From the NCBI RefSeq assembly GCF_014196625.1, contig NZ_JACIDZ010000002.1, positions 186,001-250,000 on the forward strand: a DNA stretch of 64,000 nucleotides, in the 5' to 3' direction. A program made the position numbers and the translations under genes. The stretch is from Martelella radicis (GTDB lineage Bacteria; Pseudomonadota; Alphaproteobacteria; Rhizobiales; Rhizobiaceae). Of this stretch, positions 1 to 64,000 are shown in pieces (the first letter of the stretch is position 1; each line of letters starts with the position of its first letter). The notes beneath the pieces were generated by a model. That model was not told the origin of the DNA, made no database searches, and saw nothing but the letters and a program-made list of their open reading frames with translations.

Positions 1-222
1 CTGGTCCCAGGACGTGGTCTCCAGTTCGACCTTGATGCCGGTGGCGTCCTCGAACTGGGGCGCCAGAACATCGCGGACATAATTGGACGGCGGCGTGCTC
101 TCGGTGATGCCGCGGATCGTGGCGCCCTTCAGGTCGGCAGCCGCGTCAGACCAGTAATCGGCCAGTGCCGGCTGCGCAACGATGAGCGCCAGTGCGGAAG
201 TCGTCAGTAAACGCTTGATCAT
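1..222 (-). CDS. ABC transporter substrate-binding protein (N-terminal part)
   Basis: Only the first 74 codons lie in the window; the gene runs off the left edge. The product starts with a classic secretion signal ([21 protein letters not shown], cleavage after ALA) followed by a sequence typical of periplasmic solute-binding proteins of carbohydrate ABC transporters ([27 protein letters not shown]). The start at 222 is chosen because GGGAGG lies 6 bases upstream of this ATG; an in-frame ATG two codons earlier abuts the Shine-Dalgarno. It is divergent from the SorC regulator, so a regulated sugar uptake operon is likely. The substrate cannot be inferred. Confidence 0.8.
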
Positions 223-303
223 ATTCATCCTCCCATGAAGGCCGTGAACGGCCAAGATCAATCCGGGCCACTCCATCTCCTCGGCCCGGACATCCATATC
301 GAT

Positions 304-331
304 ACACATGTTTTAAAAAAAAGACAAGTGT
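304..331. promoter_or_regulatory. candidate SorC-type operator (inverted repeat)
   Basis: ACACATGT (304-311) and ACAAGTGT (324-331) form an inverted repeat with 7 of 8 matching positions and a 12-base AT-rich spacer. It sits in the 139-bp divergent promoter region between a transporter gene and a SorC regulator. A second, imperfect palindrome centred on CAAATTTG (340-358) directly precedes the regulator start. Confidence 0.4.
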
Positions 332-361
332 AAAATTACAAATGTCAAATTTGCATTTCAG

Positions 362-1378
362 ATGAAAAACGGTCATATGACGATCAGGATGGAACTGCGT
401 GACGGGATGTGCCTGGTGGCAAGTGAAGTAAATGCGGAAACCGAGGCGTTTCTGGTTGAGGTCTGCTGGCATTATTTCATCAATGAGATGACCCAGTCCG
501 AGGTCGCGGCGCTGATGGGCATCACCCGGCTGCGCGTGAACCAGGCGATCAAGACCGCACGCGCCGGCGGGCTCGTGCGCGTTGAAATTCAGTCCCCGCA
601 TGTCACCCGCTTCCGCCTCCAGGAGGAGCTGGGGCAGCGTTTCGGTCTGGAGGACGCGATCGTCGCGCCAGCCAACAGGGAGAATTACGACTTCCAGCTC
701 CCTGCGGGCGCCGCGCTCGCCAACTACCTGGCAGCAGGATTACGCGAGGCGCGCTGGCGTCTGATCGGCGTTTCCTGGGGCATGACGCTGAAGAACGCGA
801 TGACCCACCTTCCGCGCATGCAGTTTCCGCACGTCGAGATCGTCTCGATGATTGGCGGCACCTCGCAGGGCGCCTCTTTCAATGCCTTCGGCGTCGCCTC
901 GGGTTTTGCCGACAGGCTGGGGGCCAGCTATTCGCTCTTCGCCGCGCCGGTTTATCTCTCGCCGGGTACGGACAGGGAGGAGTTCCTCTCCGACGCGGTC
1001 TTCAGCGCGCATCTGCAGAAGCTCGAAAACCTCGACCTGGCGGTGCTGGTGGCGGGCGATCTTTCCGAGAAATCCGTTTTGATGACGACGGGCGTGCCGA
1101 CGAATGTTTCGGCTGCGGAGCTGACCGCAAAAGGCGCCGTCGGCGATGTCGTCGGCCACTTCATCGACCGCGACGGCAGGGAAATCGACCACTTCATCAA
1201 CGACTGTGCGGTCGGCATCAGGCTCGGCGCTCTGGAAAAGGTTCCCGAACGGGTCCTTGCCGCCGCCGGCGCCCACAAGGTCGATGTCATCATCGCCGCC
1301 ATTCGCCGCGGGCTCGTCACCACGCTGATCACAGACGATGTGACCGCCGAACTCCTTCTCGCCAGGACCGCACCATGA
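362..1378 (+). CDS. SorC/DeoR-family sugar-binding transcriptional regulator
   Basis: 338 residues, close to the usual SorC family length. A helix-turn-helix lies near residues 42-66 (NEMTQSEVAALMGITRLRVN), followed by the phosphosugar-binding SorC effector domain from about residue 85 to the end, with the family motif VSWGMTLKNAM. SorC proteins normally switch sugar operons in response to a phosphorylated sugar. The gene is divergent from an ABC transporter binding-protein gene and its stop overlaps the start of a HAD hydrolase, so the three probably belong to one sugar system. The start is uncertain: further ATGs at residues 6 and 10 are in frame and no strong Shine-Dalgarno stands before 362. 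Confidence 0.85.
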   Translation: MKNGHMTIRMELRDGMCLVASEVNAETEAFLVEVCWHYFINEMTQSEVAALMGITRLRVNQAIKTARAGGLVRVEIQSPHVTRFRLQEELGQRFGLEDAIVAPANRENYDFQLPAGAALANYLAAGLREARWRLIGVSWGMTLKNAMTHLPRMQFPHVEIVSMIGGTSQGASFNAFGVASGFADRLGASYSLFAAPVYLSPGTDREEFLSDAVFSAHLQKLENLDLAVLVAGDLSEKSVLMTTGVPTNVSAAELTAKGAVGDVVGHFIDRDGREIDHFINDCAVGIRLGALEKVPERVLAAAGAHKVDVIIAAIRRGLVTTLITDDVTAELLLARTAP

Positions 1379-2049
1379 ACACTGTCATCTTCGATTTCGA
1401 CGGCGTGCTCGCCGACAGCGAAATCATCGCGCTTTCCGAACTTCGGACCTCGCTTGAGGAATACGGAATCATCATGGACTGGGACGCGCTGGTCGAACAG
1501 TTCCTTGGCGCGTCGGTCCGACAAATCATCGCCTTTGTCGAACAAAGGGCAGGCCGTCCCGTCGACGCCGGTTTTCAGAAAGACTGGTACAAGCGGCTTT
1601 TCGCCAGCTACCGCGCCAGGCTGAAACCGATGCCGGGCGCTGCGGAAATGCTCGACCGGCTGGACGCGGCCGGCATCGACTATTGCATCGCTTCCGGCGG
1701 TTCCTACAAGCGGCTTGGGGTCGCGCTGGAATGCATCGGTTTTTCCGAGCGCTTCGCGGACCGCGCCTTCAGCGCCGATTCGGTCGAACACGGCAAGCCG
1801 GCTCCGGACGTCTTCCTCTATGCAGCCGAAAAGCGCGGCGCCTCCTTTGCCGACTGCGTGGTTCTGGAAGATTCCATTGCCGGCGTCACCGCTGCCGGAC
1901 GCGCCGGAATGCGTGCCATCGGCTTCGTCGGCGGCGGTCATCTCGAAGGCATCAGGCCGCTTCATGCCGACAGGCTGCGGGCAGTCGGCGCAAAACCTGT
2001 GCTCACTGGTCTCCGCGACTTTGAGGAAGCCGCCTTCGGCGGCGCCTGA
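1375..2049 (+). CDS. HAD-superfamily hydrolase (beta-phosphoglucomutase-like)
   Basis: 224 residues. All four HAD motifs are visible: DFDG at residues 7-10 (nucleophile Asp7, acid/base Asp9), a Ser/Thr motif around SGGS 107-110, Lys141 in HGKPAP and acidic ED 165-166 in VLEDSIAG. The helical cap lies between motifs I and II, as in subfamily I phosphatases and phosphoglucomutases. The start ATG overlaps the SorC gene stop (ATGA), implying translational coupling. The likely role is dephosphorylating or isomerising a sugar phosphate linked to the SorC effector; the substrate is unknown. It is probably not part of the downstream thiamine operon, which has its own promoter. Confidence 0.85.
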   Translation: MNTVIFDFDGVLADSEIIALSELRTSLEEYGIIMDWDALVEQFLGASVRQIIAFVEQRAGRPVDAGFQKDWYKRLFASYRARLKPMPGAAEMLDRLDAAGIDYCIASGGSYKRLGVALECIGFSERFADRAFSADSVEHGKPAPDVFLYAAEKRGASFADCVVLEDSIAGVTAAGRAGMRAIGFVGGGHLEGIRPLHADRLRAVGAKPVLTGLRDFEEAAFGGA

Positions 2050-2054
2050 GCCGG

Positions 2055-2083
2055 TTGACACGGGGACCAAAGCCCGACAGAAT
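2055..2083 (+). promoter_or_regulatory. promoter of the TPP-riboswitch thiE operon
   Basis: A perfect -35 TTGACA (2055-2060), a 17-base spacer and CAGAAT (2078-2083) as -10. The predicted transcription start, around 2090, falls immediately before the riboswitch P1 stem. It begins 5 bases after the HAD gene stop. Confidence 0.6.
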
Positions 2084-2091
2084 CAAGATTA

Positions 2092-2177
2092 TTCCGAGGG
2101 GAGCATCCTGCGATGCTGAGATGGCAATGAGCCGGACCCTTGAACCTGATCCGGGTCATACCGGCGTAGGAACGGAA
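2092..2177 (+). promoter_or_regulatory. TPP riboswitch (THI element) 1
   Basis: P1 is closed by TTCCG (2092-2096) with CGGAA (2173-2177). The pyrimidine-sensing core CTGAGA is at 2116-2121, and the pyrophosphate-arm consensus (ACCCTTGAACCTGATCCGGG followed by CATACCGGCGTAGG) follows. These are the invariant THI-box elements. Downstream, CTCC (2215-2218) can pair with GGAG (2229-2232) of the leader-ORF Shine-Dalgarno, suggesting translational control by masking of the ribosome binding site. Confidence 0.93.
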
Positions 2178-2240
2178 AGACGGTCAATCCCCTTGTTTTC
2201 GCTTCCGCGCCGGTCTCCGCAATGCCATGGAGGTCGTCAT

Positions 2241-2297
2241 ATGTCGTTGGAATTTCGCCGAATTTGCCCTGTCTGGGCACCCGGGGTGCAGCCATGA
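2241..2297 (+). CDS. 18-codon leader ORF coupled to thiE
   Basis: The ORF encodes MSLEFRRICPVWAPGVQP and ends in a TGA that overlaps the thiE start as ATGA (2294-2297). It has the best Shine-Dalgarno of the region, GGAGG at 2229-2233, 7 bases from its ATG, whereas thiE itself has no clear one. I infer that ribosomes load here and pass to thiE by translational coupling, so the riboswitch would control thiE through this ORF. The peptide has no family resemblance I recognise. The alternative is a longer thiE starting at 2222, but that ATG has no ribosome binding site. Confidence 0.5.
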   Translation: MSLEFRRICPVWAPGVQP

Positions 2298-2956
2298 GAA
2301 CGGTCGATTACCGTCTGAATGCGCTGGTCGATGCCGGGCTGGTGGAGACCGCCCCGCTTGCCGAACTGGCGCGACACGCCGCCGAAAACGGCGCGACCCT
2401 GATCCAGTACCGGGACAAATACGCCAAGACGCGCCTGATGATCGAACGCGCCGTCGAGATCCGCAAGGCGCTGGAGCCGACCGGCGTTCCGCTGGTGATC
2501 AATGATCGGGTGGATGTGGCTCTTGCCGCCGAAGCCGCAGGCGTCCACCTCGGCGCCGACGACATGCCGTCCGAAACCGCGCGTCGCCTGCTCGGACCGG
2601 ACGCCATCATCGGGCTGACCGTCAAGAGCGCGTCCGACGGCGCGAGGGCCTCGACGGCGCCGGTCAACTACGCCTGTATCGGCGGCGTCTTCCATACGCT
2701 TTCCAAGATCAGCTCCGACCCGCCCGTCGGCGTGGAGGGTTTTCGCGCGCTGCGTCGCGGCCTCAGAAGCGCCCGGCCCGACCTGCCGGTCGGCGCGATT
2801 GCCGGGATCAAGCTCGAAAACGTGCCCGAACTGATCGCGGAAGGAGCCGACGGTATCGCGGTGATCTCGGCGATCTTTCACGCGCCCGACGTCGCCGGCG
2901 CAACCCGCGACTTCCGCAGCGCCATCGATGCGGCGATCGCGAACCGGGCGCGATGA
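2294..2956 (+). CDS. thiE: thiamine phosphate synthase ThiE
   Basis: 220 residues, the usual ThiE size, TIM-barrel fold. It condenses hydroxymethylpyrimidine pyrophosphate with thiazole phosphate to thiamine phosphate in the cytoplasm. Family motifs seen: QYRDK (38-42), VINDRVDVA (68-76), GVHLGADDMP (83-92), GLTVKS (107-112), the CIGGVFHTLSK segment (128-138, the family's phosphate-loop region) and GADGIAVISAIF (184-195). The start at 2294 overlaps the stop of the leader ORF; the TGA stop overlaps the TRAP permease start (ATGA at 2953). A TPP riboswitch upstream confirms the thiamine role. No thiD, thiM, thiG or thiC is in the window. Confidence 0.9.
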   Translation: MRTVDYRLNALVDAGLVETAPLAELARHAAENGATLIQYRDKYAKTRLMIERAVEIRKALEPTGVPLVINDRVDVALAAEAAGVHLGADDMPSETARRLLGPDAIIGLTVKSASDGARASTAPVNYACIGGVFHTLSKISSDPPVGVEGFRALRRGLRSARPDLPVGAIAGIKLENVPELIAEGADGIAVISAIFHAPDVAGATRDFRSAIDAAIANRAR

Positions 2957-4746
2957 CATCGACAGCGACCGAATACGGGGCCGCCCGGCTCGCCCGATGG
3001 CTGCGGACGGCGCTTTCGGCGACGGCCGCCGCCGTGCTGGCGGCGACGCTCGGGCTCGTTCTCCTCAGCGTCATCCTGCGCTACCTCTTTCAGAGCGGGC
3101 TGATCGGTACGGAAGAACTTGGCATGTGGCTGAATGTCGCGCTGATCGCTCTCGGCGCGCCGCTTGCCATGTCCGGCCCTCTTGCCATGCGGCTTGACCT
3201 GCCCCTCGGGCCAAAGGCCGAAGCCGCCGCAAGGGTGATTGCCGATGCCATAAGCCTGATCGCCGCCTTCGTTCTGGTCTTCGGCAGCGCCCGCGTCATC
3301 GCCCTGATCGGGGGCACATCGCCCACGCTCGGCCTGCCTGAATGGGTGCCCTTTGCCATGACCGCCACAGGCGGAGCGCTGATTGCCGCCATTCTGGCTC
3401 TCGGTCGGATCGGCGAGCGCCGCATCGCCTCGCTCGTGGCCTCCGCAATCCTTGCGGCCCTGGCCACCCTCGCCTGTCTTCGTATCACCTTCGAAACAAC
3501 CCTGCCGCCGAGCGCGGTGATCGCGATTTGCGCGGGTATCGGCCTTCTTGCGGCCGCGCCGCTTGCCCACGCCTTTCTGGCAGCCGCCATGGCCGCCATG
3601 CCGTTCGGCGGCAATCTGGCGGCGGAAACGATGGTGACCACCGCCGTCTCCGGCATGTCGCGCTTCCTGCTGCTCGCCATCCCGTTCTTCCTGTTGACGG
3701 GGGCGGCGCTTTCGGCCTCGGGCGCAGCGAAACATCTCGTGACCTTCGCGGCCTCGCTCGTTGGCCACAGGCGCGGCGGACTGGCGCAAACGGTACTTGC
3801 CACCGGCACGCTGTTTTCCGGCGCTTCGGGTTCTTCGGTCGCCAATGCCGTCTTTTCCGCCACAACCTTCCACCCCGAACTGGTGCGCCATGGCTACCGG
3901 GAAGCCCGCGCCGGCGCGATCATCGCCGCCTCTTCGGTGCTCGACAATGTTATCCCGCCCTCGATCGCCTTCCTGATCCTGGCGACAGCGACCGATCTTT
4001 CGGTCGGCAAGTTGCTTGTCGGCGGGCTTCTTGCTGGCCTATTGATGGCTGCGAGCCTTGCCATAGCCATCCATATGACAAGCCGCGAGCAGGGCGGTGG
4101 CCCGCGGGCGACGGGCAGTCAGCGGCGAGGCGCCTTCCTTGCCGCCCTTCCGGCCTTCGGATTGGGCATTATCGTGGTGTTCGGCATCCGCATCGGCATC
4201 GTCACCACGACGGAGGCGGCCGCTCTCGCCGCCGCCTATACGCTGGCCCTTGCCGTCTTCGCAAGGAACCGCAACACCTCGCTTTTTTCCGTATTCCGGC
4301 AGACGGCGGCCGAAGCCGCCGCCATCGGCCTTCTCATCGGCTCGGCAGGTCCCTTTGCCTTCCAGCTTGCCGTCGACGGCGTTGCCGGCATGCTGACGGC
4401 AGCCGCCGGCGCTTTCGGCAGCTCTCCCGCCGCCATCCTTGCCTTCGCGGTCCTCGTCCTGCTGCTGGCGGGTCTGCTGCTCGATATCGGCGCCGCCATC
4501 CTGCTGTTCGGGCCGCTGTTGCTGCCGCTTGCCACCACGGCCGGGATCGACCCGATCGCCTTTGGCGTCATCATCGTCACCACGCTGATGATCGGCGGGC
4601 TGACGCCGCCGGTCGGCATGCTGGTCCTGGTGGTGGGCGGCGTCGCGGATATTCCGGCCGGCGCACTCTTTCGCGCCGTGCTGCCGTATCTTGCCGCGCT
4701 TCTTGCCGCCGTCGCCCTTATCTGCGCCTACACCCTGTTGATCTGA
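2953..4746 (+). CDS. TRAP transporter fused permease (DctQ-DctM)
   Basis: 597 residues with many hydrophobic segments. The first ~165 residues have the four-helix DctQ layout with the typical VILRYLF and TEELGMWLN segments; from about residue 195 the protein is a DctM large permease (PFFLLTGAALSASG, SSVLDNVIPPSIAFLIL, GLTPPVGMLVLVV). Fused QM proteins are a known TRAP subtype. It acts in the inner membrane, taking up a ligand delivered by the periplasmic binding protein encoded next, driven by a sodium or proton gradient. Its ATG overlaps the thiE stop, placing it firmly under TPP-riboswitch control. The likely substrate is a thiamine precursor, breakdown product or thiamine itself, which is inference. 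Confidence 0.88.
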   Translation: MTSTATEYGAARLARWLRTALSATAAAVLAATLGLVLLSVILRYLFQSGLIGTEELGMWLNVALIALGAPLAMSGPLAMRLDLPLGPKAEAAARVIADAISLIAAFVLVFGSARVIALIGGTSPTLGLPEWVPFAMTATGGALIAAILALGRIGERRIASLVASAILAALATLACLRITFETTLPPSAVIAICAGIGLLAAAPLAHAFLAAAMAAMPFGGNLAAETMVTTAVSGMSRFLLLAIPFFLLTGAALSASGAAKHLVTFAASLVGHRRGGLAQTVLATGTLFSGASGSSVANAVFSATTFHPELVRHGYREARAGAIIAASSVLDNVIPPSIAFLILATATDLSVGKLLVGGLLAGLLMAASLAIAIHMTSREQGGGPRATGSQRRGAFLAALPAFGLGIIVVFGIRIGIVTTTEAAALAAAYTLALAVFARNRNTSLFSVFRQTAAEAAAIGLLIGSAGPFAFQLAVDGVAGMLTAAAGAFGSSPAAILAFAVLVLLLAGLLLDIGAAILLFGPLLLPLATTAGIDPIAFGVIIVTTLMIGGLTPPVGMLVLVVGGVADIPAGALFRAVLPYLAALLAAVALICAYTLLI

Positions 4747-4757
4747 GAGGAGACCTC

Positions 4758-5747
4758 ATGAAGACCCTCAATCGCCGTACGCTTCTGAAAGCCGGAACGC
4801 TCGCCGCGCTGGCGGCCCCCTATCTCGCCCACCCGGCCCATGCCCAGACCACCGTGACGGTCGCCTCGCTTCTGGGCGAGGACAAGCCTGAAACGAAAAT
4901 CTGGCGCTTCTTCGCCGAAAGGGCCGAGGAGCGGATGCCCGGCCGTTTCCGCTTCAACATTGTCACCAATGGCGCGCTCGGGGGCGAAAAACAGGTGGCC
5001 GGCAGCGTTCGCCTCGGTTCGGTACAGGCGAGCCTTTCGACCGTCTCGGCACTCTCGTCCTGGGTGCCGCAATTGCAACTCCTCGATCTGCCCTTCCTGT
5101 TCCGCGGTCCGGAGCATCTGCGGCGCGTCGTCACCGGCCCTGTCGGTGACGGTCTCAGGGAGCAGCTTGCAAGCGAGCGCTTCATCGTCGGCGGCTTCAT
5201 CGATTACGGCGCGCGCCACCTTCTGACGAAGACGCCGGTCACCCGACCGGAAGAACTCGAAGGCGTCACGCTCCGGGTCATCAACAGCCCGCTTCATACC
5301 GGGCTCTGGAGCGCGTTTGGAGCCGTTCCCGTCGGCATTCCGATTACCGAGACCTATAACGCGCTCTCAACCGGCGTCGCCGATGCCATGGACCTGACCA
5401 AATCCGCCTATGCCGGCTTCAAGCTCTATGAGGTCGTACCCTGCCTGACGGAGACCGGCCATATCCGCGCTTCGGGCGTGATTTACTTCTCACAAGGCTT
5501 CTGGAACGGTCTCGATGCCGAAACGCAAGGCCTGCTGATGGAAATCTCCGCGGAAGCGGCGCTCTATTTCAACGCGCTGATCGTGGAGGACGAAACGGCG
5601 GCAATGGAAACAGCGCGCGAAAACGGCGGCGAAGTGTTCCAGCCGGAAGACATGGACGCATGGCGGGCGGGCGCCAAAGGCGTGTGGACGGAGTTTGCCC
5701 CGGTCGTCGGCGGTATGGAGCGGATCGAAATGGTGGAAAACACCTGA
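4758..5747 (+). CDS. TRAP transporter substrate-binding protein (DctP family)
   Basis: 329 residues with a twin-arginine type signal (NRRTLLKAG, residues 5-13; cleavage near AHA-Q30). DctP family signatures: the segment around GALGGEKQ (72-79), LPFLF (111-115), and the ligand-binding loop LRVINSP (172-178), where Arg173 matches the conserved arginine that normally salt-bridges a substrate carboxylate, then PITETYNALSTGVADAMD. Shine-Dalgarno AGAGGAGA lies just upstream of the ATG. It is the last gene of the riboswitch operon. Retention of Arg173 suggests an acidic ligand, so a carboxylated thiazole or pyrimidine compound is a candidate (speculative). Confidence 0.88.
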   Translation: MKTLNRRTLLKAGTLAALAAPYLAHPAHAQTTVTVASLLGEDKPETKIWRFFAERAEERMPGRFRFNIVTNGALGGEKQVAGSVRLGSVQASLSTVSALSSWVPQLQLLDLPFLFRGPEHLRRVVTGPVGDGLREQLASERFIVGGFIDYGARHLLTKTPVTRPEELEGVTLRVINSPLHTGLWSAFGAVPVGIPITETYNALSTGVADAMDLTKSAYAGFKLYEVVPCLTETGHIRASGVIYFSQGFWNGLDAETQGLLMEISAEAALYFNALIVEDETAAMETARENGGEVFQPEDMDAWRAGAKGVWTEFAPVVGGMERIEMVENT

Positions 5748-5813
5748 GTTCGGGGATGCGTACCGAACAAGTGCTGAAATTCGCCACTTAAGGCTTGCGG
5801 GCGTTGCGGAATT

Positions 5814-5827
5814 GGTAAAAATTTACC
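5814..5827. promoter_or_regulatory. palindromic operator upstream of the LacI-type regulator
   Basis: GGTAAAAATTTACC is an inverted repeat of GGTAAA and TTTACC with a 2-base spacer, 28 bases before the regulator start. It shares the core GTAAAAATTT with the palindrome in front of lacE, so it is a good candidate for autoregulation. Confidence 0.6.
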
Positions 5828-5854
5828 CGACTCTCGATTGCAAGGCGTGAAGAC

Positions 5855-6919
5855 ATGGTGACATTGCGGGAAATTGCCAAGGCGGTCGGCGTTTCGGCCG
5901 GCACGGTTTCGCGCGTCCTGAACTATGACCCGACATTGTCCGTCTCCGAGGTCAAGCGCAAGGCGATCATCGAGACGGCCGAGGCGCTGAACTACGCCAC
6001 GCCGCGCAACCGCCTGCGGGCGAAGAATGGCCCGCTGCGCGCGCCGCGACGCAAGCAGGCGCCGCCGCGCATCGCAACGGTTCATTTTCTCGAACGCGAC
6101 GAGGAGCTGATCGATCCCTATTACATTGGCGTCCGGCTCGGCATCGAACGCCGCTGCCAGAACTATGGCACCGAGATCGTCAAGGTTTTCCACGGCGACC
6201 TTGAGGCCGAGGCGGCATTTTTGCACACCATGACCGGGGTGATCGCGATCGGCAAACACCGGCCGCATGAGATAGCCCTTCTCGAGGAGAGCAGCAGGCA
6301 CCTCGTCTTTGCCGATTTCGTGCCGGAAGAAGAGCGCTTCGACTGTGCGTCGAGCGACCTCGCCCTCGCCACGCGCACCATACTTGACGGGCTCCACGCC
6401 GCCGGATACCGCCGGATTGCATTCATCGGCGCCGAAGACCGGATCAGTCGCAAAGGCAGCCCATACAGCGAGGCGCGCTGCAACGCCTATGTCGAATGGC
6501 AGAAGGAGCACGGCTGTTTCGATCCGGCGCTGATCGCGCTCAATGACGACTGCAACAACGGCCAGAACCTGCGCCTTGAGGTCGGCTATGAAAACGCCCG
6601 GGGCCTGCTTGAGCATGCGGACCGGCCGGATGTGATCCTGACCGCCAATGACAATATCGCCATCGGCACGTCCCGTGCGCTGCAGGAGGCGGGGCTTTCC
6701 GTGCCCGGCGACATCGCCATTGCTTCCTTCAACGACATCCCGGTCGCCCAGTTCCTGACGCCGCCGCTTTCGACCATGAAAATTCCCGGCGAGGCCATCG
6801 GCGAATGCGCCGTCGACCTGCTTGTCGAACGCATCAACGGGCGCGAATACACCAAACGGGTAACCATTCCGGCGGAGATGATCTGGCGCGAAAGCTGTCG
6901 CCAGCCGCCCGATGCGTAA
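5855..6919 (+). CDS. lacR: LacI-family transcriptional regulator of the lactose operon
   Basis: 354 residues. The N-terminal LacI helix-turn-helix (TLREIAKAVGVSAGTVSRVL, residues 3-22) is followed by a hinge helix region near residues 45-60 and a periplasmic-binding-protein-like effector domain. The core resembles EbgR/GalR-type members (DPTLSVSE, EALNYATPRNR), whose known operators are AT-rich palindromes; matching palindromes lie before this gene and before lacE. It is upstream of and co-directional with lacEFGZK. Its stop codon TAA lies inside the downstream operator (6916-6928). The ligand is presumably a galactoside (inference from neighbours); the symbol follows the Sinorhizobium lacR-lacEFGZK layout. 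Confidence 0.85.
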   Translation: MVTLREIAKAVGVSAGTVSRVLNYDPTLSVSEVKRKAIIETAEALNYATPRNRLRAKNGPLRAPRRKQAPPRIATVHFLERDEELIDPYYIGVRLGIERRCQNYGTEIVKVFHGDLEAEAAFLHTMTGVIAIGKHRPHEIALLEESSRHLVFADFVPEEERFDCASSDLALATRTILDGLHAAGYRRIAFIGAEDRISRKGSPYSEARCNAYVEWQKEHGCFDPALIALNDDCNNGQNLRLEVGYENARGLLEHADRPDVILTANDNIAIGTSRALQEAGLSVPGDIAIASFNDIPVAQFLTPPLSTMKIPGEAIGECAVDLLVERINGREYTKRVTIPAEMIWRESCRQPPDA

Positions 6920-6928
6920 AAATTTTAC
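6916..6928. promoter_or_regulatory. palindromic operator of the lac operon
   Basis: GTAAAAATTTTAC is a perfect palindrome around a central A and overlaps the lacR stop codon. A further half-site-like TTTTACTAAA follows at about 6935-6944. The sequence to lacE is AT-rich, unlike the rest of the window. It is the likely site through which LacR represses lacE. Confidence 0.6.
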
Positions 6929-7036
6929 TTCTTATTTTACTAAATTTTTTATTGCGCAGTTTCCGTTTTTGACGTTAGCTTTTTGTCAGGCGGCAGGGAG
7001 AGTGCCGCCAGCGATCGTCCAAATGGGAGGAAACCA

Positions 7037-8302
7037 ATGGATACCGTGCTGAAGCGGATTACGGGTGCGGCCGTCGCCGGCGCCTCGATCATGAGTGCGT
7101 CGGCCGCCTTTGCCGGCGAAATAACGATCTGGTGCTGGGACCCGAATTTCAACGTCGCCATCATGAAGGAAGCGGGTGAGATCTATTCGAAGACCCATCC
7201 CGACACGACCTTCAACGTCGTTGACTTCGCCAAGCTCGACGTCGAGCAGAAGCTGCAGACCGGGCTTGCCTCCGGCACCACCAACGCGCTGCCGGATATC
7301 GTGCTGATCGAGGATTACGGCGCGCAGAAATACCTCCAGTCCTTCCCCGGCTCCTTCGCGCCGATGGATGATGTCGTCGACTATTCCGGCTTTGCCCCCT
7401 ACAAGGTCGAGCTGATGACGCTTGACGGCAAGGTCTATGGCATGCCGTTCGATTCAGGCGTCACCGGGCTTTACTACCGCAGCGACTATCTCGAGGAAGC
7501 GGGCTTTACCGCCGCCGACATGGAAGGCATCACCTGGGACCGTTTCATCGAGATCGGCAAGCAGGTGGAGGAAAAGACCGGTCACAAGATGACCTCGATC
7601 GACCTCAATGACGGCGGCATGACCCGCATCATGATGCAGTCGGCCGGCGAATGGTATTTCGATGAGAACGGCGACCTCGACGTCGTCGACAATCAGGCGC
7701 TGAAGGCCGCGCTCGAGACCCAGGCCAAGATGGCCAAGGCCGACATTCTCTACCCCGCGACCGGCTGGTCCAATTACGTCAACGCCTTTACCTCCGGCAA
7801 CACCGCCTCGGTCATCACCGGCGTGTGGATTACCGGCACGATCAAGGCCCAGGAAGCGCAGTCCGGCAAATGGCGCGTGGCGCCGATCCCCTCGCTCGAT
7901 GGTGTGGAAGGCGCTTCGCACGCCTCCAATCTCGGCGGATCGAGCTGGTATGTGCTCTCCTCCTCCGACGTGAAGGACGAGGCGATCGACTTCCTCAACG
8001 AGATCTATGCCAAGGATGTCGACTTCTACCAGAAGATCCTGACCGAACGCGGCGCCGTCGGTTCGCTTCTGGCCGCCCGCGAAGGCCCTGCCTATCAGGA
8101 AGCAGACCCGTTCTTCGGCGGCGAGGAAGTCTGGCAGAAGTTCTCCGACTGGCTGAACGAAATCCCGCCGGTCGACTACGGCATCTTCACCAACGAACTC
8201 GACACGGCGGTGACTGCGAACCTGCGTTCGCTCGTCGACGGCAAGCCGATCGACGAGGTGCTGAAGGCCATCGAACAGCAGGCGAAGTACCAGATCCAGT
8301 AA
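7037..8302 (+). CDS. lacE: lactose ABC transporter substrate-binding protein LacE
   Basis: 421 residues; secretion signal through about residue 28 (SASAAFAG), then an extracellular solute-binding protein family 1 fold (EITIWCWDPNFN, GLYYRSDYLEEAGF, PSLDGVEGASHASNLGGSSWYV). The start at 7037 is set by GGGAGG 6 bases upstream; an in-frame upstream extension has no support. It is the first gene of a lacE-F-G-Z-K cluster like that described in Agrobacterium radiobacter. It captures lactose or related galactosides in the periplasm. A 118-bp repeat separates it from lacF, which may stabilise its mRNA 3' end and allow higher binding-protein expression. Confidence 0.88.
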   Translation: MDTVLKRITGAAVAGASIMSASAAFAGEITIWCWDPNFNVAIMKEAGEIYSKTHPDTTFNVVDFAKLDVEQKLQTGLASGTTNALPDIVLIEDYGAQKYLQSFPGSFAPMDDVVDYSGFAPYKVELMTLDGKVYGMPFDSGVTGLYYRSDYLEEAGFTAADMEGITWDRFIEIGKQVEEKTGHKMTSIDLNDGGMTRIMMQSAGEWYFDENGDLDVVDNQALKAALETQAKMAKADILYPATGWSNYVNAFTSGNTASVITGVWITGTIKAQEAQSGKWRVAPIPSLDGVEGASHASNLGGSSWYVLSSSDVKDEAIDFLNEIYAKDVDFYQKILTERGAVGSLLAAREGPAYQEADPFFGGEEVWQKFSDWLNEIPPVDYGIFTNELDTAVTANLRSLVDGKPIDEVLKAIEQQAKYQIQ

Positions 8303-8403
8303 AAGGCTCAATGCCAGGGACGGACGATGTCTCGTCCGCCCCAGACTGTTCACGAGCCTGCTGACAAGCCTGTTGCAGACAAGCGCAACTCGCCAGCCAT
8401 TCT

Positions 8404-8521
8404 CCGTCACCCCGGACCTGATCCGGGGTCCAGGGCTATAAATCGCCTTTTGCGCCAGGGTCATCAACCTGATGGTCCTCGGGTTTTGGCCCTGGATGCC
8501 GGCTCAAGGCCGGCATGACGG
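8404..8521. repeat. dispersed palindromic intergenic repeat (Rhizobiales type)
   Basis: The 118-bp element is bounded by CCGTCA (8404-8409) and TGACGG (8516-8521). It holds two strong hairpins, CCCCGGACCTGATCCGGGG and ATGCCGGCTCAAGGCCGGCAT, and complementary GTCCAGGG/CCCTGGAT segments. This arrangement matches repeats common in alphaproteobacterial intergenic DNA. It fills most of the 307-bp lacE-lacF gap; the remainder shows no gene. Confidence 0.8.
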
Positions 8522-8609
8522 AAATGAGAGGTGAGGACCTTTGCCAACAGGCTGAGGCGGATGATTTGGCATTTCTCAAAAAAGGTCGCATGCGGCGCGA
8601 GGTCGAAAA

Positions 8610-9506
8610 ATGGTGACTGCCAGACCCGGCAATCTGAGACGGTTTTATGATGTGAACGGCTGGGCCTTCGTCGTCCCGGCCCTTCTCCTGATCGGCACGT
8701 TCATGTTCTACCCGATCATCCGCTCGCTGGTGCTCTCGTTCTATTCCGGACGGGGCATGATGATGAAGTTCGTCGGCTTCGGGAACATCGAGCGGCTCTT
8801 CAATGATCCGGTCTTCCTGCAGGCGCTGACCAATACGCTGACCTTCCTCGTCATCCAGGTGCCGGTGATGATCATGCTGGCGCTGATCCTCGCCAGCGCG
8901 CTCAACAGCCCGAAACTGAAGTTCCGCGGGCTTTTCCGCACCGCGATCTTCCTGCCCTGCGTTTCCTCGCTTGTGGCCTATTCGATCCTGTTCAAGAGCA
9001 TGTTTGCCACCGACGGGATCATCAATTCGACGCTACAGTCCCTCGGGCTGATCGACATTCCGATCCCGTGGTTCACCGATCCCTTCTGGGCCAAGCTGCT
9101 GATCATCCTTGCGATCACCTGGCGCTGGACCGGCTACAACATGATCTTCTACCTGGCCGCGCTGCAGAATATCGACAAGTCGATCTACGAGGCCGCCCGC
9201 GTCGACGGCGTGCCGAAATGGCGGCAGTTCCTGCACCTGACGATCCCGATGCTCAAGCCGGTGATCCTGTTTACCACCATCACCTCGACCATCGGCACGC
9301 TGCAGCTCTTCGACGAGGTATACAACCTGACCGAGGGCACCGGCGGGCCGGCCAATGCGACGCTGACGCTGTCGCTCTACATCTACAACCTGACCTTCCG
9401 CTTCACGCCCAATTTCGGCTATGCGGCAACGGTCTCCTACGTCATCGTCGTCATCGTCGCCATCCTGTCCTTCCTGCAATTCTACGCCGCAAGGGAGCGC
9501 AAATGA
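8610..9506 (+). CDS. lacF: lactose ABC transporter permease LacF
   Basis: 298 residues, MalF-type inner-membrane permease of a carbohydrate (CUT1) ABC transporter, with about six hydrophobic segments. The EAA loop that docks the ATPase is visible as YEAARVDGVPKWRQFLHLTI around residues 193-212. Its TGA stop overlaps the lacG start (ATGA). It forms the membrane channel with LacG, fed by LacE and powered by LacK. Confidence 0.88.
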   Translation: MVTARPGNLRRFYDVNGWAFVVPALLLIGTFMFYPIIRSLVLSFYSGRGMMMKFVGFGNIERLFNDPVFLQALTNTLTFLVIQVPVMIMLALILASALNSPKLKFRGLFRTAIFLPCVSSLVAYSILFKSMFATDGIINSTLQSLGLIDIPIPWFTDPFWAKLLIILAITWRWTGYNMIFYLAALQNIDKSIYEAARVDGVPKWRQFLHLTIPMLKPVILFTTITSTIGTLQLFDEVYNLTEGTGGPANATLTLSLYIYNLTFRFTPNFGYAATVSYVIVVIVAILSFLQFYAARERK

Positions 9507-10327
9507 TGCCGCGCTACACCACACGATACCTGTCTGCCGCCCTGCTCTACGGCGCGCTCGGCCTTGCGGCCTTCATCTCGGTCTTTCCCTTCATCTGGAT
9601 GGTGATTTCCGCAACCAACACGACCGCCGACATCGTTACCGGCAAGGCCACCTTCGGCGCGGCGTTCCTCGCCAATCTGGGCACCTTCTTCACCCAGGTC
9701 GATGTGCCGCTGATCATGTGGAACTCGGTGAAGATCGCGGTCGCCGGCACGGTCCTGACGCTGCTGGTCTCGTCGCTCGCCGGCTACGGTTTCGAGATCT
9801 TCCGCTCGCGCTTTCGCGACCGGGTCTACACCCTCGTGCTCCTGACATTGATGGTCCCCTTTGCCGCGATCATGATCCCGCTGTTCATGCTGATGGCGAA
9901 AGCCGGGCTGATCGACACCCATATCGCCGTGATCCTGCCGACCATCGCATGGGCCTTCGTGATCTTCTATTTCCGGCAGGCCTCGAAGGCCTTCCCGTCG
10001 GAACTGCGCGATGCCGCCAAGGTCGACGGGCTGAAGGAGTGGCAGATCTTCTTCTACATCTATTTTCCGGTGATGCGTTCGACCTATGCGGCAGCCTTCG
10101 TCATCGTCTTCATGCTCAACTGGAACAATTATCTGTGGCCGCTGATCGTGCTGCAGTCGAACGAGACCAAGACGATCACGCTCGTCGTCTCGTCGCTGGC
10201 ATCGGCCTATTATCCCGATTACGGCACGGTGATGATCGGCACGATCCTTGCCACGCTTCCCACCCTCTTCATCTTCTTCGCCATGCAGCGCCAGTTCGTC
10301 CAGGGCATGCTTGGCTCGGTCAAATAG
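9503..10327 (+). CDS. lacG: lactose ABC transporter permease LacG
   Basis: 274 residues, MalG-type permease. The start at 9503 overlaps the lacF stop; an apparently longer frame upstream is only read-through in a shifted frame of lacF. Six membrane segments are visible. The EAA loop reads RDAAKVDGLKEWQIFFYIYF near residues 170-190. It is the partner of LacF in the CUT1 transporter. Confidence 0.88.
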   Translation: MMPRYTTRYLSAALLYGALGLAAFISVFPFIWMVISATNTTADIVTGKATFGAAFLANLGTFFTQVDVPLIMWNSVKIAVAGTVLTLLVSSLAGYGFEIFRSRFRDRVYTLVLLTLMVPFAAIMIPLFMLMAKAGLIDTHIAVILPTIAWAFVIFYFRQASKAFPSELRDAAKVDGLKEWQIFFYIYFPVMRSTYAAAFVIVFMLNWNNYLWPLIVLQSNETKTITLVVSSLASAYYPDYGTVMIGTILATLPTLFIFFAMQRQFVQGMLGSVK

Positions 10328-10330
10328 GTC

Positions 10331-12577
10331 ATGACGATGCGCACATTCGAGAAATTCAACACTGGCTGGGTCTTTGCCGAAGGCTTTGACGAAAGCTGGA
10401 CCGGCGCCCTACAGGAGGGCGCGGCCGTCACGCTGCCGCACACCGCCGTGGAACTGCCGTTCAACTATTTCGACGAGAACAGCTACCAGAAACCGTTCAC
10501 CTATCAGAAGATCATCGCCAATGACCCCGCCTTCGAGGGTAAGGCCGTCTCGCTCGTCTTCGATGCGGCAATGGCCGACAGCGTGGTCTTTCTGAACGGC
10601 GAGAAACTATGCGCGCATAGGGATGGCTACACGCCCTTTACGGTCGACCTCACCGGACGCCTGAAGGACGGCGACAACCTGCTGACGGTGAAGATTGATG
10701 GTTCGGAAAATCCGGAGATCCCGCCCTTCGGCTTCATGATCGACTACCTGACCTTTGCCGGCATCTACCGCGATGTCTGGCTGAAAGTGACGACGCCGAC
10801 GGCGATCGGCAACGTCAAGGTCGAGACGCCCGATCCGCTCGCCCCGCAGAAATGCGTTCAGGCGGATGTCTTCCTGACCGGACCGGTTCCGGAAGCCGCG
10901 ACGCTGAAGGCCACGCTCTATGACGCCGACGGCCACAGCCTCGCCACGACCGAAATCGCGGTCAGCGGCGACAAGGCCTCGTTCGAGATCGACGGGCTGG
11001 AAGATATCCGGCTTTGGGACATTCATGACCCGGCGCTCTACACGCTCTCCGTCACCCTTGAGACGAAAGCGGGCAGCGACACGGTTACCACCCGTTTCGG
11101 CTTCCGCACCGTCGCCTTCGCCACCGATGGCTTCCATCTCAACGGCCGGCCGCTGAAGCTCAGGGGCCTCAACCGCCACCAGAGTTACCCGCATCTCGGC
11201 TATGCCATGGGCAAACGCGGGCAGGAGAAAGACGCCGACATCCTGAAATACGAGCTTGCCTGCAATGTCGTGCGTACCTCGCATTATCCGCAGTCGAAAT
11301 ATTTCCTCGATCGCTGCGACGAGATCGGCCTCCTGGTGTTCGAGGAGATCCCCGGCTGGCAGCATATCGGCGGCGAGGGCTGGAAGCGGGAATCGATCGC
11401 CAATGTCGAGCGCATGATCCGGCGCGACTGGAACCATCCGTCGATCATCATCTGGGGCGTGCGCATCAACGAATCGGCCGACGACCACGATTTCTACGCC
11501 GAGACCAACCGTCTTGCGCATGAACTGGACAGCACGAGACCGACCGGCGGCGTGCGTTGCATCGAGGACAGCGAGATGCTGGAAGACGTCTACACGATGA
11601 ACGACTTCGTTCTCGGCTCGGAGGAGATGCCGGGCAGCAACCATCTGCGCATGCACCGCCGCGAGCAGAAAAAGGTCACCGGTCTTTCCCGCGATGTGCC
11701 CTACATGATCACCGAATATTGCGGCCACATGTATCCGACCAAGCGCTTCGACCAGGAGCAGCGGCAAGCCGAACATGTGACCCGCCACTTGCAGATGCTG
11801 AACGCGATTGCCGGCGACCCGACAATTGCCGGCGGCACGGGATGGTGCATGTTCGACTACAACACCCATCAGGATTTCGGCTCGGGCGACCGGATCTGCT
11901 ATCACGGCGTGCTCGACATGTATCGCGAGCCGAAATTCGCGGCCTATGCCTATGCATCGCAGGGCGAACCGCAAGACAATGTGGTGCTGCAGCCCGTCAC
12001 CTTCTGGGCCCGCGGAGAGCGCAATATCGGCGGCGTTCTGCCGCTGATCATCCTGACGAACTGCGATTACGTCGAATTCAGTTTCGGCGACATGGAGCCG
12101 CGCCGGATCGACCCCGACCGCGCCACCTATCCGCATCTGCCCCATCCCCCCGTTGTCATCGATCTGCGCTCGGTCACGCCGGAGGAGTTCGGCGAGTGGG
12201 GCCGCGTCTGGAAGGACGGCAAGATCACCGGCTATGTCGACGGCAAGGCCGAGAAGACTATGAACCTCACCGCCGATCCGGTGCCAACGACGCTGGAGAT
12301 CGCGCCGGACGACACGGCACTGAAGGCCGGAGAGAAGGACTGCGTGCGGGTGATCCTGCGCGCGCTCGACCAGACCGGCAATATCCTGCCCTTCTTCGAT
12401 GACCCGGCTTCCCTGTCACTTGAAGGTCCGGGCCGGATCGTCGGGCCGGATCTCGTTAGTTTCAAGGGCGGCACTGCCGGACTCTATATCGAAGCCGGCG
12501 ATCAACCCGGCACGCTGACGCTTGCCGTCCGCTGCCGGCCCTTTGCCAACCAGACCGCCACCTTCACGCTTTCCTGA
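10331..12577 (+). CDS. lacZ: beta-galactosidase, glycoside hydrolase family 2
   Basis: 748 residues, cytoplasmic (no signal). Domain order: sugar-binding/jelly-roll (about 1-165), immunoglobulin-like (170-265), TIM barrel (270-560), then a C-terminal extension. Catalytic acid/base Glu381 in GVRINES and nucleophile Glu462 in MITEYCG. The GH2 signature NRHQSYPHLGYAM precedes them. It hydrolyses imported lactose or another beta-galactoside. It is shorter than E. coli LacZ (about 1,020 residues), fitting the compact GH2 branch of Rhizobiales lac operons. A beta-glucuronidase-like specificity cannot be excluded, but the operon context favours galactosides. Confidence 0.85.
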   Translation: MTMRTFEKFNTGWVFAEGFDESWTGALQEGAAVTLPHTAVELPFNYFDENSYQKPFTYQKIIANDPAFEGKAVSLVFDAAMADSVVFLNGEKLCAHRDGYTPFTVDLTGRLKDGDNLLTVKIDGSENPEIPPFGFMIDYLTFAGIYRDVWLKVTTPTAIGNVKVETPDPLAPQKCVQADVFLTGPVPEAATLKATLYDADGHSLATTEIAVSGDKASFEIDGLEDIRLWDIHDPALYTLSVTLETKAGSDTVTTRFGFRTVAFATDGFHLNGRPLKLRGLNRHQSYPHLGYAMGKRGQEKDADILKYELACNVVRTSHYPQSKYFLDRCDEIGLLVFEEIPGWQHIGGEGWKRESIANVERMIRRDWNHPSIIIWGVRINESADDHDFYAETNRLAHELDSTRPTGGVRCIEDSEMLEDVYTMNDFVLGSEEMPGSNHLRMHRREQKKVTGLSRDVPYMITEYCGHMYPTKRFDQEQRQAEHVTRHLQMLNAIAGDPTIAGGTGWCMFDYNTHQDFGSGDRICYHGVLDMYREPKFAAYAYASQGEPQDNVVLQPVTFWARGERNIGGVLPLIILTNCDYVEFSFGDMEPRRIDPDRATYPHLPHPPVVIDLRSVTPEEFGEWGRVWKDGKITGYVDGKAEKTMNLTADPVPTTLEIAPDDTALKAGEKDCVRVILRALDQTGNILPFFDDPASLSLEGPGRIVGPDLVSFKGGTAGLYIEAGDQPGTLTLAVRCRPFANQTATFTLS

Positions 12578-12585
12578 GGTTTTCC

Positions 12586-13671
12586 ATGGCTGACGTATCG
12601 CTGAATGCCATCCGCAAGTCGTTCGGATCGATCGAGGTGATCAAGGGCGTCGATCTCGACATCAAGTCCGGCGAGTTCGTCGTCTTCGTCGGCCCGTCCG
12701 GCTGCGGGAAATCGACGCTTCTGCGCATGATCGCCGGACTTGAGGACATCACCTCCGGCTCGCTTTCCATCGGCGGCAGGGACATGACCGACGAGGATCC
12801 GGCCAAGCGCGGGATTGCCATGGTGTTCCAGACCTATGCGCTCTACCCGCACATGACCGTACGGGAGAACATGGGCTTTGCCCTGCGTTTTGCCGGCATG
12901 GACAAAAAGGAGATCGAGGCCCGCGTCATGGATGCGGCGAAGATGCTGGAACTCGAGACCTATCTCGAGCGCAAACCGAAGGCGCTTTCCGGCGGCCAGC
13001 GCCAGCGCGTCGCCATCGGCCGCGCCATCGTCCGCCATCCGGATGTCTTCCTGTTCGACGAGCCGCTGTCGAACCTTGACGCGGAACTGCGCGTGCATAT
13101 GCGCGGCGAGCTTTCCGCCCTGCATAACCGGCTGAAGACGACGATGATCTATGTGACCCACGACCAGGTGGAGGCGATGACGCTTGCCAACCGCATCGTG
13201 GTGCTGCGCCAGGGCATTGTCGAACAGATCGGCACGCCGCTGGAACTGTTCAACACGCCGGCAAACCTCTTCGTCGCGGGCTTCATCGGCTCTCCGGCGA
13301 TGAACTTCCTGCCGGCGACCGTGGAGGAGGCCGAGGCCGGCGGCATCGCCCTCAACCTGCTGGGCGAGGAGACGATCGACGTGCCGCTTGCAGGAGACCT
13401 GCCGCAGGAAGGGTCGAAGGTGACGGTCGGCGTGCGCCCGCAGAATATCCGGCTTGCGGAGACCGGCGAGAAAAGCTTCGCCGTCGACATCACCCTTGTC
13501 GAGGCGCTCGGCACCGAGACCGTCGTCTATGCCACCGCGAAGAGCGGCGAGCGGGTGATGGCCGTGCTTTCCGGTCAGCATCTGCTGAAGACCGGAACCG
13601 CGATCGAGCTCGCCTTCGCTATCGACGATGTTCACCTCTTCGATGAAGCCGGGCAGCGCATGGCCTGCTGA
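12586..13671 (+). CDS. lacK: ABC transporter ATP-binding protein LacK (MsmK/UgpC type)
   Basis: 361 residues. Walker A GPSGCGKST (residues 37-45), Q-loop in VFQTYALYPHMTV, signature LSGGQRQRVAIGRA, Walker B VFLFDEPLSNLD and H-loop YVTHDQVEAM. The C-terminal ~120 residues form the TOBE regulatory domain typical of CUT1 ATPases. It powers LacE-LacF-LacG. Shine-Dalgarno GAGG precedes the ATG. It is the last gene of the operon; only 8 bases separate it from the convergent PPOX gene, and no clear terminator is visible there. Confidence 0.9.
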   Translation: MADVSLNAIRKSFGSIEVIKGVDLDIKSGEFVVFVGPSGCGKSTLLRMIAGLEDITSGSLSIGGRDMTDEDPAKRGIAMVFQTYALYPHMTVRENMGFALRFAGMDKKEIEARVMDAAKMLELETYLERKPKALSGGQRQRVAIGRAIVRHPDVFLFDEPLSNLDAELRVHMRGELSALHNRLKTTMIYVTHDQVEAMTLANRIVVLRQGIVEQIGTPLELFNTPANLFVAGFIGSPAMNFLPATVEEAEAGGIALNLLGEETIDVPLAGDLPQEGSKVTVGVRPQNIRLAETGEKSFAVDITLVEALGTETVVYATAKSGERVMAVLSGQHLLKTGTAIELAFAIDDVHLFDEAGQRMAC

Positions 13672-13679
13672 CGGCTTTC

Positions 13680-14330
13680 TCAGTAAAGTGAGGTCTTGTA
13701 GCGATCTTCGAGATCGGCATCGATCCGCTTCATCTCGTCCTCATCGTCCGGGGCGCCGGTTGTCTGGTCGAGGATGATCTTTGACAGAGACGGAAAGCCC
13801 GCACGGTCCTGGAAATGCGCCGGGTCCCATAGATGTGACCGCCGGAAGGCCTTGGCGCAATGCATGAACACCTCGTCAATGCTGACGACGATGGCAAGCT
13901 TCGGCGCGCGGCCTTTCACGCTCATGCTTTCCAGCAGTTCCGGATCACGCACGAGCTGTGCGGTGCCGTTGATACGCAACGTGTCGTCAAAGCCCGGAAT
14001 GATGAACAGCAGGCCGACGCTCGGATTGGCGATGATGTTGGAGAGGCTGTCGAGACGATTATTGCCGGGTCGGTCGGGAATGGCGAGCGTGTTTGCATCG
14101 AGCACCTTGACGAAGCCCGCCGGATCGCCGCGCGGACTGACATCGGCGCGGCCATCGCTGCCCTGGGTTCCCAGGCAGAGAAAGGGTGCGCGTTCGATGA
14201 AGGCGGTCGCATGGTCATCAAGCGCGGAAAGGCATTTCTTCGCGGCCAAGCCTCCAACCGGCGCGTAAAGCGCCCTGAGCACTTCGTCGTCATCAATCAG
14301 GTATTTCGGGTCAATCTGATAGGTGGCCAT
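13680..14330 (-). CDS. pyridoxamine 5'-phosphate oxidase-fold flavin protein
   Basis: 216 residues of the PPOX-class FMN-binding split-barrel superfamily. Visible elements: the first beta-barrel strands (APFLCLGTQGSDGRADVSPRG), NNRLDSLSNI and the segment VGLLFIIPGFDDTLRINGTAQLV, and the C-terminal FMN-site-like segment RRSHLWDP. The start is supported by GGGAGGAG upstream. Such proteins bind FMN or F420-like cofactors, but substrates are mostly unknown; it is not the canonical PdxH. It is monocistronic and convergent to lacK. Confidence 0.75.
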   Translation of the reverse strand: MATYQIDPKYLIDDDEVLRALYAPVGGLAAKKCLSALDDHATAFIERAPFLCLGTQGSDGRADVSPRGDPAGFVKVLDANTLAIPDRPGNNRLDSLSNIIANPSVGLLFIIPGFDDTLRINGTAQLVRDPELLESMSVKGRAPKLAIVVSIDEVFMHCAKAFRRSHLWDPAHFQDRAGFPSLSKIILDQTTGAPDDEDEMKRIDADLEDRYKTSLY

Positions 14331-14506
14331 TCTGATCTCCTCCCGATGGGCATGTGTGGTCTACGGCCAGCGCTGAAGGTCTGGACGGCAAAGGGCACGC
14401 CTGACCGGTATACAGGTTCGGCGGGATTTCGAAAGGGCGCGACCTTGCACATGTGTAAGCCCGGCAATACTCTGCCGCCAATCAAACATTTTCAGCGAGG
14501 TCAACC

Positions 14507-15604
14507 ATGTGCACGTCTCTCCTCTACACCGACCTGTCCGGCTCCGTCTTTGCCGGCAGAACGCTGGAACTGCCGGTGGAGCTGCCTTATTTTGCAGCCT
14601 TCCTGCCCAAGGGCACACCGCTTGCTTCCAGGGCCGGAGAGCACGCACCGCTGACCTATGAGAGCCGCTACGACGTTTTCGGCATCGTCGTTCCGAACGG
14701 CAATGCGCAAGACCTCAAGGTCGTCGAGGGACTGAACGAGGCGGGGCTCAATTTCTCGCTGCTCGCCTTCGCCGATACGCACGGCCCGGACGATACGGAA
14801 GCAAAGGACACGCCGGTGCTGTCGGCGATCGATCTCGGCGCATGGATGCTGGCGCAGTTTTCGACCGTGGCGGAGGTGAAGGAGGCGCTGGAGAAACAGA
14901 CCGTGCTTGTCGACCCGCTGGAGGCCCTCGGCGGCACCATTCCGCCCTTTCACTATACGGTCCATGACAAGAGCGGCGCATCGATCGTCATCGAGTTTTT
15001 CGACGGAAAACGCCACATCTTCGACAACCCGCTCGGCGTAATGACCAACAGCCCGCGCTTCGACTGGCACCTGACCAATCTCAACAACTACACCCATCTC
15101 AACAATGTCGACCAGTCCAGCGCGACATTCCTGGGCAAGGACTTCATCCAGCCCGATTCCGGCATCGCCACGGTGACGCTGCCCGGCTCCGACACCGCCG
15201 TCGACCGTTTCGTGCGCGCCGTCTACTACGCCCAGTTCTCCGAAAAGGTGGACGGTTCCGAGGCGGCGCTGCGCCAGCTTGGCCATGTGATGAACAAGTT
15301 CGACCGGCCGAAGGGCGCGTCCGTCTATTCCAGCGCCAAGGCGAGCGCGCTGACGGAATCGGCAACGAAACTGACCGGCGGCGCGGCGGCCGAGAAGCCG
15401 GACTTCATCACCGAATATACGTCATGGATCACGCTGATCGACCTTGCGGGCGGCAAGCTGATGCTGCGCACCTATGGAAGCCTCGGCTATGTTTCCTTCG
15501 ATCTCGCCGCATTGAAGCAAGGCGCCAAGGGCCCGAAGCTCGTGCCGCTCGAGGCTTTCAACCAGGGCAGCGTCGATGCGGACACGGTGATGCTTTCACA
15601 CTGA
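14507..15604 (+). CDS. choloylglycine hydrolase / penicillin V acylase family protein
   Basis: 365 residues, an Ntn-hydrolase. After Met removal Cys2 (MCTSLLYTD) would be the N-terminal nucleophile. The family hallmark FAGRTLEL near residues 14-21, the N(E)AGLNFS region at about 81-89 and the long asparagine-containing segment FDWHLTNLNNYTHLN are present. There is no signal peptide, so the protein is probably cytoplasmic unless processed unusually. Members cleave C-N amide bonds of bile salts, penicillin V or acyl-homoserine lactones; Agrobacterium homologues are known to degrade AHLs. The true substrate here is not deducible. Confidence 0.85.
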   Translation: MCTSLLYTDLSGSVFAGRTLELPVELPYFAAFLPKGTPLASRAGEHAPLTYESRYDVFGIVVPNGNAQDLKVVEGLNEAGLNFSLLAFADTHGPDDTEAKDTPVLSAIDLGAWMLAQFSTVAEVKEALEKQTVLVDPLEALGGTIPPFHYTVHDKSGASIVIEFFDGKRHIFDNPLGVMTNSPRFDWHLTNLNNYTHLNNVDQSSATFLGKDFIQPDSGIATVTLPGSDTAVDRFVRAVYYAQFSEKVDGSEAALRQLGHVMNKFDRPKGASVYSSAKASALTESATKLTGGAAAEKPDFITEYTSWITLIDLAGGKLMLRTYGSLGYVSFDLAALKQGAKGPKLVPLEAFNQGSVDADTVMLSH

Positions 15605-15653
15605 AGGCCGGTCGGCGTTCCGGGTTCGCGTCGAAGCGCGGGCCCGCCTCCGC

Positions 15654-16100
15654 TTAAAAATCCGAAAGCCGCGTCTTCACGGCGGAAAGCGCGCTGACCA
15701 TTTCGGCGAAGTTGCGGCGGAGCCGACGGTCCATTTCGCTGGCAATATCCGGATATTCCTCGATCAGGCGCAGGAACTGGTCGCGACGGATGAGGAGGAT
15801 GTCAGCGGGTTCGGCGGCAATGGCGCGGACGCGATGCGGCACCGGGCTGATCAGGGCGGCTTCCGCAAGCAGGCTGCCGGCGCCGGCAATGCCGGCCGAA
15901 CGGCCGCCGGCCTCAAGCTGAAGCGTGCCGTCTGCGACGAGATAGGCGCCGAGGCTTTCGGCGTCTTCCTCGAAGAGCACCTGCCCCGTCTCGCGGGCAA
16001 ATCGGGTGACGGTAAAGGCGATCAGCCGGAGCTGGTCGACGGAAAAACCCGAAAAAAGCTCGGTCCGGCGGATCGTCTCGATATCGCGCGACAGTGCCAT
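15654..16100 (-). CDS. cyclic nucleotide-binding domain protein (no DNA-binding domain)
   Basis: 148 residues forming a single cNMP-binding domain: LFSGFSVDQLRLIAF, then EDAESLGAYLVADGTLQLE and the phosphate-binding-cassette region GAGSLLAEAALISPVPHRVRAIAAE. No helix-turn-helix follows, unlike Crp. The start at 16100 has GGGGAG 8 bases upstream; a further 14 codons upstream lack one. It lies 50 bp downstream of the CenR-like regulator on the same strand. In Brucella a cAMP-dependent-kinase-regulatory-subunit-like protein accompanies the orthologous regulator (OtpR/CenR), so a functional pair is likely. Confidence 0.8.
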   Translation of the reverse strand: MALSRDIETIRRTELFSGFSVDQLRLIAFTVTRFARETGQVLFEEDAESLGAYLVADGTLQLEAGGRSAGIAGAGSLLAEAALISPVPHRVRAIAAEPADILLIRRDQFLRLIEEYPDIASEMDRRLRRNFAEMVSALSAVKTRLSDF

Positions 16101-16150
16101 AACTTGATCTCCCCGGGCCGCTCTCCCCTGCGGCCCACCCAATGCGCCGG

Positions 16151-16834
16151 TCAGGGCACCAGCTTGTAGCCGCCGTTTTCTGTCACGAGGATCCGCGCAT
16201 TTGACGGGTCTTCCTCGATCTTCTGGCGCAGTCTGTAGACATGGGTTTCCAGCGTGTGGGTGGTGACGCCGGAATTGTAACCCCAGACCTCTTCCAGAAG
16301 CATGTCGCGGGTTACCACTTTCTGGCCGGCGCGGTAAAGATAGCGGATGATTGCCGCTTCCTTTTCCGTCAGCCTGATCTTCTTGTTGCCGGCCCCGGTG
16401 AAGAGCTTCTGTCCCGGCTTGAACACGTAGGGCCCGACATTGAAGGTCGCGTCCTCGCTCTGTTCGTGCTGGCGCAATTGCGCGCGGATGCGGGCAAGGA
16501 GCACGGCGAAGCGGAACGGCTTGGTGACGTAATCATTGGCGCCCGCCTCAAGCCCCAGGATGGTGTCGCTGTCGGTGTCGTGGCCGGTCAGCATGATGAT
16601 CGGCGCCTTGAACCCGTTCTTGCGCGCCATTTTCACGGCTTCGCGCCCGTCCATGTCCGGAAGGCCGACATCCATGATCAGGAGGTCGACCTGTTCTTCC
16701 TTCAGCATCTTCAGCGAACGGGCGGCGCAATCGGCCGAAAGGATGGCGAATTCGTCGTAGAGCTCAAGCTGCTCGACCAGCGTTTCGCGCAAATCCTGGT
16801 CGTCATCGACCAGAAGGATCGTCCTCTCCGTCAT
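16151..16834 (-). CDS. cenR: OmpR-family response regulator, CenR-like
   Basis: 227 residues. Receiver domain 1-120 with acidic pocket Asp10-Asp12, phospho-acceptor Asp55 in LIMDVGLPD, switch Thr in MLTGHD and Lys in YVTKPF. A winged-helix DNA-binding domain covers about 130-227 (RLTEKEAAIIRYLYRAG, YNSGVTTHTLETHVYRLRQK). The very high conservation of this sequence type fits the alphaproteobacterial CenR/OtpR, an envelope and cell-division regulator. No histidine kinase is adjacent, as is usual for this orphan-located regulator. The assignment to CenR is from sequence memory and not proven. Confidence 0.8.
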   Translation of the reverse strand: MTERTILLVDDDQDLRETLVEQLELYDEFAILSADCAARSLKMLKEEQVDLLIMDVGLPDMDGREAVKMARKNGFKAPIIMLTGHDTDSDTILGLEAGANDYVTKPFRFAVLLARIRAQLRQHEQSEDATFNVGPYVFKPGQKLFTGAGNKKIRLTEKEAAIIRYLYRAGQKVVTRDMLLEEVWGYNSGVTTHTLETHVYRLRQKIEEDPSNARILVTENGGYKLVP

Positions 16835-16943
16835 GCACTCGGCCCTCTCGTGTCATTATGCGCCATTCGCTCTCCCGCATGGCGTGGTCCGTCAATATCG
16901 ATATTGCGGCAGGCTATCGCCGGGCGTAGTCCTATGAAACTAT

Positions 16944-17522
16944 ATGATTTCACGTACAAAGCAAAAAAAAGTGAAGAAACCCATCAAAACGCGCCGCAGC
17001 AACAGGACCGTGATCGCCGTGCGCCCTGCGCCGGGCGGATCCCACCGCGCGATCCTCGCCTTCGGGCCGCTTCGCTTTCCCGCAGCCATCGGCCACGGCG
17101 GCATCTCGGCGCGCAAACGGGAGGGCGACGGCGCGACCCCGCTTGCCGTGATGACGCTTGCCGGCGGCCTTGTCCGCAACCGCCTGCCGATCCTGCCGCA
17201 AAGCCCGCTCGGCCTGCGCGGCATCCGCGCGGATGACGGCTGGTGCGACGCGCCTTGCGACCCGAACTACAACCGTCCCGTCCGCCTGCCCTTTTCCGCA
17301 AGCCATGAGCGGCTGAGGCGCGACGACGGGATCTACGATATCGTCATTATTCTCGACTGGAACATGAACCGCCGCGTCAAGGGGCGGGGTTCTGCCGTGT
17401 TCTTTCACCTTGCGCGGCCAGGCTTCCAGCCGACGGCCGGCTGCGTCGCGATCTCGGCTTCGGCGATGCGGGTGATGTTGCCGCACCTGAAACGCGGCAC
17501 GCGGCTCGTCGTTCTTCGCTGA
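16944..17522 (+). CDS. L,D-transpeptidase (YkuD) family protein
   Basis: 192 residues. The YkuD catalytic signature is present near the C-terminus as FHLARPGFQPTAGCVAIS, with the nucleophilic Cys in TAGCVAIS and the catalytic His in FHLA. The domain starts near residue 22 (RTVIAVRPAP). There is no obvious signal peptide; the N-terminus is Lys/Arg-rich (KQKKVKKPIKTRR), so the start may be further downstream, for example the GTG at 17010. This family of short YkuD proteins crosslinks peptidoglycan or attaches lipoproteins, but export is unclear here. Confidence 0.75.
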   Translation: MISRTKQKKVKKPIKTRRSNRTVIAVRPAPGGSHRAILAFGPLRFPAAIGHGGISARKREGDGATPLAVMTLAGGLVRNRLPILPQSPLGLRGIRADDGWCDAPCDPNYNRPVRLPFSASHERLRRDDGIYDIVIILDWNMNRRVKGRGSAVFFHLARPGFQPTAGCVAISASAMRVMLPHLKRGTRLVVLR

Positions 17523-17525
17523 GGA

Positions 17526-18758
17526 TCATCTGCCCGTGAGGTTTTCCGGCGGGACGTCCGCTTCCGCTGAACCGGCATAGGCACCGGGGGGCGGTACGTG
17601 CTCGGTTTCGCGCGCCGGCGGATCGCCGGCGGGCGGAGCGACCTCGGCATTGGGATTGGCGGCTTCCGGCGCCGTGCCGGAGGCTTCCAGCACCCATTCG
17701 CGCCAGATCGCCACGATCAGCGCCATCAGCACCGGACCGACGAACAGGCCGATCAGCCCCATCGTCTTCACCCCACCGACAAGGCCGAAGAAGGTCGGCA
17801 GGAAAGGCAGCTTGATCGGCCCGCCGACAAGGCGCGGGCGCAAGGTCTTGTCGACGATGAAGAGCTCGATCGTGCCCCAGGCCATCAGCGCGATGCCGTG
17901 CACCGGCGTGCCGCGTGCGATCAGATAGGCCGAGATCAGGGTGAAGGTCAGCGGCGCGCCGCCCGGGACCATGGCCATCACCGCCGTCAGCAGGCCAAAG
18001 GAGACGAAATTCGGCACGCCCGCGAAATAGTAGGCGGTTCCCAGCACGATACCCTCGCCCATGGCGATCAGCGTCATGCCGGTCACGGTCGACGAGATCG
18101 TCGCCGGCACGACGCGGGAGATGCGGTACCAGCGGTCGGGAAACAGCCGCTCGCCGATCATGTCGAGCTGCGCCGCGAACTTGTCGCCATCCTTGTAGAG
18201 GAAGAACAGCGCGATCAGCATGAACAGGGCGGCCAGCAGCAGGCCGAACACGCGGCCGCCGACAAACAGTGCCGTGCGGTAGATGCTGCCGATGTTCTCG
18301 CCGCTGACGGCCTGGATCAGCTGACCGATATCGCCGGGCTGACCGAGATATTCGCGCCATTTGTCCGCAATCCAAGCGCCAATCACCGGCAGGTTGAAGA
18401 TCCAGTCCGGCACCGGCGCGCCGACCCGGTTCGCCTCTGCAGCCCAGGCGATCCAGGCTTCAAGCTCGCGCGACATGTAGATCACCGCGAAGATGATCGG
18501 CAGGATCAGGAACAGGAGAATGAGGCAGATGGCGATGGCGGCAGAAAGCGCGCGCCGATTGCCGACCCGTCGGTTCAGTTTCTGGTACACCGGCTGCGAG
18601 GCAAAGGCGATGATGAGAGCCGCCAGAACGGGCACGAGAAAGCCGTGGAAGAAATAGACGGCGGCGATCGCCACGCCCAGAAGCAGCCAGCGGGCGGCGG
18701 TGACCGACGGGATCAGCGGCGCGCGGCCAACGGAGGCCTGGCCGATCCAGCGTTGCAT
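17526..18758 (-). CDS. AI-2E family transporter (PerM/YdiK-like permease)
   Basis: 410 residues with about eight hydrophobic segments: two near residues 20-60, one near 75-100, then a periplasmic segment and a block of five in the second half (VVPATISSTVTGMTLIAMGEG, PGGAPLTFTLISAYLIARG). The C-terminal LIGLFVGPVLMALIVAIW is the family hallmark. The tail after residue ~365 is Pro/Ala/Glu-rich. The start at 18758 is chosen for AAGGA 7 bases upstream. Family members export autoinducer-2 or act as Na+/H+ antiporters or unknown exporters; the substrate is unresolved. Confidence 0.8.
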   Translation of the reverse strand: MQRWIGQASVGRAPLIPSVTAARWLLLGVAIAAVYFFHGFLVPVLAALIIAFASQPVYQKLNRRVGNRRALSAAIAICLILLFLILPIIFAVIYMSRELEAWIAWAAEANRVGAPVPDWIFNLPVIGAWIADKWREYLGQPGDIGQLIQAVSGENIGSIYRTALFVGGRVFGLLLAALFMLIALFFLYKDGDKFAAQLDMIGERLFPDRWYRISRVVPATISSTVTGMTLIAMGEGIVLGTAYYFAGVPNFVSFGLLTAVMAMVPGGAPLTFTLISAYLIARGTPVHGIALMAWGTIELFIVDKTLRPRLVGGPIKLPFLPTFFGLVGGVKTMGLIGLFVGPVLMALIVAIWREWVLEASGTAPEAANPNAEVAPPAGDPPARETEHVPPPGAYAGSAEADVPPENLTGR

Positions 18759-18846
18759 TCTATGGTCCTTATGCGGTGCTTCCGGCATTCTTGCTTTCGC
18801 TTTCACACTGGGCGGCAGCCGTCTGTCAGACGGCGCGGCGTCCTAT

Positions 18847-19407
18847 TTACGGGGTTCGCGGCCTTGCTTGCAAGCACGCTTCGGTTGCCAGGGATGAGAG
18901 GATGTCGAGGGCCTCGCGACGCGTGGCGCGGCCTCTCTGCGGGTCCGTGATGGCGGCAATCCCCTCAAGCCAGGCGATATGATCCTCCGGCAGGCCATGC
19001 TGACGGGCGCCGGCGATGATGAGATCATGATACCAGTCGAAGGGCGAAAGCCCGGAAACGCGGAAGGCAGGCGGCGCCATGTAGGTGAAGGCCGAAACAG
19101 GCTTCCTTTCGGAAAGCATGCGGACCGCGCAACCCTCGATCCGGTCATACCCCTTGCCGCGCCCTTCAAAGCCGTCGAGCAGGTCGCAATCGCCGGGTTC
19201 GAGCGAAAACAGCACGCCAAAAACGCGCGCGCCGGGCGTCGCCCGGATCGTTGCCTTGCCGGAACCGTCGCGCCCCGGCTTGGCGAAGTCGAGCGCATGA
19301 TCTTCAAGAACGGCCGGTCCAAGGGCGCGCGCTGAAGGACAGCGGCGCAAAAGCCGTTCGCTGAGCATGTTGGAGCCATAGGCGAAATAGATGCGCCCGT
19401 CCGGCAT
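18847..19407 (-). CDS. gamma-glutamylcyclotransferase-fold protein
   Basis: 186 residues. The GGCT substrate loop YFAYGSNM (residues 6-13) and the catalytic Glu segment LLDGFEGRGKGYDR are clear. The start ATG overlaps the ABC-F stop (TGATG), indicating coupling. GGCT-like proteins cyclise gamma-glutamyl amines or dipeptides to pyroglutamate; this one is unassigned in substrate. Confidence 0.82.
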   Translation of the reverse strand: MPDGRIYFAYGSNMLSERLLRRCPSARALGPAVLEDHALDFAKPGRDGSGKATIRATPGARVFGVLFSLEPGDCDLLDGFEGRGKGYDRIEGCAVRMLSERKPVSAFTYMAPPAFRVSGLSPFDWYHDLIIAGARQHGLPEDHIAWLEGIAAITDPQRGRATRREALDILSSLATEACLQARPRTP

Positions 19408-21233
19408 CAGCCCTCCAGCTCCTCCCTGAGCACTTCCAGTTCCAGCCATTCCTCTTCCTTGGCGGCAAGGTCTGCCCTCAGGCCTTCAAGCTTGCCTGCC
19501 GCCTTGTTGAAGCCTTCGGGATCGCGCTGGAAGAAGGCGGGATCGGCCATCTTCTCCTCCAGCGTCGCGATCTGGGCCTCGAGCTTCTCCATCTCCTTCG
19601 GCAGGTTTTCGAGCGCGAATTTCTGCTTGAAGGAAAGTTTTCCCTTGTTCTTCGCCGGCCGATCGGCCGATCCCTTCTCATCCTGCGCGGCCTGCTTCTC
19701 CCGCTTTTCCTGGGCCTTCGCCTCCGCCGCCGCGCCTTTCCGCTGGGCCAGCATGTCGGAATAGCCGCCGGCATATTCGAGCCAGGCGCCGTCGGGCGCG
19801 AGCGGATTGGCCGGCGCGATGGTCGAGGTCACGGTTCGGTCGAGAAAATCACGGTCATGCGAAACCAGAATGACACTGCCCTTGAAGCCGGCGACGATCT
19901 CCTGCAACAGGTCGAGCGTCTCGATATCGAGATCATTGGTCGGTTCGTCGAGGATCAGGAGGTTCGACGGTTTGGCCAGAATCCGCGCCAGCATCAGCCG
20001 GGCGCGCTCGCCGCCGGAAAGATTGCGGATCGGAGTGCGTGCCTGTTCGGGCTGGAACAGGAAATCCTTCATGTAGCCGGTCACATGACGCTGTTCACCG
20101 TTGACCAGCAGCGTGTCGCCGCGTCCGTCGGTCAGGTAGTGGGAAAGCGTATCGTCGGGATCGAGGTCCTCGCGCTTCTGGTCGATGACGGCGATCTCGA
20201 GATTGACGCCGAGGCGGACAAAGCCGCTGTCGGGCGCCAGTTGGCCGGTCAAAAGCTTCAGCAGCGTCGTCTTGCCCGCCCCGTTCGGGCCGACAAGACC
20301 GATCCGGTCTCCGCGCGCGACCCTCAGTGAAAACGGCTTGACGATCTGGCGATCGCCGAAGGATTTGGTGATGTCCTCGGCCTCGATCACCAGCTTGCCG
20401 CTGTCCCTGGCCTCCGTAACCGTGGCATTCACCGTGCCCTGCGGGCCGCGATGGCCGCGATGGCGGGCGCGCATGTCGTGAAGCTCGCCGAGCCGGCGCA
20501 TATTGCGCTTGCGCCTGGCGGTGACGCCGTAGCGCAGCCAGTGCTCCTCGCGCACGATGGCGCGGGCAAGCTTGTGCTGCTCGGCTTCCTCTTCCTCCAG
20601 CACCTTGTCGCGCCACTCCTCGAAGGCGGCAAAGCCCTGGTCCATGCGTCGCGCCGTGCCGCGGTCAAGCCAGACGGTGGCCGTCGAGATGTTTTCCAGA
20701 AACCGCCGGTCATGCGAGATCAGCACCAACGCCGAACGGGAGGCGGCAAGCTCACCTTCCAGCCATTCGATGGTGTTGAGGTCGAGGTGGTTGGTCGGCT
20801 CGTCGAGAAGCAGGATATCGGGCTCTGGAGCGAGAACGCGCGCGAGCGCGGCGCGGCGCGCCTCCCCGCCCGACAGCGTTTTCGGATCGACCTTCGGATC
20901 GACGCCCAGATGCTCCATCATGTAGTCGGCGCGGTAATGCGCGTCTCCGGGCGCAAGCCCCTCGGCCACATAGTCTTCCACCGTGGCATAGCCGGCGAAA
21001 TCCGGCGCCTGTTCGAGATAACGGATGGTCACGGACGGATGACGGAAGATTTCGCCCGATTGCGGCTCGACCATGCCGGCGGCGATCTTCAGCATTGTCG
21101 ACTTGCCCGATCCGTTGCGCCCAACAAGGCAGATGCGGTCTGCGGGCTCGACCTGCAGGCCGGCGCCCGACAGAAGCGGCGTGCCGCCGAAGCTCAGGTG
21201 AATGTCGTCCAGTTTCAATATCGGAGGCGCCAT
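19407..21233 (-). CDS. uup: ABC-F family ATPase, Uup-like
   Basis: 608 residues, with no membrane segments. Two ABC domains: Walker A GRNGSGKST (about 38-46) and GPNGAGKTT (about 318-326); signatures LSGGEARRAALARVLA and LSGGERARLMLARILA; Walker B DILLLDEPTNHLD and LLILDEPTNDLD. Between them is the ABC-F linker. The C-terminal ~100 residues are a charged coiled coil (ENLPKEMEKLEAQIATLEEKM), the trait of Uup. Uup proteins act on ribosomes or branched DNA intermediates. It is followed by an overlapping GGCT gene and preceded by thiN. Confidence 0.88.
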   Translation of the reverse strand: MAPPILKLDDIHLSFGGTPLLSGAGLQVEPADRICLVGRNGSGKSTMLKIAAGMVEPQSGEIFRHPSVTIRYLEQAPDFAGYATVEDYVAEGLAPGDAHYRADYMMEHLGVDPKVDPKTLSGGEARRAALARVLAPEPDILLLDEPTNHLDLNTIEWLEGELAASRSALVLISHDRRFLENISTATVWLDRGTARRMDQGFAAFEEWRDKVLEEEEAEQHKLARAIVREEHWLRYGVTARRKRNMRRLGELHDMRARHRGHRGPQGTVNATVTEARDSGKLVIEAEDITKSFGDRQIVKPFSLRVARGDRIGLVGPNGAGKTTLLKLLTGQLAPDSGFVRLGVNLEIAVIDQKREDLDPDDTLSHYLTDGRGDTLLVNGEQRHVTGYMKDFLFQPEQARTPIRNLSGGERARLMLARILAKPSNLLILDEPTNDLDIETLDLLQEIVAGFKGSVILVSHDRDFLDRTVTSTIAPANPLAPDGAWLEYAGGYSDMLAQRKGAAAEAKAQEKREKQAAQDEKGSADRPAKNKGKLSFKQKFALENLPKEMEKLEAQIATLEEKMADPAFFQRDPEGFNKAAGKLEGLRADLAAKEEEWLELEVLREELEG

Positions 21234-21236
21234 GCC

Positions 21237-21899
21237 TCAAACTCCCGAAAAATCATGAGGACGGAAGATGACGATGCCGCGGCCGCTTTTCAACCCGAAG
21301 CGGACGGGACCGTCGCCATCGCCCGCCTTGTTGGACACCGTGCGCGGCAGTCCGAAGGGGGCCTCGAATTCATCCAGCGGATAGACCGCGTTTTCAATCG
21401 AAAGCCCGAAGAGGTCGGAAAAGCCGAGCACGGAAAACAGCGCCCCGGCAGGCATGTCGATTTCGCTTGCGCCCGGAAGGAGCGGCCGCGCCTCTTCCTC
21501 GCCCGAGGTCAGCACCATGTCGTAGCCGGCTTCGGCCAGGCGAACGGCGAGCAGCATGTTCATCATGCCGTGGTCGGTGCGCTCCCCCTGCAGCGCGCCG
21601 GCCATGATGATCCGTGTCGCGCCGCGGGCAATCGCCTCTTCGGTCGCGATCGCCCCGTCCGTCGCGTTCTTTGCCGGCGGGAAGCTTTTGCGCTCGATAT
21701 CCGGAAACCGTTCGATGAGCGCCGCATCGGTGGAATCGAAGTCGCCAACCCAGACTTCCGGGCTAATGCCGAGCGCTTCGGCATGCACCATGCCGCCATC
21801 GGCTGCGATGACGCGACTGCCGTCGACGAGGCGCCTGACGCGATCGTCCACGGCGAGCGCGCCGCCCAGGAGAAGGGTGAAGGTTTCTGCTGCTTTCAT
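21237..21899 (-). CDS. thiN: thiamine diphosphokinase
   Basis: 220 residues. Family motifs: ADGG (33-36), VGDFDS (51-56), the nucleotide-site NATDGAIATEEAI (about 78-90) and GALQGERTDHGMMNM (about 100-114) that binds thiamine, ending with a beta-sandwich domain (ALFSVLGF). It converts thiamine plus ATP to thiamine diphosphate, matching the salvage route supplied by ThiBPQ at 30-33.6 kb. Three bases separate it from the following ABC-F gene; no riboswitch precedes it. The Shine-Dalgarno is weak. Confidence 0.88.
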   Translation of the reverse strand: MKAAETFTLLLGGALAVDDRVRRLVDGSRVIAADGGMVHAEALGISPEVWVGDFDSTDAALIERFPDIERKSFPPAKNATDGAIATEEAIARGATRIIMAGALQGERTDHGMMNMLLAVRLAEAGYDMVLTSGEEEARPLLPGASEIDMPAGALFSVLGFSDLFGLSIENAVYPLDEFEAPFGLPRTVSNKAGDGDGPVRFGLKSGRGIVIFRPHDFSGV

Positions 21900-21962
21900 G
21901 GGCTAAGGCCATATCGAATGTCACGGCCAAACAAAAGCGGATTCAGGCTAAGGCCGCCGGTT

Positions 21963-22514
21963 TCAGCCGGTCGAACGGACCCTCGGCGCGTCAACGGCAT
22001 GACGCTCATCCTCGCCGGCATGTTCGCTGATGAAGTCTTCGATGCCGCAGACAAAGCGTTCGTACAGCCGGGAGAAGGCATCGAGATCCTCCGCCGACCA
22101 GCTTTCCGTGACGCTTTCGATGAGGCCGCGCTTGACCGCATGGATCTCGTCCAGCAGCTTGCGTCCCTTGGCGGTGATGACGAGGATCGAGCGGCGGGCG
22201 TCGCTCTGGCAGACCCGCCGTTCCAGCACGTTCTGGGCGACGAGTTCGGCGACGATGCGGCTTGCGCGCGAGGGATCGATGCGCATGCCCTCGGCAACCG
22301 CGCCGATTGTGGCCTTGGCCGGCGGCTCGACGCGGGAGACGACATCGAGCACGTCGAGATGGGTGATCTCCAGCGCCGGAGCGACCCTGGCGATGGCGAG
22401 CCGGCCGAGAATGCGCCGCCGCGTCATCAGCCGGTTGCGCGTCATCGCGCCCGAAATGCGGTCCATGGCACCATTTTCGGCATCGTCACGTTCTTGGGTG
22501 CTGCTGTTCATCAT
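21963..22514 (-). CDS. MarR-family transcriptional regulator
   Basis: 183 residues from the chosen ATG. The winged helix-turn-helix spans about residues 45-120 (ITHLDVLDVVSR, IGAVAEGMRIDPSRASRIVAELVAQNVLERR, DARRSILVITAKGRKLLDEI). It is divergent from the EmrB-type MFS gene, 95 bp away, the usual arrangement for drug-efflux repressors. An upstream ATG at 22553 is possible; neither start has a strong Shine-Dalgarno. Confidence 0.83.
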   Translation of the reverse strand: MMNSSTQERDDAENGAMDRISGAMTRNRLMTRRRILGRLAIARVAPALEITHLDVLDVVSRVEPPAKATIGAVAEGMRIDPSRASRIVAELVAQNVLERRVCQSDARRSILVITAKGRKLLDEIHAVKRGLIESVTESWSAEDLDAFSRLYERFVCGIEDFISEHAGEDERHAVDAPRVRSTG

Positions 22515-22570
22515 GTCTTTTTCTATACCCGATTTCCTGCCAACCTGAAACATGCCAAAGGCAATTTCGT

Positions 22571-22614
22571 GTCATTGACATATATTTGCTTTTATCACAT
22601 ATTTGCGCAATGAC
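22571..22614. promoter_or_regulatory. candidate MarR operator region
   Basis: GTCATTG (22571-22577) and CAATGAC (22608-22614) form a perfect inverted repeat that includes the MFS start codon. Between them the direct repeat CATATATTTGC/CACATATTTGC is AT-rich. This is a plausible regulator site in the divergent promoter; the real binding motif is unknown. Confidence 0.35.
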
Positions 22615-24148
22615 AAACAATTCATCCCACGCCCATCAGCCATTCATTTCGCTGGTCGAGCATCCCCGGCTGCGCATCGTCGCCTTTCTGTTCCTTCTGA
22701 TGGCGATGTTCCTGGCAACGCTCGACAACCAGATCGTCTCCACCGCCCTGCCGACGATCGTCGGCGAATTCGGCGCAGTCGAGCGCTTCGGCTGGGTGGC
22801 CTCGGCCTATCTGCTCGCCTCATGCGCCGTGATGCCGCTTTATGGCAAGCTTGGCGACCTTATCGGGCGAAAATATGTGCTGATGGCCGCGATCGTGATC
22901 TTTCTCATCGGCTCGCTGACCTGCGGACTGGCCGTTTCGATGAACACGCTGATTGCCGCGCGCGCCCTGCAGGGCCTTGGCGGCGGGGGACTGATGGTCT
23001 CGATCTTCGCGCTCAACGCCGACCTCTTCTCTCCGCGCGAACGGCCGAAATACCAGAGCTATGCAAGCCTGGTGATCATGACGTCCGGGGCGCTGGGGCC
23101 GCTTCTCGGCGGCACGATGACGGCGGCCTTTGGCTGGCGTTCGATCTTCCTCATCAACCTGCCGCTTGCCCTCATCGTCCTTTGCGGCCTTTTCTTCCTG
23201 CTCCCCAACCGCAAGCCGGATCGTCAGCCGAAGATCGACTTTGCCGGAGCGTTCCTTCTGGCCATCACGGTCACGGCCATCGTGCTGTGGAGCGATTCGA
23301 GCGAGATCTTCGGTTCGCTCGTCGCTCCCGCAAGCCTCGGCGTTGTCGCGGTCGCACTTGTCTGCGGCTTTGCCTTCGTGCTGGCGGAACGCCGCGCCCC
23401 GGAGCCGATCATTCCGCTGTCGCTGCTTGCCAACCCCACCGTTGCCCTGCTCATCGTGGTGTCGATTACCAGCGGCGCGGTTGCCATCGGCATGGTCAAC
23501 TATCTCGCGCTTTTCCTGCAGACGGTCTATGGCCTTTCTCCGACCGCAGCCGGCCTGTTCTTCATCCCGATCACCTCGGGCATCGTCATCGGCTCGATCA
23601 GCAGCGGCCGCCTGATGTCCATGAGCGGGCGCTACAAGCCCTATGCGATCATGGGCCTTGCGCTCTCGACCCTTTGCTTCACCCTGCTTGCGCTCTTCAG
23701 CGGGGATGCGCCGCTTATCGCCATCGCCGTGATCATGGGTCTTCAGGGCATCGGCGTCGGCCTTGGCCAGCAGGTGCCGGTGCTCGGCGTACAGAACGCG
23801 GCGCGCGGCGGCGATGTCGGCGCGGCGACCGGTACGGTCACGCTGTCGCGCATGATCGGCGCCGCGACCGCGATTTCGATCTATGGCGCGCTGCTCGCGC
23901 GCGGCCTCAACCAGTCATCGCCGATACCCGGCGCGGGGCCGCTGGCGGACCTTACGCCGGTGGCGATCTCCGACCTTGCGGGAGCGGCCCACCAGGCTGC
24001 GATTGCCGGCTATGCAGACACGTTCACGATAATCTTCGCCTTCGCCGCCTGCCTCGCCTTTACCGGTCTTCTTGCTGCGGTGAGCTTGAAGCCGATCGCG
24101 CTCGGCGCGCATCACCATGGGCCAGGCGCGGTCAAATCGCCAGCCTGA
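22610..24148 (+). CDS. MFS transporter, DHA2 (EmrB/QacA) family
   Basis: 512 residues with about 14 hydrophobic segments. Signatures: LDNQIVSTALPTIVGEF in helix 1, GKLGDLIGRKYVLM (loop 2-3), and GALGPLLGGTMTAAFGWRSIFLINLP (helices 5-6, motif C). It exports hydrophobic drugs using the proton gradient. ATG at 22610 is chosen; a TTG 24 bases upstream is in frame. Divergent from the MarR gene that likely represses it. Confidence 0.88.
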   Translation: MTNNSSHAHQPFISLVEHPRLRIVAFLFLLMAMFLATLDNQIVSTALPTIVGEFGAVERFGWVASAYLLASCAVMPLYGKLGDLIGRKYVLMAAIVIFLIGSLTCGLAVSMNTLIAARALQGLGGGGLMVSIFALNADLFSPRERPKYQSYASLVIMTSGALGPLLGGTMTAAFGWRSIFLINLPLALIVLCGLFFLLPNRKPDRQPKIDFAGAFLLAITVTAIVLWSDSSEIFGSLVAPASLGVVAVALVCGFAFVLAERRAPEPIIPLSLLANPTVALLIVVSITSGAVAIGMVNYLALFLQTVYGLSPTAAGLFFIPITSGIVIGSISSGRLMSMSGRYKPYAIMGLALSTLCFTLLALFSGDAPLIAIAVIMGLQGIGVGLGQQVPVLGVQNAARGGDVGAATGTVTLSRMIGAATAISIYGALLARGLNQSSPIPGAGPLADLTPVAISDLAGAAHQAAIAGYADTFTIIFAFAACLAFTGLLAAVSLKPIALGAHHHGPGAVKSPA

Positions 24149-24154
24149 GAGACC

Positions 24155-25336
24155 TTATCGATCGGCCTTCGGTGGCGGCGCGATGACGAAATCTTTCGGT
24201 TGGCGCGCAGGCTTCGGCCCAGGCCGAGTAACGGGCGCGGCAAGCCTGCCGGCCCGCTGCAGGGCATAGCGGGCGGCGCAGTACTGCGTTACAAGGCCGG
24301 CGGCCAGCAGCAGCGTATCGGCAAGAAGCCCGGTCGGGTGGACCGTCCGGAAGATCTGCAGGGCGAAAGCGATCAGGGATCCCGTGACGAAGGTGACGAG
24401 GCTTGCCCGTCCCATGATGTTGAGCGGATGAAACACGGGCGTTTCCAGGAAACGGCGGAAGCCGGGCAGGTAGATGATGATATAGGCCAGCGCCAGAATA
24501 TGGGCGATGCGCGGCAGTCCGAGCGTTTCCTTGCTGGTATCGGCAATAACGGACGGCGTCAGGCCTTCAGGCCAGGGGAATTCGTAATGGCCGGTCAGCC
24601 GCCACCAGGCGGAATAGATGACGAAGGCGACGGCAGCGGCGTAAAGAACGGGCGAAAACGGCACCAGCGCCCTGCCCCGGCGCGCCGTCATCCCCACCGC
24701 GAGACCGATCGCGAACAGGAAAAGCCAGCAGAAGGGATTGAAATACCACGCCCAGTCGCCCGGATGGGCCGGCATCTTGATTTCGCTCCAGCGCCCGGCA
24801 AGCCAGATGGCGGCCGCAACGAACAGCATCGGCACAACGCTCCTTCGGCCTAGCCACAGCAATCCGGGCACGGCGGCAAACAGCACCACGTAAAGCGGCA
24901 GGATGTTGAAATAGCTGACCTGATAGGTCAGCGTGAAAACGCCGAGCGCGGTTGCGAGGGGTTGACGCCAGGCCCAGTCAACGCCGTTGACCGCGCCGAA
25001 CTCGAAGAGGGAAAAGGCAAAGACGGCCGGGACCGTCATGGCGAGGGCCAGCAGCGTAGAGAGCACATGCGCGCCATAGATCGTCAGCGCCCGCTTCCAG
25101 ATGACCCGGGCCGTGTTCATCATCGCGCCCGCAAAACGGTGGCTGTAGGCAAGCCCGGCGGAAATACCGGAAATCAGCACGAAGGCTTCGGCCGCATCGG
25201 AAAAGCCAATCATCCGGATCGTATAGAACGAATAGAGATTGTCCGGAACATGATCGATGAAGATCATGATCAGGGCCAGGCCTCTCAGGACGTCGAGGCG
25301 CGGATCGCGACGGCTCCTCTCCGGCGGTATCCGCAC
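24155..25336 (-). CDS. opgC: OpgC: periplasmic glucan acyl (succinyl) transferase
   Basis: 393 residues from a GTG; polytopic with about ten hydrophobic segments. The N-terminus RDPRLDVLRGLALIMIFIDH is the OpgC/acyltransferase-type signature (Asp-His pair in the first helix). Family members add succinyl groups to osmoregulated periplasmic glucans. It is the last gene of opgG-opgI-opgH-opgC, an order identical to Rhodobacter sphaeroides opgGIH-opgC. The GTG start has GGGAGGAG upstream; a TTG nine codons earlier is also possible. Confidence 0.82.
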   Translation of the reverse strand: MRIPPERSRRDPRLDVLRGLALIMIFIDHVPDNLYSFYTIRMIGFSDAAEAFVLISGISAGLAYSHRFAGAMMNTARVIWKRALTIYGAHVLSTLLALAMTVPAVFAFSLFEFGAVNGVDWAWRQPLATALGVFTLTYQVSYFNILPLYVVLFAAVPGLLWLGRRSVVPMLFVAAAIWLAGRWSEIKMPAHPGDWAWYFNPFCWLFLFAIGLAVGMTARRGRALVPFSPVLYAAAVAFVIYSAWWRLTGHYEFPWPEGLTPSVIADTSKETLGLPRIAHILALAYIIIYLPGFRRFLETPVFHPLNIMGRASLVTFVTGSLIAFALQIFRTVHPTGLLADTLLLAAGLVTQYCAARYALQRAGRLAAPVTRPGPKPARQPKDFVIAPPPKADR

Positions 25337-25368
25337 AAAGGCGTGCGCTCCTCCCTCTTTCAAATCCG

Positions 25369-27195
25369 TTATCCCTGAGCAGCCGAAAAGGCGGGTTCGG
25401 CCTTGCCCGTCTGCGGATCCTCCGCGAAATCCTCGCTCGACGCCTCTTCCTCGGCTTGCGCCAGGCGCCAGCGCGCCAGCACCGCGTCGCGTGTGCGCAT
25501 GATTGCCGGGCGCGAAAGCTCTTCAGGCGTCAGGAGCAGGCCGCAGCGCGCGGCGATGCGCCCGCTCCAAGCCGTCGAGCTTGCCGATATCAACAGCGGC
25601 GACAGCATCTGCGGCACGGCGATCGGCGTCAGCCACCAGAACAGCGCCGGAGCGAGCACGAAGGCGCCCGTCAGCATCACGATCCCGGTCAGCACGATCC
25701 ACCAGCTCGCCTTGAAGGCCTCGGGAAGGCTGATCGTGTGCCCCTCCCGGTCGGAGGACGGCCAGCCGCCATCCATACCGAACAGGATCTGCATGACCGA
25801 ACGCGACTGGTACATCAGCGTGATCGGCGCCAGAATCGACGACCAGATGATTTCCGAAAGCGTCGAGGCGAAGACGGCGATGAAGCCGCCAAAACGACGC
25901 GCCTCGCCGGCAAGACCCGAGCGCAACGCGATCAGGAGTTTTGGCCCGATCAGAAGACCACCGACGCCAACGAGCAACGTGACGGCGAGCGCGGTTTCGG
26001 CGCGCGGGAAGATCGCCGGCAGATAGGGACTCGGGAAATATTCAGGTGGCGGAGCAAAAAGCGGCGCGACGATCGAGGCTGCGATGAAGGCCATCCAGAG
26101 GGGCGAACTGACATAGGCCATCACGCCCTGAAGAAAGGTGAAGCGGTTCCAGCCCTTCAGCCCGGGCGCGTGGACGAGCCTGATATGCTGGAGATTGCCC
26201 TGGCACCAGCGGCGGTCGCGCTTGGCATAGTCTATGACGTTTTGCGGCCCCTCTTCGAAGGAACCATCGAGATCGGCATCAACGCGGACGATCCAGCCCT
26301 TGCGCGACAGAAGCGCCGCCTCGACATAATCATGGCTGAGGATATGGCCGCCGAAGGGTGGCGTTCCGGTGAGCGCAGGCAGCCCGCAACTTTCGGCAAA
26401 GGCGTTCGTGCGCACCATCGCGTTATGGCCCCAGAACGGGCCCTCCTGGCCCTGCATGCGCGCCAGACCGCGTGTGAAGATCGGCGAGAACAGGCTGGCC
26501 GAAAACTGCAGCGCGCGGGCAAACCACGAGCGGGCGGCGACGATCTTCGGCAGCGTCTGCAACAGGCCGAGTTTCGGCTCCGCCTCCATGCGGCGCAACA
26601 TTTCCACGATCGTCTCGCCTTCCATCAGGCTATCGGCGTCGAGGATCAACATGTAGGTATAGCGGGCGCCGTGACGGCGAACGAAATCGCCGATATTGCC
26701 GGCCTTCTTGCCGGAATTATCAGTGCGGCGGCGGTAGAAGACCTTGACCGGCGGCGCGACCTCGGCATGCAGCCTGCGAAACCATTCCTCCTCTTCCGCC
26801 GCAATCTCCGGATCGCGGGTATCCGACAGGATGGCGATGTCGAAGAGATCGGCATGGCCGGTGGCCTGCAGGCTTTCGGCCATTGCCGCGGCGGATGAGA
26901 AGGTTGCGCGCGGATCCTCGTTGTAGACCGGAATCAGGATCGCGGTGCGGGCCGACTGGCCGCTCTGAGACAATGAAGCGCGCGGCGGGGTCCTGTCCCG
27001 CGCGCCGAACAGGCCGCCAAGAGCAAGCGACGCGCCCCAGGCAATCCAGGCGGCGGTCGCCGCACACAAGGCGATCCGGACGAAATCGACCCAGTCGGTG
27101 CCGTCCGCGAAAAACACGTCCATCGCCAGCCGCGAGGCGACCGCCGCCACGAAAGCCGCAAATAGAATGGAAATGGTTCGCCTCAGAGCCAGCAT
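25369..27195 (-). CDS. opgH: OpgH: glucan glucosyltransferase
   Basis: 608 residues. Family 2 glycosyltransferase core between membrane helices: two N-terminal helices (9-33, 38-60), nucleotide-binding start TAILIPVYNEDP, metal site LILDADS, acceptor SHDYVEAALLSRKGW, and (R/Q)XXRW site KRDRRWCQGN; then several C-terminal helices. OpgH polymerises the beta-glucan backbone from UDP-glucose and exports it. AGGACG precedes the ATG and an in-frame stop precedes the start, so it really begins here, lacking the long cytoplasmic N-terminal domain of the E. coli enzyme (847 residues). Confidence 0.9.
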   Translation of the reverse strand: MLALRRTISILFAAFVAAVASRLAMDVFFADGTDWVDFVRIALCAATAAWIAWGASLALGGLFGARDRTPPRASLSQSGQSARTAILIPVYNEDPRATFSSAAAMAESLQATGHADLFDIAILSDTRDPEIAAEEEEWFRRLHAEVAPPVKVFYRRRTDNSGKKAGNIGDFVRRHGARYTYMLILDADSLMEGETIVEMLRRMEAEPKLGLLQTLPKIVAARSWFARALQFSASLFSPIFTRGLARMQGQEGPFWGHNAMVRTNAFAESCGLPALTGTPPFGGHILSHDYVEAALLSRKGWIVRVDADLDGSFEEGPQNVIDYAKRDRRWCQGNLQHIRLVHAPGLKGWNRFTFLQGVMAYVSSPLWMAFIAASIVAPLFAPPPEYFPSPYLPAIFPRAETALAVTLLVGVGGLLIGPKLLIALRSGLAGEARRFGGFIAVFASTLSEIIWSSILAPITLMYQSRSVMQILFGMDGGWPSSDREGHTISLPEAFKASWWIVLTGIVMLTGAFVLAPALFWWLTPIAVPQMLSPLLISASSTAWSGRIAARCGLLLTPEELSRPAIMRTRDAVLARWRLAQAEEEASSEDFAEDPQTGKAEPAFSAAQG

Positions 27196-27253
27196 CGCTC
27201 GTCCTCACTTGGCGCCGGCGCCGGAAACCGGTGCTGGCTTTTCGGTTTGGTTC

Positions 27254-27433
27254 TCAGCCCTTGGAAAGCGATCTTGTCGAGCGCGGACGCTGCGAGCCGA
27301 AGACCGGCGAAAGCAGGGCCGCGAACAGGCTCTGCCGCGCGGACCGCTCGATCATCTGTTCGGGCATCGGCAGGGGCGCCGTTTCCGGGAGAAACCGGGT
27401 GATTTCCTCATTTCCATCAGTTTGGTTGGTCAT
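27254..27433 (-). CDS. opgI: small protein between opgG and opgH (opgI-like)
   Basis: 59 residues starting MTNQTDGNEEITRFLP and containing the segment ETAPLPMPEQ. The ATG lies 17 bases inside the opgG end and has GGAG upstream. It shares position and order with the small opgI of the R. sphaeroides opgGIH operon; I do not know its biochemical role. The PLPMPEQ segment resembles the proline-rich stretch in the N-terminal domain of longer OpgH proteins, so it could be a detached piece of that domain (inference). The symbol rests on synteny only. Confidence 0.6.
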   Translation of the reverse strand: MTNQTDGNEEITRFLPETAPLPMPEQMIERSARQSLFAALLSPVFGSQRPRSTRSLSKG

Positions 27434-29036
27434 CGCCTTTTCTCCATTGATAAAGCCATACTTCACTCAGGTCGCGATTGCCGTCGGTCAGCGCGCCGAC
27501 CAGTTCGACCGGCGCGTCGCCGGCCGGGCGGACATCGACGGCGAGACGCCAGACGCCCTCGCCCCTGATCGCAGAGACCGTTGAATGAACGATCTCCCCA
27601 TTTGTAATGTGCAACCGTTCCTGAAGTTCCGAACCGCTGCCAAGATCATCAAGCGCGCCGCCGGCGAAATCGACGACGAGCTTGCGGATATCCTCGTCAC
27701 TCTCCGTTCCTGATACGCCGCCTTCGCCGCTTCGGATGTCGACCACGCGCGCCAGACGCGCCTGATCCTCCTCGATGGCGCCCCATGTCAGCCGATAGGA
27801 ATATTCCGCCGAACCACCGGCCCTGGCGGGCGCCTCCGGCTGCCAGAAACACACGATATTGTCGTTGACCTCCTTGTCGGTCGGGATTTCGACAAGCGAT
27901 ATGGAACCCTTGCCCCAATTGCCGAGCGGCTCGACCAGCAACGATGGCCGGCGTTCGTAGTGAGCCTCGGCATCCTGGTAGTCCTCGAAATCGCGATGGC
28001 GCTGATAAAGCCCGAAGGCGCGCGGATCGGTCTCGGTGAAGAAGGAGTTCGCCAGCTTCTTCGCGTTTTGCAGGTTGCGCCACAATTCGGTTCCGTCCGC
28101 ACGCACGATCTTCAGGCCTTCGCTGTCGTGAACCCGTTCGCGATAATCATCGAAGGCATGGTGGTTGGCCGGCCCGAACAGGAACATGGAAGTCATAGGG
28201 GCAACGCCGAGACGGTCGATATCGTTCCTGAAAAACAGCCGCGCCGTCACATCCATGCGCGTATTCTTGCCGGGCGTGATCACGAAACGATAGGCGCCGG
28301 TCACGCTCGGGCCGTCAAGCTCGGCAAAAACGGTGATCTTCTCGCTCTCGGTGGCGGGACGGACGATGTAGAAGGCGGAGAAGCGTGGAAACTCCTCGCC
28401 CCCGCTCGTGGCCGTGTTCACAGCAAGCCCCCGCGCCGAAAGCCCGTAGAGATTGCCTTGTCCAAGCGCGCGGAAATAGGACGAGCCGAGAAACGAGATA
28501 AGCTCGTCGGAAATATCAGACCGGTTCAGCGGAAAATTGATGCGGAAGCCGGCAACGCCGGGCAGTTCGATATCCTTGAACTTCTCGACATCCAGCGGCG
28601 CGCGGTAGATGAAATCATTGGCGGAGAAAACAAGTTCCTCGGCCTTGCCATTGGCCACCTCATAGATTTCGACCGGCATCTTGAACAGCCACCCGAGCGG
28701 AAAGGCCTGGAGCTGGAAGTCCGACTGGTCGCGCCAGATCGCCTTGTTGGGATCGTAGCGAACCGCGCGATAGTCATCATAATGAAGCGCGTCGAACGGC
28801 TCAGGAACATTCTGGGCCGGCTCCTGATAGGCCTTGGCGGCCTTCTCCTTCATGCGGGCCGTCAGCGTATCGAAGGTGAAGGCGTCGGCGGGCGGGTTTT
28901 CCGCTCTGACGCCTTCGTTCTGATCCGGCACCTTGGCGGGCTCAACTGCCGCGTCCTGCCCGAACGCCCTGCTCGCAAACCCGGAAAAAGCCAGCGCGCC
29001 AACCGCCGTGTGCGCCAGAAAACGTCGTCTCTTCAT
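27417..29036 (-). CDS. opgG: OpgG/OpgD: periplasmic glucan biosynthesis protein
   Basis: 539 residues. The Tat signal MKRRRFLAHTAVGALAFSGF is followed by the MdoG domain: FTFDTLTARMKEKA, YDDYRAVRYDPNKAIW, FGLSAR-like YGLSARGLAV and EEFPRFSAFYIV, then FFRNDIDRLGVAPMTSMFLFG and HDSEGLKIVRADG. OpgG acts in the periplasm on the glucan made by OpgH, forming branches or cycles depending on the family. First gene of the operon. GTTACCGTAAC-type palindrome lies upstream at 29171-29183. Confidence 0.9.
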   Translation of the reverse strand: MKRRRFLAHTAVGALAFSGFASRAFGQDAAVEPAKVPDQNEGVRAENPPADAFTFDTLTARMKEKAAKAYQEPAQNVPEPFDALHYDDYRAVRYDPNKAIWRDQSDFQLQAFPLGWLFKMPVEIYEVANGKAEELVFSANDFIYRAPLDVEKFKDIELPGVAGFRINFPLNRSDISDELISFLGSSYFRALGQGNLYGLSARGLAVNTATSGGEEFPRFSAFYIVRPATESEKITVFAELDGPSVTGAYRFVITPGKNTRMDVTARLFFRNDIDRLGVAPMTSMFLFGPANHHAFDDYRERVHDSEGLKIVRADGTELWRNLQNAKKLANSFFTETDPRAFGLYQRHRDFEDYQDAEAHYERRPSLLVEPLGNWGKGSISLVEIPTDKEVNDNIVCFWQPEAPARAGGSAEYSYRLTWGAIEEDQARLARVVDIRSGEGGVSGTESDEDIRKLVVDFAGGALDDLGSGSELQERLHITNGEIVHSTVSAIRGEGVWRLAVDVRPAGDAPVELVGALTDGNRDLSEVWLYQWRKGDDQPN

Positions 29037-29441
29037 TCAAATTCCCGTCGGTTGAAAAAGGAGTTCCCGGAATATTGCACGGCAGCAGAACCTGCTCCGA
29101 GCCGTCCTCATTGAAAATTCATGCCCTTGATCTGATATCGCGCGGAAGTTGCCTTTCTGGAAGGCGCGGACGTTACCGTAACGGTGCAACTCCGCTTCGG
29201 TTCCACGTCCAGGCAAAAAACAAATCCGAGCTTCCATGCGATAACAGACAGGACCTATACTCTTTTGCGGGCATCAAAAAGGGGCTGGAATGCCGCGTTG
29301 CATTCCAGCCCCATTTTTAAGGCAGCCATTCAACCAAAGAATGGCAAGATCATGGCAATTCGCCTTCTTCGCGCCGCAATATTTTCGAACTTCGCGGGGA
29401 AGCCGTCAAGATGGCGGCGCTGGTGAAAAACGCCTTTTTTA
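29037..29441. other. intergenic region with opgG promoter and FKBP terminator
   Basis: 405 bp without a gene. It contains a 13-bp palindrome CGTTACCGTAACG at 29171-29183 that could be an operator for opgG, and the strong terminator at 29276-29316. The rest shows no supported gene or RNA. Confidence 0.5.
29276..29316 (-). terminator. rho-independent terminator of the FKBP gene (bidirectional shape)
   Basis: A perfect 13-bp stem (29281-29293 with 29300-29312, GGGGCTGGAATGC) with a 6-base loop. It is flanked by a run of A on the left and of T on the right. Leftward transcription from the FKBP gene (stop at 29442) would read into it. Confidence 0.8.
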
Positions 29442-29879
29442 TCAGGCGGCTTTCACGATTTCGACGAGCTCGATCGCGAAATTCAAATCCTGTCCGGCAA
29501 GCGGGTGATTGGCGTCGACGGTGACCTGTTCTTCCTCGACCTTGGTAACGATCAGCGGCACGGTCTGGCCATCGGGCGTGCGCGCCTGAAGCTGCATGCC
29601 GGGCGCCACATCGACCTCAGCCGGCATGGCCGAACGCGGAACGACCTGAACCTTCTGCGGATCATGGGGCCCATAGGCCTCGTCGGAGGGAACCTGAACC
29701 TGACGGCTGTCGCCGACATTCATGCCTGCGATCTCGCGGTCGAGGCCGGGAATGATCTGACCGGCACCGACGGTGAATTCCAGCGGATCACGTCCGTCAG
29801 AGGAATCGAAGGTCGAACCGTCGTTGAGCGTTCCGGTATAGTGAATACGAACGGTGTCCCCGCTCTTTGCTTCTGCCAT
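29442..29879 (-). CDS. FKBP-type peptidyl-prolyl isomerase (SlpA/SlyD-like)
   Basis: 145 residues. FKBP core split by the insert-in-flap domain: GDTVRIHYTGTLNDGSTFDSS, EFTVGAGQIIPGLDREIAGM, then PSDEAYGPHDPQKVQVVPRSAMP and a C-terminal strand. This is the SlpA/SlyD architecture, but the metal-binding histidine tail of SlyD is absent. It acts as a cytoplasmic folding chaperone. The ATG at 29879 follows AAGGAAGGAG; a longer frame upstream has no ribosome site. Confidence 0.88.
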   Translation of the reverse strand: MAEAKSGDTVRIHYTGTLNDGSTFDSSDGRDPLEFTVGAGQIIPGLDREIAGMNVGDSRQVQVPSDEAYGPHDPQKVQVVPRSAMPAEVDVAPGMQLQARTPDGQTVPLIVTKVEEEQVTVDANHPLAGQDLNFAIELVEIVKAA

Positions 29880-30112
29880 TTCGTGTGCTCCTTCCTTGAA
29901 CACCGAGCACAACAGCGCAGCACCGGTCAAAGCCCGGCCCGCGCCGAAGCGCCGTTTCTCTTTCCTGCAGCGCGGGCGAGGCCTTCGCTTTCGCGCTTGC
30001 AGAGGATTGAGCCGACACACTTTCCTGCATGACGACTGGCGGGCACATCCGGAAAATCCGAATGTGCCACATACCTAGTCACTTTTGCCTGTCTTTTCAA
30101 ATGCGCGAGCTC

Positions 30113-30141
30113 TTGAAATCAGGGCAGGCCCGCGATAGGTG
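30113..30141 (+). promoter_or_regulatory. candidate promoter of thiBPQ
   Basis: TTGAAA (30113-30118), a 17-base spacer and TAGGTG (30136-30141), placing the start near 30148, just before the riboswitch P1 stem. The -10 is a poor match. Confidence 0.4.
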
Positions 30142-30150
30142 TCAAGAAGC

Positions 30151-30250
30151 TCTAACGGGGTGCGGAACGCGAGATCCTTGCGTCAACCGCTGAGAGGTCA
30201 ATCACCAACCCGAGGAACCTGATCCGGCTAACACCGGCGGAGGGATTAGA
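30151..30250 (+). promoter_or_regulatory. TPP riboswitch (THI element) 2
   Basis: P1 TCTAA (30151-30155) pairs with TTAGA (30246-30250). The core GCTGAGAGG (30189-30197) and the pyrophosphate-arm consensus GAGGAACCTGATCCGGCTAA with ACACCGGCGGAGGGA are present. Downstream GACGCC (30265-30270) can pair with GGCGTC (30304-30309), covering part of the thiB Shine-Dalgarno, so translational control is likely. Confidence 0.93.
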
Positions 30251-30309
30251 CGCGTGAAACAGAAGACGCCCTTTTCCCTTTTTGATTGCGACAGCACGAA
30301 GGAGGCGTC

Positions 30310-31323
30310 ATGTCAGCTCACCATCTGAAAATAGCGGTTGCGTCACTGGCAATCGGATTGGCCGGCAGCGCCCACGCCCAGGATGGCAAGGTACTGACCG
30401 TCTACACCTATGAAAGCTTCAACACCGAATGGGGACCGGGACCGCTGGTGAAAAAGGCCTTTGAGGCCGAATGCGGCTGCACGCTCAAATTCGTCGGCGC
30501 GGAAGATGGCGTCGCGCTCTTGAACCGGCTGAAGCTCGAAGGGCGCTCCAGCCCTGCCGATATCGTGCTCGGGCTGGACAACAACCTGATCCACGAGGCG
30601 AAGGAGACGGGACTTTTTGCCGCATCCGGCGTCACCACGGAGAACCTCGACATTCCCGGCGGCTTCAACGACGACATCTTCGTGCCCTTCGACTACGGCT
30701 ATTTCGACATCGTCTACGACAGCGAGAGCATCGATACGCCGCCGACCACTCTCGATGAACTCGTCAACGGACCGGAAGACGAAAAGATCGTGATCGAGGA
30801 TCCGCGCACATCGACGCCGGGCCTTGGCATGCTGTTGTGGATGAAGGCGGTCTATGGCGATGCGGCGGCGGAGAAATGGGAGACGCTTTCCGGCCGCATC
30901 CTGACGGTCGCGCCCGGCTGGTCGGAGGCCTACGGGCTTTTCACCAGCGGCGAGGCGCCGATGGTGCTGTCCTACACGACCTCGCCGGCCTATCACCAGA
31001 TCGCCGAGGAAACCGACCGCTACAAGGCGGCCGACTTTAAGGACGGTCTCTATATCCAGATCGAGGTCGCCGGCATGACGGCAATGGCGGATGATCCGGA
31101 GCTTGCTCGTTCCTTCCTGGAATTCATGCTCACGCCCGGCTTTCAGGACGCGATCCCGACCCATAACTGGATGATGCCTGTCGCGCCGACGTCAGAGCCG
31201 CTGCCGGAAGCATTCCAAACAGCCGTGACCCCGGAAAAGACCCTGCAGTTCGCACCCGATGTGGTGGCTGAAAACCGGCAGGCCTGGATCGACGAATGGC
31301 TGAACGCCATGAGCGCGCGGTGA
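30310..31323 (+). CDS. thiB: thiamine ABC transporter substrate-binding protein ThiB
   Basis: 337 residues; signal peptide ending around AHA-Q (residues 22-25). ThiB motifs: [55 protein letters not shown] and the [14 protein letters not shown] binding segment. It captures thiamine or its phosphates in the periplasm for ThiPQ. The ATG at 30310 with GGAGG is preferred over the TTG 24 bases upstream. A TPP riboswitch precedes it. Confidence 0.92.
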
Positions 31324-31342
31324 TGGCGCCGGAACAACGCCC

Positions 31343-32965
31343 GTGTATCTGACGACGGCAGAATTCCGCCGCAACCTTTTCGCCGGGCTCATTTCGCTCA
31401 CCGGCGTCGCCTGCTTCATCGCAGCGGCGGTGGCGGCCCTGACCGGCTTCGGGCGGCTTGCCGATGCCGTCGCGGTCCTCGATGAGCCCTATGTCTGGCG
31501 CATTCTCCGGTTCACGCTCTACCAGGCATTTCTGTCGACGCTGATCTCTGTCGCGCTTGCCATCCCCGTCGCCCGCGCCATGGCCCGCCGGCCGCATTTT
31601 CCCGGCCGCATCTGGATTGTCCGGCTGATGGCCGTCCCGCTCGGACTTCCAGTTCTGATCGGCGCGCTCGGCATCATCGGCATATGGGGACGCCAGGGCC
31701 TCTTTAACGATGCGCTTGACCTGGCGGCGCTCGGCCGCCCGCTGCAGATCTACGGCCTTCAGGGCATTCTCATCGCCCATGTCTATTTCAATCTCCCCCT
31801 TGCCGCACGTCTGCTGCTGGCAGGTCTCGAACGCGTGCCTCAGGAATATTTCAAGACAGCGGCGATGCTGTCGATGCCGCAGCGCACCGTGTTCCGCTTC
31901 GTCGAATGGCCGGTGATCGCACCGCTCATTCCGGGCGTGGCCGGCCTCATCTTCATGCTGTGTGCCACATCCTTCACGCTGGTGCTGATCCTCGGCGGCG
32001 GACCGGCGGCGACCACGATCGAAGTCGCGATCTACCAGGCGCTGCGGTTTGATTTCAATCCCGCCCGCGCGGTCGCCCTTTCCGGGCTGCAGATCGCGGT
32101 GACGGCACTGGTGCTGGCGGCACTTGCCTTTCTGCCGCGCGCCGGCGATCCCGGTACAAGCGCCAGCAGCGAGCCAGGCCGGCGGCCGGACGCCGACCAT
32201 CGCGCATCACGCGGTATGGATTTTGCGCTGATCGCGCTGTTCACGCTCTGGCTGCTCCTGCCGCTTGCCGTCATCGTGGTGAAGGGCGCGGGCGCGGACC
32301 TTCTCGGGCTTCTCGTCGAACCGGTCTTCCTCAGAGCGACCGGAACGAGCCTTGTCATCGCCCTGTCGGCGGCATTGGCCTCGCTTGCCGTGGCGCTTTC
32401 CTTCATCACAGCCATCGGGGCAATCCGGGCGGTGAGGGAGCCCGGTCCCTTCTATCGCGGCAGCGCCGGCGCCATGTCGGCCATGGGGTCGCTGGTCTTG
32501 CTGGTGCCGCCCATCGTGCTCGGCACCGGCTGGTTTCTGCTTCTGCGCCCCTTCGGGCTGACAGATGCCGCAGCGCCTGCCATCGTCGCCGCGATCAATG
32601 CGCTGATGGCGCTGCCCTTCGTGTTGCGCGTGCTGCAGCCGGCCTTTGCCGTCCATCGGTCCCGCACGGCCCGTCTGGCCGCAAGCCTCGGGCTTTCCGG
32701 CTTTGCCCGCCTGAAGATCGTCGACTGGCCGGGCCTCAAGAGGCCGGTCCTGACGGCGCTCGCCTTTGCCATGGCGCTGTCGCTCGGCGATCTCGGCGCG
32801 GTCGCCCTTTTCGGCGGCGACCAGCTCACCACCCTGCCCTGGCTGCTATACAGCCGGCTCGGCAGCTACCGGACGGAAGACGCCAACGGGCTGGCGCTGA
32901 TCCTAGGCGCCCTCTGCCTTGTCCTGATGATCGCCGGCACCCGCGCTCCGGCAGCAAAGACCTGA
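31343..32965 (+). CDS. thiP: thiamine ABC transporter permease ThiP
   Basis: 540 residues with two homologous six-helix halves, as usual for ThiP. EAA-type motifs lie at YFKTAAMLSMPQRTVFRFVEWP (first half) and ARLAASLGLSGFARLKIVDWP (second half). It begins with GTG, 19 bases after the thiB stop; a 9-codon ATG frame overlapping the thiB stop (31323-31352) spans this start and may aid coupling. Inner-membrane channel for thiamine uptake. Confidence 0.9.
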   Translation: MYLTTAEFRRNLFAGLISLTGVACFIAAAVAALTGFGRLADAVAVLDEPYVWRILRFTLYQAFLSTLISVALAIPVARAMARRPHFPGRIWIVRLMAVPLGLPVLIGALGIIGIWGRQGLFNDALDLAALGRPLQIYGLQGILIAHVYFNLPLAARLLLAGLERVPQEYFKTAAMLSMPQRTVFRFVEWPVIAPLIPGVAGLIFMLCATSFTLVLILGGGPAATTIEVAIYQALRFDFNPARAVALSGLQIAVTALVLAALAFLPRAGDPGTSASSEPGRRPDADHRASRGMDFALIALFTLWLLLPLAVIVVKGAGADLLGLLVEPVFLRATGTSLVIALSAALASLAVALSFITAIGAIRAVREPGPFYRGSAGAMSAMGSLVLLVPPIVLGTGWFLLLRPFGLTDAAAPAIVAAINALMALPFVLRVLQPAFAVHRSRTARLAASLGLSGFARLKIVDWPGLKRPVLTALAFAMALSLGDLGAVALFGGDQLTTLPWLLYSRLGSYRTEDANGLALILGALCLVLMIAGTRAPAAKT

Positions 32966-32978
32966 GAAAGGACGAACC

Positions 32979-33632
32979 GTGACGCAATCTCCTTCGATCG
33001 TTCTGGACGCGGCCGCTCTCGCCCTCGGCGACAAGAACTTCGTCTTCGGCGGCGAAATCGCCGGCGGCAGCGTGACCGCGGTGACCGGACGTTCCGGGTC
33101 CGGCAAGACCACCCTCTTGAACCTGATCGCCGGCTTCGAAAAACCCGATAGCGGCCAGGTGCTGATCGGCGGAGCGGTGATGAACGATCTTCATGTAGCG
33201 CAGCGCCCGGTCACCGTCGTGTTTCAGGAAAACAATCTCTTCGCTCATCTCGACATCTTCACCAATACCGGCCTCGGCGTGGATGCGAGCCTCAGGCTGG
33301 ACCGGGACGGCAGGCGGCGCATCGGCGAAGCGCTCACCCGCGTTGGCCTCAAGGGCTTTGAAAACCGCATGCCTGCCTCGCTTTCCGGCGGAGAGCGCCA
33401 GCGCGCCGCCTTTGCCCGGGCTCTGGTGCGCAACCGTCCTGTTCTGCTGCTTGATGAACCCTTTGCCGCACTCGACCCTGAGATGCGCGGGGAAATGGGC
33501 ACACTCCTGCTTGAACTCCACGCGGAAACCGGCAATACCGTGATGATCGTTTCGCACGAGCCCGATGAAGTCGCGCAGATCGCCGATCATCGCCTTGTCA
33601 TCGAAAACCAGGCGATTTCGGCACGCTATTGA
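32979..33632 (+). CDS. thiQ: thiamine ABC transporter ATP-binding protein ThiQ
   Basis: 217 residues, compact single-domain ABC ATPase. Walker A GRSGSGKTT (residues 35-43), Q-loop VVFQENNLFAHL, signature LSGGERQRAAFARAL, Walker B VLLLDEPFAALD and H-loop VSHEPDE. GTG start with AAAGGA upstream. Powers ThiBP. The short length matches ThiQ and excludes TOBE-containing sugar ATPases. Confidence 0.9.
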   Translation: MTQSPSIVLDAAALALGDKNFVFGGEIAGGSVTAVTGRSGSGKTTLLNLIAGFEKPDSGQVLIGGAVMNDLHVAQRPVTVVFQENNLFAHLDIFTNTGLGVDASLRLDRDGRRRIGEALTRVGLKGFENRMPASLSGGERQRAAFARALVRNRPVLLLDEPFAALDPEMRGEMGTLLLELHAETGNTVMIVSHEPDEVAQIADHRLVIENQAISARY

Positions 33633-33731
33633 CCCTTGCGGCCGCGAACGCCAAATATGACTGAAGAAAACGGCTTGACGGCCGTCATGAATCTACCGGA
33701 CAAGGGTCGCGTTTTGACAGGCGCAACAAGC

Positions 33732-35225
33732 ATGAACAATAGTCCTGGCCGCCTGAAGACGGGCCAACGCCGGATGGGCGGGCGCCGCGCGGCACTTGCC
33801 CTTGCCGCCATGCTTGCGCTTTCGGCCTGCACGACAACCGACACCTACTTCATCGTGCCGGATGCGGGCGGCAGCGAGCAGACCGTCGAGGCGCTCACGC
33901 GTAACGACCCCAATGCCGCCATGGGCGCGCGCGAACATCCACGCATCCTTGAGACCTATGGCGGGCAGTATCGCGACCCGCAGGTGGAAAGGCTCGTTGC
34001 CCGCATCGCAGGCGCGCTGACGGCGGTGTCGGAAAACCCGCAGCAGACCTACCGCATCACCATCCTGAATTCGCCGAGCATCAACGCGTTTGCACTCCCC
34101 GGCGGCTATCTCTACGTCACCCGCGGCCTGCTGGCGCTTGCCAATGACGCCTCGGAAATCGCCGCCGTGCTCTCGCACGAAATGGCGCATGTCACCGCCA
34201 ATCACGGCATCGAGCGCCAACGCCGCGAAGAAGCCGAGGCCATTTCCAACGAGGTAATCGCCGAGGTTCTGCCCGACACGCCCGAGGTCGAGCAGATTGC
34301 CGCGCGCGGCAAGATGCGGCTTGCCGCTTTCTCGCGCCAGCAGGAGCTTGAGGCCGACGCAATTGGCATCCGCATGCTCGCCGAAGCCGGCTACGACCCG
34401 ACGGCGGCGGCGCGGTTCCTGCGCTCCATGGCCGCCTTTGCCCAGTATGAGTCTGCCGGATCGGAAGATGCGAGCCTCGATTTCCTGTCGAGCCATCCGA
34501 ACACGCCGCGTCGCGTCCAGCTCGCAGACGAGCAGGCGTCCCTTTACGCCAATGTCGGCGCGAAAGAGGTTGGCCGCGATTATTTCGTAAACGGGATCAA
34601 CGGCCTGCTCTACGGCAGTAATGCCGACGAGGGCTATATCCGCGACCGCAATTTCTATCACCCGAAGCTCGAGATCGCCTTCACCGTACCACCCGGCTTT
34701 TCCATGACGGACAAGGCCAACGCGGTGGTCGCGACCGGTCCCAATGATGTCGCGATCCGTTTCGACGGCGTGAAGGCGAAGGGACGGCGCGACCTGGAAA
34801 ACTATATCCAGAGCGGATGGGTGACCGGCCTTGTCCCCGGCTCGGTCGAGACCACGAGCGTCAACGGCATGCCGGCGGCAACGGCGCGTGCGGTTGCGGG
34901 TGACTGGTCTTTCGACGTGACGGTAATCCGCGATGGCAACGAGATCTACAGGCTGCTGACGGCCGCGCCGCGCGGCAGCGGCTACCTGGAGGACATGGCA
35001 AGTTCGGTCCGCTCCTCCTTCCACAAGATGTCTGCGCAGGAGCTTGCAGGCCTCAAACCGCTCAGGGTCAGGATCGTCAAGGTCCAGCCCGGCGATACGA
35101 TGGCGAGCCTTTCAGCAAAGATGATGGGAACGAGCCGCAAGCTTTCGCTGTTTCGGGTGCTTAACGCGCTTGGACCCGGCGCGACGCTTTCGGCCGGCCA
35201 GGACGTCAAGATCGTTTCACAATAG
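33732..35225 (+). CDS. M48-family metalloprotease lipoprotein with LysM-like C-terminus
   Basis: 497 residues from the chosen start. The lipobox LALSAC at about residues 29-34 (Cys lipidation) marks it as a lipoprotein. The zinc site HEMAH is near residue 148-152, with the third ligand Glu in RQQELEADAIGIRM near 205-215. The C-terminal 45 residues (IVKVQPGDTMASLSAKMMG) look like a LysM-type peptidoglycan-binding motif. It is related to BepA/YfgC proteases that help outer-membrane protein assembly or clear misfolded precursors. Several upstream in-frame starts exist (33657, 33687); none has a good Shine-Dalgarno. Confidence 0.83.
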   Translation: MNNSPGRLKTGQRRMGGRRAALALAAMLALSACTTTDTYFIVPDAGGSEQTVEALTRNDPNAAMGAREHPRILETYGGQYRDPQVERLVARIAGALTAVSENPQQTYRITILNSPSINAFALPGGYLYVTRGLLALANDASEIAAVLSHEMAHVTANHGIERQRREEAEAISNEVIAEVLPDTPEVEQIAARGKMRLAAFSRQQELEADAIGIRMLAEAGYDPTAAARFLRSMAAFAQYESAGSEDASLDFLSSHPNTPRRVQLADEQASLYANVGAKEVGRDYFVNGINGLLYGSNADEGYIRDRNFYHPKLEIAFTVPPGFSMTDKANAVVATGPNDVAIRFDGVKAKGRRDLENYIQSGWVTGLVPGSVETTSVNGMPAATARAVAGDWSFDVTVIRDGNEIYRLLTAAPRGSGYLEDMASSVRSSFHKMSAQELAGLKPLRVRIVKVQPGDTMASLSAKMMGTSRKLSLFRVLNALGPGATLSAGQDVKIVSQ

Positions 35226-35238
35226 GCGAAGAAGAGGC

Positions 35239-36102
35239 TCAGGCCGGAACGGCGATCATGCCGGCATCGGTCGTCATCGCCGATTTCAGCTTCTCGAGCG
35301 CGCGGGTCTCGATCTGGCGCACCCGTTCTTTTGAAATGCCGAGCTCCGCGCCAAGTTCGGCAAGCGTCGCGCCGTCTTCGGCAAGCTTGCGGGCGCGGAT
35401 CACGCGGTTTTCGCGGGGAGAGAGTTTCGAAAGGGCGCGCTTCAGCCTGGCGCTCAAACGTTCGCCGTCGATCATTCCGGAGACCTGCTCCTCCGGCAGA
35501 GGCTGGTCGCAGACCAGAAGGTCAATCCTCTCAGTGCCTTCCTCGCCCTCGCCGCCGACCGGTGCCTGCAGCGAGGTATCGTTGCCCGACAGCCGGGCAT
35601 CCATGACCTGAACATCGGAAACGGGCACGCCAAGGCTCTTGGCGATCTCCTCATAGATCGACTGGGAAGTCATTTCGCGATCGCGCGCGGCTATCTTGGC
35701 GCGAAGGCGGCGGAGCTTGAAGAACAGCGCCTTCTGGCTGGAGCTGGTGCCGCCACGCACGATCGACCAGTTGCGCAGCACATAGTCCTGCATCGAGGCC
35801 CGCACCCACCAGCTGGCATAGGTCGAGAAGCGGACGCCGCGCTCGTGGTCGAAACGGGCTGCCGCTTCCAGAAGGCCGACATAGCCCTCCTGGACGAGAT
35901 CGGATTTGGGAAGGCCGAAGCCGCGGAACTTGCCGGCCATTGCGACCACCAGTCTCAAATGGGCCATGGCGATATCATTGCGGGCGTCACTGTCGTCGCT
36001 GCCGCGCCATCGGGCCGCCAGTTCGATTTCCTGTTCCCGCGTCAGGTAGGGCGCGGCCATGGCTGCGCTGGCTATGCGGTGATCCTGTGCGTCGACATTC
36101 AT
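35239..36102 (-). CDS. rpoH2: alternative sigma factor RpoH2 (sigma-32 family)
   Basis: 287 residues. Region 2.1-2.4 is FGLPKSDLVQEGYVGLLEAA followed by RFDHERGVRFSTYASWW and DYVLRNWSIVR; the RpoH box SSQKALFFKLRRLRAK is clear; region 4 helix-turn-helix is TLAELGAELGISKERVRQIE. The sequence type and the position near fdxA/carD fit the second rhizobial RpoH, used in general stress rather than heat. The start has GGGAG 7 bases upstream. A candidate EcfG promoter lies about 95 bp upstream. Confidence 0.85.
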   Translation of the reverse strand: MNVDAQDHRIASAAMAAPYLTREQEIELAARWRGSDDSDARNDIAMAHLRLVVAMAGKFRGFGLPKSDLVQEGYVGLLEAAARFDHERGVRFSTYASWWVRASMQDYVLRNWSIVRGGTSSSQKALFFKLRRLRAKIAARDREMTSQSIYEEIAKSLGVPVSDVQVMDARLSGNDTSLQAPVGGEGEEGTERIDLLVCDQPLPEEQVSGMIDGERLSARLKRALSKLSPRENRVIRARKLAEDGATLAELGAELGISKERVRQIETRALEKLKSAMTTDAGMIAVPA

Positions 36103-36196
36103 GGCATCACTCCCGGAAAGGCAAGACGATCAAGGCCATCGAGCGCCGGGAGGGTCCGCTCAAACCGCGACCGCCCCAGCACTCCTCAACCTTTCA

Positions 36197-36222
36197 AACG
36201 CACCGGGTGGCGATTTGGTTCA
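36197..36222 (-). promoter_or_regulatory. candidate EcfG/RpoE2-type promoter of rpoH2
   Basis: On the minus strand TGAAC (36222-36218), a 17-base spacer and CGTT (36200-36197). The general stress sigma consensus is GGAAC-N16/17-CGTT, so the -35 matches 4 of 5. Sinorhizobium rpoH2 is known to be RpoE2-dependent. Confidence 0.5.
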
Positions 36223-36275
36223 ATGTCGACGCAGGCATTTCGAGCACAAAAACGTGAACTGCTGACAAAACGCAG

Positions 36276-36302
36276 AAAATCCGGCCGTAAGGGCCGGATT
36301 TT
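36276..36302 (-). terminator. rho-independent terminator of carD
   Basis: AAAATCCGGCC (36276-36286), a 5-base loop and GGCCGGATTTT (36292-36302) form a perfect 11-bp stem ending in A/T runs. It lies 45 bp past the carD stop on the minus strand. Confidence 0.8.
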
Positions 36303-36346
36303 CCGTGTTCGATCTTCGGCCACGCAAGGCAGCCGTGGAACAGGCC

Positions 36347-36919
36347 TCAGGCGGCCTCTTCGCGGGTGTCGTCCTCTTCGTCCGCACCCTTGCCGCGCTT
36401 GGGACCCTTGGCGAGGTGGGTTTCGATAAGACGGACGGCCTCGGTTTCCGACATCTTGTTAACGGCGGCGATCTCGCGCGCCATGCGGTCAAGCGCTGCT
36501 TCGTAAAGCTGGCGTTCGGAATAGGACTGCTCGGGCTGGGTGTCGGCGCGGAAAAGATCGCGTACGACCTCGGCGATCGAGATCAGATCGCCGGAATTGA
36601 TCTTGGCATCATATTCCTGGGCGCGGCGCGACCACATGGTGCGCTTCACGCGGGCCTTGCCCTGCACAACTTTCAAAGCGCGCTCGACGAAATCGGTTTC
36701 CGACAGCTTGCGCATGCCGATGCTCATGGCTTTGGCAACCGGCACCTTCAGGCGCATCTTGTCCTTGTCGAAATCGATGACAAAAAGCTCGAGCTTCATG
36801 CCGGCCACTTCCTGCTCCTCGATCGCGTTGATCGTGCCAACGCCGTGAGCGGGGTAGACGATGGACTCACCGGTCTTGAAACCATGGCGGCCGGCAGACT
36901 TTTTCTGTTGTACTGTCAT
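36347..36919 (-). CDS. carD: CarD-family transcriptional regulator
   Basis: 190 residues. The N-terminal RNA-polymerase-interaction (Tudor-like) domain runs from about 10 to 60 (ESIVYPAHGVGTINAIEEQEV) and a helical DNA-binding part follows (MSIGMRKLSETDFVERAL, MWSRRAQEYDAKINSGDLISIAEVVRDLF). CarD stabilises the RNA polymerase open complex, affecting rRNA and housekeeping promoters. The C-terminal tail is charged. A strong promoter maps 240 bp upstream. Confidence 0.85.
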   Translation of the reverse strand: MTVQQKKSAGRHGFKTGESIVYPAHGVGTINAIEEQEVAGMKLELFVIDFDKDKMRLKVPVAKAMSIGMRKLSETDFVERALKVVQGKARVKRTMWSRRAQEYDAKINSGDLISIAEVVRDLFRADTQPEQSYSERQLYEAALDRMAREIAAVNKMSETEAVRLIETHLAKGPKRGKGADEEDDTREEAA

Positions 36920-37337
36920 AGGCTTTTAAAAACTCCCTGTTACGCATCCGGCGGGCGCCGGTCCCGGACATGCATGATCCGGCGGGTGGGACGGATTGGA
37001 GGGTCGCACCCACTGTAACCATCAAACGGACAACGAAAAGCGCGACGAATTCCTTGTTCCGAAAGGCATCCGCACTTCGAATGATTTTGTCGACGCTAGG
37101 GTTGATTGCTTTCTTGGGCTATAAGGCAATAATGCCGTTTTCTGGGTCAGTGCCCAGTATATAGCACGTTAAGCAGTAGAAATCAATGAGCCATGCACCC
37201 GCGACAAGACGTCGCCGGCGAGCGGGGAGATTGGCCGAGACCTAACCGAATTGTGCGGCTTCGCCAAGCCCCAAATTGCGAGAGCGCCGAAAAATATTGG
37301 CAGGTCGTGACAGAAACACATGAAGAGCGCGGCGCGC
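36920..37337. other. 418-bp intergenic region between fdxA and carD
   Basis: No gene is supported. It contains the carD promoter at 37158-37186, an inverted repeat CTGGG/CCCAG (37142-37157) next to the -10, and a leader of about 230 bases before carD. Confidence 0.5.
37158..37186 (-). promoter_or_regulatory. promoter upstream of carD
   Basis: Minus-strand TTGATT (37186-37181), a 17-base spacer and TATATA (37163-37158). This implies a transcription start near 37150 and a long untranslated leader before carD. Confidence 0.6.
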
Positions 37338-37676
37338 TCAGTCGCCGGTGCCCGGCTTGTCGGAGAAGAACTGCTCGAACTTGTTTTCGACGCCATCCAT
37401 GGCATCGGCGTCGGGCAGCGGGTCCTTCTTGATTGTGATGTTCGGCCAGGTTTCGGCATATTCCGCATTGATCTTCAGCCAGTTGTCGAGACCCGGCTCT
37501 GTATCGGGCTTGATCGCCTCGGCCGGGCATTCCGGCTCGCAGACACCGCAGTCGATGCATTCATCGGGATGAATGACCAGAAAATTCTCGCCCTCATAAA
37601 AACAGTCCACCGGACAGACTTCAACGCAGTCGGTATATTTGCACTTGATGCAGTTGTCGGTCACGACATAGGTCAT
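37338..37676 (-). CDS. fdxA: ferredoxin FdxA (7Fe type)
   Basis: 112 residues. Two clusters are read from the cysteines: C9-K-C12...C17...C21-P and [12 protein letters not shown] (about 40-51), the pattern of seven-iron ferredoxins with one [3Fe-4S] and one [4Fe-4S]. The C-terminal ~55 residues form the usual alpha-helical tail. It is a soluble electron carrier. It lies between an S4 RNA-binding gene and carD, a common rhizobial order. Confidence 0.92.
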
Positions 37677-37833
37677 GAAAGGCTCCAGAGATCAGTTTCA
37701 GGCCGGTGGGCCACCGGCAGCGCCGGTCAGCAATCGAACCGTGAGGTAACGGCTTTCCGCGCCTGCCGCAAGATGATTTCATTCCAGAAACCGGACGGCT
37801 TCGAGTAGAAGTTTCCAAAGCGCGCAGGAATTC

Positions 37834-38226
37834 CTATTCCTCGCCGCGCATGCGCATCAGCGAGCGGCGCTCCTTCTTGGTCGGACGCCCTGCGCCCGGT
37901 ACGCGCTGCGCCTGCTCGAACGCCGTGAGCTTCTCGCGCGCCTCCGGCGGCGGGCTCACATCCTCGTAAAGCTCCTGCGCTTCCGAATAAGGCCCGCGGC
38001 GATGACCGGGAGCGCGCACGACAAGGTGCACGTCGCGGCGCTCAAGGGCCACGACCAGCCTGTCGCCGGGCGACACATCGACGCTCGGGCGGACGATGCG
38101 TGCGCCGTTGAGCTTCACCTGGCCGTCGCGCACCAACTTCTGCGCCAGTGAACGCGACTTGACGATGCGCGCGAAGAACAGCCATTTGTCGACGCGCTGG
38201 CGCTCTGCTGCCTCGCCCTCAGCCAT
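37834..38226 (-). CDS. S4-domain RNA-binding protein (HslR-like)
   Basis: 130 residues. The S4 domain occupies about residues 9-70 (RVDKWLFFARIVKSRSLAQKLV, DGQVKLNGARI), with a basic C-terminal tail ending in KKERRSLMRMRG. HslR-type proteins bind stalled 50S subunits carrying peptidyl-tRNA. It starts 3 bases after the stop of the helicase gene, so both are co-transcribed. Confidence 0.82.
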   Translation of the reverse strand: MAEGEAAERQRVDKWLFFARIVKSRSLAQKLVRDGQVKLNGARIVRPSVDVSPGDRLVVALERRDVHLVVRAPGHRRGPYSEAQELYEDVSPPPEAREKLTAFEQAQRVPGAGRPTKKERRSLMRMRGEE

Positions 38227-38229
38227 GGA

Positions 38230-41200
38230 CTAGCGCTTCATCTGCGCCTTCAGCGCGGCGAGCTTGGCGAAGGGCGAATCCGGATCGATCGGCTTGTCGC
38301 GCTCGCGGCGCTGCTCGCGCTGCTTGTTGTCGCCATCATTGCGCTCGCGACGCGGACCCTTGCCGCCGCCCTTGCCACCTTTGCCGCCGGGCTTGCCGGA
38401 ACGTTCATGGTGCTCGCCGTCGCCGCCCTTGCGATTCTGCTGGCCGCGGCCACGGCCTTCATTGCGCTGGCCGCGCCCATGATGTTGCTGACGGTTGCGG
38501 TCATTGTGACCGCGGCCACCTGGACGCCACAGAAGAACCGGCTTGGGCTCTTCTTCTTCCTTCTCTTCCCTCGGCGCTGCCGCCTCGCCCTCGGGCAAGG
38601 AAGCTTCAGCCGGCGCGGCCGGCTGGGCCGCTGCCTCCTCGGCCGCAGCCTCCTCCGCCTTCTCGACTGCAACATCTTCTTCGGCGGAGGGCTTTTCGGA
38701 AGTCTCCGCCTCGGGCGGTGAGGCAACGGGCGGTTTTTCCGCGCGCTTCGCCACGGTTTCGACGGCTATCCCGGCATGCTGCCTGGAAGCCTTTTCGGCG
38801 TCGCGCTCGATCTGGGCGGCCTCGATTTTTGCGACCTCTTCCGGCGTTGCGACATCGGCGCGATAGCCGAGCCCCTTCAGGATTTCTTCCATGTCATCCG
38901 GCGTCGCGCCAAGGATCGACATCATCGCCGGTGTCGTCACGAAACGCTGGCCGTCAAATGCGCCTTCCGGCTGCGCGCCGCCCGCTTCCGGCTTCCACTG
39001 CGTGAGCGGACGGATGATGTCGGCGAGGCGTTCGAGAATGTCGATGCGCACGGCGCGCTTTCCGAGATAACGGAAGCCGGCGAGCTTGTAGAAGGCCCGT
39101 TCATAGCTCGGATCGGTGACGACCGACGTCCGGCCGGCGGCGAGCACCGGAATGAGCTCACCATAGCCAGGCTTGTCGAGGCCGTCATTGGCAAGGCCCC
39201 ACAAAAGGGTGATCATCTCGGCCGGCGCCGGCTTCAACAGCGCGGGCATGAAGACGTGATAGGCGCCGAAGCGCACGCCGTAGCGGCGAAGCGAGGCGCG
39301 TGCGTCCTGATCGAGGGCCTTGACCTCGGCAGAAACGTCGCGCCGGAACAACACGCCGTAATTCTCGACGATCTGGAAGGCGAGGCCGCGCGCCAGCCCT
39401 TCAATGTCATCGGCATTGGCAAGATCATCGAGCGGTTTCAGCACCGTCTGGATCTGGTGGGCCACATAACGCTCGATGCGGGCCGCGACATGGTCGCGGG
39501 CCGCTCCGGTCAGTTGTTCGTCGGCCAGCAGGACGATACGCGGCCTCAGGATATTGTCGGAGGCGACGAGCCGGGCCACCGGATCGCCAAGCCACCGCAC
39601 CGTGCCGGAGGAATCCAGCACCAGGTCGGAATTGCCGGAGGCGTGCAGGCGCGCGGCGCGCGCCTCGAATTCGAGTGCCAGCGCCTTCAGCGCGGCCGCC
39701 TCGATCGCCTTGGCATCCGGCCCCTCGGCACCGGTCACGGCTTTGAAACGAAAGCCCGCCAGTTCCCCCACATGATGTCCTTCCACAAAGACATCCCCGT
39801 TCACGCTCACTTCAGCTTCAAGCATCGCATTCTCTCTCAGGCGCTTCATCAGCACGGAAGTCCTGCGGTCAACGAAGCGTTTCGTCAACCTCTCATGCAG
39901 GGCATCCGACAACCGATCCTCTATTTTCCGTGTCTTTTCCTGCCAGTGTGTCGGATCGGCAAGCCATCCGGGCCGGTTCGACACATAGGTCCATGTTCTG
40001 ATCTGGGCGATACGCGCGGATAGCGTATCGATTTCACCATCGGTCCGGTCGGCATGGCGGACCTGTTTGGCGAGGAAATCCTCGTCCACCGTGCCATGCT
40101 CGACAAGATCGAGATAAAGCGAGGCGATCAGGTCGGCGTGCTGCGCCGACGTGATCCGCCGATAATCCGGAAGCGCGCAGGCGTCCCACAAGGTCTCGAT
40201 CCGGTCACGCCGGTCCGCCTTGCCGGCCACCGCCGGGTTGCGGGCAAGAAACTCCAGCGCGCGTTGGTCGACGGCCGGCAGCGCCCGCGTCAGCCCCTGC
40301 ACGCGCGGCACTTCGTCAAGGCTCGCCTTCAGCGCATGGAGCGAGGAGAAGTCGAGCGCCTTGGAGCGCCACTGCAGCACCTTGACCGGATCGAACTGGT
40401 GGGTCTCCAGACGCTCGACCAGTTCCTCGTCAAAGGGCGGGACGCGGCTCGTCACGCCGAACGTGCCGTCGCGCATATGCCGGCCTGCGCGGCCGGCGAT
40501 CTGGCCGAGCTCGCCAGCATTGAGATTACGGTATTGATGACCGTCGAACTTGCGGTCCTGGGCAAAGGCGACATGGTCGACATCGAGATTGAGCCCCATG
40601 CCGATGGCGTCGGTCGCCACCAGATATTCGACATCGCCGTTCTGGTAGAGCTCGACCTGGGCGTTGCGGGTGCGCGGGCTGAGCGCCCCAAGCACGACGG
40701 CAGCCCCGCCCCGCTGGCGGCGGATCAGCTCGGCGATCGCATAGACCTCGTCGGAGGAGAAGGCGACAATGGCCGAGCGGCGCGGCAGGCGCGTGATCTT
40801 CTTCTGGCCGCCGTAGAACAGACTTGAGAGGCGCGGCCGCTCGACGATCGAAACGCCGGGCAGCAATTGCCGGAGGATCGGTTTCATCGTCGCCGAGCCG
40901 AGAAGAAGGGTTTCTTCCCGCCCGCGCAAATGCAGGATCCGGTCGGTGAAGATGTGGCCGCGCTCAAGATCGCCGGCAAGCTGGACCTCGTCGATCGCCA
41001 CAAAGGCGACATCGGTCTCGCGCGGCATCGCTTCGACGGTGCAGACGCTGTAGCGGGCGGTTTTCGGCGCGATCTTTTCCTCGCCGGTGATCAGCGCCAC
41101 GCGATTGACGCCGACGCGCTCGACAAGGCGGGTATAGACTTCGCGGGCAAGAAGGCGCAGCGGCAGCCCGATGATGCCCGAGGAATGGGCCACCATGCGC

Positions 41201-41274
41201 TCGATCGCAAAATGGGTCTTGCCGGTATTGGTCGGACCGAGCATGGCGGTAACACCGCGTCCGCTCAAGATCAT
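38230..41274 (-). CDS. Suv3-like ATP-dependent RNA helicase with disordered RNA-binding tail
   Basis: 1014 residues from the chosen ATG. Superfamily 2 helicase motifs: Walker A AMLGPTNTGKTH (about residues 9-20), DEXx box AIDEVQLAGD, SAT in GSATMK, and the helicase C-terminal VEYLVATDAIGMGLNLDVDHV plus IAGRAGRHMRDG. This is the Suv3-type arrangement. The C-terminal ~180 residues are Glu/Ala/Pro-rich, then Arg/Gly/Asn/Gln/Lys-rich, likely a disordered RNA-binding tail. A GTG at 41340 is an alternative start; the ATG at 41274 is closer to the conserved N-terminus. Role in RNA decay or ribosome assembly is inferred. Confidence 0.8.
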   Translation of the reverse strand: MILSGRGVTAMLGPTNTGKTHFAIERMVAHSSGIIGLPLRLLAREVYTRLVERVGVNRVALITGEEKIAPKTARYSVCTVEAMPRETDVAFVAIDEVQLAGDLERGHIFTDRILHLRGREETLLLGSATMKPILRQLLPGVSIVERPRLSSLFYGGQKKITRLPRRSAIVAFSSDEVYAIAELIRRQRGGAAVVLGALSPRTRNAQVELYQNGDVEYLVATDAIGMGLNLDVDHVAFAQDRKFDGHQYRNLNAGELGQIAGRAGRHMRDGTFGVTSRVPPFDEELVERLETHQFDPVKVLQWRSKALDFSSLHALKASLDEVPRVQGLTRALPAVDQRALEFLARNPAVAGKADRRDRIETLWDACALPDYRRITSAQHADLIASLYLDLVEHGTVDEDFLAKQVRHADRTDGEIDTLSARIAQIRTWTYVSNRPGWLADPTHWQEKTRKIEDRLSDALHERLTKRFVDRRTSVLMKRLRENAMLEAEVSVNGDVFVEGHHVGELAGFRFKAVTGAEGPDAKAIEAAALKALALEFEARAARLHASGNSDLVLDSSGTVRWLGDPVARLVASDNILRPRIVLLADEQLTGAARDHVAARIERYVAHQIQTVLKPLDDLANADDIEGLARGLAFQIVENYGVLFRRDVSAEVKALDQDARASLRRYGVRFGAYHVFMPALLKPAPAEMITLLWGLANDGLDKPGYGELIPVLAAGRTSVVTDPSYERAFYKLAGFRYLGKRAVRIDILERLADIIRPLTQWKPEAGGAQPEGAFDGQRFVTTPAMMSILGATPDDMEEILKGLGYRADVATPEEVAKIEAAQIERDAEKASRQHAGIAVETVAKRAEKPPVASPPEAETSEKPSAEEDVAVEKAEEAAAEEAAAQPAAPAEASLPEGEAAAPREEKEEEEPKPVLLWRPGGRGHNDRNRQQHHGRGQRNEGRGRGQQNRKGGDGEHHERSGKPGGKGGKGGGKGPRRERNDGDNKQREQRRERDKPIDPDSPFAKLAALKAQMKR

Positions 41275-41474
41275 TGCTTCAGAATTCAATGTCCCGGTCC
41301 CGATTCCCTGGCCGGGGCCAAAATCTCCGCCCCCGTCCACTGCAAAAATCGCCGGCTCGTCAAAACCACCGGCGTGTGCCTTTCTCTATAGATGGAACGC
41401 CGCTCCCCCGCAAGCAAGAGCACACGGCTTTTTGCCCTGAAACATGGCCTTTTCTTAAGATTTGGAACAGATGC

Positions 41475-41535
41475 GAACGAATCACAGACGAATCGCTGAC
41501 TCTGCCGTTTTCCCGGTTTGTTCACGGCTAGATAT
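41475..41535. repeat. 61-bp repeat copy 1 with three GANTC sites
   Basis: Aligns without gaps to 44554-44614 at roughly 80% by eye, most strongly in the ACGAATCGCTGAC and GTTCACGGCTAGATAT parts. GANTC (CcrM methylation) sites are at 41479, 41490 and 41498. Confidence 0.7.
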
Positions 41536-41547
41536 TGGGATTTTACA

Positions 41548-41671
41548 GCATAAACACCCTAGATGTGGAAGCGCGATGTTCTTCTTCCTGGCGCACGGGA
41601 GAGACGCGTTAACCTTCGTAAACAAAAGATGAACGCCGACAGTCAGCCTGGGACAAGGCCGGCGGCCCTGA
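41548..41671. repeat. 124-bp direct repeat copy 1
   Basis: Aligns without gaps to 43004-43127 with about 17 differences (about 86% identical), most of them transitions. Its last ~30 bases match the 3' end of the LytTR gene, so this copy carries a remnant of that gene end. Confidence 0.8.
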
Positions 41672-41711
41672 GCGTTGAACCTGGGGAAAGGCGCTGAAAG
41701 TGGGATCGTGT

Positions 41712-42137
41712 TCAGGCCAGGATCGCGGCTAGTGTTGAGAGGCTGTCGGTCCATCCCGTTTGATGTCCGGCATAAATATCGGCGCTGGTGATGCCTTCAT
41801 GGTGGATCGTGAGACAGGTGCCGCCGGCATTGGGTTCAAAGGAAATGGCGACTGTTTCTTCCGGACCTTCATCGACAGACCAACTGTAGGTGAGGCGGGA
41901 TGGGCGGGAGATCTCCTTGTAATACCCGGTGATCCAGATGATACGGCCGCCTGGAAGCTCATTGGCTATGCGGTAGGCCCCACCGATGCGAAGATCGATT
42001 TCCACGGTTGGGCACTTTGCGTCTTTCAGACCCCACCAGGCCCGCATCTTATTGGGATCCGTCCACGCATCAAAAACGGTTTCCGGCGAAGCCGAGAATT
42101 GTCTTGTGATCACAAGTGTCTGGTCACTTTGAGGCAT
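41712..42137 (-). CDS. SRPBCC/AHSA1-family protein (ArsR operon)
   Basis: 141 residues. START-like fold: ITRQFSASPETVFDAWTDPNKMRAWWGL, EIDLRIGGAYRIA, ISRPSRLTYSWS, and the C-terminal helix GHQTGWTDSLSTLAAIL. The start at 42137 overlaps the ArsR gene by 14 bases with AGGACAAGG upstream. Such proteins accompany ArsR regulators in many bacteria and probably bind a hydrophobic ligand. Function unknown. Confidence 0.82.
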   Translation of the reverse strand: MPQSDQTLVITRQFSASPETVFDAWTDPNKMRAWWGLKDAKCPTVEIDLRIGGAYRIANELPGGRIIWITGYYKEISRPSRLTYSWSVDEGPEETVAISFEPNAGGTCLTIHHEGITSADIYAGHQTGWTDSLSTLAAILA

Positions 42138-42462
42138 CCTTGTCCTCCGCACCAGCAGAGCCAAGGAAGGCTTCCAGATTGTCCAGCTTTGCCTCCCAGA
42201 AAGGGCGGTAGAAGCTAAGCCATTCGTCGACGAGGCTGAGCGTCTGCGGGTTAAGCTTGCAGATGTGCGCGCGCCCGACTTTTTCGCAGGTCACGATCTT
42301 GGCGCGCTCAAGGATTTTCAGGTGTTTGGATGCGGCCGGGAGTGTCATGTCAAAAGGGGCGGCGAGATCGCTGATCGTGGCCGGGCCCCTGGTTAGGTGC
42401 TTCACCTGCTGGCGCCGGGTCGGGTCGGAGAGCGCCTTGAATATCTGATCGAGTTGTTCCAT
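42124..42462 (-). CDS. ArsR-family transcriptional regulator
   Basis: 112 residues. Winged-helix motif LDQIFKALSDPTRRQQVKHL, then ISDLAAPFDMTLPAASKHLKIL and the wing region CEKVGRAHICKLNPQTL. No cysteine pair for metal sensing is evident in the recognition helix, so the effector may be organic. The ATG at 42462 follows a run upstream with a palindromic operator (42478-42493). It overlaps the SRPBCC gene. Confidence 0.85.
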   Translation of the reverse strand: MEQLDQIFKALSDPTRRQQVKHLTRGPATISDLAAPFDMTLPAASKHLKILERAKIVTCEKVGRAHICKLNPQTLSLVDEWLSFYRPFWEAKLDNLEAFLGSAGAEDKDASK

Positions 42463-42477
42463 GGCTTTTTCTAAAAC

Positions 42478-42493
42478 TAAACCTAACGGTTTA
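42478..42493. promoter_or_regulatory. candidate ArsR operator
   Basis: TAAACC and GGTTTA are perfect inverted repeats around TAAC (42478-42493), 16 bases upstream of arsR. A second related stretch, GGTTTAGTTTAGG, lies at 42528-42540 beside the divergent gene. One regulator could control both directions. Confidence 0.55.
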
Positions 42494-42549
42494 CTAATGG
42501 GCTGGACTGTGCGAAGATATACCATATGGTTTAGTTTAGGGGAATGGAC

Positions 42550-42933
42550 ATGATCCAACAGGTTTTGAAATTTGATGCCAGAGCCAGAGAGCTGTTTTCA
42601 ATCTTTACGGATAGTGAGCGGTTTGCGGCGATGACGGGCATGCCTGCGGCGTTGAGTTCGGAGCCCGGGGCAGCCAGCTCCATGTTTGGCGGCATGATTG
42701 CTGCGCGGATGATCGAGGTTGTTGATGGCCAGCGGATTGTGCAGGCATGGCGGCCCGGAAACTGGGAGGAAGGCGTCTACTCGATTGTGCGATTTGACTT
42801 TGCCGATGATGGCGAAGGCGCCACGATATCGCTGGATCATCGCGGATATCCAGAAGGCACCGGTGAACATTTGGACGCGGGCTGGCATCAGCGTTATTGG
42901 GAGCCATTGAAGGCTTACTTGGCCTCACACTAG
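42550..42933 (+). CDS. SRPBCC-family protein, divergent from arsR
   Basis: 127 residues, AHSA1/START-like (FDARARELFSIFTDSERFAAMTG, IVQAWRPGNWEEGVYSIVRFDF, EHLDAGWHQRYWEPLKAYL). The ATG at 42550 has AGGGG seven bases upstream; an ATG two codons earlier abuts it. Together with the ArsR/SRPBCC pair it forms a divergent three-gene cassette. Codon choice (AGA, TTG) looks less biased than in the neighbours. Function unknown. Confidence 0.78.
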   Translation: MIQQVLKFDARARELFSIFTDSERFAAMTGMPAALSSEPGAASSMFGGMIAARMIEVVDGQRIVQAWRPGNWEEGVYSIVRFDFADDGEGATISLDHRGYPEGTGEHLDAGWHQRYWEPLKAYLASH

Positions 42934-43003
42934 CCTGAGGCTGAAGCCTTGAGATGCAGCAGCGATATGGCCGAAGCGGCGGCGGATCGTTTTGTGGGTG
43001 ATG

Positions 43004-43127
43004 GCATGAACACCCCAGATGTGGAAGCGCGATGCTCGCCTTCCCGGCGAACGGGAGAGACGTGTTGACCTTCGCAAACAAAGGATGAACGCCGGCGATC
43101 AGCCCGGGAGGAGGCCGGCGGCCCTGA
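43004..43127. repeat. 124-bp direct repeat copy 2
   Basis: Second copy of the repeat at 41548-41671, here overlapping the 3' end of the LytTR gene. The two copies bracket the ArsR/SRPBCC cassette. Confidence 0.8.
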
Positions 43128-43917
43128 CATCGGCCAGATAGCTGCGGCTGACCGGCAGCGCCTCGCCGGCACTGGTGATGATTGAAAGCCGTCCGTCGGC
43201 CCGCTCCACCTTCTCGACGCCCGCAAGCGCCACCCAGTGCGAGCGGTGGATCTGGATTCCCGGCTCCGGATCGGCCTCCCCGATCGCGTCCTTCAGCCGG
43301 ATCAGCAGCATGGCCCGTCCGCGCGTCGTCACCACGTCGACATAGTGATCGCTGACCGAAAGCGAGACCAGCCTGCCGCGTTTTTCGAGCGGCAGACGCG
43401 CAAGCAGGCGGGGCGCCGCCGCGACCGGCACGGCGGTTGAGCCGTGACGGCGAATGGAGCGTCCAAGCCCCATGATTTCGGCGGCGGCGACGACGGCTGC
43501 GGCTATCAAGATGCCGTGCCACGCCGCAAACCAGAGGGAATCCGCTGTCAGCGCCTCGCGCCCCTCCACCACGAGCGCCACCGGCACCACCGCGATCGTC
43601 GCTGATGATCCGGCGACAAGGACAATAGCCGCCAGCGCCGGCAGACGCGGCAGTTTGCGGGCACGCAAATGAAATCCTGTGAAAAGGGCAGCGGTGTGAG
43701 CCGCACTATAGGCAGGAAGGATTGTCGCCGCCCAGTAGCAAATCCTGGGAACGATGGCAAAGTCCCGCGACGTTCCGAACGGCCCCGACCATCCGAGCAC
43801 AAGAACGGCGATCGCCAGCACTGCGTAGGTGCGCCAGTTGGCGAAATCCCTGCGCAATTCACGAAGCGTGTAATGCGCGGCAGTGTCTTCCGCGAAGTTT
43901 TCCCGCTCTTCATTCAT
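43099..43917 (-). CDS. LytTR-family membrane-bound transcriptional regulator
   Basis: 272 residues. About four hydrophobic segments (32-46, 60-85, 95-118, 130-150) precede the LytTR DNA-binding domain (about 165-270; LVSLSVSDHYVDVVTTRGRAMLLIRLKD, GIQIHRSHWVALAGVEKVERADGR). It has no receiver domain, so sensing may occur through the membrane part. It is divergent from a small membrane protein, a recurring partnership for such LytTR proteins. Confidence 0.82.
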   Translation of the reverse strand: MNEERENFAEDTAAHYTLRELRRDFANWRTYAVLAIAVLVLGWSGPFGTSRDFAIVPRICYWAATILPAYSAAHTAALFTGFHLRARKLPRLPALAAIVLVAGSSATIAVVPVALVVEGREALTADSLWFAAWHGILIAAAVVAAAEIMGLGRSIRRHGSTAVPVAAAPRLLARLPLEKRGRLVSLSVSDHYVDVVTTRGRAMLLIRLKDAIGEADPEPGIQIHRSHWVALAGVEKVERADGRLSIITSAGEALPVSRSYLADVRAAGLLPG

Positions 43918-43994
43918 ATCCGCTTTGACGATGGCCCGACCGCGATAGAAGCCAATCAGGTTAACTCGCCTAAAGGTTGAAAGGAAGATCGATC

Positions 43995-44519
43995 ATGGAA
44001 ATACTGCACAGCGCGCTCGCAGCAACGCCGTTTTATGTCTGGGTTCTGTTCGTAATTCTGGTCCTCGCCGCGTCCACCCGACTTGACCGCCGGGAGAGAC
44101 ACATTCGCGCCCTTCTCATCGTTCCGCTGGCCTTCCTGGCCATCGCCATCCAGCGCGCGGTCACGCTTGATACTTCTGCTGGCGCGGCGGCAATGGCGGC
44201 GGGCGCGGCTGCGGGATTTACGCTTGTCCTCGCTCTCAGGCCGGAACGTAAGGTCGTGGCGATCGACAATAACCGCGTGACCATCGATGGAGAGTGGTAC
44301 AGCCTCTTAGTCGTCGTCTTCCTGTTTGCCGCACTTTATGCAGGAAATGTCATCGCTGCCGTCGATCCCGCATTTGCACGAACCGCCATGGTGCAAATCC
44401 CGGTCAACTTCGTCATCGGCATGGCCGTCGGGTTTTCCGTCTGCCGGTCGGCTGCCTATGTTGTCAGGGCATTGTCGCTGCGCTGCCACGAAGGCGGAAT
44501 TACACTCGGAGAAGACTGA
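43995..44519 (+). CDS. membrane protein, DUF6622-like
   Basis: 174 residues with five hydrophobic stretches (LHSALAATPFYVWVLFVILVL, then AFLAIAIQR, AAGFTLVLAL, VVVFLFAALYAG and IPVNFVIGMAVGFSV). It resembles the DUF6622 family by its N-terminus (memory, not verified). It is divergent from the LytTR regulator, so it may be its sensor partner or target. GAAAGGAAG precedes the ATG; a TTG six codons earlier is also possible. Confidence 0.65.
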   Translation: MEILHSALAATPFYVWVLFVILVLAASTRLDRRERHIRALLIVPLAFLAIAIQRAVTLDTSAGAAAMAAGAAAGFTLVLALRPERKVVAIDNNRVTIDGEWYSLLVVVFLFAALYAGNVIAAVDPAFARTAMVQIPVNFVIGMAVGFSVCRSAAYVVRALSLRCHEGGITLGED

Positions 44520-44553
44520 TTTCACTGCCTTGTTAACTTTCGGGCCAAAGCCG

Positions 44554-44614
44554 GAACGAATCGGCGACGAATCGCTGACAGCCACGTCTTCCTGTTTTGT
44601 TCACCGCTAGATAT
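44554..44614. repeat. 61-bp repeat copy 2 with two GANTC sites
   Basis: Partner of 41475-41535. GANTC sites at 44558 and 44569. It lies in the gap between the DUF6622-like gene and the DUF3309 gene, which otherwise shows nothing. Confidence 0.7.
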
Positions 44615-44781
44615 GGTGTATTCATGAATACTTAACCATATTTTTCAAGGATTTGCAGGCCGAAAGACCAGGCCGCGTTAACCAGTTCCGCGCCGATCCC
44701 TATGTGCTCCCTCTCAGTGCGGGGGAACAAACCTCGTCGTGCCGGCGTTCTTGCTCCAACCGATTATCCCGGAGAGAGACC

Positions 44782-44937
44782 ATGCTCGGCACAATCCTGC
44801 TTATCATCATCATTCTGCTTCTGATCGGCGCGCTTCCGCGCTGGGGCTATTCACGGACATGGGGCTACGGACCGTCTGGCGGTCTCGGTCTCGTCCTGTT
44901 AATCGTCATCATCCTGCTCCTTGCAGGCTATGTATAA
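44782..44937 (+). CDS. DUF3309 small membrane protein
   Basis: 51 residues: two hydrophobic stretches (TILLIIIILLLIGALP and LGLVLLIVIILLLAGYV) around RWGYSRTWGYGPSGG, the typical DUF3309 pattern. GGAGAGAGACC precedes the ATG. Such proteins are abundant in soil proteobacteria and have no known biochemical role. Confidence 0.8.
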   Translation: MLGTILLIIIILLLIGALPRWGYSRTWGYGPSGGLGLVLLIVIILLLAGYV

Positions 44938-44953
44938 CCTGGAGACCAAGACC

Positions 44954-45142
44954 ATGAAGAAAGCCGTTCTCGCCCTTGCATTCATTCTTCCGCTCGCCGC
45001 CTGCACCACGCAGGAGCGCAATGCCACAATCGGCGCCGGCGTTGGCACTGCCGCTGGCGCAGCGATTACCGGAGACGCAACCGGCGCGATTGCCGGCGGC
45101 CTGATCGGCGGCGGCGTCGGCGCGGCAACCGCCAACCGGTAA
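44954..45142 (+). CDS. glycine-zipper lipoprotein
   Basis: 62 residues. Lipobox LAAC near residues 17-20 (signal MKKAVLALAFILPLAAC), then glycine-zipper repeats (IGAGVGTAAGAAITG, IAGGLIGGGVGAA). Likely outer-membrane-associated, as for YMGG-like proteins. It follows the DUF3309 gene by 16 bases and is probably co-transcribed. Confidence 0.8.
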   Translation: MKKAVLALAFILPLAACTTQERNATIGAGVGTAAGAAITGDATGAIAGGLIGGGVGAATANR

Positions 45143-45207
45143 AGAAAGCGGCGTGCGCCGAAAGGCTGTCGCGTCAAGACCGGCTTGTAGCTTTGCTCGC
45201 CGGTCCG

Positions 45208-45237
45208 GGCGTCGCCATAACGGGCGACGCCTTTTTT
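45208..45237 (+). terminator. rho-independent terminator after the lipoprotein gene
   Basis: GGCGTCGCC (45208-45216) and GGCGACGCC (45223-45231) form a 9-bp stem with a 6-base loop, followed by TTTTTT. Confidence 0.85.
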
Positions 45238-45438
45238 CATGCCGCACGTCGACCGACCGGCGGTTTGCAGGTGCGATAACGGAAACGGCCCGGCCATATC
45301 AAAAAACCGGCCGAAAGCGTCTATCACGCAAAAGTGTGCGCCGGATCGGCCAGTGTCACGGGGCTCGCGATACGACAATTCGGCCGCGATCGGGCGACCG
45401 CGACCCGGTTTCGTGTCGCTGCGCTGCGATAAAACGAT

Positions 45439-45465
45439 TGTAACCCGGTGTTTTTTGAGGTTACA
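45439..45465. promoter_or_regulatory. inverted repeat upstream of phaR
   Basis: TGTAACC and GGTTACA with a 13-base T-rich spacer, 46 bases before the phaR ATG. Possible operator; the binder is unknown. Confidence 0.4.
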
Positions 45466-45510
45466 TCCAAGACGGGAAGAGGAAACGACAACGCGGGGAG
45501 GAGACACAAC

Positions 45511-46068
45511 ATGCCCGTAAAAGACGGACCGACGGCTATCAAGAAATATGCCAATCGCCGGCTCTACAATACCGGCACCAGCAGCTATGTGACGCTCGAG
45601 GATCTGGCGGATATGGTGAAGCAGGGAGAGGAATTCACCGTCCAGGACGCCAAGTCCGGCGAGGATATCACCCACACCGTGCTGACGCAGATCATCTTCG
45701 AACAGGAAGCAAAATCCGGCCAGGGCATTCTGCCGGTCTCGTTCCTGCGCGAAATCATCGGCTATTACGGCGACCAGATGCAGGCGATGCTGCCCGGCTT
45801 TCTCGACAACGCCATGAAGGCGTTTTCCGAACAGCAGGCCCATATGCGCGAGCAGATGGACAAGGCGCTCTACGAAAATCCGCTCAAGCGCGAGTATTAC
45901 CGCAAGGAAGAAGCGGCCCGCCGCGTGCCCGTCGGCGCCAGCGGCAGCTACCGCGCTCAAAACGATGACAGTGAGGAACCGGCAACGGCCGTCCACGCCG
46001 TGAGCGGCGATCTCGACGACCTGCGCCGCCAGCTGCGCGTTCTCCAGGACCGGATCGACAACCTTTAG
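45511..46068 (+). CDS. phaR: polyhydroxyalkanoate synthesis repressor PhaR
   Basis: 185 residues. The PHB/PHA accumulation regulator DNA-binding domain covers 1-63 (PTAIKKYANRRLYNTGTSSYVTL) and the PHB-binding domain follows (IIFEQEAKSGQGILPVSFLREIIGYYGDQM). The C-terminus ends in a coiled-coil-like DDLRRQLRVLQDRIDNL. It represses phasin and PHB genes and responds to polymer granules. GGGGAGGAG precedes the ATG; no pha genes are adjacent. Confidence 0.9.
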   Translation: MPVKDGPTAIKKYANRRLYNTGTSSYVTLEDLADMVKQGEEFTVQDAKSGEDITHTVLTQIIFEQEAKSGQGILPVSFLREIIGYYGDQMQAMLPGFLDNAMKAFSEQQAHMREQMDKALYENPLKREYYRKEEAARRVPVGASGSYRAQNDDSEEPATAVHAVSGDLDDLRRQLRVLQDRIDNL

Positions 46069-46096
46069 GTCTCAGACCGATCCTTGTCGCCTTGCA

Positions 46097-46125
46097 CCGC
46101 CCGGCGAAAGATCCGGGCGGCTTCT
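46097..46125 (+). terminator. hairpin between phaR and the convergent beta-glucosidase
   Basis: CCGCCCGG and CCGGGCGG form an 8-bp stem with an 8-base loop, followed by only a weak pyrimidine stretch (CTTCT). It may serve both convergent genes. Confidence 0.45.
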
Positions 46126-46155
46126 GGCGGCCGGTGGCGGCTGCGGCCTGAAATC

Positions 46156-47526
46156 TCAGCGCTCTTCGCCCCTTTCGAGAAACTCCTCGGCGAGCGCCTT
46201 GTACCATTTGCCGGAATTCTTCAGCGTGCGTTCCTGCGTCTCGTAATCGACATGGATCAGGCCGAAGCGCATTTCATAGCCTTCCGCCCACTCGAAATTG
46301 TCCATCAGGCTCCAGGCGTAATAGCCCTTCAGCGGAATGCCGGCCTCCACCAGGTCGGCGGCAATGGCGATATGGTCGGAGAGATATTCCGTGCGCGGCG
46401 CGTCATCGACGATGCCGTTGACGGGGGCCATATTGTAGCAGGCGCCGTTCTCGGTGATGTACATGTCCGGCAGGTCGTAGCGCTGGTAGACCTGCTCGGT
46501 CAGCATCTTCATTGCCGGCGCGTGGGTTTCCCAGCCGATATCGGTGATGACGTTATGGACCGGCGCGCCGACACTGATGGCCGGAAACTCGGCGCCCGAG
46601 GCGCTGTCATCGGCCACGCGCTCGGGCTTGTAGTAGTTGAGACCCCACCAGTCGAGCTTGCCGCTGATCAGATCGAGATCGCCGTCCTCGATCGCCGGCA
46701 TCCGCGCGCCGAGCGCGGCCATGAAACCGTCCGGATAGGCGCCCTTGAACAGCGGATCGAGGAAGACGCCATTGTTGAACTGGAAACTGCGCTCCGCCGC
46801 GTCCCGGTCGGCATCGGTGTCGTTGACCGGGTAGATCGCCTGCAGATTGAGGACGATGCCCGCCTTGACCTCCGGCGCTTCCTGGCGGATCGCCTCGAGA
46901 CCGAGCCCATGCGCGAGGTTGACCGTGTGCAGCGCCGCAAGGGCGGCATCCATGGACGTCTCGCCCGGCGCGTGAATGCCGTAGAGATGGCTAAGCCAGA
47001 CGACGCACCAGGGCTCGTTAAAGGTGGAAACCAGATCCAGCCGGTCGCCGAACCGCTTCATCACGGTCTGCACATAGCGCTGATAGGCATAGGCCGTGGA
47101 GCGCGCCGTCCAGCCGCCCTCGCCCGAAAGCGTCAGCGGCAGATCCCAGTGGTAGAGCGTCGCATTGGTCTTCAGCCCGCGCGCCTTGCAGCCGTCGATC
47201 AGCCGGTCGTAGAAATCGAGCCCCGCCTCGTTCACCGGTCCGCGTCCGTCCGGAATGATGCGCGGCCAGGCGATCGAGAACCGGTAGGTCTCGACGCCAA
47301 GGTCCTTCATCATGTCGAGGTCCGCTTCCAGCCGATGATAGTGGTCGCAGGCGACATCGCCGGTGTCTCGGTTATGCACGCGGCCGGGCATATGGGAAAA
47401 GGCATCCCAGATGGAGGGCTTGCGCCCGTCCTCGCGCGCCGCGCCCTCGATCTGGTAGGAGGCAGTGGCAACGCCGAAAATGAAATCGTCCGGAAAGCGG
47501 CGGGCGAGCTGTTTCGGATCAATCAT
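46156..47526 (-). CDS. beta-glucosidase, glycoside hydrolase family 1
   Basis: 456 residues, no signal peptide, cytoplasmic. GH1 signature FIFGVATASYQIEGA at the N-terminus; catalytic acid/base Glu in TFNEPWC (about residue 165) and nucleophile Glu in MYITENGA (about residue 350). It hydrolyses beta-glucosides, possibly also beta-galactosides. A terminator separates it from the upstream dehydrogenase operon, so it is probably its own transcriptional unit, though functionally near the sugar cluster. Confidence 0.9.
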   Translation of the reverse strand: MIDPKQLARRFPDDFIFGVATASYQIEGAAREDGRKPSIWDAFSHMPGRVHNRDTGDVACDHYHRLEADLDMMKDLGVETYRFSIAWPRIIPDGRGPVNEAGLDFYDRLIDGCKARGLKTNATLYHWDLPLTLSGEGGWTARSTAYAYQRYVQTVMKRFGDRLDLVSTFNEPWCVVWLSHLYGIHAPGETSMDAALAALHTVNLAHGLGLEAIRQEAPEVKAGIVLNLQAIYPVNDTDADRDAAERSFQFNNGVFLDPLFKGAYPDGFMAALGARMPAIEDGDLDLISGKLDWWGLNYYKPERVADDSASGAEFPAISVGAPVHNVITDIGWETHAPAMKMLTEQVYQRYDLPDMYITENGACYNMAPVNGIVDDAPRTEYLSDHIAIAADLVEAGIPLKGYYAWSLMDNFEWAEGYEMRFGLIHVDYETQERTLKNSGKWYKALAEEFLERGEER

Positions 47527-47761
47527 GGTCGGTCATCCTTCACGTATCATCCCGGCGAAAAGCGGTCTGCCGCCGGGCCACGTCATTGTCGTCTCGGCGG
47601 CGCTTCGGCGGATTTCATCCTACGTCCCGATGGCGTGCCGGTTATTCGAAGCGTGATCTAGAGGAGTTCGGCGGCTTTGTACATCAACGCAAAGGCGAAT
47701 CTGAAACGTTGCAGAAGTTCGATGTCCGGCGTTGCCGATTTGCGTCATCGCCTGACCACGA

Positions 47762-47801
47762 TCAAGAAAACGCCCCGCCCGGAAGGTCGTCCGGCGGGGC
47801 G
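47762..47801 (-). terminator. rho-independent terminator of the sugar-catabolic operon
   Basis: CGCCCCGCC (47771-47779) pairs with GGCGGGGCG (47793-47801), a 9-bp stem. On the minus strand it is followed by a TTTTCTT run. It lies just after the dehydrogenase stop. The rest of the 293-bp gap to the beta-glucosidase shows nothing. Confidence 0.75.
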
Positions 47802-47819
47802 CGGGAATGTCTTGCCGGA

Positions 47820-49004
47820 TCAGACGTCGAGCCTGACCCATTTGCCGTCGGCCTTCGAGGAGGCGACGCAGGCCTCGATGAAGGCAAGGCCGATGACGCC
47901 GTCCTCGATGGTCGGATAGATCACATCATCCGCCGTCTTGCCGTCGCGGAACGCCTTGATGGCCCGGGCGGCCTCGGTATAGATATTGGCAAAGCCTTCC
48001 AGATAGCCTTCCGGATGGCCGGCGGGAATGCGGGATACGCGGGTGGACGCGTCAAGCGCGCCCGGGCCGTTGCGCGACAGCAGGCGCTTTGGCTCGCCGA
48101 AGGGCGTGTACCACAGATAGTTCGGGTTTTCCTGCGCCCACTGGATGCCGCCCTTGGTGCCGCAGATCTTGATCTGCAGCCCGTTTTCGAAGCCTGGCGC
48201 CACCTGGCTTGCCCACAGCATGCCCTTCGGCGTCACCCCGTTCTTTTCCTTGAAGCGCAGCATGATATGGGCGTTGTCATCAAGCTGGCGACCCTCGACG
48301 AAGCTGTCGAGATCGGCCGCAAGGCTTTCCAGTTCCGCGCCGGAAACGAAGAGCGCCAGATTGAGCGCATGGGTGCCGATATCGCCGATCGCGCCGCCTG
48401 CGCCGGAGCGCTTCGGATCGGTGCGCCACTCGGCCTGTTTGGAGCCGGAGCGTTCGGCCGGCTCCGTCAGCCAGTCCTGCGGATATTCGGCGTGGATCAG
48501 GCGGATATCGCCGAGATCGCCGTTTTCGATCATGGCGCGGGCCTGCCGGATCATCGGATAGCCGGTGTAATTGTGGGTGAGGATGAACAGCGCATCGGCC
48601 TTGTCGGCGATCGCCTTCAGCGCCTTGGCTTCCTCAAGGCTGGACGTCACCGGCTTGTCGCAGATGACATGGATGCCTTTTTCGAGGAAGGCCTTGGCCG
48701 GGCCGAAATGCATGTGGTTGGGCGTGACGATCGCCACCGCCTCGATGCCGTCCTCGCGCGCGGCTTCCTTCTCGGCCATTTCCTCGTAGGAGCCATAGGT
48801 GCGCTCGGGATCGAGACCGAGCTCCTTGCCCGAAGCGAGCGCCTTTTCCGGCGTCGACGACAGCGCGCCGGCGACGAATGTGTAGTGATCGTCAAGACGC
48901 GACACCATGCGGTGCACGCCGCCGATAAAGGCGCCGGACCCGCCGCCGACCATGCCGAGCCGGATGCGGCCAGAATAGATGTCGTCTTTGCCTTCGATTG
49001 CCAT
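47820..49004 (-). CDS. Gfo/Idh/MocA-family oxidoreductase
   Basis: 394 residues. N-terminal Rossmann fold with LGMVGGGSGAFIGGVHR (about 15-31), the family motif ICDKPVTSSLEEAKAL (DKP near 115-120) and the substrate-domain GDIGTHALNLALFV with the catalytic His. It uses NAD(P) to oxidise or reduce a sugar or cyclitol. The start at 49004 has AGGAG eight bases upstream. Last gene of the ABC transporter-isomerase operon. Confidence 0.85.
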   Translation of the reverse strand: MAIEGKDDIYSGRIRLGMVGGGSGAFIGGVHRMVSRLDDHYTFVAGALSSTPEKALASGKELGLDPERTYGSYEEMAEKEAAREDGIEAVAIVTPNHMHFGPAKAFLEKGIHVICDKPVTSSLEEAKALKAIADKADALFILTHNYTGYPMIRQARAMIENGDLGDIRLIHAEYPQDWLTEPAERSGSKQAEWRTDPKRSGAGGAIGDIGTHALNLALFVSGAELESLAADLDSFVEGRQLDDNAHIMLRFKEKNGVTPKGMLWASQVAPGFENGLQIKICGTKGGIQWAQENPNYLWYTPFGEPKRLLSRNGPGALDASTRVSRIPAGHPEGYLEGFANIYTEAARAIKAFRDGKTADDVIYPTIEDGVIGLAFIEACVASSKADGKWVRLDV

Positions 49005-49040
49005 TGGAATATCTCCTGAATTGTCTTTGGTTTGGGGTAT

Positions 49041-49161
49041 ACCCCTCATCCGGCTGCCGCCACCTTTTCCCTGGCGGGGAGAAGGGACCGTGTCGCTTTT
49101 GCGGTGCCTATCACCCCGACCAGCATGCCCCCTCGCCCCTCAGGGGAGAGGGGTGAGGGGT
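49041..49161. repeat. intergenic inverted-repeat element
   Basis: The ends ACCCCTCA (49041-49048; as ACCCCTCATCC) and TGAGGGGT (49154-49161) are inverted repeats. Between them lie the hairpin-like CCTTTTCCCTGGCGGGGAGAAGGG and CCCCTCGCCCCTCAGGGGAG segments. This fits a common alphaproteobacterial intergenic palindrome and fills the gap between the isomerase and the dehydrogenase. Confidence 0.65.
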
Positions 49162-49165
49162 GAAC

Positions 49166-50218
49166 TTAAAGCCCCAGCATGCGCTTGTTGGCCGCCTCGT
49201 CCGTTCCGCCGCCGGCGAAGTCGTCGAAGGCTTTCTCGGTCACGCGGATGATATGGTCCTTGACGAACTCAGCGCCTTCGCGCGCGCCGTCTTCCGGGTG
49301 TTTCAGGCAGCATTCCCATTCGACCACGGCCCAGCCGTCGAAGTCGTTGGCCGCCATCTTCGAAAAGATCGCCTTGAAGTCCACCTGGCCGTCGCCCAAT
49401 GAACGGAAACGTCCGGCGCGGTCGACCCAGCCCTGATAGCCGGAATAGACGCCCTGACGACCGGTCGGGTTGAACTCCGCATCCTTGACGTGGAACATCT
49501 TGATGCGGTCCTTGTAGATGTCGATATTGTCGAGATAGTCGAGGCACTGCAGCACGTAATGCGACGGATCGTAGAGCATGTTGGCGCGCGGATGCTGGTC
49601 AAGCCGGTCGAGGAACATCTCGAAGGTCACGCCGTCATGCAGGTCCTCGCCGGGGTGGATTTCGTAGCAGATATCGACGCCGTTCTCGTCGGCATGGTCG
49701 AGAATCGGCTTCCAGCGACGGGCAAGCTCCTCGAAGGCGGTCTCGATCAGGCCCGCCGGGCGCTGCGGCCAGGGATAAAGGAAGGGCCAGGCCAGCGCGC
49801 CGGAAAAGGTCGCATGCGCGCCGATGCCCATGTTCCTCGAGGCGGAGATCGCCATCATCACCTGATTGACGGCCCATTCCTGCCGCGCCTTCGGATTGCC
49901 GCGCACTTCCGGCGCCGCAAAACCGTCAAAGGCCTCGTCATAAGCCGGATGCACGGCGACAAGCTGGCCCTGGAGGTGGGTTGAAAGCTCGGTGACCTCG
50001 ACGCCGTTTTCGCGGGCCTGGCCCTTGAAGTCATCGCAGTAATCTTTCGATTCCGCCGCCTTCTTCAGGTCGAAAAGCTGACCGGCCCATGTCGGCACCT
50101 GCACGCCCTTGTAGCCGCAATCGGCCGCCCATTTCGTGATCGCGTCCCAGCTGTTGAACGGCGCCTCGTCGCCTGCGAACTGGCCGAGGAAAAGGCCCGG
50201 CCCCTTAATCGTTTTCAT
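49166..50218 (-). CDS. sugar phosphate isomerase/epimerase (xylose isomerase-like TIM barrel)
   Basis: 350 residues. AP-endonuclease-2-like TIM barrel: GYKGVQVPTW, EVTELSTHLQGQLVAVHPAYDEA, ICYEIHPGEDLHDG (a metal-ligand Glu), NMLYDPSHYVLQ, MFHVKDAEF (His-Val-Lys-Asp) and WAVVEWECCL (final Glu). Metal-dependent isomerase or epimerase of a keto-sugar. It works together with the dehydrogenase and the ABC transporter. The sugar is not identifiable. Confidence 0.83.
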   Translation of the reverse strand: MKTIKGPGLFLGQFAGDEAPFNSWDAITKWAADCGYKGVQVPTWAGQLFDLKKAAESKDYCDDFKGQARENGVEVTELSTHLQGQLVAVHPAYDEAFDGFAAPEVRGNPKARQEWAVNQVMMAISASRNMGIGAHATFSGALAWPFLYPWPQRPAGLIETAFEELARRWKPILDHADENGVDICYEIHPGEDLHDGVTFEMFLDRLDQHPRANMLYDPSHYVLQCLDYLDNIDIYKDRIKMFHVKDAEFNPTGRQGVYSGYQGWVDRAGRFRSLGDGQVDFKAIFSKMAANDFDGWAVVEWECCLKHPEDGAREGAEFVKDHIIRVTEKAFDDFAGGGTDEAANKRMLGL

Positions 50219-50401
50219 GGTGCTTTCTCCCGGAAAGACTGGATAGCTGATTGTGCCGCAAACCCGGGCGACGTCCGCCCGGAACGGCCTTACGAAATGG
50301 CCGGCGAAACGGCCCCACGCGCTTCGCGGGGGCCGAGACGGTCCGCCGGTCGAAAACCGCCCCGCCTCAGATGAATGTGCGGCCGGCTTTCACATTTTCA
50401 A

Positions 50402-50464
50402 GCGATCCCGGAAAAGACCTCTCCGGGATCGCCGATCCCTGCAGGCCCGGCGGGAAGCCGGGCC
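50402..50464 (-). terminator. two hairpins after the sugar-binding protein gene
   Basis: GCGATCCCGG/CCGGGATCGC (50402-50411 with 50423-50432) and GGCCCGGC/GCCGGGCC (50444-50451 with 50457-50464). No T-run follows, so they may attenuate or process the message between the binding-protein gene and the isomerase gene. The 262-bp gap otherwise shows nothing. Confidence 0.45.
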
Positions 50465-50480
50465 GGCTGCTTTCCCGGCC

Positions 50481-51425
50481 TCAGTAGGGCGAATCCGGGA
50501 AGTAGTAGTTCTCTGCGTTTTCCGGCGTCACCAGCGTGGCGTCGAGGATATAGCTGCCGGCAACCGGCACCTGGTCCATCATGCCCGCAACGGTCAGTTC
50601 CATCGCCGTGCCGATCATCGCCGGCGGATAGAGAACGTCGACCGGGATCATCGGATCGCCGTCCATGACCTTCTTGATCATGTCCTTCGAGCCGGCCCCG
50701 CCGATGACATACTGGATGTCGTCGCGGCCGGCCTGCTGGATCGCCTGCAGCACGCCCACGACCATGTCGTCATCCTGCGCCCAGATCACGTCGATATCCG
50801 GATATTTGGTCAGGTAGTCCTGCGTCACCCGGAAGGCGTCGTCGCGGTTCCAATTGCCGAACTGCTTTTCCATGACATCGACATTGGTGCCTTCAAGGGC
50901 GGCATCGAAGCCGTCCTGGCGCTGCTGGTCGATCGGGATCGGCAGGCCGCGAATGACGACGACCTTGGCATCCGGCGTGGTCTCGGCGATGTATTCGCCC
51001 GCCACCGCGCCGAGCGCCGGGTTGTTGCCGGCGACATAAAGGTCACGCACGGAATTGTCGTTGTTGGACGGCGCGCGGTCGACCAGCGTGACGAACGTGC
51101 CCTCCATCTTGACCTGCATGATGGCGTTGACCAGCGGATCCGGGTCGGTCGGCAGGATGACGAGCGCATCAATGCCCTGCACGGCCAGATCCTGCACGGC
51201 ATTCGCCTGGCTTGCCGGATCGGGCGAGGTTTTGACGATCACGTTGAGGTCGTCATATTCCTCCATCAGTTTCTCCGCCACGCGTTCGGCATGGTAGACG
51301 ATGCCGGCCGTCCAGCCGTGGTCGGCTGCCGGAATGGATACGCCGACCGTCAGCGCCTGAGCCTGGGTGACGCCGGCAAGCGAGGTCGCCGCCAGCAGTG
51401 TTGCGCCCATAACCAGATTTTTCAT
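50481..51425 (-). CDS. sugar ABC transporter substrate-binding protein (RbsB-like)
   Basis: 314 residues; signal peptide through about residue 23 (GVTQAQA). Periplasmic binding protein type 1: LTVGVSIPAADHGWTAGIVYHAE, DALVILPTDPDPLVNAIM, LVDRAP and QRQDGFDAAL. The start at 51425 follows GGGAGG by 7 bases. It is third in the RbsA-RbsC-RbsB-type order. Confidence 0.88.
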   Translation of the reverse strand: MKNLVMGATLLAATSLAGVTQAQALTVGVSIPAADHGWTAGIVYHAERVAEKLMEEYDDLNVIVKTSPDPASQANAVQDLAVQGIDALVILPTDPDPLVNAIMQVKMEGTFVTLVDRAPSNNDNSVRDLYVAGNNPALGAVAGEYIAETTPDAKVVVIRGLPIPIDQQRQDGFDAALEGTNVDVMEKQFGNWNRDDAFRVTQDYLTKYPDIDVIWAQDDDMVVGVLQAIQQAGRDDIQYVIGGAGSKDMIKKVMDGDPMIPVDVLYPPAMIGTAMELTVAGMMDQVPVAGSYILDATLVTPENAENYYFPDSPY

Positions 51426-51506
51426 ACTCATTCCTCCCAAAATGGCGAACCGTTCAAGCCGTAAAGCGAGACGCGCGGGCGGTCCGCAATGCCCGCGATC
51501 GCTTTT

Positions 51507-52508
51507 CTATTGCCGGCGGAGCAGCGAACGCTGCACCAGCATGGCAATGATGATGATCGCGCCCTGGATGGCGGCGATCAGATATTCGCTGATGAAGTTC
51601 GACAAGAGCATGATGTTGCCGACGATCTCCAGAATGAAGGCGCCGCAGATCGTACCCCAGATGCGCCCGACGCCGCCGCGAAGCGCCGTGCCGCCGACGA
51701 CGACGGCCGTGATCGCCTGCAGTTCCCACAACATGCCGGTGGTCGCCGAGGTGGAGCCGAGGCGCGGCACGTAGAACAAGACGGCAACAGCGACGCAGAG
51801 CCCCTGGATCAGATAGGTGATGATGCGCACATTGCGCACCGAGATGCCGGAATAGCGCGCCACTTCCTCGTTGGATCCGACGGCGATCACATGCCGGCCA
51901 TAGCGCGTGCGGTAAAGCACGAAGGCGCCGATCAGCGCGGTCGCGATGATGGCGATCACCGGCACCGGCACGCCGAGCACATTGCCGAAATAGGCCGGGC
52001 GGTAGATCTGCTGCACCTCGAAATCGCGCACGGTGATCGCGCCGCCCTGCGACAGCCAGGTCGTCAGCCCGCGATAGATGCCCATCGTGCCAAGGGTGAC
52101 GATGAAGGGCTCGATCCGCCCGACCGTGGTGATCACGCCGTTCAAAAGCCCGCAGGCCATGCCGATCAGGATCGCCAGAATCATTGCCGCGACCAGCAAG
52201 AGGTAAGGGTTGGCGATCGCCGCCGAGTTGATGAACATGATCATCAGGCTGGCGACAAAGGCGACCATGGCGCCCACCGATAGGTCAAGCCCGCCCGCCG
52301 AGATGACAAAGGTGGCGCCGACCGCGATGATGGCGATGAAGGCCGAACGGGTGGCGACATTCATCAGATTGTTGACGGTCAGGAAGTTCGGGTTGGAAAA
52401 AGTGCCGAGCACCAGAAGCAGCGCCAGCGCCAGAAACGGCGCCATCACGCGCAGATCGATCTTGTTCATGAAGCCGGAGCCGGCCTCTGCTTTCACGCTG
52501 TCATTCAT
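51507..52508 (-). CDS. sugar ABC transporter permease (RbsC-like)
   Basis: 333 residues with eight or more hydrophobic segments. CUT2 permease signature FVISAGGLDLSVGAMVAF, LNGVITTVGRIEPFIVTLGTMGIYRGL, and the C-terminal AITAVVVGGTALRGGVGRIWGT. The start ATG overlaps the ATPase gene stop. A weak 7-bp hairpin (51474-51497) separates it from the binding-protein gene. Confidence 0.9.
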   Translation of the reverse strand: MNDSVKAEAGSGFMNKIDLRVMAPFLALALLLVLGTFSNPNFLTVNNLMNVATRSAFIAIIAVGATFVISAGGLDLSVGAMVAFVASLMIMFINSAAIANPYLLLVAAMILAILIGMACGLLNGVITTVGRIEPFIVTLGTMGIYRGLTTWLSQGGAITVRDFEVQQIYRPAYFGNVLGVPVPVIAIIATALIGAFVLYRTRYGRHVIAVGSNEEVARYSGISVRNVRIITYLIQGLCVAVAVLFYVPRLGSTSATTGMLWELQAITAVVVGGTALRGGVGRIWGTICGAFILEIVGNIMLLSNFISEYLIAAIQGAIIIIAMLVQRSLLRRQ

Positions 52509-54046
52509 GTTGCTTCTGCCATTTCATGCCTGTCACCGGAGACCCCGGTCGCCAGAACCACGATTTCATTCTCGTTCATGCGCTCGCCAGTCACCTCGCC
52601 GGCGATCTCGCCGGAACGCATCACCACGATCCGGTCGCAAAGACCAATCAGTTCCGGCATTTCCGAGGAGATGACGATGATCGAGTGGCCGGCCTTGGAA
52701 AGCTCGGCGATGAACTTGTAGATCTGCTCCTTGTTGCCGATGTCGATGCCGCGCGTCGGCTCGTCGATGATGACGATCTCCGGGTCGAGCAGCATCATCT
52801 TGGCGAGAAGCAGTTTTTGCTGATTGCCCCCGGAAAGCTCACCGGCGGCCAGTTCCTTTGAGCCGGTCCTGATGTCGAAATCGCGGATCGCATCATCGAG
52901 CGCCTGGTCCTCGGCGGCGCGATCGACCGTCAGCGCCCGCGTGAAGCGGTCAAGCGCTGCGAGCGTCAAGTTCGTCCTCAGGTCCTTCGTCAGGAGCAGG
53001 CCCTTGCCCTTGCGATCCTCGCTCAGATAAACGATGCCGGCCCTAAGCGCCGCAATCGGCGCGTTGAAATTGACCTTCTCCCCCTTGAGCCGGACAATGC
53101 CGCGTCCCGGCTTCAGGCCCAGAATGCCTTCCATCAACTCCGTGCGCCCGGCGCCCACAAGGCCGGCAAAGCCCAGGATTTCGCCCTTGCGCAGCCTGAA
53201 GGACGCGTTCTTCGCAAAGCCGGGGACGGAAAAGCCCTCGATTTCCAGCACAGCCTCGCCGGTCTCATCCTGGCTGCGGTCGGGATAAAGCTTGGAGACA
53301 TCGCGGCCAACCATCAGGCGGGCCATGTCGGAGGGTTGAAGCTCGGCCGCATCATGGGTCGCCACCTTGTGGCCGTCGCGCAGCACCGTCACGGTATCGG
53401 CGATCTCCTTGACCTCGTTCAGCCGGTGGGAGATGAACAGAACGGCCACGCCCCGGTCCCGGATAGCGCGCATGACCTTCAACAGCGCGTCAGTCTCCAC
53501 CGGCGTCAGCGAGGCGGTCGGCTCGTCGAAGATCACCACCCTGTGAGGCGAGAGCAGCACCCGGGCGATCTGCACGAGCTGGCGCTTGGCGATCGACAGC
53601 CTTGAGACCGGGGTATCGGGGTCGATATCGGCGCCGAGTTCACCGACGGCCTTAGCCGCCTCGGCATTCATCACCTTGTCATTGACGGCAAGGCCGCGGC
53701 TCAACTCCCGCCCGAGGAAGATATTCTGGGCGACGGTAAGATCGGGGGCCAGCAGGATTTCCTGGTGCACCAGCACGATGCCCTTTTCCTCGGCCTCCGT
53801 CGGATTGGAAAAGGCGACAGGTTTGCCGTCGATCCTGATATCGCCGCCCGACGGCTTGAGATTGCCGGCCAGAAGCCGCATCAGCGTGGACTTGCCGGCG
53901 CCGTTCTCGCCGATGACCGCGTGGATTTCGCCGGTGCGCACGGCGAGATCGATGCCGTGCAGCACCTCGATCGGCCCGAAGGATTTCGTCAGCCCGGCGG
54001 TTTCGAGAATAATGTCGTTCCCGCCGCTTGCATTCTCGTCGCGCAT
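52505..54046 (-). CDS. sugar ABC transporter ATP-binding protein (RbsA-like)
   Basis: 513 residues with two fused ABC domains. First: Walker A GENGAGKST, Walker B VVIFDEPTASLT; second: LVGAGRTEL (degenerate Walker A), signature LSGGNQQKLLLAKML and Walker B IVIIDEPTRGIDI. This is the RbsA/MglA architecture. The start at 54046 follows GGGGGAGG; an upstream extension has no ribosome site. First gene of the operon. Confidence 0.9.
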   Translation of the reverse strand: MRDENASGGNDIILETAGLTKSFGPIEVLHGIDLAVRTGEIHAVIGENGAGKSTLMRLLAGNLKPSGGDIRIDGKPVAFSNPTEAEEKGIVLVHQEILLAPDLTVAQNIFLGRELSRGLAVNDKVMNAEAAKAVGELGADIDPDTPVSRLSIAKRQLVQIARVLLSPHRVVIFDEPTASLTPVETDALLKVMRAIRDRGVAVLFISHRLNEVKEIADTVTVLRDGHKVATHDAAELQPSDMARLMVGRDVSKLYPDRSQDETGEAVLEIEGFSVPGFAKNASFRLRKGEILGFAGLVGAGRTELMEGILGLKPGRGIVRLKGEKVNFNAPIAALRAGIVYLSEDRKGKGLLLTKDLRTNLTLAALDRFTRALTVDRAAEDQALDDAIRDFDIRTGSKELAAGELSGGNQQKLLLAKMMLLDPEIVIIDEPTRGIDIGNKEQIYKFIAELSKAGHSIIVISSEMPELIGLCDRIVVMRSGEIAGEVTGERMNENEIVVLATGVSGDRHEMAEAT

Positions 54047-54173
54047 GGCCTCCCCCGCTCCGCCGGAAATGCGCTTCACCCGGCGTCGTCTTTCCTCCCG
54101 GACGCGCTCCACCACGTCCACCGGGTCTCACACTGCGGCATCTTACCCGCCGCGACAAGCGCCTACCCGTTGG

Positions 54174-54184
54174 TAACGACGTTA
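54174..54184. promoter_or_regulatory. palindrome in the promoter region of the rbsA-type operon
   Basis: TAACGACGTTA is a palindrome with a central A, within TTGGTAACGACGTTAGCC. A LacI-family operator is possible, but no regulator of that type is adjacent. The 229-bp gap otherwise shows no gene. Confidence 0.3.
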
Positions 54185-54275
54185 GCCGTGATCCTGATGT
54201 ACGTAAACCATATTCTTGCGCGCGACGCCGCCTTGCGACATTTTTTCCGCCGGCGCTGCCGCAAGGCTGACGGGC

Positions 54276-57242
54276 TCAGAGATTGCCGTTGACGCGGTTT
54301 CGTCCGCTTCGCTTGGCCGCGTAGAGATAGGAATCCGCCCTGTCGATGAATTGTTCGAGCGTATCAGTGGAGCCGGGGACGGCAGAATAAAAACCGATGC
54401 TGACCGTCAGGCTCAGGATCACCTCGTTGACCTCGGCAGGGCTTGCCGCCACGCGCTCGCGCAGCCTTTCCAGAAAGGCCCGGACCTGGTCGGCCTCGCC
54501 GGACAGCGTATAGGCCACGAATTCCTCGCCGCCATAACGGGCGACAAGATCGCCCGCACGCTGGAAATGGGCGTTGAGAATGTCGGCGAGGTGCTTGAGG
54601 CAGGCATCGCCGAAGACATGGCCCATCCGATCGTTGATAGGCTTGAAATGGTCGACGTCGAGCATGGCGACGGTAAAGCGCAGCCCGCGCTGACGCGACA
54701 GTTCGAACTCGGCCTCGCCACGTTCAACGAAATAGCTGCGATTATAGAGCCCGGTCATGCCGTCGGTGATGCTGACCTCATGGAGCTTGCTATTGGCCTT
54801 GTTGAGGGCGACGTTCAGCGATCTGAGCTTGCGCACCCAGTAAAGCGAAAGCACCAGCACGACGAGGCCGACGGCGGCAATGCCGAGCAGAAGACGGTAA
54901 TCGATCGTGCGCTTGAAGGGCGCGAGTTTCTGCCGGCTGATGATCCGTTCGACGGAGTCGGGATCGAGATTGACGACCAGCTTGCCGAAGATGCGGCCGA
55001 GATGGGGTTCGTCCGGCACCGTGGCGACGACCGCCTGCAGCCCCTCTGGGATGCGGCCGGAAATCTTCACATCATTGCTGTCCATGCCGGCGATCAGATA
55101 GACGAGGCTGTCGAGCGGGCCGACGACGGCATCGAGATCTCCGTCCTCTACGGCCTCAAGCCCTTCGCTCTCGCTGTCGATCTCGACCAGTTCGACATCC
55201 GGATAGCGGCTCTTGAGCAGATCCGCCGGCACATGGGTGGGAACGATGCCGACGCGCTGGCCGGAAAGCTCCCGCAGACTGCTGACAAAGGGGGCCTGAA
55301 GCGGCGCCGCGACCGCGAGCGCGATATCGAGATAAGGGGGCGCAAGGTCGAAACTGCTGTCGCGCATGTTCTCCCTCGCAACGAAGGGCAGCACGTCGCA
55401 ATCGGCCGAGAGCGCGCTGTCGCTGTCGGCCGAAGGCAGCGAGACCGGCTTTATCTGGCGGTCGAACCTGCCGCGCTCGCTCATCAGGCCGAGGATCTCG
55501 GCGATCGCCCCGCCCAGCGACCCATCATCCTCGATCGTCGTATAGGGCGGCGAACGCGGTTCGACGCAGACCCTGATCGCGCCCTTTTCGGCCAGATACT
55601 GCCGTTCGTCGCCGGTCAGAAGATCATGGCCGGTCTCCATCCCGGCGATCGGCGCGCCAAGCCAGCGCCTCTCCATCTCCTCCCAGCGCGACAAAGGGAT
55701 CGATTCCAGCGCATGATCGATGATGCTCTTGAGATAGGGATAGCGCGGCGAGACGCCGAAACGCAGATCCTCGCGCTCGACGCCTTCCATCAGGAATTCG
55801 CCGCCGATCTGGATGTTGATCAGCCCGAGCTGACGGATGATCGCATTGCCATTGCTCAGCGCGGTGATGGCCACGTCGATGTCCCCGGCCGAAAGCGCCT
55901 GCATCAGTTCCGCCTGGCTGTCGAAGCCGCGCACGTCGGAGAAGCGGGCATTGAGATCCTCGGCATAGTAGATGTCGCGGGGGATGCCGATCGTCTTTCC
56001 CTCAAGGCCTTGCAGACCGAGATAGGGACCCGCGCCCGAGCGCATGAAGACCGCGTTCGGAACCCGATGATAGAGATCGGAAAACAGCGTGTATTCGGCG
56101 CGATCGTCGGTGTAGGAGATGTTGGTGATGAGATCGAGCTCGCCACTGCGGAAACGCTCAAGCAATTCCGGCCAATTGTCGTAGACCCGGTCGAAGGCGA
56201 GCCCCGTGGATGAGGCGACATACTGGGCAATGTCTTCCGCCAACCCCTTGCCGCGCCCGTTGTCGAGATAGCTGAAGGGCTCGTAGTCGACCATGAAGCC
56301 GATCTTCAGCGTCGGCGCGTCCTTGACGAAGGCTTGTTCCTCCGGCAGCAGGCGCAATGGCCCCGTGCTCATCGACCGCTCGGTGCGATAGGAAAGCCAG
56401 CGGGTGGTGATGGCGTCCAGCGTTTCGGCAGGAATGGCCGCCACCGCCTTGTCGAGGATGCCGGCGAGCATCGCCGCGTCCTCATCGCCGTCCCGGGTCA
56501 GGACGCCAAGGCGGAAATCCTCAAGCGCCACCGCCGTCAAAGGCGGGGTTCCGGCATTGGCGACATTGGTGAAGCCGTTTTCGCGTACGAAATAGTTTCC
56601 GGTCATCTCCGCCGCCAGCGCGCCATCCACCCAACCGAAGGCAACCGCAGCCATCAGGTCGCGATAGGTGGCGTAGGTGACCGGCGTGACCCCGATCTCG
56701 CGCAGCGCGTCGGCATAGTAGATGTCCTCGATGACGCCGATGCGCTTCCGCTTGAGCTGTTCGAGTCCGAGGGGCCTGTCGAAGGGGTGATCGACATTCT
56801 CGTAAAGCACTGTCCGCCGCAAATGATAGGGGACGGTGAAGGTGATGAAACGGCTGCGTTCCTCGGTCTCGGAAATGTCGGCGATGACATCGAGCCCGCC
56901 TTCGAGGAACTGACCGTAGACATCCGACCAGGCACCCATGCGCAGATTTAGGTCGAGCCCGGTCATGGTGCTGATCACGCCGATTAAATCGACCGTCCAG
57001 CCCATGATGTTGCCGTTGCGGTAGAAGGAATAGGGATCATTGTCGGCGACCACCCCGACGCTGAGCGGACCGCGCGCGGCGATGAAGGCGCGCTCGGCCG
57101 CGCTCAGTTCCAGGTCGGCCGCACGCGCCGACGCCACGGCTGAGCAAAGCATGGCGAGCAAAACCGCCAACGCTGCCAGGCGAGACGATATCCGGGCAAT
57201 GGCGGCGCGGAACGGCCGCGCCGTTTCAACCTCTTCCATCAT
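54276..57242 (-). CDS. diguanylate cyclase with three tandem periplasmic solute-binding (VFT) domains
   Basis: 988 residues. A signal segment (about 20-40) is followed by three SBP_bac_3 (Venus-flytrap) domains: about 50-290 (LSVGVVADNDPYSFYRNGN), 310-545 (LKIGFMVDYEPFSYLDNG) and 570-800 (IRVCVEPRSPPYTTIEDDG). Then a membrane helix (about 815-835, LLLGIAAVGLVVLVLSLYWV) and a GGDEF domain with active-site GGEEF near residue 905 and DGMTGLYNRSYF at its start. It probably senses amino acids or similar ligands and makes c-di-GMP. GTG at 57257 is an alternative start; the ATG at 57242 is chosen. Confidence 0.85.
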   Translation of the reverse strand: MMEEVETARPFRAAIARISSRLAALAVLLAMLCSAVASARAADLELSAAERAFIAARGPLSVGVVADNDPYSFYRNGNIMGWTVDLIGVISTMTGLDLNLRMGAWSDVYGQFLEGGLDVIADISETEERSRFITFTVPYHLRRTVLYENVDHPFDRPLGLEQLKRKRIGVIEDIYYADALREIGVTPVTYATYRDLMAAVAFGWVDGALAAEMTGNYFVRENGFTNVANAGTPPLTAVALEDFRLGVLTRDGDEDAAMLAGILDKAVAAIPAETLDAITTRWLSYRTERSMSTGPLRLLPEEQAFVKDAPTLKIGFMVDYEPFSYLDNGRGKGLAEDIAQYVASSTGLAFDRVYDNWPELLERFRSGELDLITNISYTDDRAEYTLFSDLYHRVPNAVFMRSGAGPYLGLQGLEGKTIGIPRDIYYAEDLNARFSDVRGFDSQAELMQALSAGDIDVAITALSNGNAIIRQLGLINIQIGGEFLMEGVEREDLRFGVSPRYPYLKSIIDHALESIPLSRWEEMERRWLGAPIAGMETGHDLLTGDERQYLAEKGAIRVCVEPRSPPYTTIEDDGSLGGAIAEILGLMSERGRFDRQIKPVSLPSADSDSALSADCDVLPFVARENMRDSSFDLAPPYLDIALAVAAPLQAPFVSSLRELSGQRVGIVPTHVPADLLKSRYPDVELVEIDSESEGLEAVEDGDLDAVVGPLDSLVYLIAGMDSNDVKISGRIPEGLQAVVATVPDEPHLGRIFGKLVVNLDPDSVERIISRQKLAPFKRTIDYRLLLGIAAVGLVVLVLSLYWVRKLRSLNVALNKANSKLHEVSITDGMTGLYNRSYFVERGEAEFELSRQRGLRFTVAMLDVDHFKPINDRMGHVFGDACLKHLADILNAHFQRAGDLVARYGGEEFVAYTLSGEADQVRAFLERLRERVAASPAEVNEVILSLTVSIGFYSAVPGSTDTLEQFIDRADSYLYAAKRSGRNRVNGNL

Positions 57243-57595
57243 GCGCGTCTCATGCACACATCCGAACCGTCATTGGCAACAGCGGCACAGAGGGTAAGCG
57301 GCACGCGGGCATTCTCACAGAACTGGATATCTGCCGGCTTCCTCCGCATCAAACCTCCAGGCGTCTTGGCAAACCAATAGCAAGGCATAGCACAATTTCC
57401 CTCAAGTCAAACGCCTCTTGCGCGAAATTGAAACGCCAAATGGCAGCGCTACCCTGCGCGTATGTTTCTCGGCAACACTCTTCAAACCGGCGGCAACAAG
57501 CGCCTATATTGTTTCCCGGAGGACAGACGGCGCATTTGCGCGCGGTTCTGACTGTCCTCTCCTGCGGAAGGCGACTACCGAAAACGGAGTTTTTC
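57243..57595. other. intergenic region with arginase promoter and leader hairpin
   Basis: 353 bp. Contains promoter TTCAAA-N17-CTATAT (57481-57509) and an 8-bp stem GAGGACAG/CTGTCCTC (57519-57526 with 57552-57559) at the expected start of the message. No gene is supported. Confidence 0.5.
57481..57509 (+). promoter_or_regulatory. candidate promoter of arginase
   Basis: TTCAAA (57481-57486), a 17-base spacer and CTATAT (57504-57509), a -10 typical of rhizobia. The start would lie near 57516. Confidence 0.5.
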
Positions 57596-58519
57596 ATGCA
57601 TTGCACATTGCTCGGCGTTCCCGTCCAGTCCGGCTCGGGCCGGAAAGGCTGCAACATGGGGCCGAACGGGTTGAGAGCCGCCGGCCTTGGCGAAGCACTT
57701 GCCGGACTGGGTCACGACGTGGTCGATCTCGGCGACCTCGCGCCGGCGCCCCGGCGCGCGGTTTCCCACCCCAACGCCAAGCTCAAGGCGCTTGGCGAGA
57801 CCGTTTCCTGGCTCGATGCGCTATATGACAAGGCGTTCGAGATTTCCGGGAACGGCCTGCCGATCTTCATGGGCGGCGACCATGTGATGGCGGCGGCGAG
57901 CGTTGCCGGCGTTTCCCGGCGGGCAAAACAGCAGGGCCGGCCGCTCTTTGTCCTCTGGCTGGACGCCCATACCGATTTTCACACGCTGGAGAGCACAGAA
58001 AGCGGCAATCTCCACGGCACGCCGGCGGCCTATTTCACCGGCAGGCCGGGATTTGACGGCATTTTTCCGCCGCTTGATGCGCCGGTTGACCCGAAAAATG
58101 TCTGCATGCTCGGTATCCGCAGCGTCGATCCGCCCGAGCGCGCGGCGCTGAAGGAAAGCGGCGTCACCGTTCACGACATGCGCGCCATCGACGAAAGCGG
58201 CATCGCCGCCCTCCTGTCATCGTTTCTTGAGACGGTCGCCGCCGAGGACGGCATGCTGCATGTCAGCTTCGACGTCGATTTTCTCGATCCCGCCGTCGCG
58301 CCGGGCGTCGGCACCACGGTTCCGGGCGGCGCGACCTTCCGCGAGGCGCATCTGGTGATGGAGATGCTGCATGACAGCGAACTCGTCACCTCGCTCGACC
58401 TTGTGGAACTCAATCCGTTTCTCGATGAGCGCGGCAAGGCGGCCATCCTTCTGACGGACCTGACGGCCAGCCTGTTCGGAAGGCGGGTGATGGACCGGCC
58501 GACGCGCAGTTACGGCTGA
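57596..58519 (+). CDS. rocF: arginase
   Basis: 307 residues. Mn-binding motifs of the ureohydrolase family: FMGGDHVMA (GGDH), WLDAHTDFH (DAHTD) and SFDVDFLDP; an arginase-type [20 protein letters not shown] is at the N-terminus. Hydrolyses arginine to ornithine and urea. The ATG at 57596 has GGAG upstream; a longer frame is only read-through. Agmatinase or formimidoglutamase specificity is less likely given the N-terminal substrate loop. Confidence 0.87.
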
Positions 58520-59503
58520 TCAGCCGCTGCCGATCAGCATGCCGTCGGCCAGCACCAGACCGCCGCCGAGCACGACCTGGAAGGCGGCCCGCATGAACGG
58601 CGTCTCCATATATTTGTTCTGGATGAAGGCGATCGCCCAGAGTTCGAAGAACACGACGATGATGGCAACGATCGTCGCCGTCCAGAATTCCGGGATCAGA
58701 TAGGGCAGCGCATGGCCGAGACCGCCGACCATGGTCATGACGCCGGAGGCAATGCCGCGCTTGATCGGCGAACCCCGCCCGGAAAGCTTGCCGTCATCAT
58801 GAGCGGCCTCGGTGAAGCCCATGGAAATGCCGGCGCCGACGGCCGCCGAAAGGCCGATCAGGAAGGTCTGCTTGGTATCCTGCGTGGCAAAGGCGGCGGC
58901 AAAGATCGGCGCAAGCGTGGACACCGAACCGTCCATCAGCCCGGCCAGCCCCGGCTGCACCCAGGTCAGCACGAACTGGCGGCGCTCCTTCAGGCTTTCC
59001 TCGTCCCGGACATCCTCCGGCGCATGTTTCTCGCCGAGCGCGACGGCGGTTTCCTCATGCGCCTCCTCCGCCATGGCAAGATCGCCGAGCAGCTTGCGGG
59101 TGTCGGCATCGCTGACCTGGGCGGCGGCGGCGCGGTAGAACCGGCATGCCTGTTCTTCCATCGTCACCGTCTGGTCGCGGATCTTGTCGAGCGGCAGGCT
59201 CTTCATCAGCCAGTCCGGACGCCGTTCGTAGAAACCGCGCACATGTTCGCGCCGGATGAGCGGGATGACATCGCCGAAGCGGCGCTTGTGCATGTCGATC
59301 AGCATGCGCCGGTGGCTGTCCTCGACCATCGCCATGTCATCGAAGATCTTCGCGGAATCCGGATAGTCGGGACGCAGATGCTCCGCATAGGATTTGTAGA
59401 TGCGCGCATCATCCTCTTCCGAGGAGATGGCGAGCGCCAGGACTTCCTGCTCGGAAAGCGAGGAGAAGGCGCGGCGCGGCCTTGAGAACAGATTGAATGC
59501 CAT
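58520..59503 (-). CDS. mbfA: membrane-bound ferritin MbfA (rubrerythrin-VIT1 fusion)
   Basis: 327 residues. The N-terminal ferritin-like four-helix domain (about 1-165) carries Glu/His iron ligands in SSEEDDARIYKSY, MVEDSHRRML, MEEQACRFYR and AEEAHEE. The C-terminal VIT1/CCC1 membrane domain (about 175-327) has four or five hydrophobic stretches (WVQPGLAGLMDGSVSTLAPIF, PFMRAAFQVVLGGGLVLADGMLIG). MbfA exports iron and protects against peroxide stress. Three in-frame ATGs lie at 59512, 59509 and 59503; the last is best spaced from GGGA. Confidence 0.88.
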   Translation of the reverse strand: MAFNLFSRPRRAFSSLSEQEVLALAISSEEDDARIYKSYAEHLRPDYPDSAKIFDDMAMVEDSHRRMLIDMHKRRFGDVIPLIRREHVRGFYERRPDWLMKSLPLDKIRDQTVTMEEQACRFYRAAAAQVSDADTRKLLGDLAMAEEAHEETAVALGEKHAPEDVRDEESLKERRQFVLTWVQPGLAGLMDGSVSTLAPIFAAAFATQDTKQTFLIGLSAAVGAGISMGFTEAAHDDGKLSGRGSPIKRGIASGVMTMVGGLGHALPYLIPEFWTATIVAIIVVFFELWAIAFIQNKYMETPFMRAAFQVVLGGGLVLADGMLIGSG

Positions 59504-59523
59504 GATCATCATCCCGATATGAA

Positions 59524-59540
59524 TTTAGAATTTTTCTAAA
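59524..59540. promoter_or_regulatory. Irr-type ICE palindrome over the mbfA promoter
   Basis: TTTAGAA-TTT-TTCTAAA, a perfect 7-3-7 palindrome matching the iron control element bound by Irr. A minus-strand promoter TTGACC (59561-59556)-N17-TAGAAA (59538-59533) overlaps it, so bound Irr would occlude the -10. Confidence 0.75.
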
Positions 59541-59622
59541 CTAACATTGGGAGAAGGTCAAATCCCGCTTGTCCGTCGCGATGATCGCAGGCTTTTGCTG
59601 CAATCATGCGACAGGCGACACA

Positions 59623-60387
59623 CTACATGTTCTTTTCGCTGGTGCCCGCCTGATTGGCGACCCAGTAACCGGAGGCGTTCATCCAGGTCAGCGGATGGCC
59701 GCGCTCTTCTACCAGAAAAGTGCGGACCGCGCGCGCCACGCGGGCCTCGGCGCCGATCCAGGCAAAGGTCTGCTGCGGCAGCGCGACGGCCTTGAGCGCC
59801 TCGAGGAACGGCGCGGGATCGGTCGCATCGGCCCCGGCCCGGTCGATCCAGCCAAGGTCCACATCGGCCTCTGCCTTGAATGTCTGGCGGTCATCGGACG
59901 CCGGCACGGCGATGATGGCAGTGATCCGCGTTCCGGCTTCCGCTTCCTCGATCCGCCGGCCGATTGCCGGAAGCGCGGTCTCGTCGCCGATCAGGAGCCA
60001 GTGGGCGACCGGGCCTTTTACCACCGCGGAACCGCGCGGCCCGCCGATCTCAAGCGTATCGCCGGGCTTTGCCGCAACCGCCCAGACCGTTGCCGGGCCG
60101 GCATCGTGGATGGCGAAATCGATGGTGAGCGACCGCCCGGCATTGTCGTAGCGGCGCGGCGTATAGTCGCGCATCGCCGGCTTCTCTTCGCCCGTGTCGA
60201 AGAACAGCTTGATATGATCGTCGGGCGCCGCGCTGATGAAATCGGCAAGTTCGGGGCATTCGAAGGTGATGCGCCGCATGGCGGGGGTGATATAGTCCGC
60301 CGCCGCCACCGTCAGCGTCCGGCGCTTCAGTTCGTGGCGGACGCGTTCGATTTCCGGCGGGGCGATATCATTGACCTGTTCAGACAT
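59623..60387 (-). CDS. siderophore-interacting protein (FAD-binding ferric reductase)
   Basis: 254 residues of the SIP/ViuB family. FAD-binding domain first: ADYITPAMRRITFECPEL, then MRDYTPRRYDNAGRSLTIDFAIHDAGPA; C-terminal NAD(P)H-binding SIP domain with WLLIGDETALPAIGR. It releases iron from ferric siderophores in the cytoplasm. No siderophore transport gene is adjacent. A RirA-type palindrome sits upstream. Confidence 0.88.
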   Translation of the reverse strand: MSEQVNDIAPPEIERVRHELKRRTLTVAAADYITPAMRRITFECPELADFISAAPDDHIKLFFDTGEEKPAMRDYTPRRYDNAGRSLTIDFAIHDAGPATVWAVAAKPGDTLEIGGPRGSAVVKGPVAHWLLIGDETALPAIGRRIEEAEAGTRITAIIAVPASDDRQTFKAEADVDLGWIDRAGADATDPAPFLEALKAVALPQQTFAWIGAEARVARAVRTFLVEERGHPLTWMNASGYWVANQAGTSEKNM

Positions 60388-60442
60388 GAGAAAACTCCGA
60401 TAGGCCGCGCGGCGACCAGTCAGCCGGCGGCGTCAAAAAATA

Positions 60443-60457
60443 TGATTTCTTTTGTCA
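60443..60457. promoter_or_regulatory. candidate RirA IRO box
   Basis: TGA-N9-TCA (TGATTTCTTTTGTCA), about 60 bases upstream of the siderophore-interacting gene. TGA-N9-TCA is the published core of rhizobial iron-responsive operators. Confidence 0.5.
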
Positions 60458-60510
60458 TGAATAAGTGACGATGGTCAAATGACCGTTCGTCGCAGGGTCG
60501 CGTAAGCGCG

Positions 60511-61218
60511 TTACCGGCCCGCCAGCAGAGCCTCCACGAAGGCTGGAACCGTGGTCGCGGCCGGCCCCTCGTAACAGTCTTCGAACAGGGGATTGCCGGT
60601 CGCCTGAAGATTGACCTCGACGGTCCGGGCGCCGTTGCCGGCTGCCTCCATGACGAAGCCTGCGGCCGGATAGACCGTGCCGGACGTGCCGATGGACACG
60701 AAAAGCTCGGCCCCGCCGAGCGCCTCCTCGATCCGCTCCATGTCATAGGGCATCTCGCCGAACCAGACGATATCGGGCCGGAGGGCGGCCCGCGCGCAGC
60801 TTGTGCAGACCTCGCCGTCATCAAGATCGCCGTCCCATTGCTGGTGGCTGCCGCACTCGTAGCAGAGCGCTGAATTCAGCTTGCCGTGCATGTGGAGCAC
60901 ATTCTTCGAGCCGGCCTTTTCGTGCAGACTGTCGACATTCTGGGTAATCAGCAGGAACGGGCCGTCCCAGGCGTTTTCCAGCCTCGCCAGCGCGTTGTGG
61001 GCCGCGTTCGGGCTGGCCTTTGCCGCCTCGCGACGACGCATGTTGTAGAAATCGAAGACGAGGTCCGGATTGCGGTGAAAACCCTCGGGCGTGGCAACAT
61101 CGCGGATATCGTGATCGGCCCACAGACCGCCATTGTCGCGAAAGGTGGCGAGGCCGCTCTCGGCGGAAATGCCCGCCCCGGTCAGAACGACGATCGATGC
61201 CTTCGGTGGAATATGCAT
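60511..61218 (-). CDS. cobB: NAD-dependent protein deacylase (sirtuin, class III CobB)
   Basis: 235 residues. NAD site GAGISAESGLATFRD (about 14-28), TQNVDSLHEKAG, catalytic His in LHMHG, zinc cysteines CYECG and CTSC, and GTSGTVYPAAGF. The Tyr-x-x-Arg pair in YNMRRR is the class III signature favouring succinyl/malonyl lysine. The start at 61218 is chosen because the upstream 32 codons look unlike the family. Confidence 0.88.
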   Translation of the reverse strand: MHIPPKASIVVLTGAGISAESGLATFRDNGGLWADHDIRDVATPEGFHRNPDLVFDFYNMRRREAAKASPNAAHNALARLENAWDGPFLLITQNVDSLHEKAGSKNVLHMHGKLNSALCYECGSHQQWDGDLDDGEVCTSCARAALRPDIVWFGEMPYDMERIEEALGGAELFVSIGTSGTVYPAAGFVMEAAGNGARTVEVNLQATGNPLFEDCYEGPAATTVPAFVEALLAGR

Positions 61219-61359
61219 GAAAACCGTCCGAGCCTCCCTTTCAGGCTCTTCCGGCCTGCTCCGGTTCCTTGGTACAGCATTTGCGGGAAGAAAGGACCAC
61301 CCGAAGTGCCGCACCTTGCTTTTATCTTTCAGCCGGGCTTTGCGCCCGCCTCAAGCCGT

Positions 61360-61980
61360 TTACCGCAGTGAGGCGACGGGCAGGTCCGTGCCGGTTTCGA
61401 CCTTGACCCAGCGGCCGGCGTCGAAGGAGGCCTGGCGCTTCAGGAAGGTGTAGGGCGTCTCGGCCCAGGGCAGGATCTCGTCGCTCAGATTGTCGAGGAC
61501 GAAATCGCCCTTGCTGGAGCGCAGCGTCAGAACCGCATGGCCCTCGCCATTGGGCTTGCGCACGACGGTGATCAACAGGTCGGAAGCGGAGAAGCCGGCC
61601 TTCATCAGGCGCCGACGCTTCTCAAGCACAAAGTCCTCGCAATCGCCCGCGCCGCTTTTCGGATAGGCCCAGACTTCCTCGCGGCCGTAAAGCTCCTCGT
61701 CCGTCATCGGCTCGATCCCGGCATTGACGGCAAGGTTGATCGCCTCGACGGACTGCCAGCCGAAAGACGTCAGCCGGGCCGGGCCCGTGGGGCCGGAATG
61801 GGGCTCGCAATCGCGACGGTGCTGCTGGCAGAACTCGAAATGGCCGATGGGCTGGGATGTGATGCCGCCAATTGGCATGGCGGGCATTCCGGCGGAAAGC
61901 GCCGGCGCAAGCAGACCGGCCGAGAACATGGCCGCGATCGCACCGAAAACCATATAAGCCAGTTGATTGAAACGAGGCAC
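61360..61980 (-). CDS. transglutaminase-like cysteine peptidase (BTLCP family)
   Basis: 206 residues from a GTG. A hydrophobic N-terminus (LAYMVFGAIAAMFSAGLLAPALS) is a signal or anchor. The catalytic Cys-His-Asp triad is seen as GDCEDFVLEKR, GHAVLTL and LDNLSD. The BTLCP family is linked to LapG-like periplasmic proteases. GTG at 61980 follows GGATGGG; a TTG at 62013 is also in frame. Two CtrA-type boxes lie upstream. No LapD partner is in the window. Confidence 0.8.
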   Translation of the reverse strand: MPRFNQLAYMVFGAIAAMFSAGLLAPALSAGMPAMPIGGITSQPIGHFEFCQQHRRDCEPHSGPTGPARLTSFGWQSVEAINLAVNAGIEPMTDEELYGREEVWAYPKSGAGDCEDFVLEKRRRLMKAGFSASDLLITVVRKPNGEGHAVLTLRSSKGDFVLDNLSDEILPWAETPYTFLKRQASFDAGRWVKVETGTDLPVASLR

Positions 61981-62006
61981 GCTATACCCATCCGCCTGTT
62001 GAATTC

Positions 62007-62021
62007 TTAACAAAGAGTTAA
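62007..62021. promoter_or_regulatory. CtrA box 1 (TTAA-N7-TTAA)
   Basis: TTAA (62007-62010), seven bases, TTAA (62018-62021), 27 bases upstream of the BTLCP GTG. Matches the CtrA consensus. Confidence 0.65.
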
Positions 62022-62073
62022 GGAGATAAGGCGGACGGAGTCAATCAGTCACGGCTGTGCCGGCAGCAGGATC

Positions 62074-62089
62074 TTAAGGAATGGTTAAC
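62074..62089. promoter_or_regulatory. CtrA box 2 (TTAA-N7-TTAAC)
   Basis: TTAA (62074-62077), seven bases, TTAAC (62085-62089), a full consensus match. It overlaps the stop codon of the alpha/beta hydrolase and sits about 95 bp upstream of BTLCP. Confidence 0.6.
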
Positions 62090-62885
62090 TTCCGCTGGCT
62101 CCGGAAACGAGATCGCCGACGGCCTTCAGCATGCGCTCGATATCCTCGGGCCGTGACAGGCGGTGGTCGCCGTCCTGCACCAGGGTGAGAACCACGTCGT
62201 CGGCCGGCAGATGCGACATCAGCTTCAGCGCGTGTGCATAGGGAACGTCCGCATCCTGCTTGCCCTGGATGATATGCACCGGGCATTCGGTCTCGATGAT
62301 GCCGTTCAGCACGCGGTTGCGCCGGCCGTCATCAAGCAGCTTCGCGGTATAGATGGTGGGCTCGGGGCCATAGGGCGAGACTTCCTCGAAATAGCCCTGC
62401 TCGGCCAGCGCCTTGCATTCGGCATCCTTCAGGTCCGGCTCGATCAGCTCGCTGGTGAAATCCGGCGCGGGGGCGAGCAGAAGAAGCCCGTCGATCTTCG
62501 GTCCTTCTGCGCGCTTCTTCAGTTCCTGCACGGCGCGAAGCGCCAGCCAGCCGCCCATGGACGAGCCGATGATGATGATCCGCTCGGGGGACGCCTGCTC
62601 GATGGCCTTGAGCGCGTCTGCAAGCCAGCGCGAGATCGTGCCGTCCTTGAACGCGCCCTCGCTCTCGCCGTGACCGGTATAGTCGAAGCGAACCATGGCG
62701 AGCCTTTCTTCACCCGCATAGGCATCGAGCGCCTCGGCCTTGGTGCCGAGCATGTCGGAGCCGTAACCGGAAAACCAGACCAGCGCCGGCTTCTCGCCCG
62801 ATCCGGGACGAAGGCGCATGGCGATCTTCAGCGGTCCCTCGCCGTGATCGATTTCCGTGTAGCTCAGGGCAACGTCCTGCTGCAT
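62085..62885 (-). CDS. alpha/beta hydrolase (ABHD10-like)
   Basis: 266 residues. Nucleophile elbow GSSMGG near residues 107-112 (Ser), oxyanion-region FSGYGSDM near 38-45, acid Asp in QGKQDADVPYAH and His in DGDHRLS. The start at 62885 follows GGCGGAG. It looks like the palmitoyl-protein thioesterase ABHD10 branch or a general esterase. Substrate unknown. Confidence 0.82.
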   Translation of the reverse strand: MQQDVALSYTEIDHGEGPLKIAMRLRPGSGEKPALVWFSGYGSDMLGTKAEALDAYAGEERLAMVRFDYTGHGESEGAFKDGTISRWLADALKAIEQASPERIIIIGSSMGGWLALRAVQELKKRAEGPKIDGLLLLAPAPDFTSELIEPDLKDAECKALAEQGYFEEVSPYGPEPTIYTAKLLDDGRRNRVLNGIIETECPVHIIQGKQDADVPYAHALKLMSHLPADDVVLTLVQDGDHRLSRPEDIERMLKAVGDLVSGASGS

Positions 62886-62970
62886 GATAGTCTCCGCCGG
62901 TTTCGCTCCAAAAGCCCGCATTCGCGCCGATTTCGCGATGAAGAGGTGATTTTCTTTTTGGGCTGTGTTA

Positions 62971-62999
62971 TTGACATTGGACGGGCTTAACAACCATTT
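62971..62999 (+). promoter_or_regulatory. candidate promoter of infC
   Basis: Perfect -35 TTGACA (62971-62976), a 17-base spacer and CCATTT (62994-62999) as a weak -10. It lies 77 bases before the AUU start. Confidence 0.4.
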
Positions 63000-63075
63000 G
63001 TGTCCGATAAGTGCTTCAGGTCACATGACTTGGCACTTCAAAACCCGATTTTCAATCATTGAGGAGATCACGACC

Positions 63076-63612
63076 ATTCGCAGACCCCATAGAGCCGCTC
63101 CCCCGACCAAGGAAGGTCCCCGCGCCAATCGCGACATTCGCATCCGCGAAGTGCAGTTGATTGATGCCGAAGGGGAGAACCAGGGCGTCGTTCTGACTGA
63201 AGAAGCGTTGAGAATGGCTGAGGAAGCCGGGCTTGATCTTGTTGAGATCGCCCCCAACTCGACGCCGCCCGTTTGCAAGATTCTTGACCTCGGCAAGCTG
63301 AAATACGCGAACCAGAAGCGCGCCGCCGAGGCCCGCAAGAAGCAGAAAGTCGTCGAAGTCAAAGAAATCAAGATGCGTCCCAACATCGACACCCATGACT
63401 ATCAGGTGAAGATGAAGGCGATGAACAAGTTCTTCGAGGAAGGCGACAAGGTCAAGGTGACGCTTCGTTTCCGCGGCCGCGAGATGGCCCACCAGGAACT
63501 GGGCATGAAGCTTCTGTCCCAGGTCAAGGAAGACACCGCCGAAATCGCGAAGGTGGAGGCCGAGCCGAAGCTCGAAGGCCGCCAGATGCTGATGGTGCTT
63601 GCGCCGAGATAA
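63076..63612 (+). CDS. infC: translation initiation factor IF-3 (AUU start)
   Basis: 178 residues. IF3 N-domain [20 protein letters not shown], linker [19 protein letters not shown] and C-domain [22 protein letters not shown] are clear. The ribosome site GAGGAG (63061-63066) points to ATT at 63076, nine bases downstream; no ATG/GTG/TTG is suitable, and this gives the standard IF3 N-terminus RRPHRAA. AUU starts are known for infC and let IF3 repress itself. The rpmI gene follows, as in the canonical infC-rpmI-rplT order. Confidence 0.88.
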
Positions 63613-63696
63613 GCCTTCGGGCTCACGCTTTTGACGCGCCGTCCGGTCAGGAAAACTGGCTGTGGCGGCGAATTGCGTGTGTGGCAAGACAAGCGG

Positions 63697-63725
63697 TTGC
63701 GCTTTTCAGACAAACCGCGTATAAG
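63697..63725 (+). promoter_or_regulatory. promoter of rpmI
   Basis: TTGCGC (63697-63702), a 17-base spacer and TATAAG (63720-63725) in the 249-bp gap between infC and rpmI. It gives a leader of about 130 bases, where autogenous control by a ribosomal protein would be expected. Confidence 0.55.
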
Positions 63726-63861
63726 CGCGCCGTTCTGACGGATCGCCTTCGGGCGGACCGCCCTGGAGCAGGCCGGCAGGGCATGCCGTGTCTGCTCGAA
63801 AATGCAAATGAGGCCCGGGTTCGTCGCCCTGCGCCCCAATCAACAACAACGGAGTAGCAAA

Positions 63862-64000
63862 ATGCCCAAGATGAAGACGAAATCGTCGGTCAAGAAGCGT
63901 TTCAAGCTGACCGCGAGCGGCAAGGTCAAGGTCGCGGCTGCAGGCAAGCAGCACGGCATGATCAAGCGTTCCAACAAGTTTATCCGTGATGCACGCGGCA
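63862..64000 (+). CDS. rpmI: ribosomal protein L35 (partial, right edge)
   Basis: The first 46 codons are in the window. [20 protein letters not shown] is the L35 N-terminus and [12 protein letters not shown] follows. ACGGAG precedes the ATG. Component of the large ribosomal subunit; the rest, and rplT, lie beyond the window. Confidence 0.93.

Follow-up and report, generated by a model that had tools for sequence, protein, structure and literature searches.

A TRAP transporter operon with thiE under a TPP riboswitch in Martelella radicis as a candidate importer of the thiazole half of thiamine

The window analysed here, a stretch of 64,000 nucleotides from Martelella radicis (contig NZ_JACIDZ010000002.1, positions 186,001 to 250,000), carries close to its start a TPP riboswitch followed by a short leader ORF, thiE and the genes of a TRAP transporter, all on the forward (+) strand, as are the other features given below. 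The aptamer (THI element) lies at 2087..2189, where a covariance-model search matched RF00059 at full length (model positions 1-105) with 78.1 bits, above the gathering threshold of 54.3. It is preceded by a sigma-70-like promoter sequence at 2055..2083, TTGACA-17-CAGAAT, which agrees with the consensus in 10 of 12 positions; the promoter called by the sequence-only reading is thus present as a motif, but is weak taken alone, with one such site found against a mean of 0.5 in shuffled sequence. Downstream of the aptamer, an 18-codon leader ORF (2241..2297) begins 7 bases after a Shine-Dalgarno-like GGAGG (2229..2233), identified by reading the sequence and aligning four loci, and is kept in all four Martelella-type loci compared, with lengths of 18, 18, 18 and 19 aa and with GGAG as the corresponding motif in one of them (L008). 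A single long ORF spanning 2055-2297 was considered and rejected, as it would read across the aptamer and has no family match, the 18-codon ORF being the conserved frame. The TGA of the leader ORF overlaps the ATG of thiE (2294..2956; TIGR00693, 173.1 bits against a cut-off of 145.1) as ATGA, and the same type of overlap joins thiE to dctQM (2953..4746), a fused permease gene whose product matches PF04290 and PF06808 and passes the cut-off of TIGR00786. The last gene, dctP (4758..5747), encodes a solute-binding protein matching PF03480, so that DctP, DctQ and DctM domains stand together in a single operon, as in a TRAP system of the DctP type. The riboswitch, the gene order and both overlaps had been read correctly from the letters, and are borne out here by family models and by the comparison of the four leaders.

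Scanning positions 1900-6000 for an intrinsic terminator as expression platform returned two terminator-like sites, fewer than in shuffled sequence and both within dctQM or dctP; since no such site falls in the leader, we infer translational control. The predicted fold of the leader is hardly better than that of shuffles (z -1.27) and yields no usable switch model. A second TPP riboswitch of the window, at 30146..30262 (RF00059, 61.6 bits), precedes ABC transporter genes at 30286-33632 that we name thiBPQ-type from a reading of their ORFs, and which belong to the same regulon as the thiE-TRAP genes while forming a separate operon.

DctP-type TRAP proteins use a conserved arginine to hold the carboxylate of the ligand. 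The arginine noted earlier at position 173 of DctP, which we take to be the equivalent of the SiaP arginine, is present and invariant among 52 aligned homologues, and together with R153 it is invariant in 119 of 119 DctP rows. At the general level the protein passes the NF037995 model (180.9 bits against 50), and it scores below the cut-off of the TIGR00787 dctP subfamily (153.6 against 175.05 bits). The AlphaFold2 model (pLDDT 90.4) has the full DctP fold, with Z up to 39.4 in structure comparison; its solved relatives share 20-29% identity among the matches listed, and the ligand is not readable from their structures. Residues 211-214 are Met-Asp-Leu-Thr, with Glu-Asn in three aligned PDB matches.

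The complement of thiamine genes in the rest of the genome narrows what such a protein might bind. Four TPP riboswitches precede, respectively, thiE-TRAP, thiM-thiD, thiXY and thiBPQ-type genes, and searches of the genome for ThiG, ThiC and THI4 found none. Because these biosynthetic genes are lost and the other salvage and transport genes are kept, with thiXY presumably serving as the pyrimidine system, the TRAP is the one TPP-controlled transporter of this genome without an assigned half of the vitamin. The sequence-only reading had proposed thiamine, a precursor or a breakdown product as the substrate; a precursor is the best reading of these, and since thiXY and thiBPQ-type genes are already present and thiazole synthase is mostly missing, it narrows towards the thiazole half. 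Import of thiamine itself or of thiamine phosphate would agree with the TPP control of the operon and with the two invariant arginines, but we consider it quite improbable, since thiBPQ-type genes stand under a TPP riboswitch of their own, and since the genes found alongside the TRAP, thiM, thiE and thiD, are not needed for intact thiamine.

A neighbourhood search for DctP homologues beside THI elements, proposed beforehand, returned a linkage that recurs in several lineages and not the isolated occurrence that would have spoken against the proposal. A TPP riboswitch lies upstream of the TRAP in 19 of 80 DctP homologue loci (a pattern within the locus recognised 14, and Rfam searches of the genomes recovered all 19), and the order THI-thiX-thiY-thiM-thiE-thiD-dctQM-dctP occurs in 15 of these 19, so that thiM, which has its own THI element in the Martelella radicis genome, shares an operon with the TRAP in many relatives. 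TPP riboswitches are few, 2-5 per genome in the 50 searched, so this linkage is more than chance. In one genus of another family of the order (f10), all seven loci read THI-NIPSNAP-dctQM-dctP; one genome has a separate THI-dctQM-dctP (G051), further THI-linked loci occur in G021, G031, G080, G089, G193 and G441, and two plasmids carry such loci too. Mapped onto a tree of DctP, the THI label requires 8 changes, at least three of them forced by well supported branches. The TRAP loci are thus recurrent members of thiamine regulons, as expected of a thiazole-vitamer transporter.

Other members of the same family have different neighbours. An SsuD-like gene or fragment is found, with no THI element, in 45 of the 80 loci. 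Counted by DctP rows, 46 of 95 have such a gene or fragment, and in 37 the match spans 330 aa or more; Rhodobacterales plasmids combine an ArsR-type or BigR-named regulator with ssuA, ssuD and the TRAP; and the isethionate TRAP protein 8t9t shares the DctP fold (Z 36.5). The SsuD-like protein itself scores 409 bits against the alkanesulfonate monooxygenase model, below the curated cut-off of 518. These observations make the strongest alternative one in which the TRAP imports a sulfonate or another organic acid as a source of sulfur or carbon, TPP control arising from the proximity of thi genes or from a TPP-dependent use of the substrate. We nevertheless regard it as unlikely: the family is tied to TPP riboswitches in several lineages, thi genes do not intervene between THI and TRAP in f10 and at locus L164, and the residue pair 149/237 of DctP is other than Asn-Trp in 23 of the 38 proteins linked to THI, against 1 of 70 others (5 outgroup rows set aside). 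Both kinds of TRAP occur, along with the SsuD ortholog, in two genomes, G021 and G031.

The distribution of ThiG bears on which half of the vitamin is imported. In comparisons covering genomes outside f10, with p values that all ignore kinship, ThiG is rarer beside the TRAP in three contrasts at p <0.02, namely strong ThiG in 1/20 THI-TRAP genomes versus 11/30 others (p 0.016), ThiG in 1/22 genomes with the TRAP attached in a TPP operon versus 5/7 with thiXYMED and no TRAP (p 0.001), and, among 198 genomes drawn evenly from the family, 4/21 with this DctP versus 95/177 without it (p 0.0046), whereas two contrasts among the 34 genomes with an operon-type thiE are not significant (1/10 THI-TRAP versus 8/24, p 0.22; 2/16 with any DctP ortholog versus 7/18, p 0.13). 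Altogether ThiG is absent from 99 of the 198 drawn genomes, and in a different set, of 50 genomes, THI4 was found in none. Linked TRAPs occur mostly without ThiG, with many exceptions: two genomes have ThiG together with a linked TRAP (G003, G231); three have neither ThiG, nor a TRAP in the thi operon, nor a DctP ortholog anywhere (G066, G125, G226); six lack ThiG and a TRAP in the thi operon and have the ortholog elsewhere only (G028, G032, G076, G165, G141, G208); and eight with a more distant thiE (45-53%) have neither ThiG nor TRAP (G082, G086, G099, G124, G152, G169, G171, G196). G032 and G165 look like one genome.

Five THI-TRAP genomes keep a full ThiC and have no ThiG (G001, G002, G011, G013, G016), which points to thiazole as the missing half; in a sixth (G005) pieces of ThiC are split over two contigs. 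This pattern, together with the absence of any genome with ThiG and no ThiC among the 50, argues against a TRAP for uptake of a pyrimidine, whether precursor or degradation product, such as acidic or sulfonated HMP, FAMP or AmMP. Such a role would suit the operons of relatives, where the TRAP stands with thiD, thiX and thiY, and locus L026, which consists of THI-thiX-thiY-dctQM-dctP and nothing else, and a sulfonated pyrimidine would match the sulfonate-type neighbours of other members. ThiXY is already present, however, and an SsuD ortholog (at least 80% identity), a possible desulfonating enzyme, is absent from 20 THI-TRAP genomes and present in G021 and G031. Overall we judge import of a pyrimidine improbable.

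These data favour a model, to which we give a probability of about 0.52, where the operon encodes ThiE and a TPP-repressed TRAP importer that brings in the thiazole half of the vitamin. When TPP is scarce the leader would be open, and translation would begin at the leader ORF and pass to thiE and dctQM by stop-start coupling; DctP would capture the thiazole precursor in the periplasm, DctQM would import it using an ion gradient, ThiM would phosphorylate it, and ThiE would condense the phosphorylated thiazole with HMP-PP. The most likely putative ligand is the acidic thiazole cHET (carboxythiazole): the pair of conserved arginines suggests that the ligand is an anion, and cHET retains the hydroxyethyl group needed by ThiM. 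An acidic thiazole had been named as a candidate before; it fits the arginine pair, but sits less easily with the many homologous TRAPs that adjoin sulfonate-type genes without a THI element. More speculatively, and with appreciable doubt, this might be the first cHET importer to be identified, part of a TRAP subfamily spread across several families of the order and Rhodobacterales and divided into a TPP-regulon branch and a sulfur-acquisition branch, the exchange at 149/237 perhaps marking the switch of ligand.

Thiamine precursors pass between microbes, and a candidate marked by a riboswitch makes the question of cHET transport directly testable. In the portions available, PMC5899164 describes cHET transporters as of "unknown sequence identity" and reports that very low concentrations of cHET are enough to feed O. 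tauri and an E. coli thiG mutant. The table of B1 transporter genes in PMC10881298, as far as its accessible part goes, lists thiB, thiT, thiY, thiV, cytX, ykoF, thiPerm and omr1, with no TRAP and none assigned to thiazole; the same part calls thiazole auxotrophy rare in one coastal study. A TRAP transporter under a TPP riboswitch was not found in the open literature searched, including the accessible portions of PMC9870897, PMC12661815, PMC6478431 (which mentions a TPP-regulated thiW), PMC10470507 and PMC10881298; an earlier bioinformatic mention may exist in RegPrecise or in the supplement of PMC3766115, whose available text counts 19 TPP-regulated transporter orthologs. If the model is correct, a cofactor precursor would be added to the substrates of TRAP transporters, and attention would turn to thiazole auxotrophy in a family where half of the drawn genomes lack ThiG.

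The operon shares its aptamer class, its salvage enzymes and the logic of precursor uptake with the TPP salvage regulons (ThiXYZ, ThiBPQ, ThiM, ThiD, ThiE), and differs from them in that the importer is a TRAP system. With other DctP-type TRAPs that have a fused DctQM it has in common PF03480, PF04290, PF06808, the DctP fold and the conserved arginine, whereas its DctP stands apart by its low identity to the solved members among the matches listed, by Met-Asp-Leu-Thr at 211-214 and by TPP control. IseP (8t9t), for which we know of no thiamine context, has the same fold at 24% identity and takes a sulfur-containing anion as its ligand, as is proposed here for DctP. Finally, ThiW is a predicted thiazole transporter, a protein of another type than TRAP; both are under TPP control and both would serve uptake of the thiazole half, as predicted for ThiW and as proposed here for the TRAP, through different types of protein.

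The window carries a full TPP riboswitch (THI, RF00059; 2087-2189, + strand), behind which a leader ORF, thiE, the fused permease gene dctQM and the binding-protein gene dctP of a TRAP transporter run in the same direction; the riboswitch, the genes and the ATGA overlaps into thiE and the permease gene that the sequence-only reading had described at this locus are all present. The leader ORF (2241-2297, +) comprises 18 codons; GGAGG lies 7 bases upstream of the ATG, the end of the ORF overlaps thiE in an ATGA, and all four Martelella-type loci that were compared preserve the frame. A second ATGA overlap joins thiE to dctQM, and 11 bases separate dctQM from dctP. Only two terminator-like sites were detected between 1900 and 6000, inside dctQM and dctP, compared with 3.3 in shuffles. 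The closest named counterpart of the window DctP is found in Martelella lutilitoris (92% identity). Upstream of the riboswitch (362-2049) lie genes for a SorC/DeoR-type regulator and a HAD phosphatase, as in the fetched loci L007 and L008.

This TRAP operon with its predicted TPP control is real and recurrent, and the check proposed by the sequence-only reading, recurrence of the link to THI elements, was borne out in several lineages. One contig scan yielded 146 DctP relatives, and among the best 80 loci of these 146 a THI-linked TRAP occurs in 19: three Martelella-type thiE-TRAP loci, one THI-thiX-thiY-dctQM-dctP (L026) and 15 THI-thiX-thiY-thiM-thiE-thiD-dctQM-dctP (thiXYMED-TRAP). Pattern scanning within the loci recovered 14 of these riboswitches, and Rfam searches of the genomes recovered all 19, correctly placed; the remaining 61 loci gave no THI by pattern, nor did Rfam detect one in the 10 to which it was applied. 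Within a family draw of 198 genomes (completeness at least 95), 34 encode a thiE of the operon type and 21 a window-type DctP, the two genes lying at most 4 kb apart in nine (the window's genome G000, G231, G100, G134, G203, G180, G193, G080 and G089, the last with dctP inside the thi operon and dctQM oppositely oriented). This draw overlaps with the 80 loci, the G180 DctP being that of L065 and G231 being close to L009. A separate THI-dctQM-dctP locus is present in G051 (L164, riboswitch 61.8 bits), and in G056 the thiE-TRAP link perhaps extends across a contig end. At the order level, a DctP relative at E 1e-75 was found in 26 of 297 genomes; loci were fetched for 20, of which eight are THI-linked, namely 7 of 7 from genus g185 of family f10, with THI-NIPSNAP-dctQM-dctP and riboswitches of 67-69 bits, and G441 of family f6, with THI-thiXYMED-TRAP. 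Pattern scanning gave no THI in the remaining 12, and Rfam, applied to 11 of these, gave none either. Eleven plasmid records carry DctP; among the four fetched, two hold THI-thiXYMED-TRAP and two, from Rhodobacterales, ssuA-ssuD-TRAP without THI.

A tree of 92 distinct DctP rows requires 5 changes of the THI label, 2 of them forced by well supported branches, and a tree of 85 rows (order-level rows added, 34 near-copies or duplicates removed; bootstrap not fully settled) requires 8, 3 of them forced. As THI-linked rows sit on deep branches too, both an ancient link with several losses and repeated gains are possible. The DctPs of L042 and L007, whose records name Bacillus subtilis SK6B4 and Marinicella sp. 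W31 as the source, are nested among Pseudochrobactrum and Martelella ones, and these labels are probably wrong. The f10 NIPSNAP-family gene (110 aa; L175:4061-4390 and likewise the other six loci; tblastn 7 of 7, Pfam 2 of 2 tested) directly precedes dctQM behind the riboswitch. It occupies the same position without THI in families f15 (L171:4032-4340) and f39 (L174:5691-5999), and was found neither in the best 80 loci nor in the other loci scanned. A gamma-glutamyltransferase-family gene lies beside the TRAP in Thioclava (L190:7897-9489, PF01019) and, from ORF reading, in family f19 (L181:5631-7466).

In G000 (completeness 100) four operons carry TPP riboswitches: the thiE-dctQM-dctP operon, thiM followed by thiD (contig C33), thiX followed by thiY (C9; named from the permease and NMT1 families and gene context) and thiBPQ-type ABC genes (window 30286-33632, named from reading ORFs). 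ThiG and ThiC were not found, nor was THI4 at E 1e-15. G000 should depend on both thiamine halves or on thiamine itself. Its one ThiM requires a thiazole source, and pyrimidine and thiamine are each served by a TPP-controlled system, which leaves the TRAP as the remaining TPP-controlled transporter. No thiZ ATPase gene was seen next to the thiX-thiY pair (L125:1668-3399) or to thiX and thiY in those thiXYMED operons that were read. G000 also encodes another ThiE-like protein (L006:1417-2070), above the PRK06512 cut-off and far below TIGR00693, which may be a TenI-like tautomerase.

Comparison across genomes points to thiazole as the half concerned. With partial matches (E 1e-5 to 1e-3) uncounted, strong ThiG (E below 1e-90) is encoded in 1 of 20 THI-TRAP genomes versus 11 of 30 others, in a set of 50 selected for a DctP relative (Fisher p 0.016). 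Within that set it is present in 1 of 22 genomes with TRAP in a TPP operon (G021 and G031 being added to the 20) versus 5 of 7 with thiXYMED lacking TRAP (p 0.001), and in the family draw in 4 of 21 with window-type DctP versus 95 of 177 without (p 0.0046), kinship being ignored in all these tests. Within the 34 operon-type thiE genomes the contrast is not significant, whether the genomes are divided by THI-TRAP (1 of 10 versus 8 of 24, p 0.22) or by the presence of any DctP ortholog (2 of 16 versus 7 of 18, p 0.13), again ignoring kinship. Exceptions comprise G003 and G231, one lineage with both ThiG and TRAP; thi operons with neither ThiG nor attached TRAP in G028, G032, G066, G076, G165, G141, G208, G125 and G226 (of which G032 and G165 seem to be the same genome); and eight genomes whose thiE is more distant. 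Full-length ThiC occurs without ThiG in five THI-TRAP genomes, and a further one has ThiC pieces on two contigs; ThiG without ThiC and THI4 each occur in 0 of 50 genomes. The sequence-only reading had left the cargo as thiamine, a precursor or a breakdown product; the ThiG/ThiC pattern and the systems already present for pyrimidine and thiamine narrow this towards thiazole import, the best explanation, to which we give a probability of about one half (0.52).

Carboxylated thiazole phosphate is accepted by ThiE. An anion with a thiazole ring and a hydroxyethyl group is carboxythiazole (cHET), the low-confidence lead for the DctP ligand. According to PMC5899164, cHET supports growth of O. tauri and of an E. 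coli thiG mutant, its use by O. tauri requires ThiM, and its transport systems are called of "unknown sequence identity". The ThiM of thiXYMED operons is short and divergent (L010:1981-2724, L009:2019-2756 and others); unlike canonical ThiM of thiMD/thiMED operons, it matches the HK profile in two separate segments that leave out positions about 122-152, and might have specialised in a different thiazole, for example cHET. The predicted DctP model (pLDDT 90.4) has the ordinary fold (Z 39.4 to 4pf8). Arg173, singled out by the sequence-only reading as carboxylate-binding, is invariant together with R153 across 119 aligned rows (5 outgroup rows among them), and the pair suggests an anionic ligand. 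Residues 211-214 read Met-Asp-Leu-Thr except in 4 outgroup rows, with Met replacing Leu, and three aligned PDB hits have Glu-Asn in this region. The 149/237 pair, third of 27,966 column pairs by normalised mutual information (kinship uncorrected), is Asn-Trp in 47 of 48 distinct SsuD-linked proteins and in all 22 distinct unlinked ones (5 outgroup rows left out). Of 38 THI-linked proteins, 23 carry another pair (21 Asp-Arg, 1 His-Phe, 1 Tyr-His), while the 15 others, f10 ones included, retain Asn-Trp. This exchange suggests that some members of the THI-linked branch have changed specificity.

A sulfur-related branch of the DctP family exists, as its SsuD-like and SsuA-like (sulfonate-type) neighbours indicate, and for the family as a whole the ligand may be a sulfonate. 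For 46 of 95 DctP rows the locus contains an SsuD-like match with 40% identity or more (37 nearly full length, 9 fragments), and such a gene or fragment is present in 45 of the 61 loci without THI and absent from 16. In G125 and G226 (L148:6285-9622; L157:about 6550-9344) thiXYMED is followed by ssuA-like, ssuD-like and ABC permease genes without TRAP, with an ArsR-type gene in between in G125, and it is possible that these genes replace the TRAP. An SsuD ortholog (80% identity or more) occurs in 0 of 20 THI-TRAP genomes versus 20 of 30 non-THI ones, two of those 20 (G021 and G031) also having a THI-linked TRAP; homologues near 48% identity occur in both sets. The SsuD-like and SsuA-like proteins both score below curated cut-offs. 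The SsuA-like protein, a frequent companion of the SsuD-like match, has no signal peptide as judged by eye; the SsuA/NMT1-like proteins of L016:2147-2998 and kin, encoded beside the SsuD-like gene and likewise without an evident one, are therefore perhaps cytoplasmic.

No published account of a TPP-controlled TRAP was found in an open-access literature search, and one supplementary list might include it. Both the riboswitch class and the transporter superfamily are already known; their combination appears to be new, and the substrate of the TPP-controlled TRAP is perhaps new as well.
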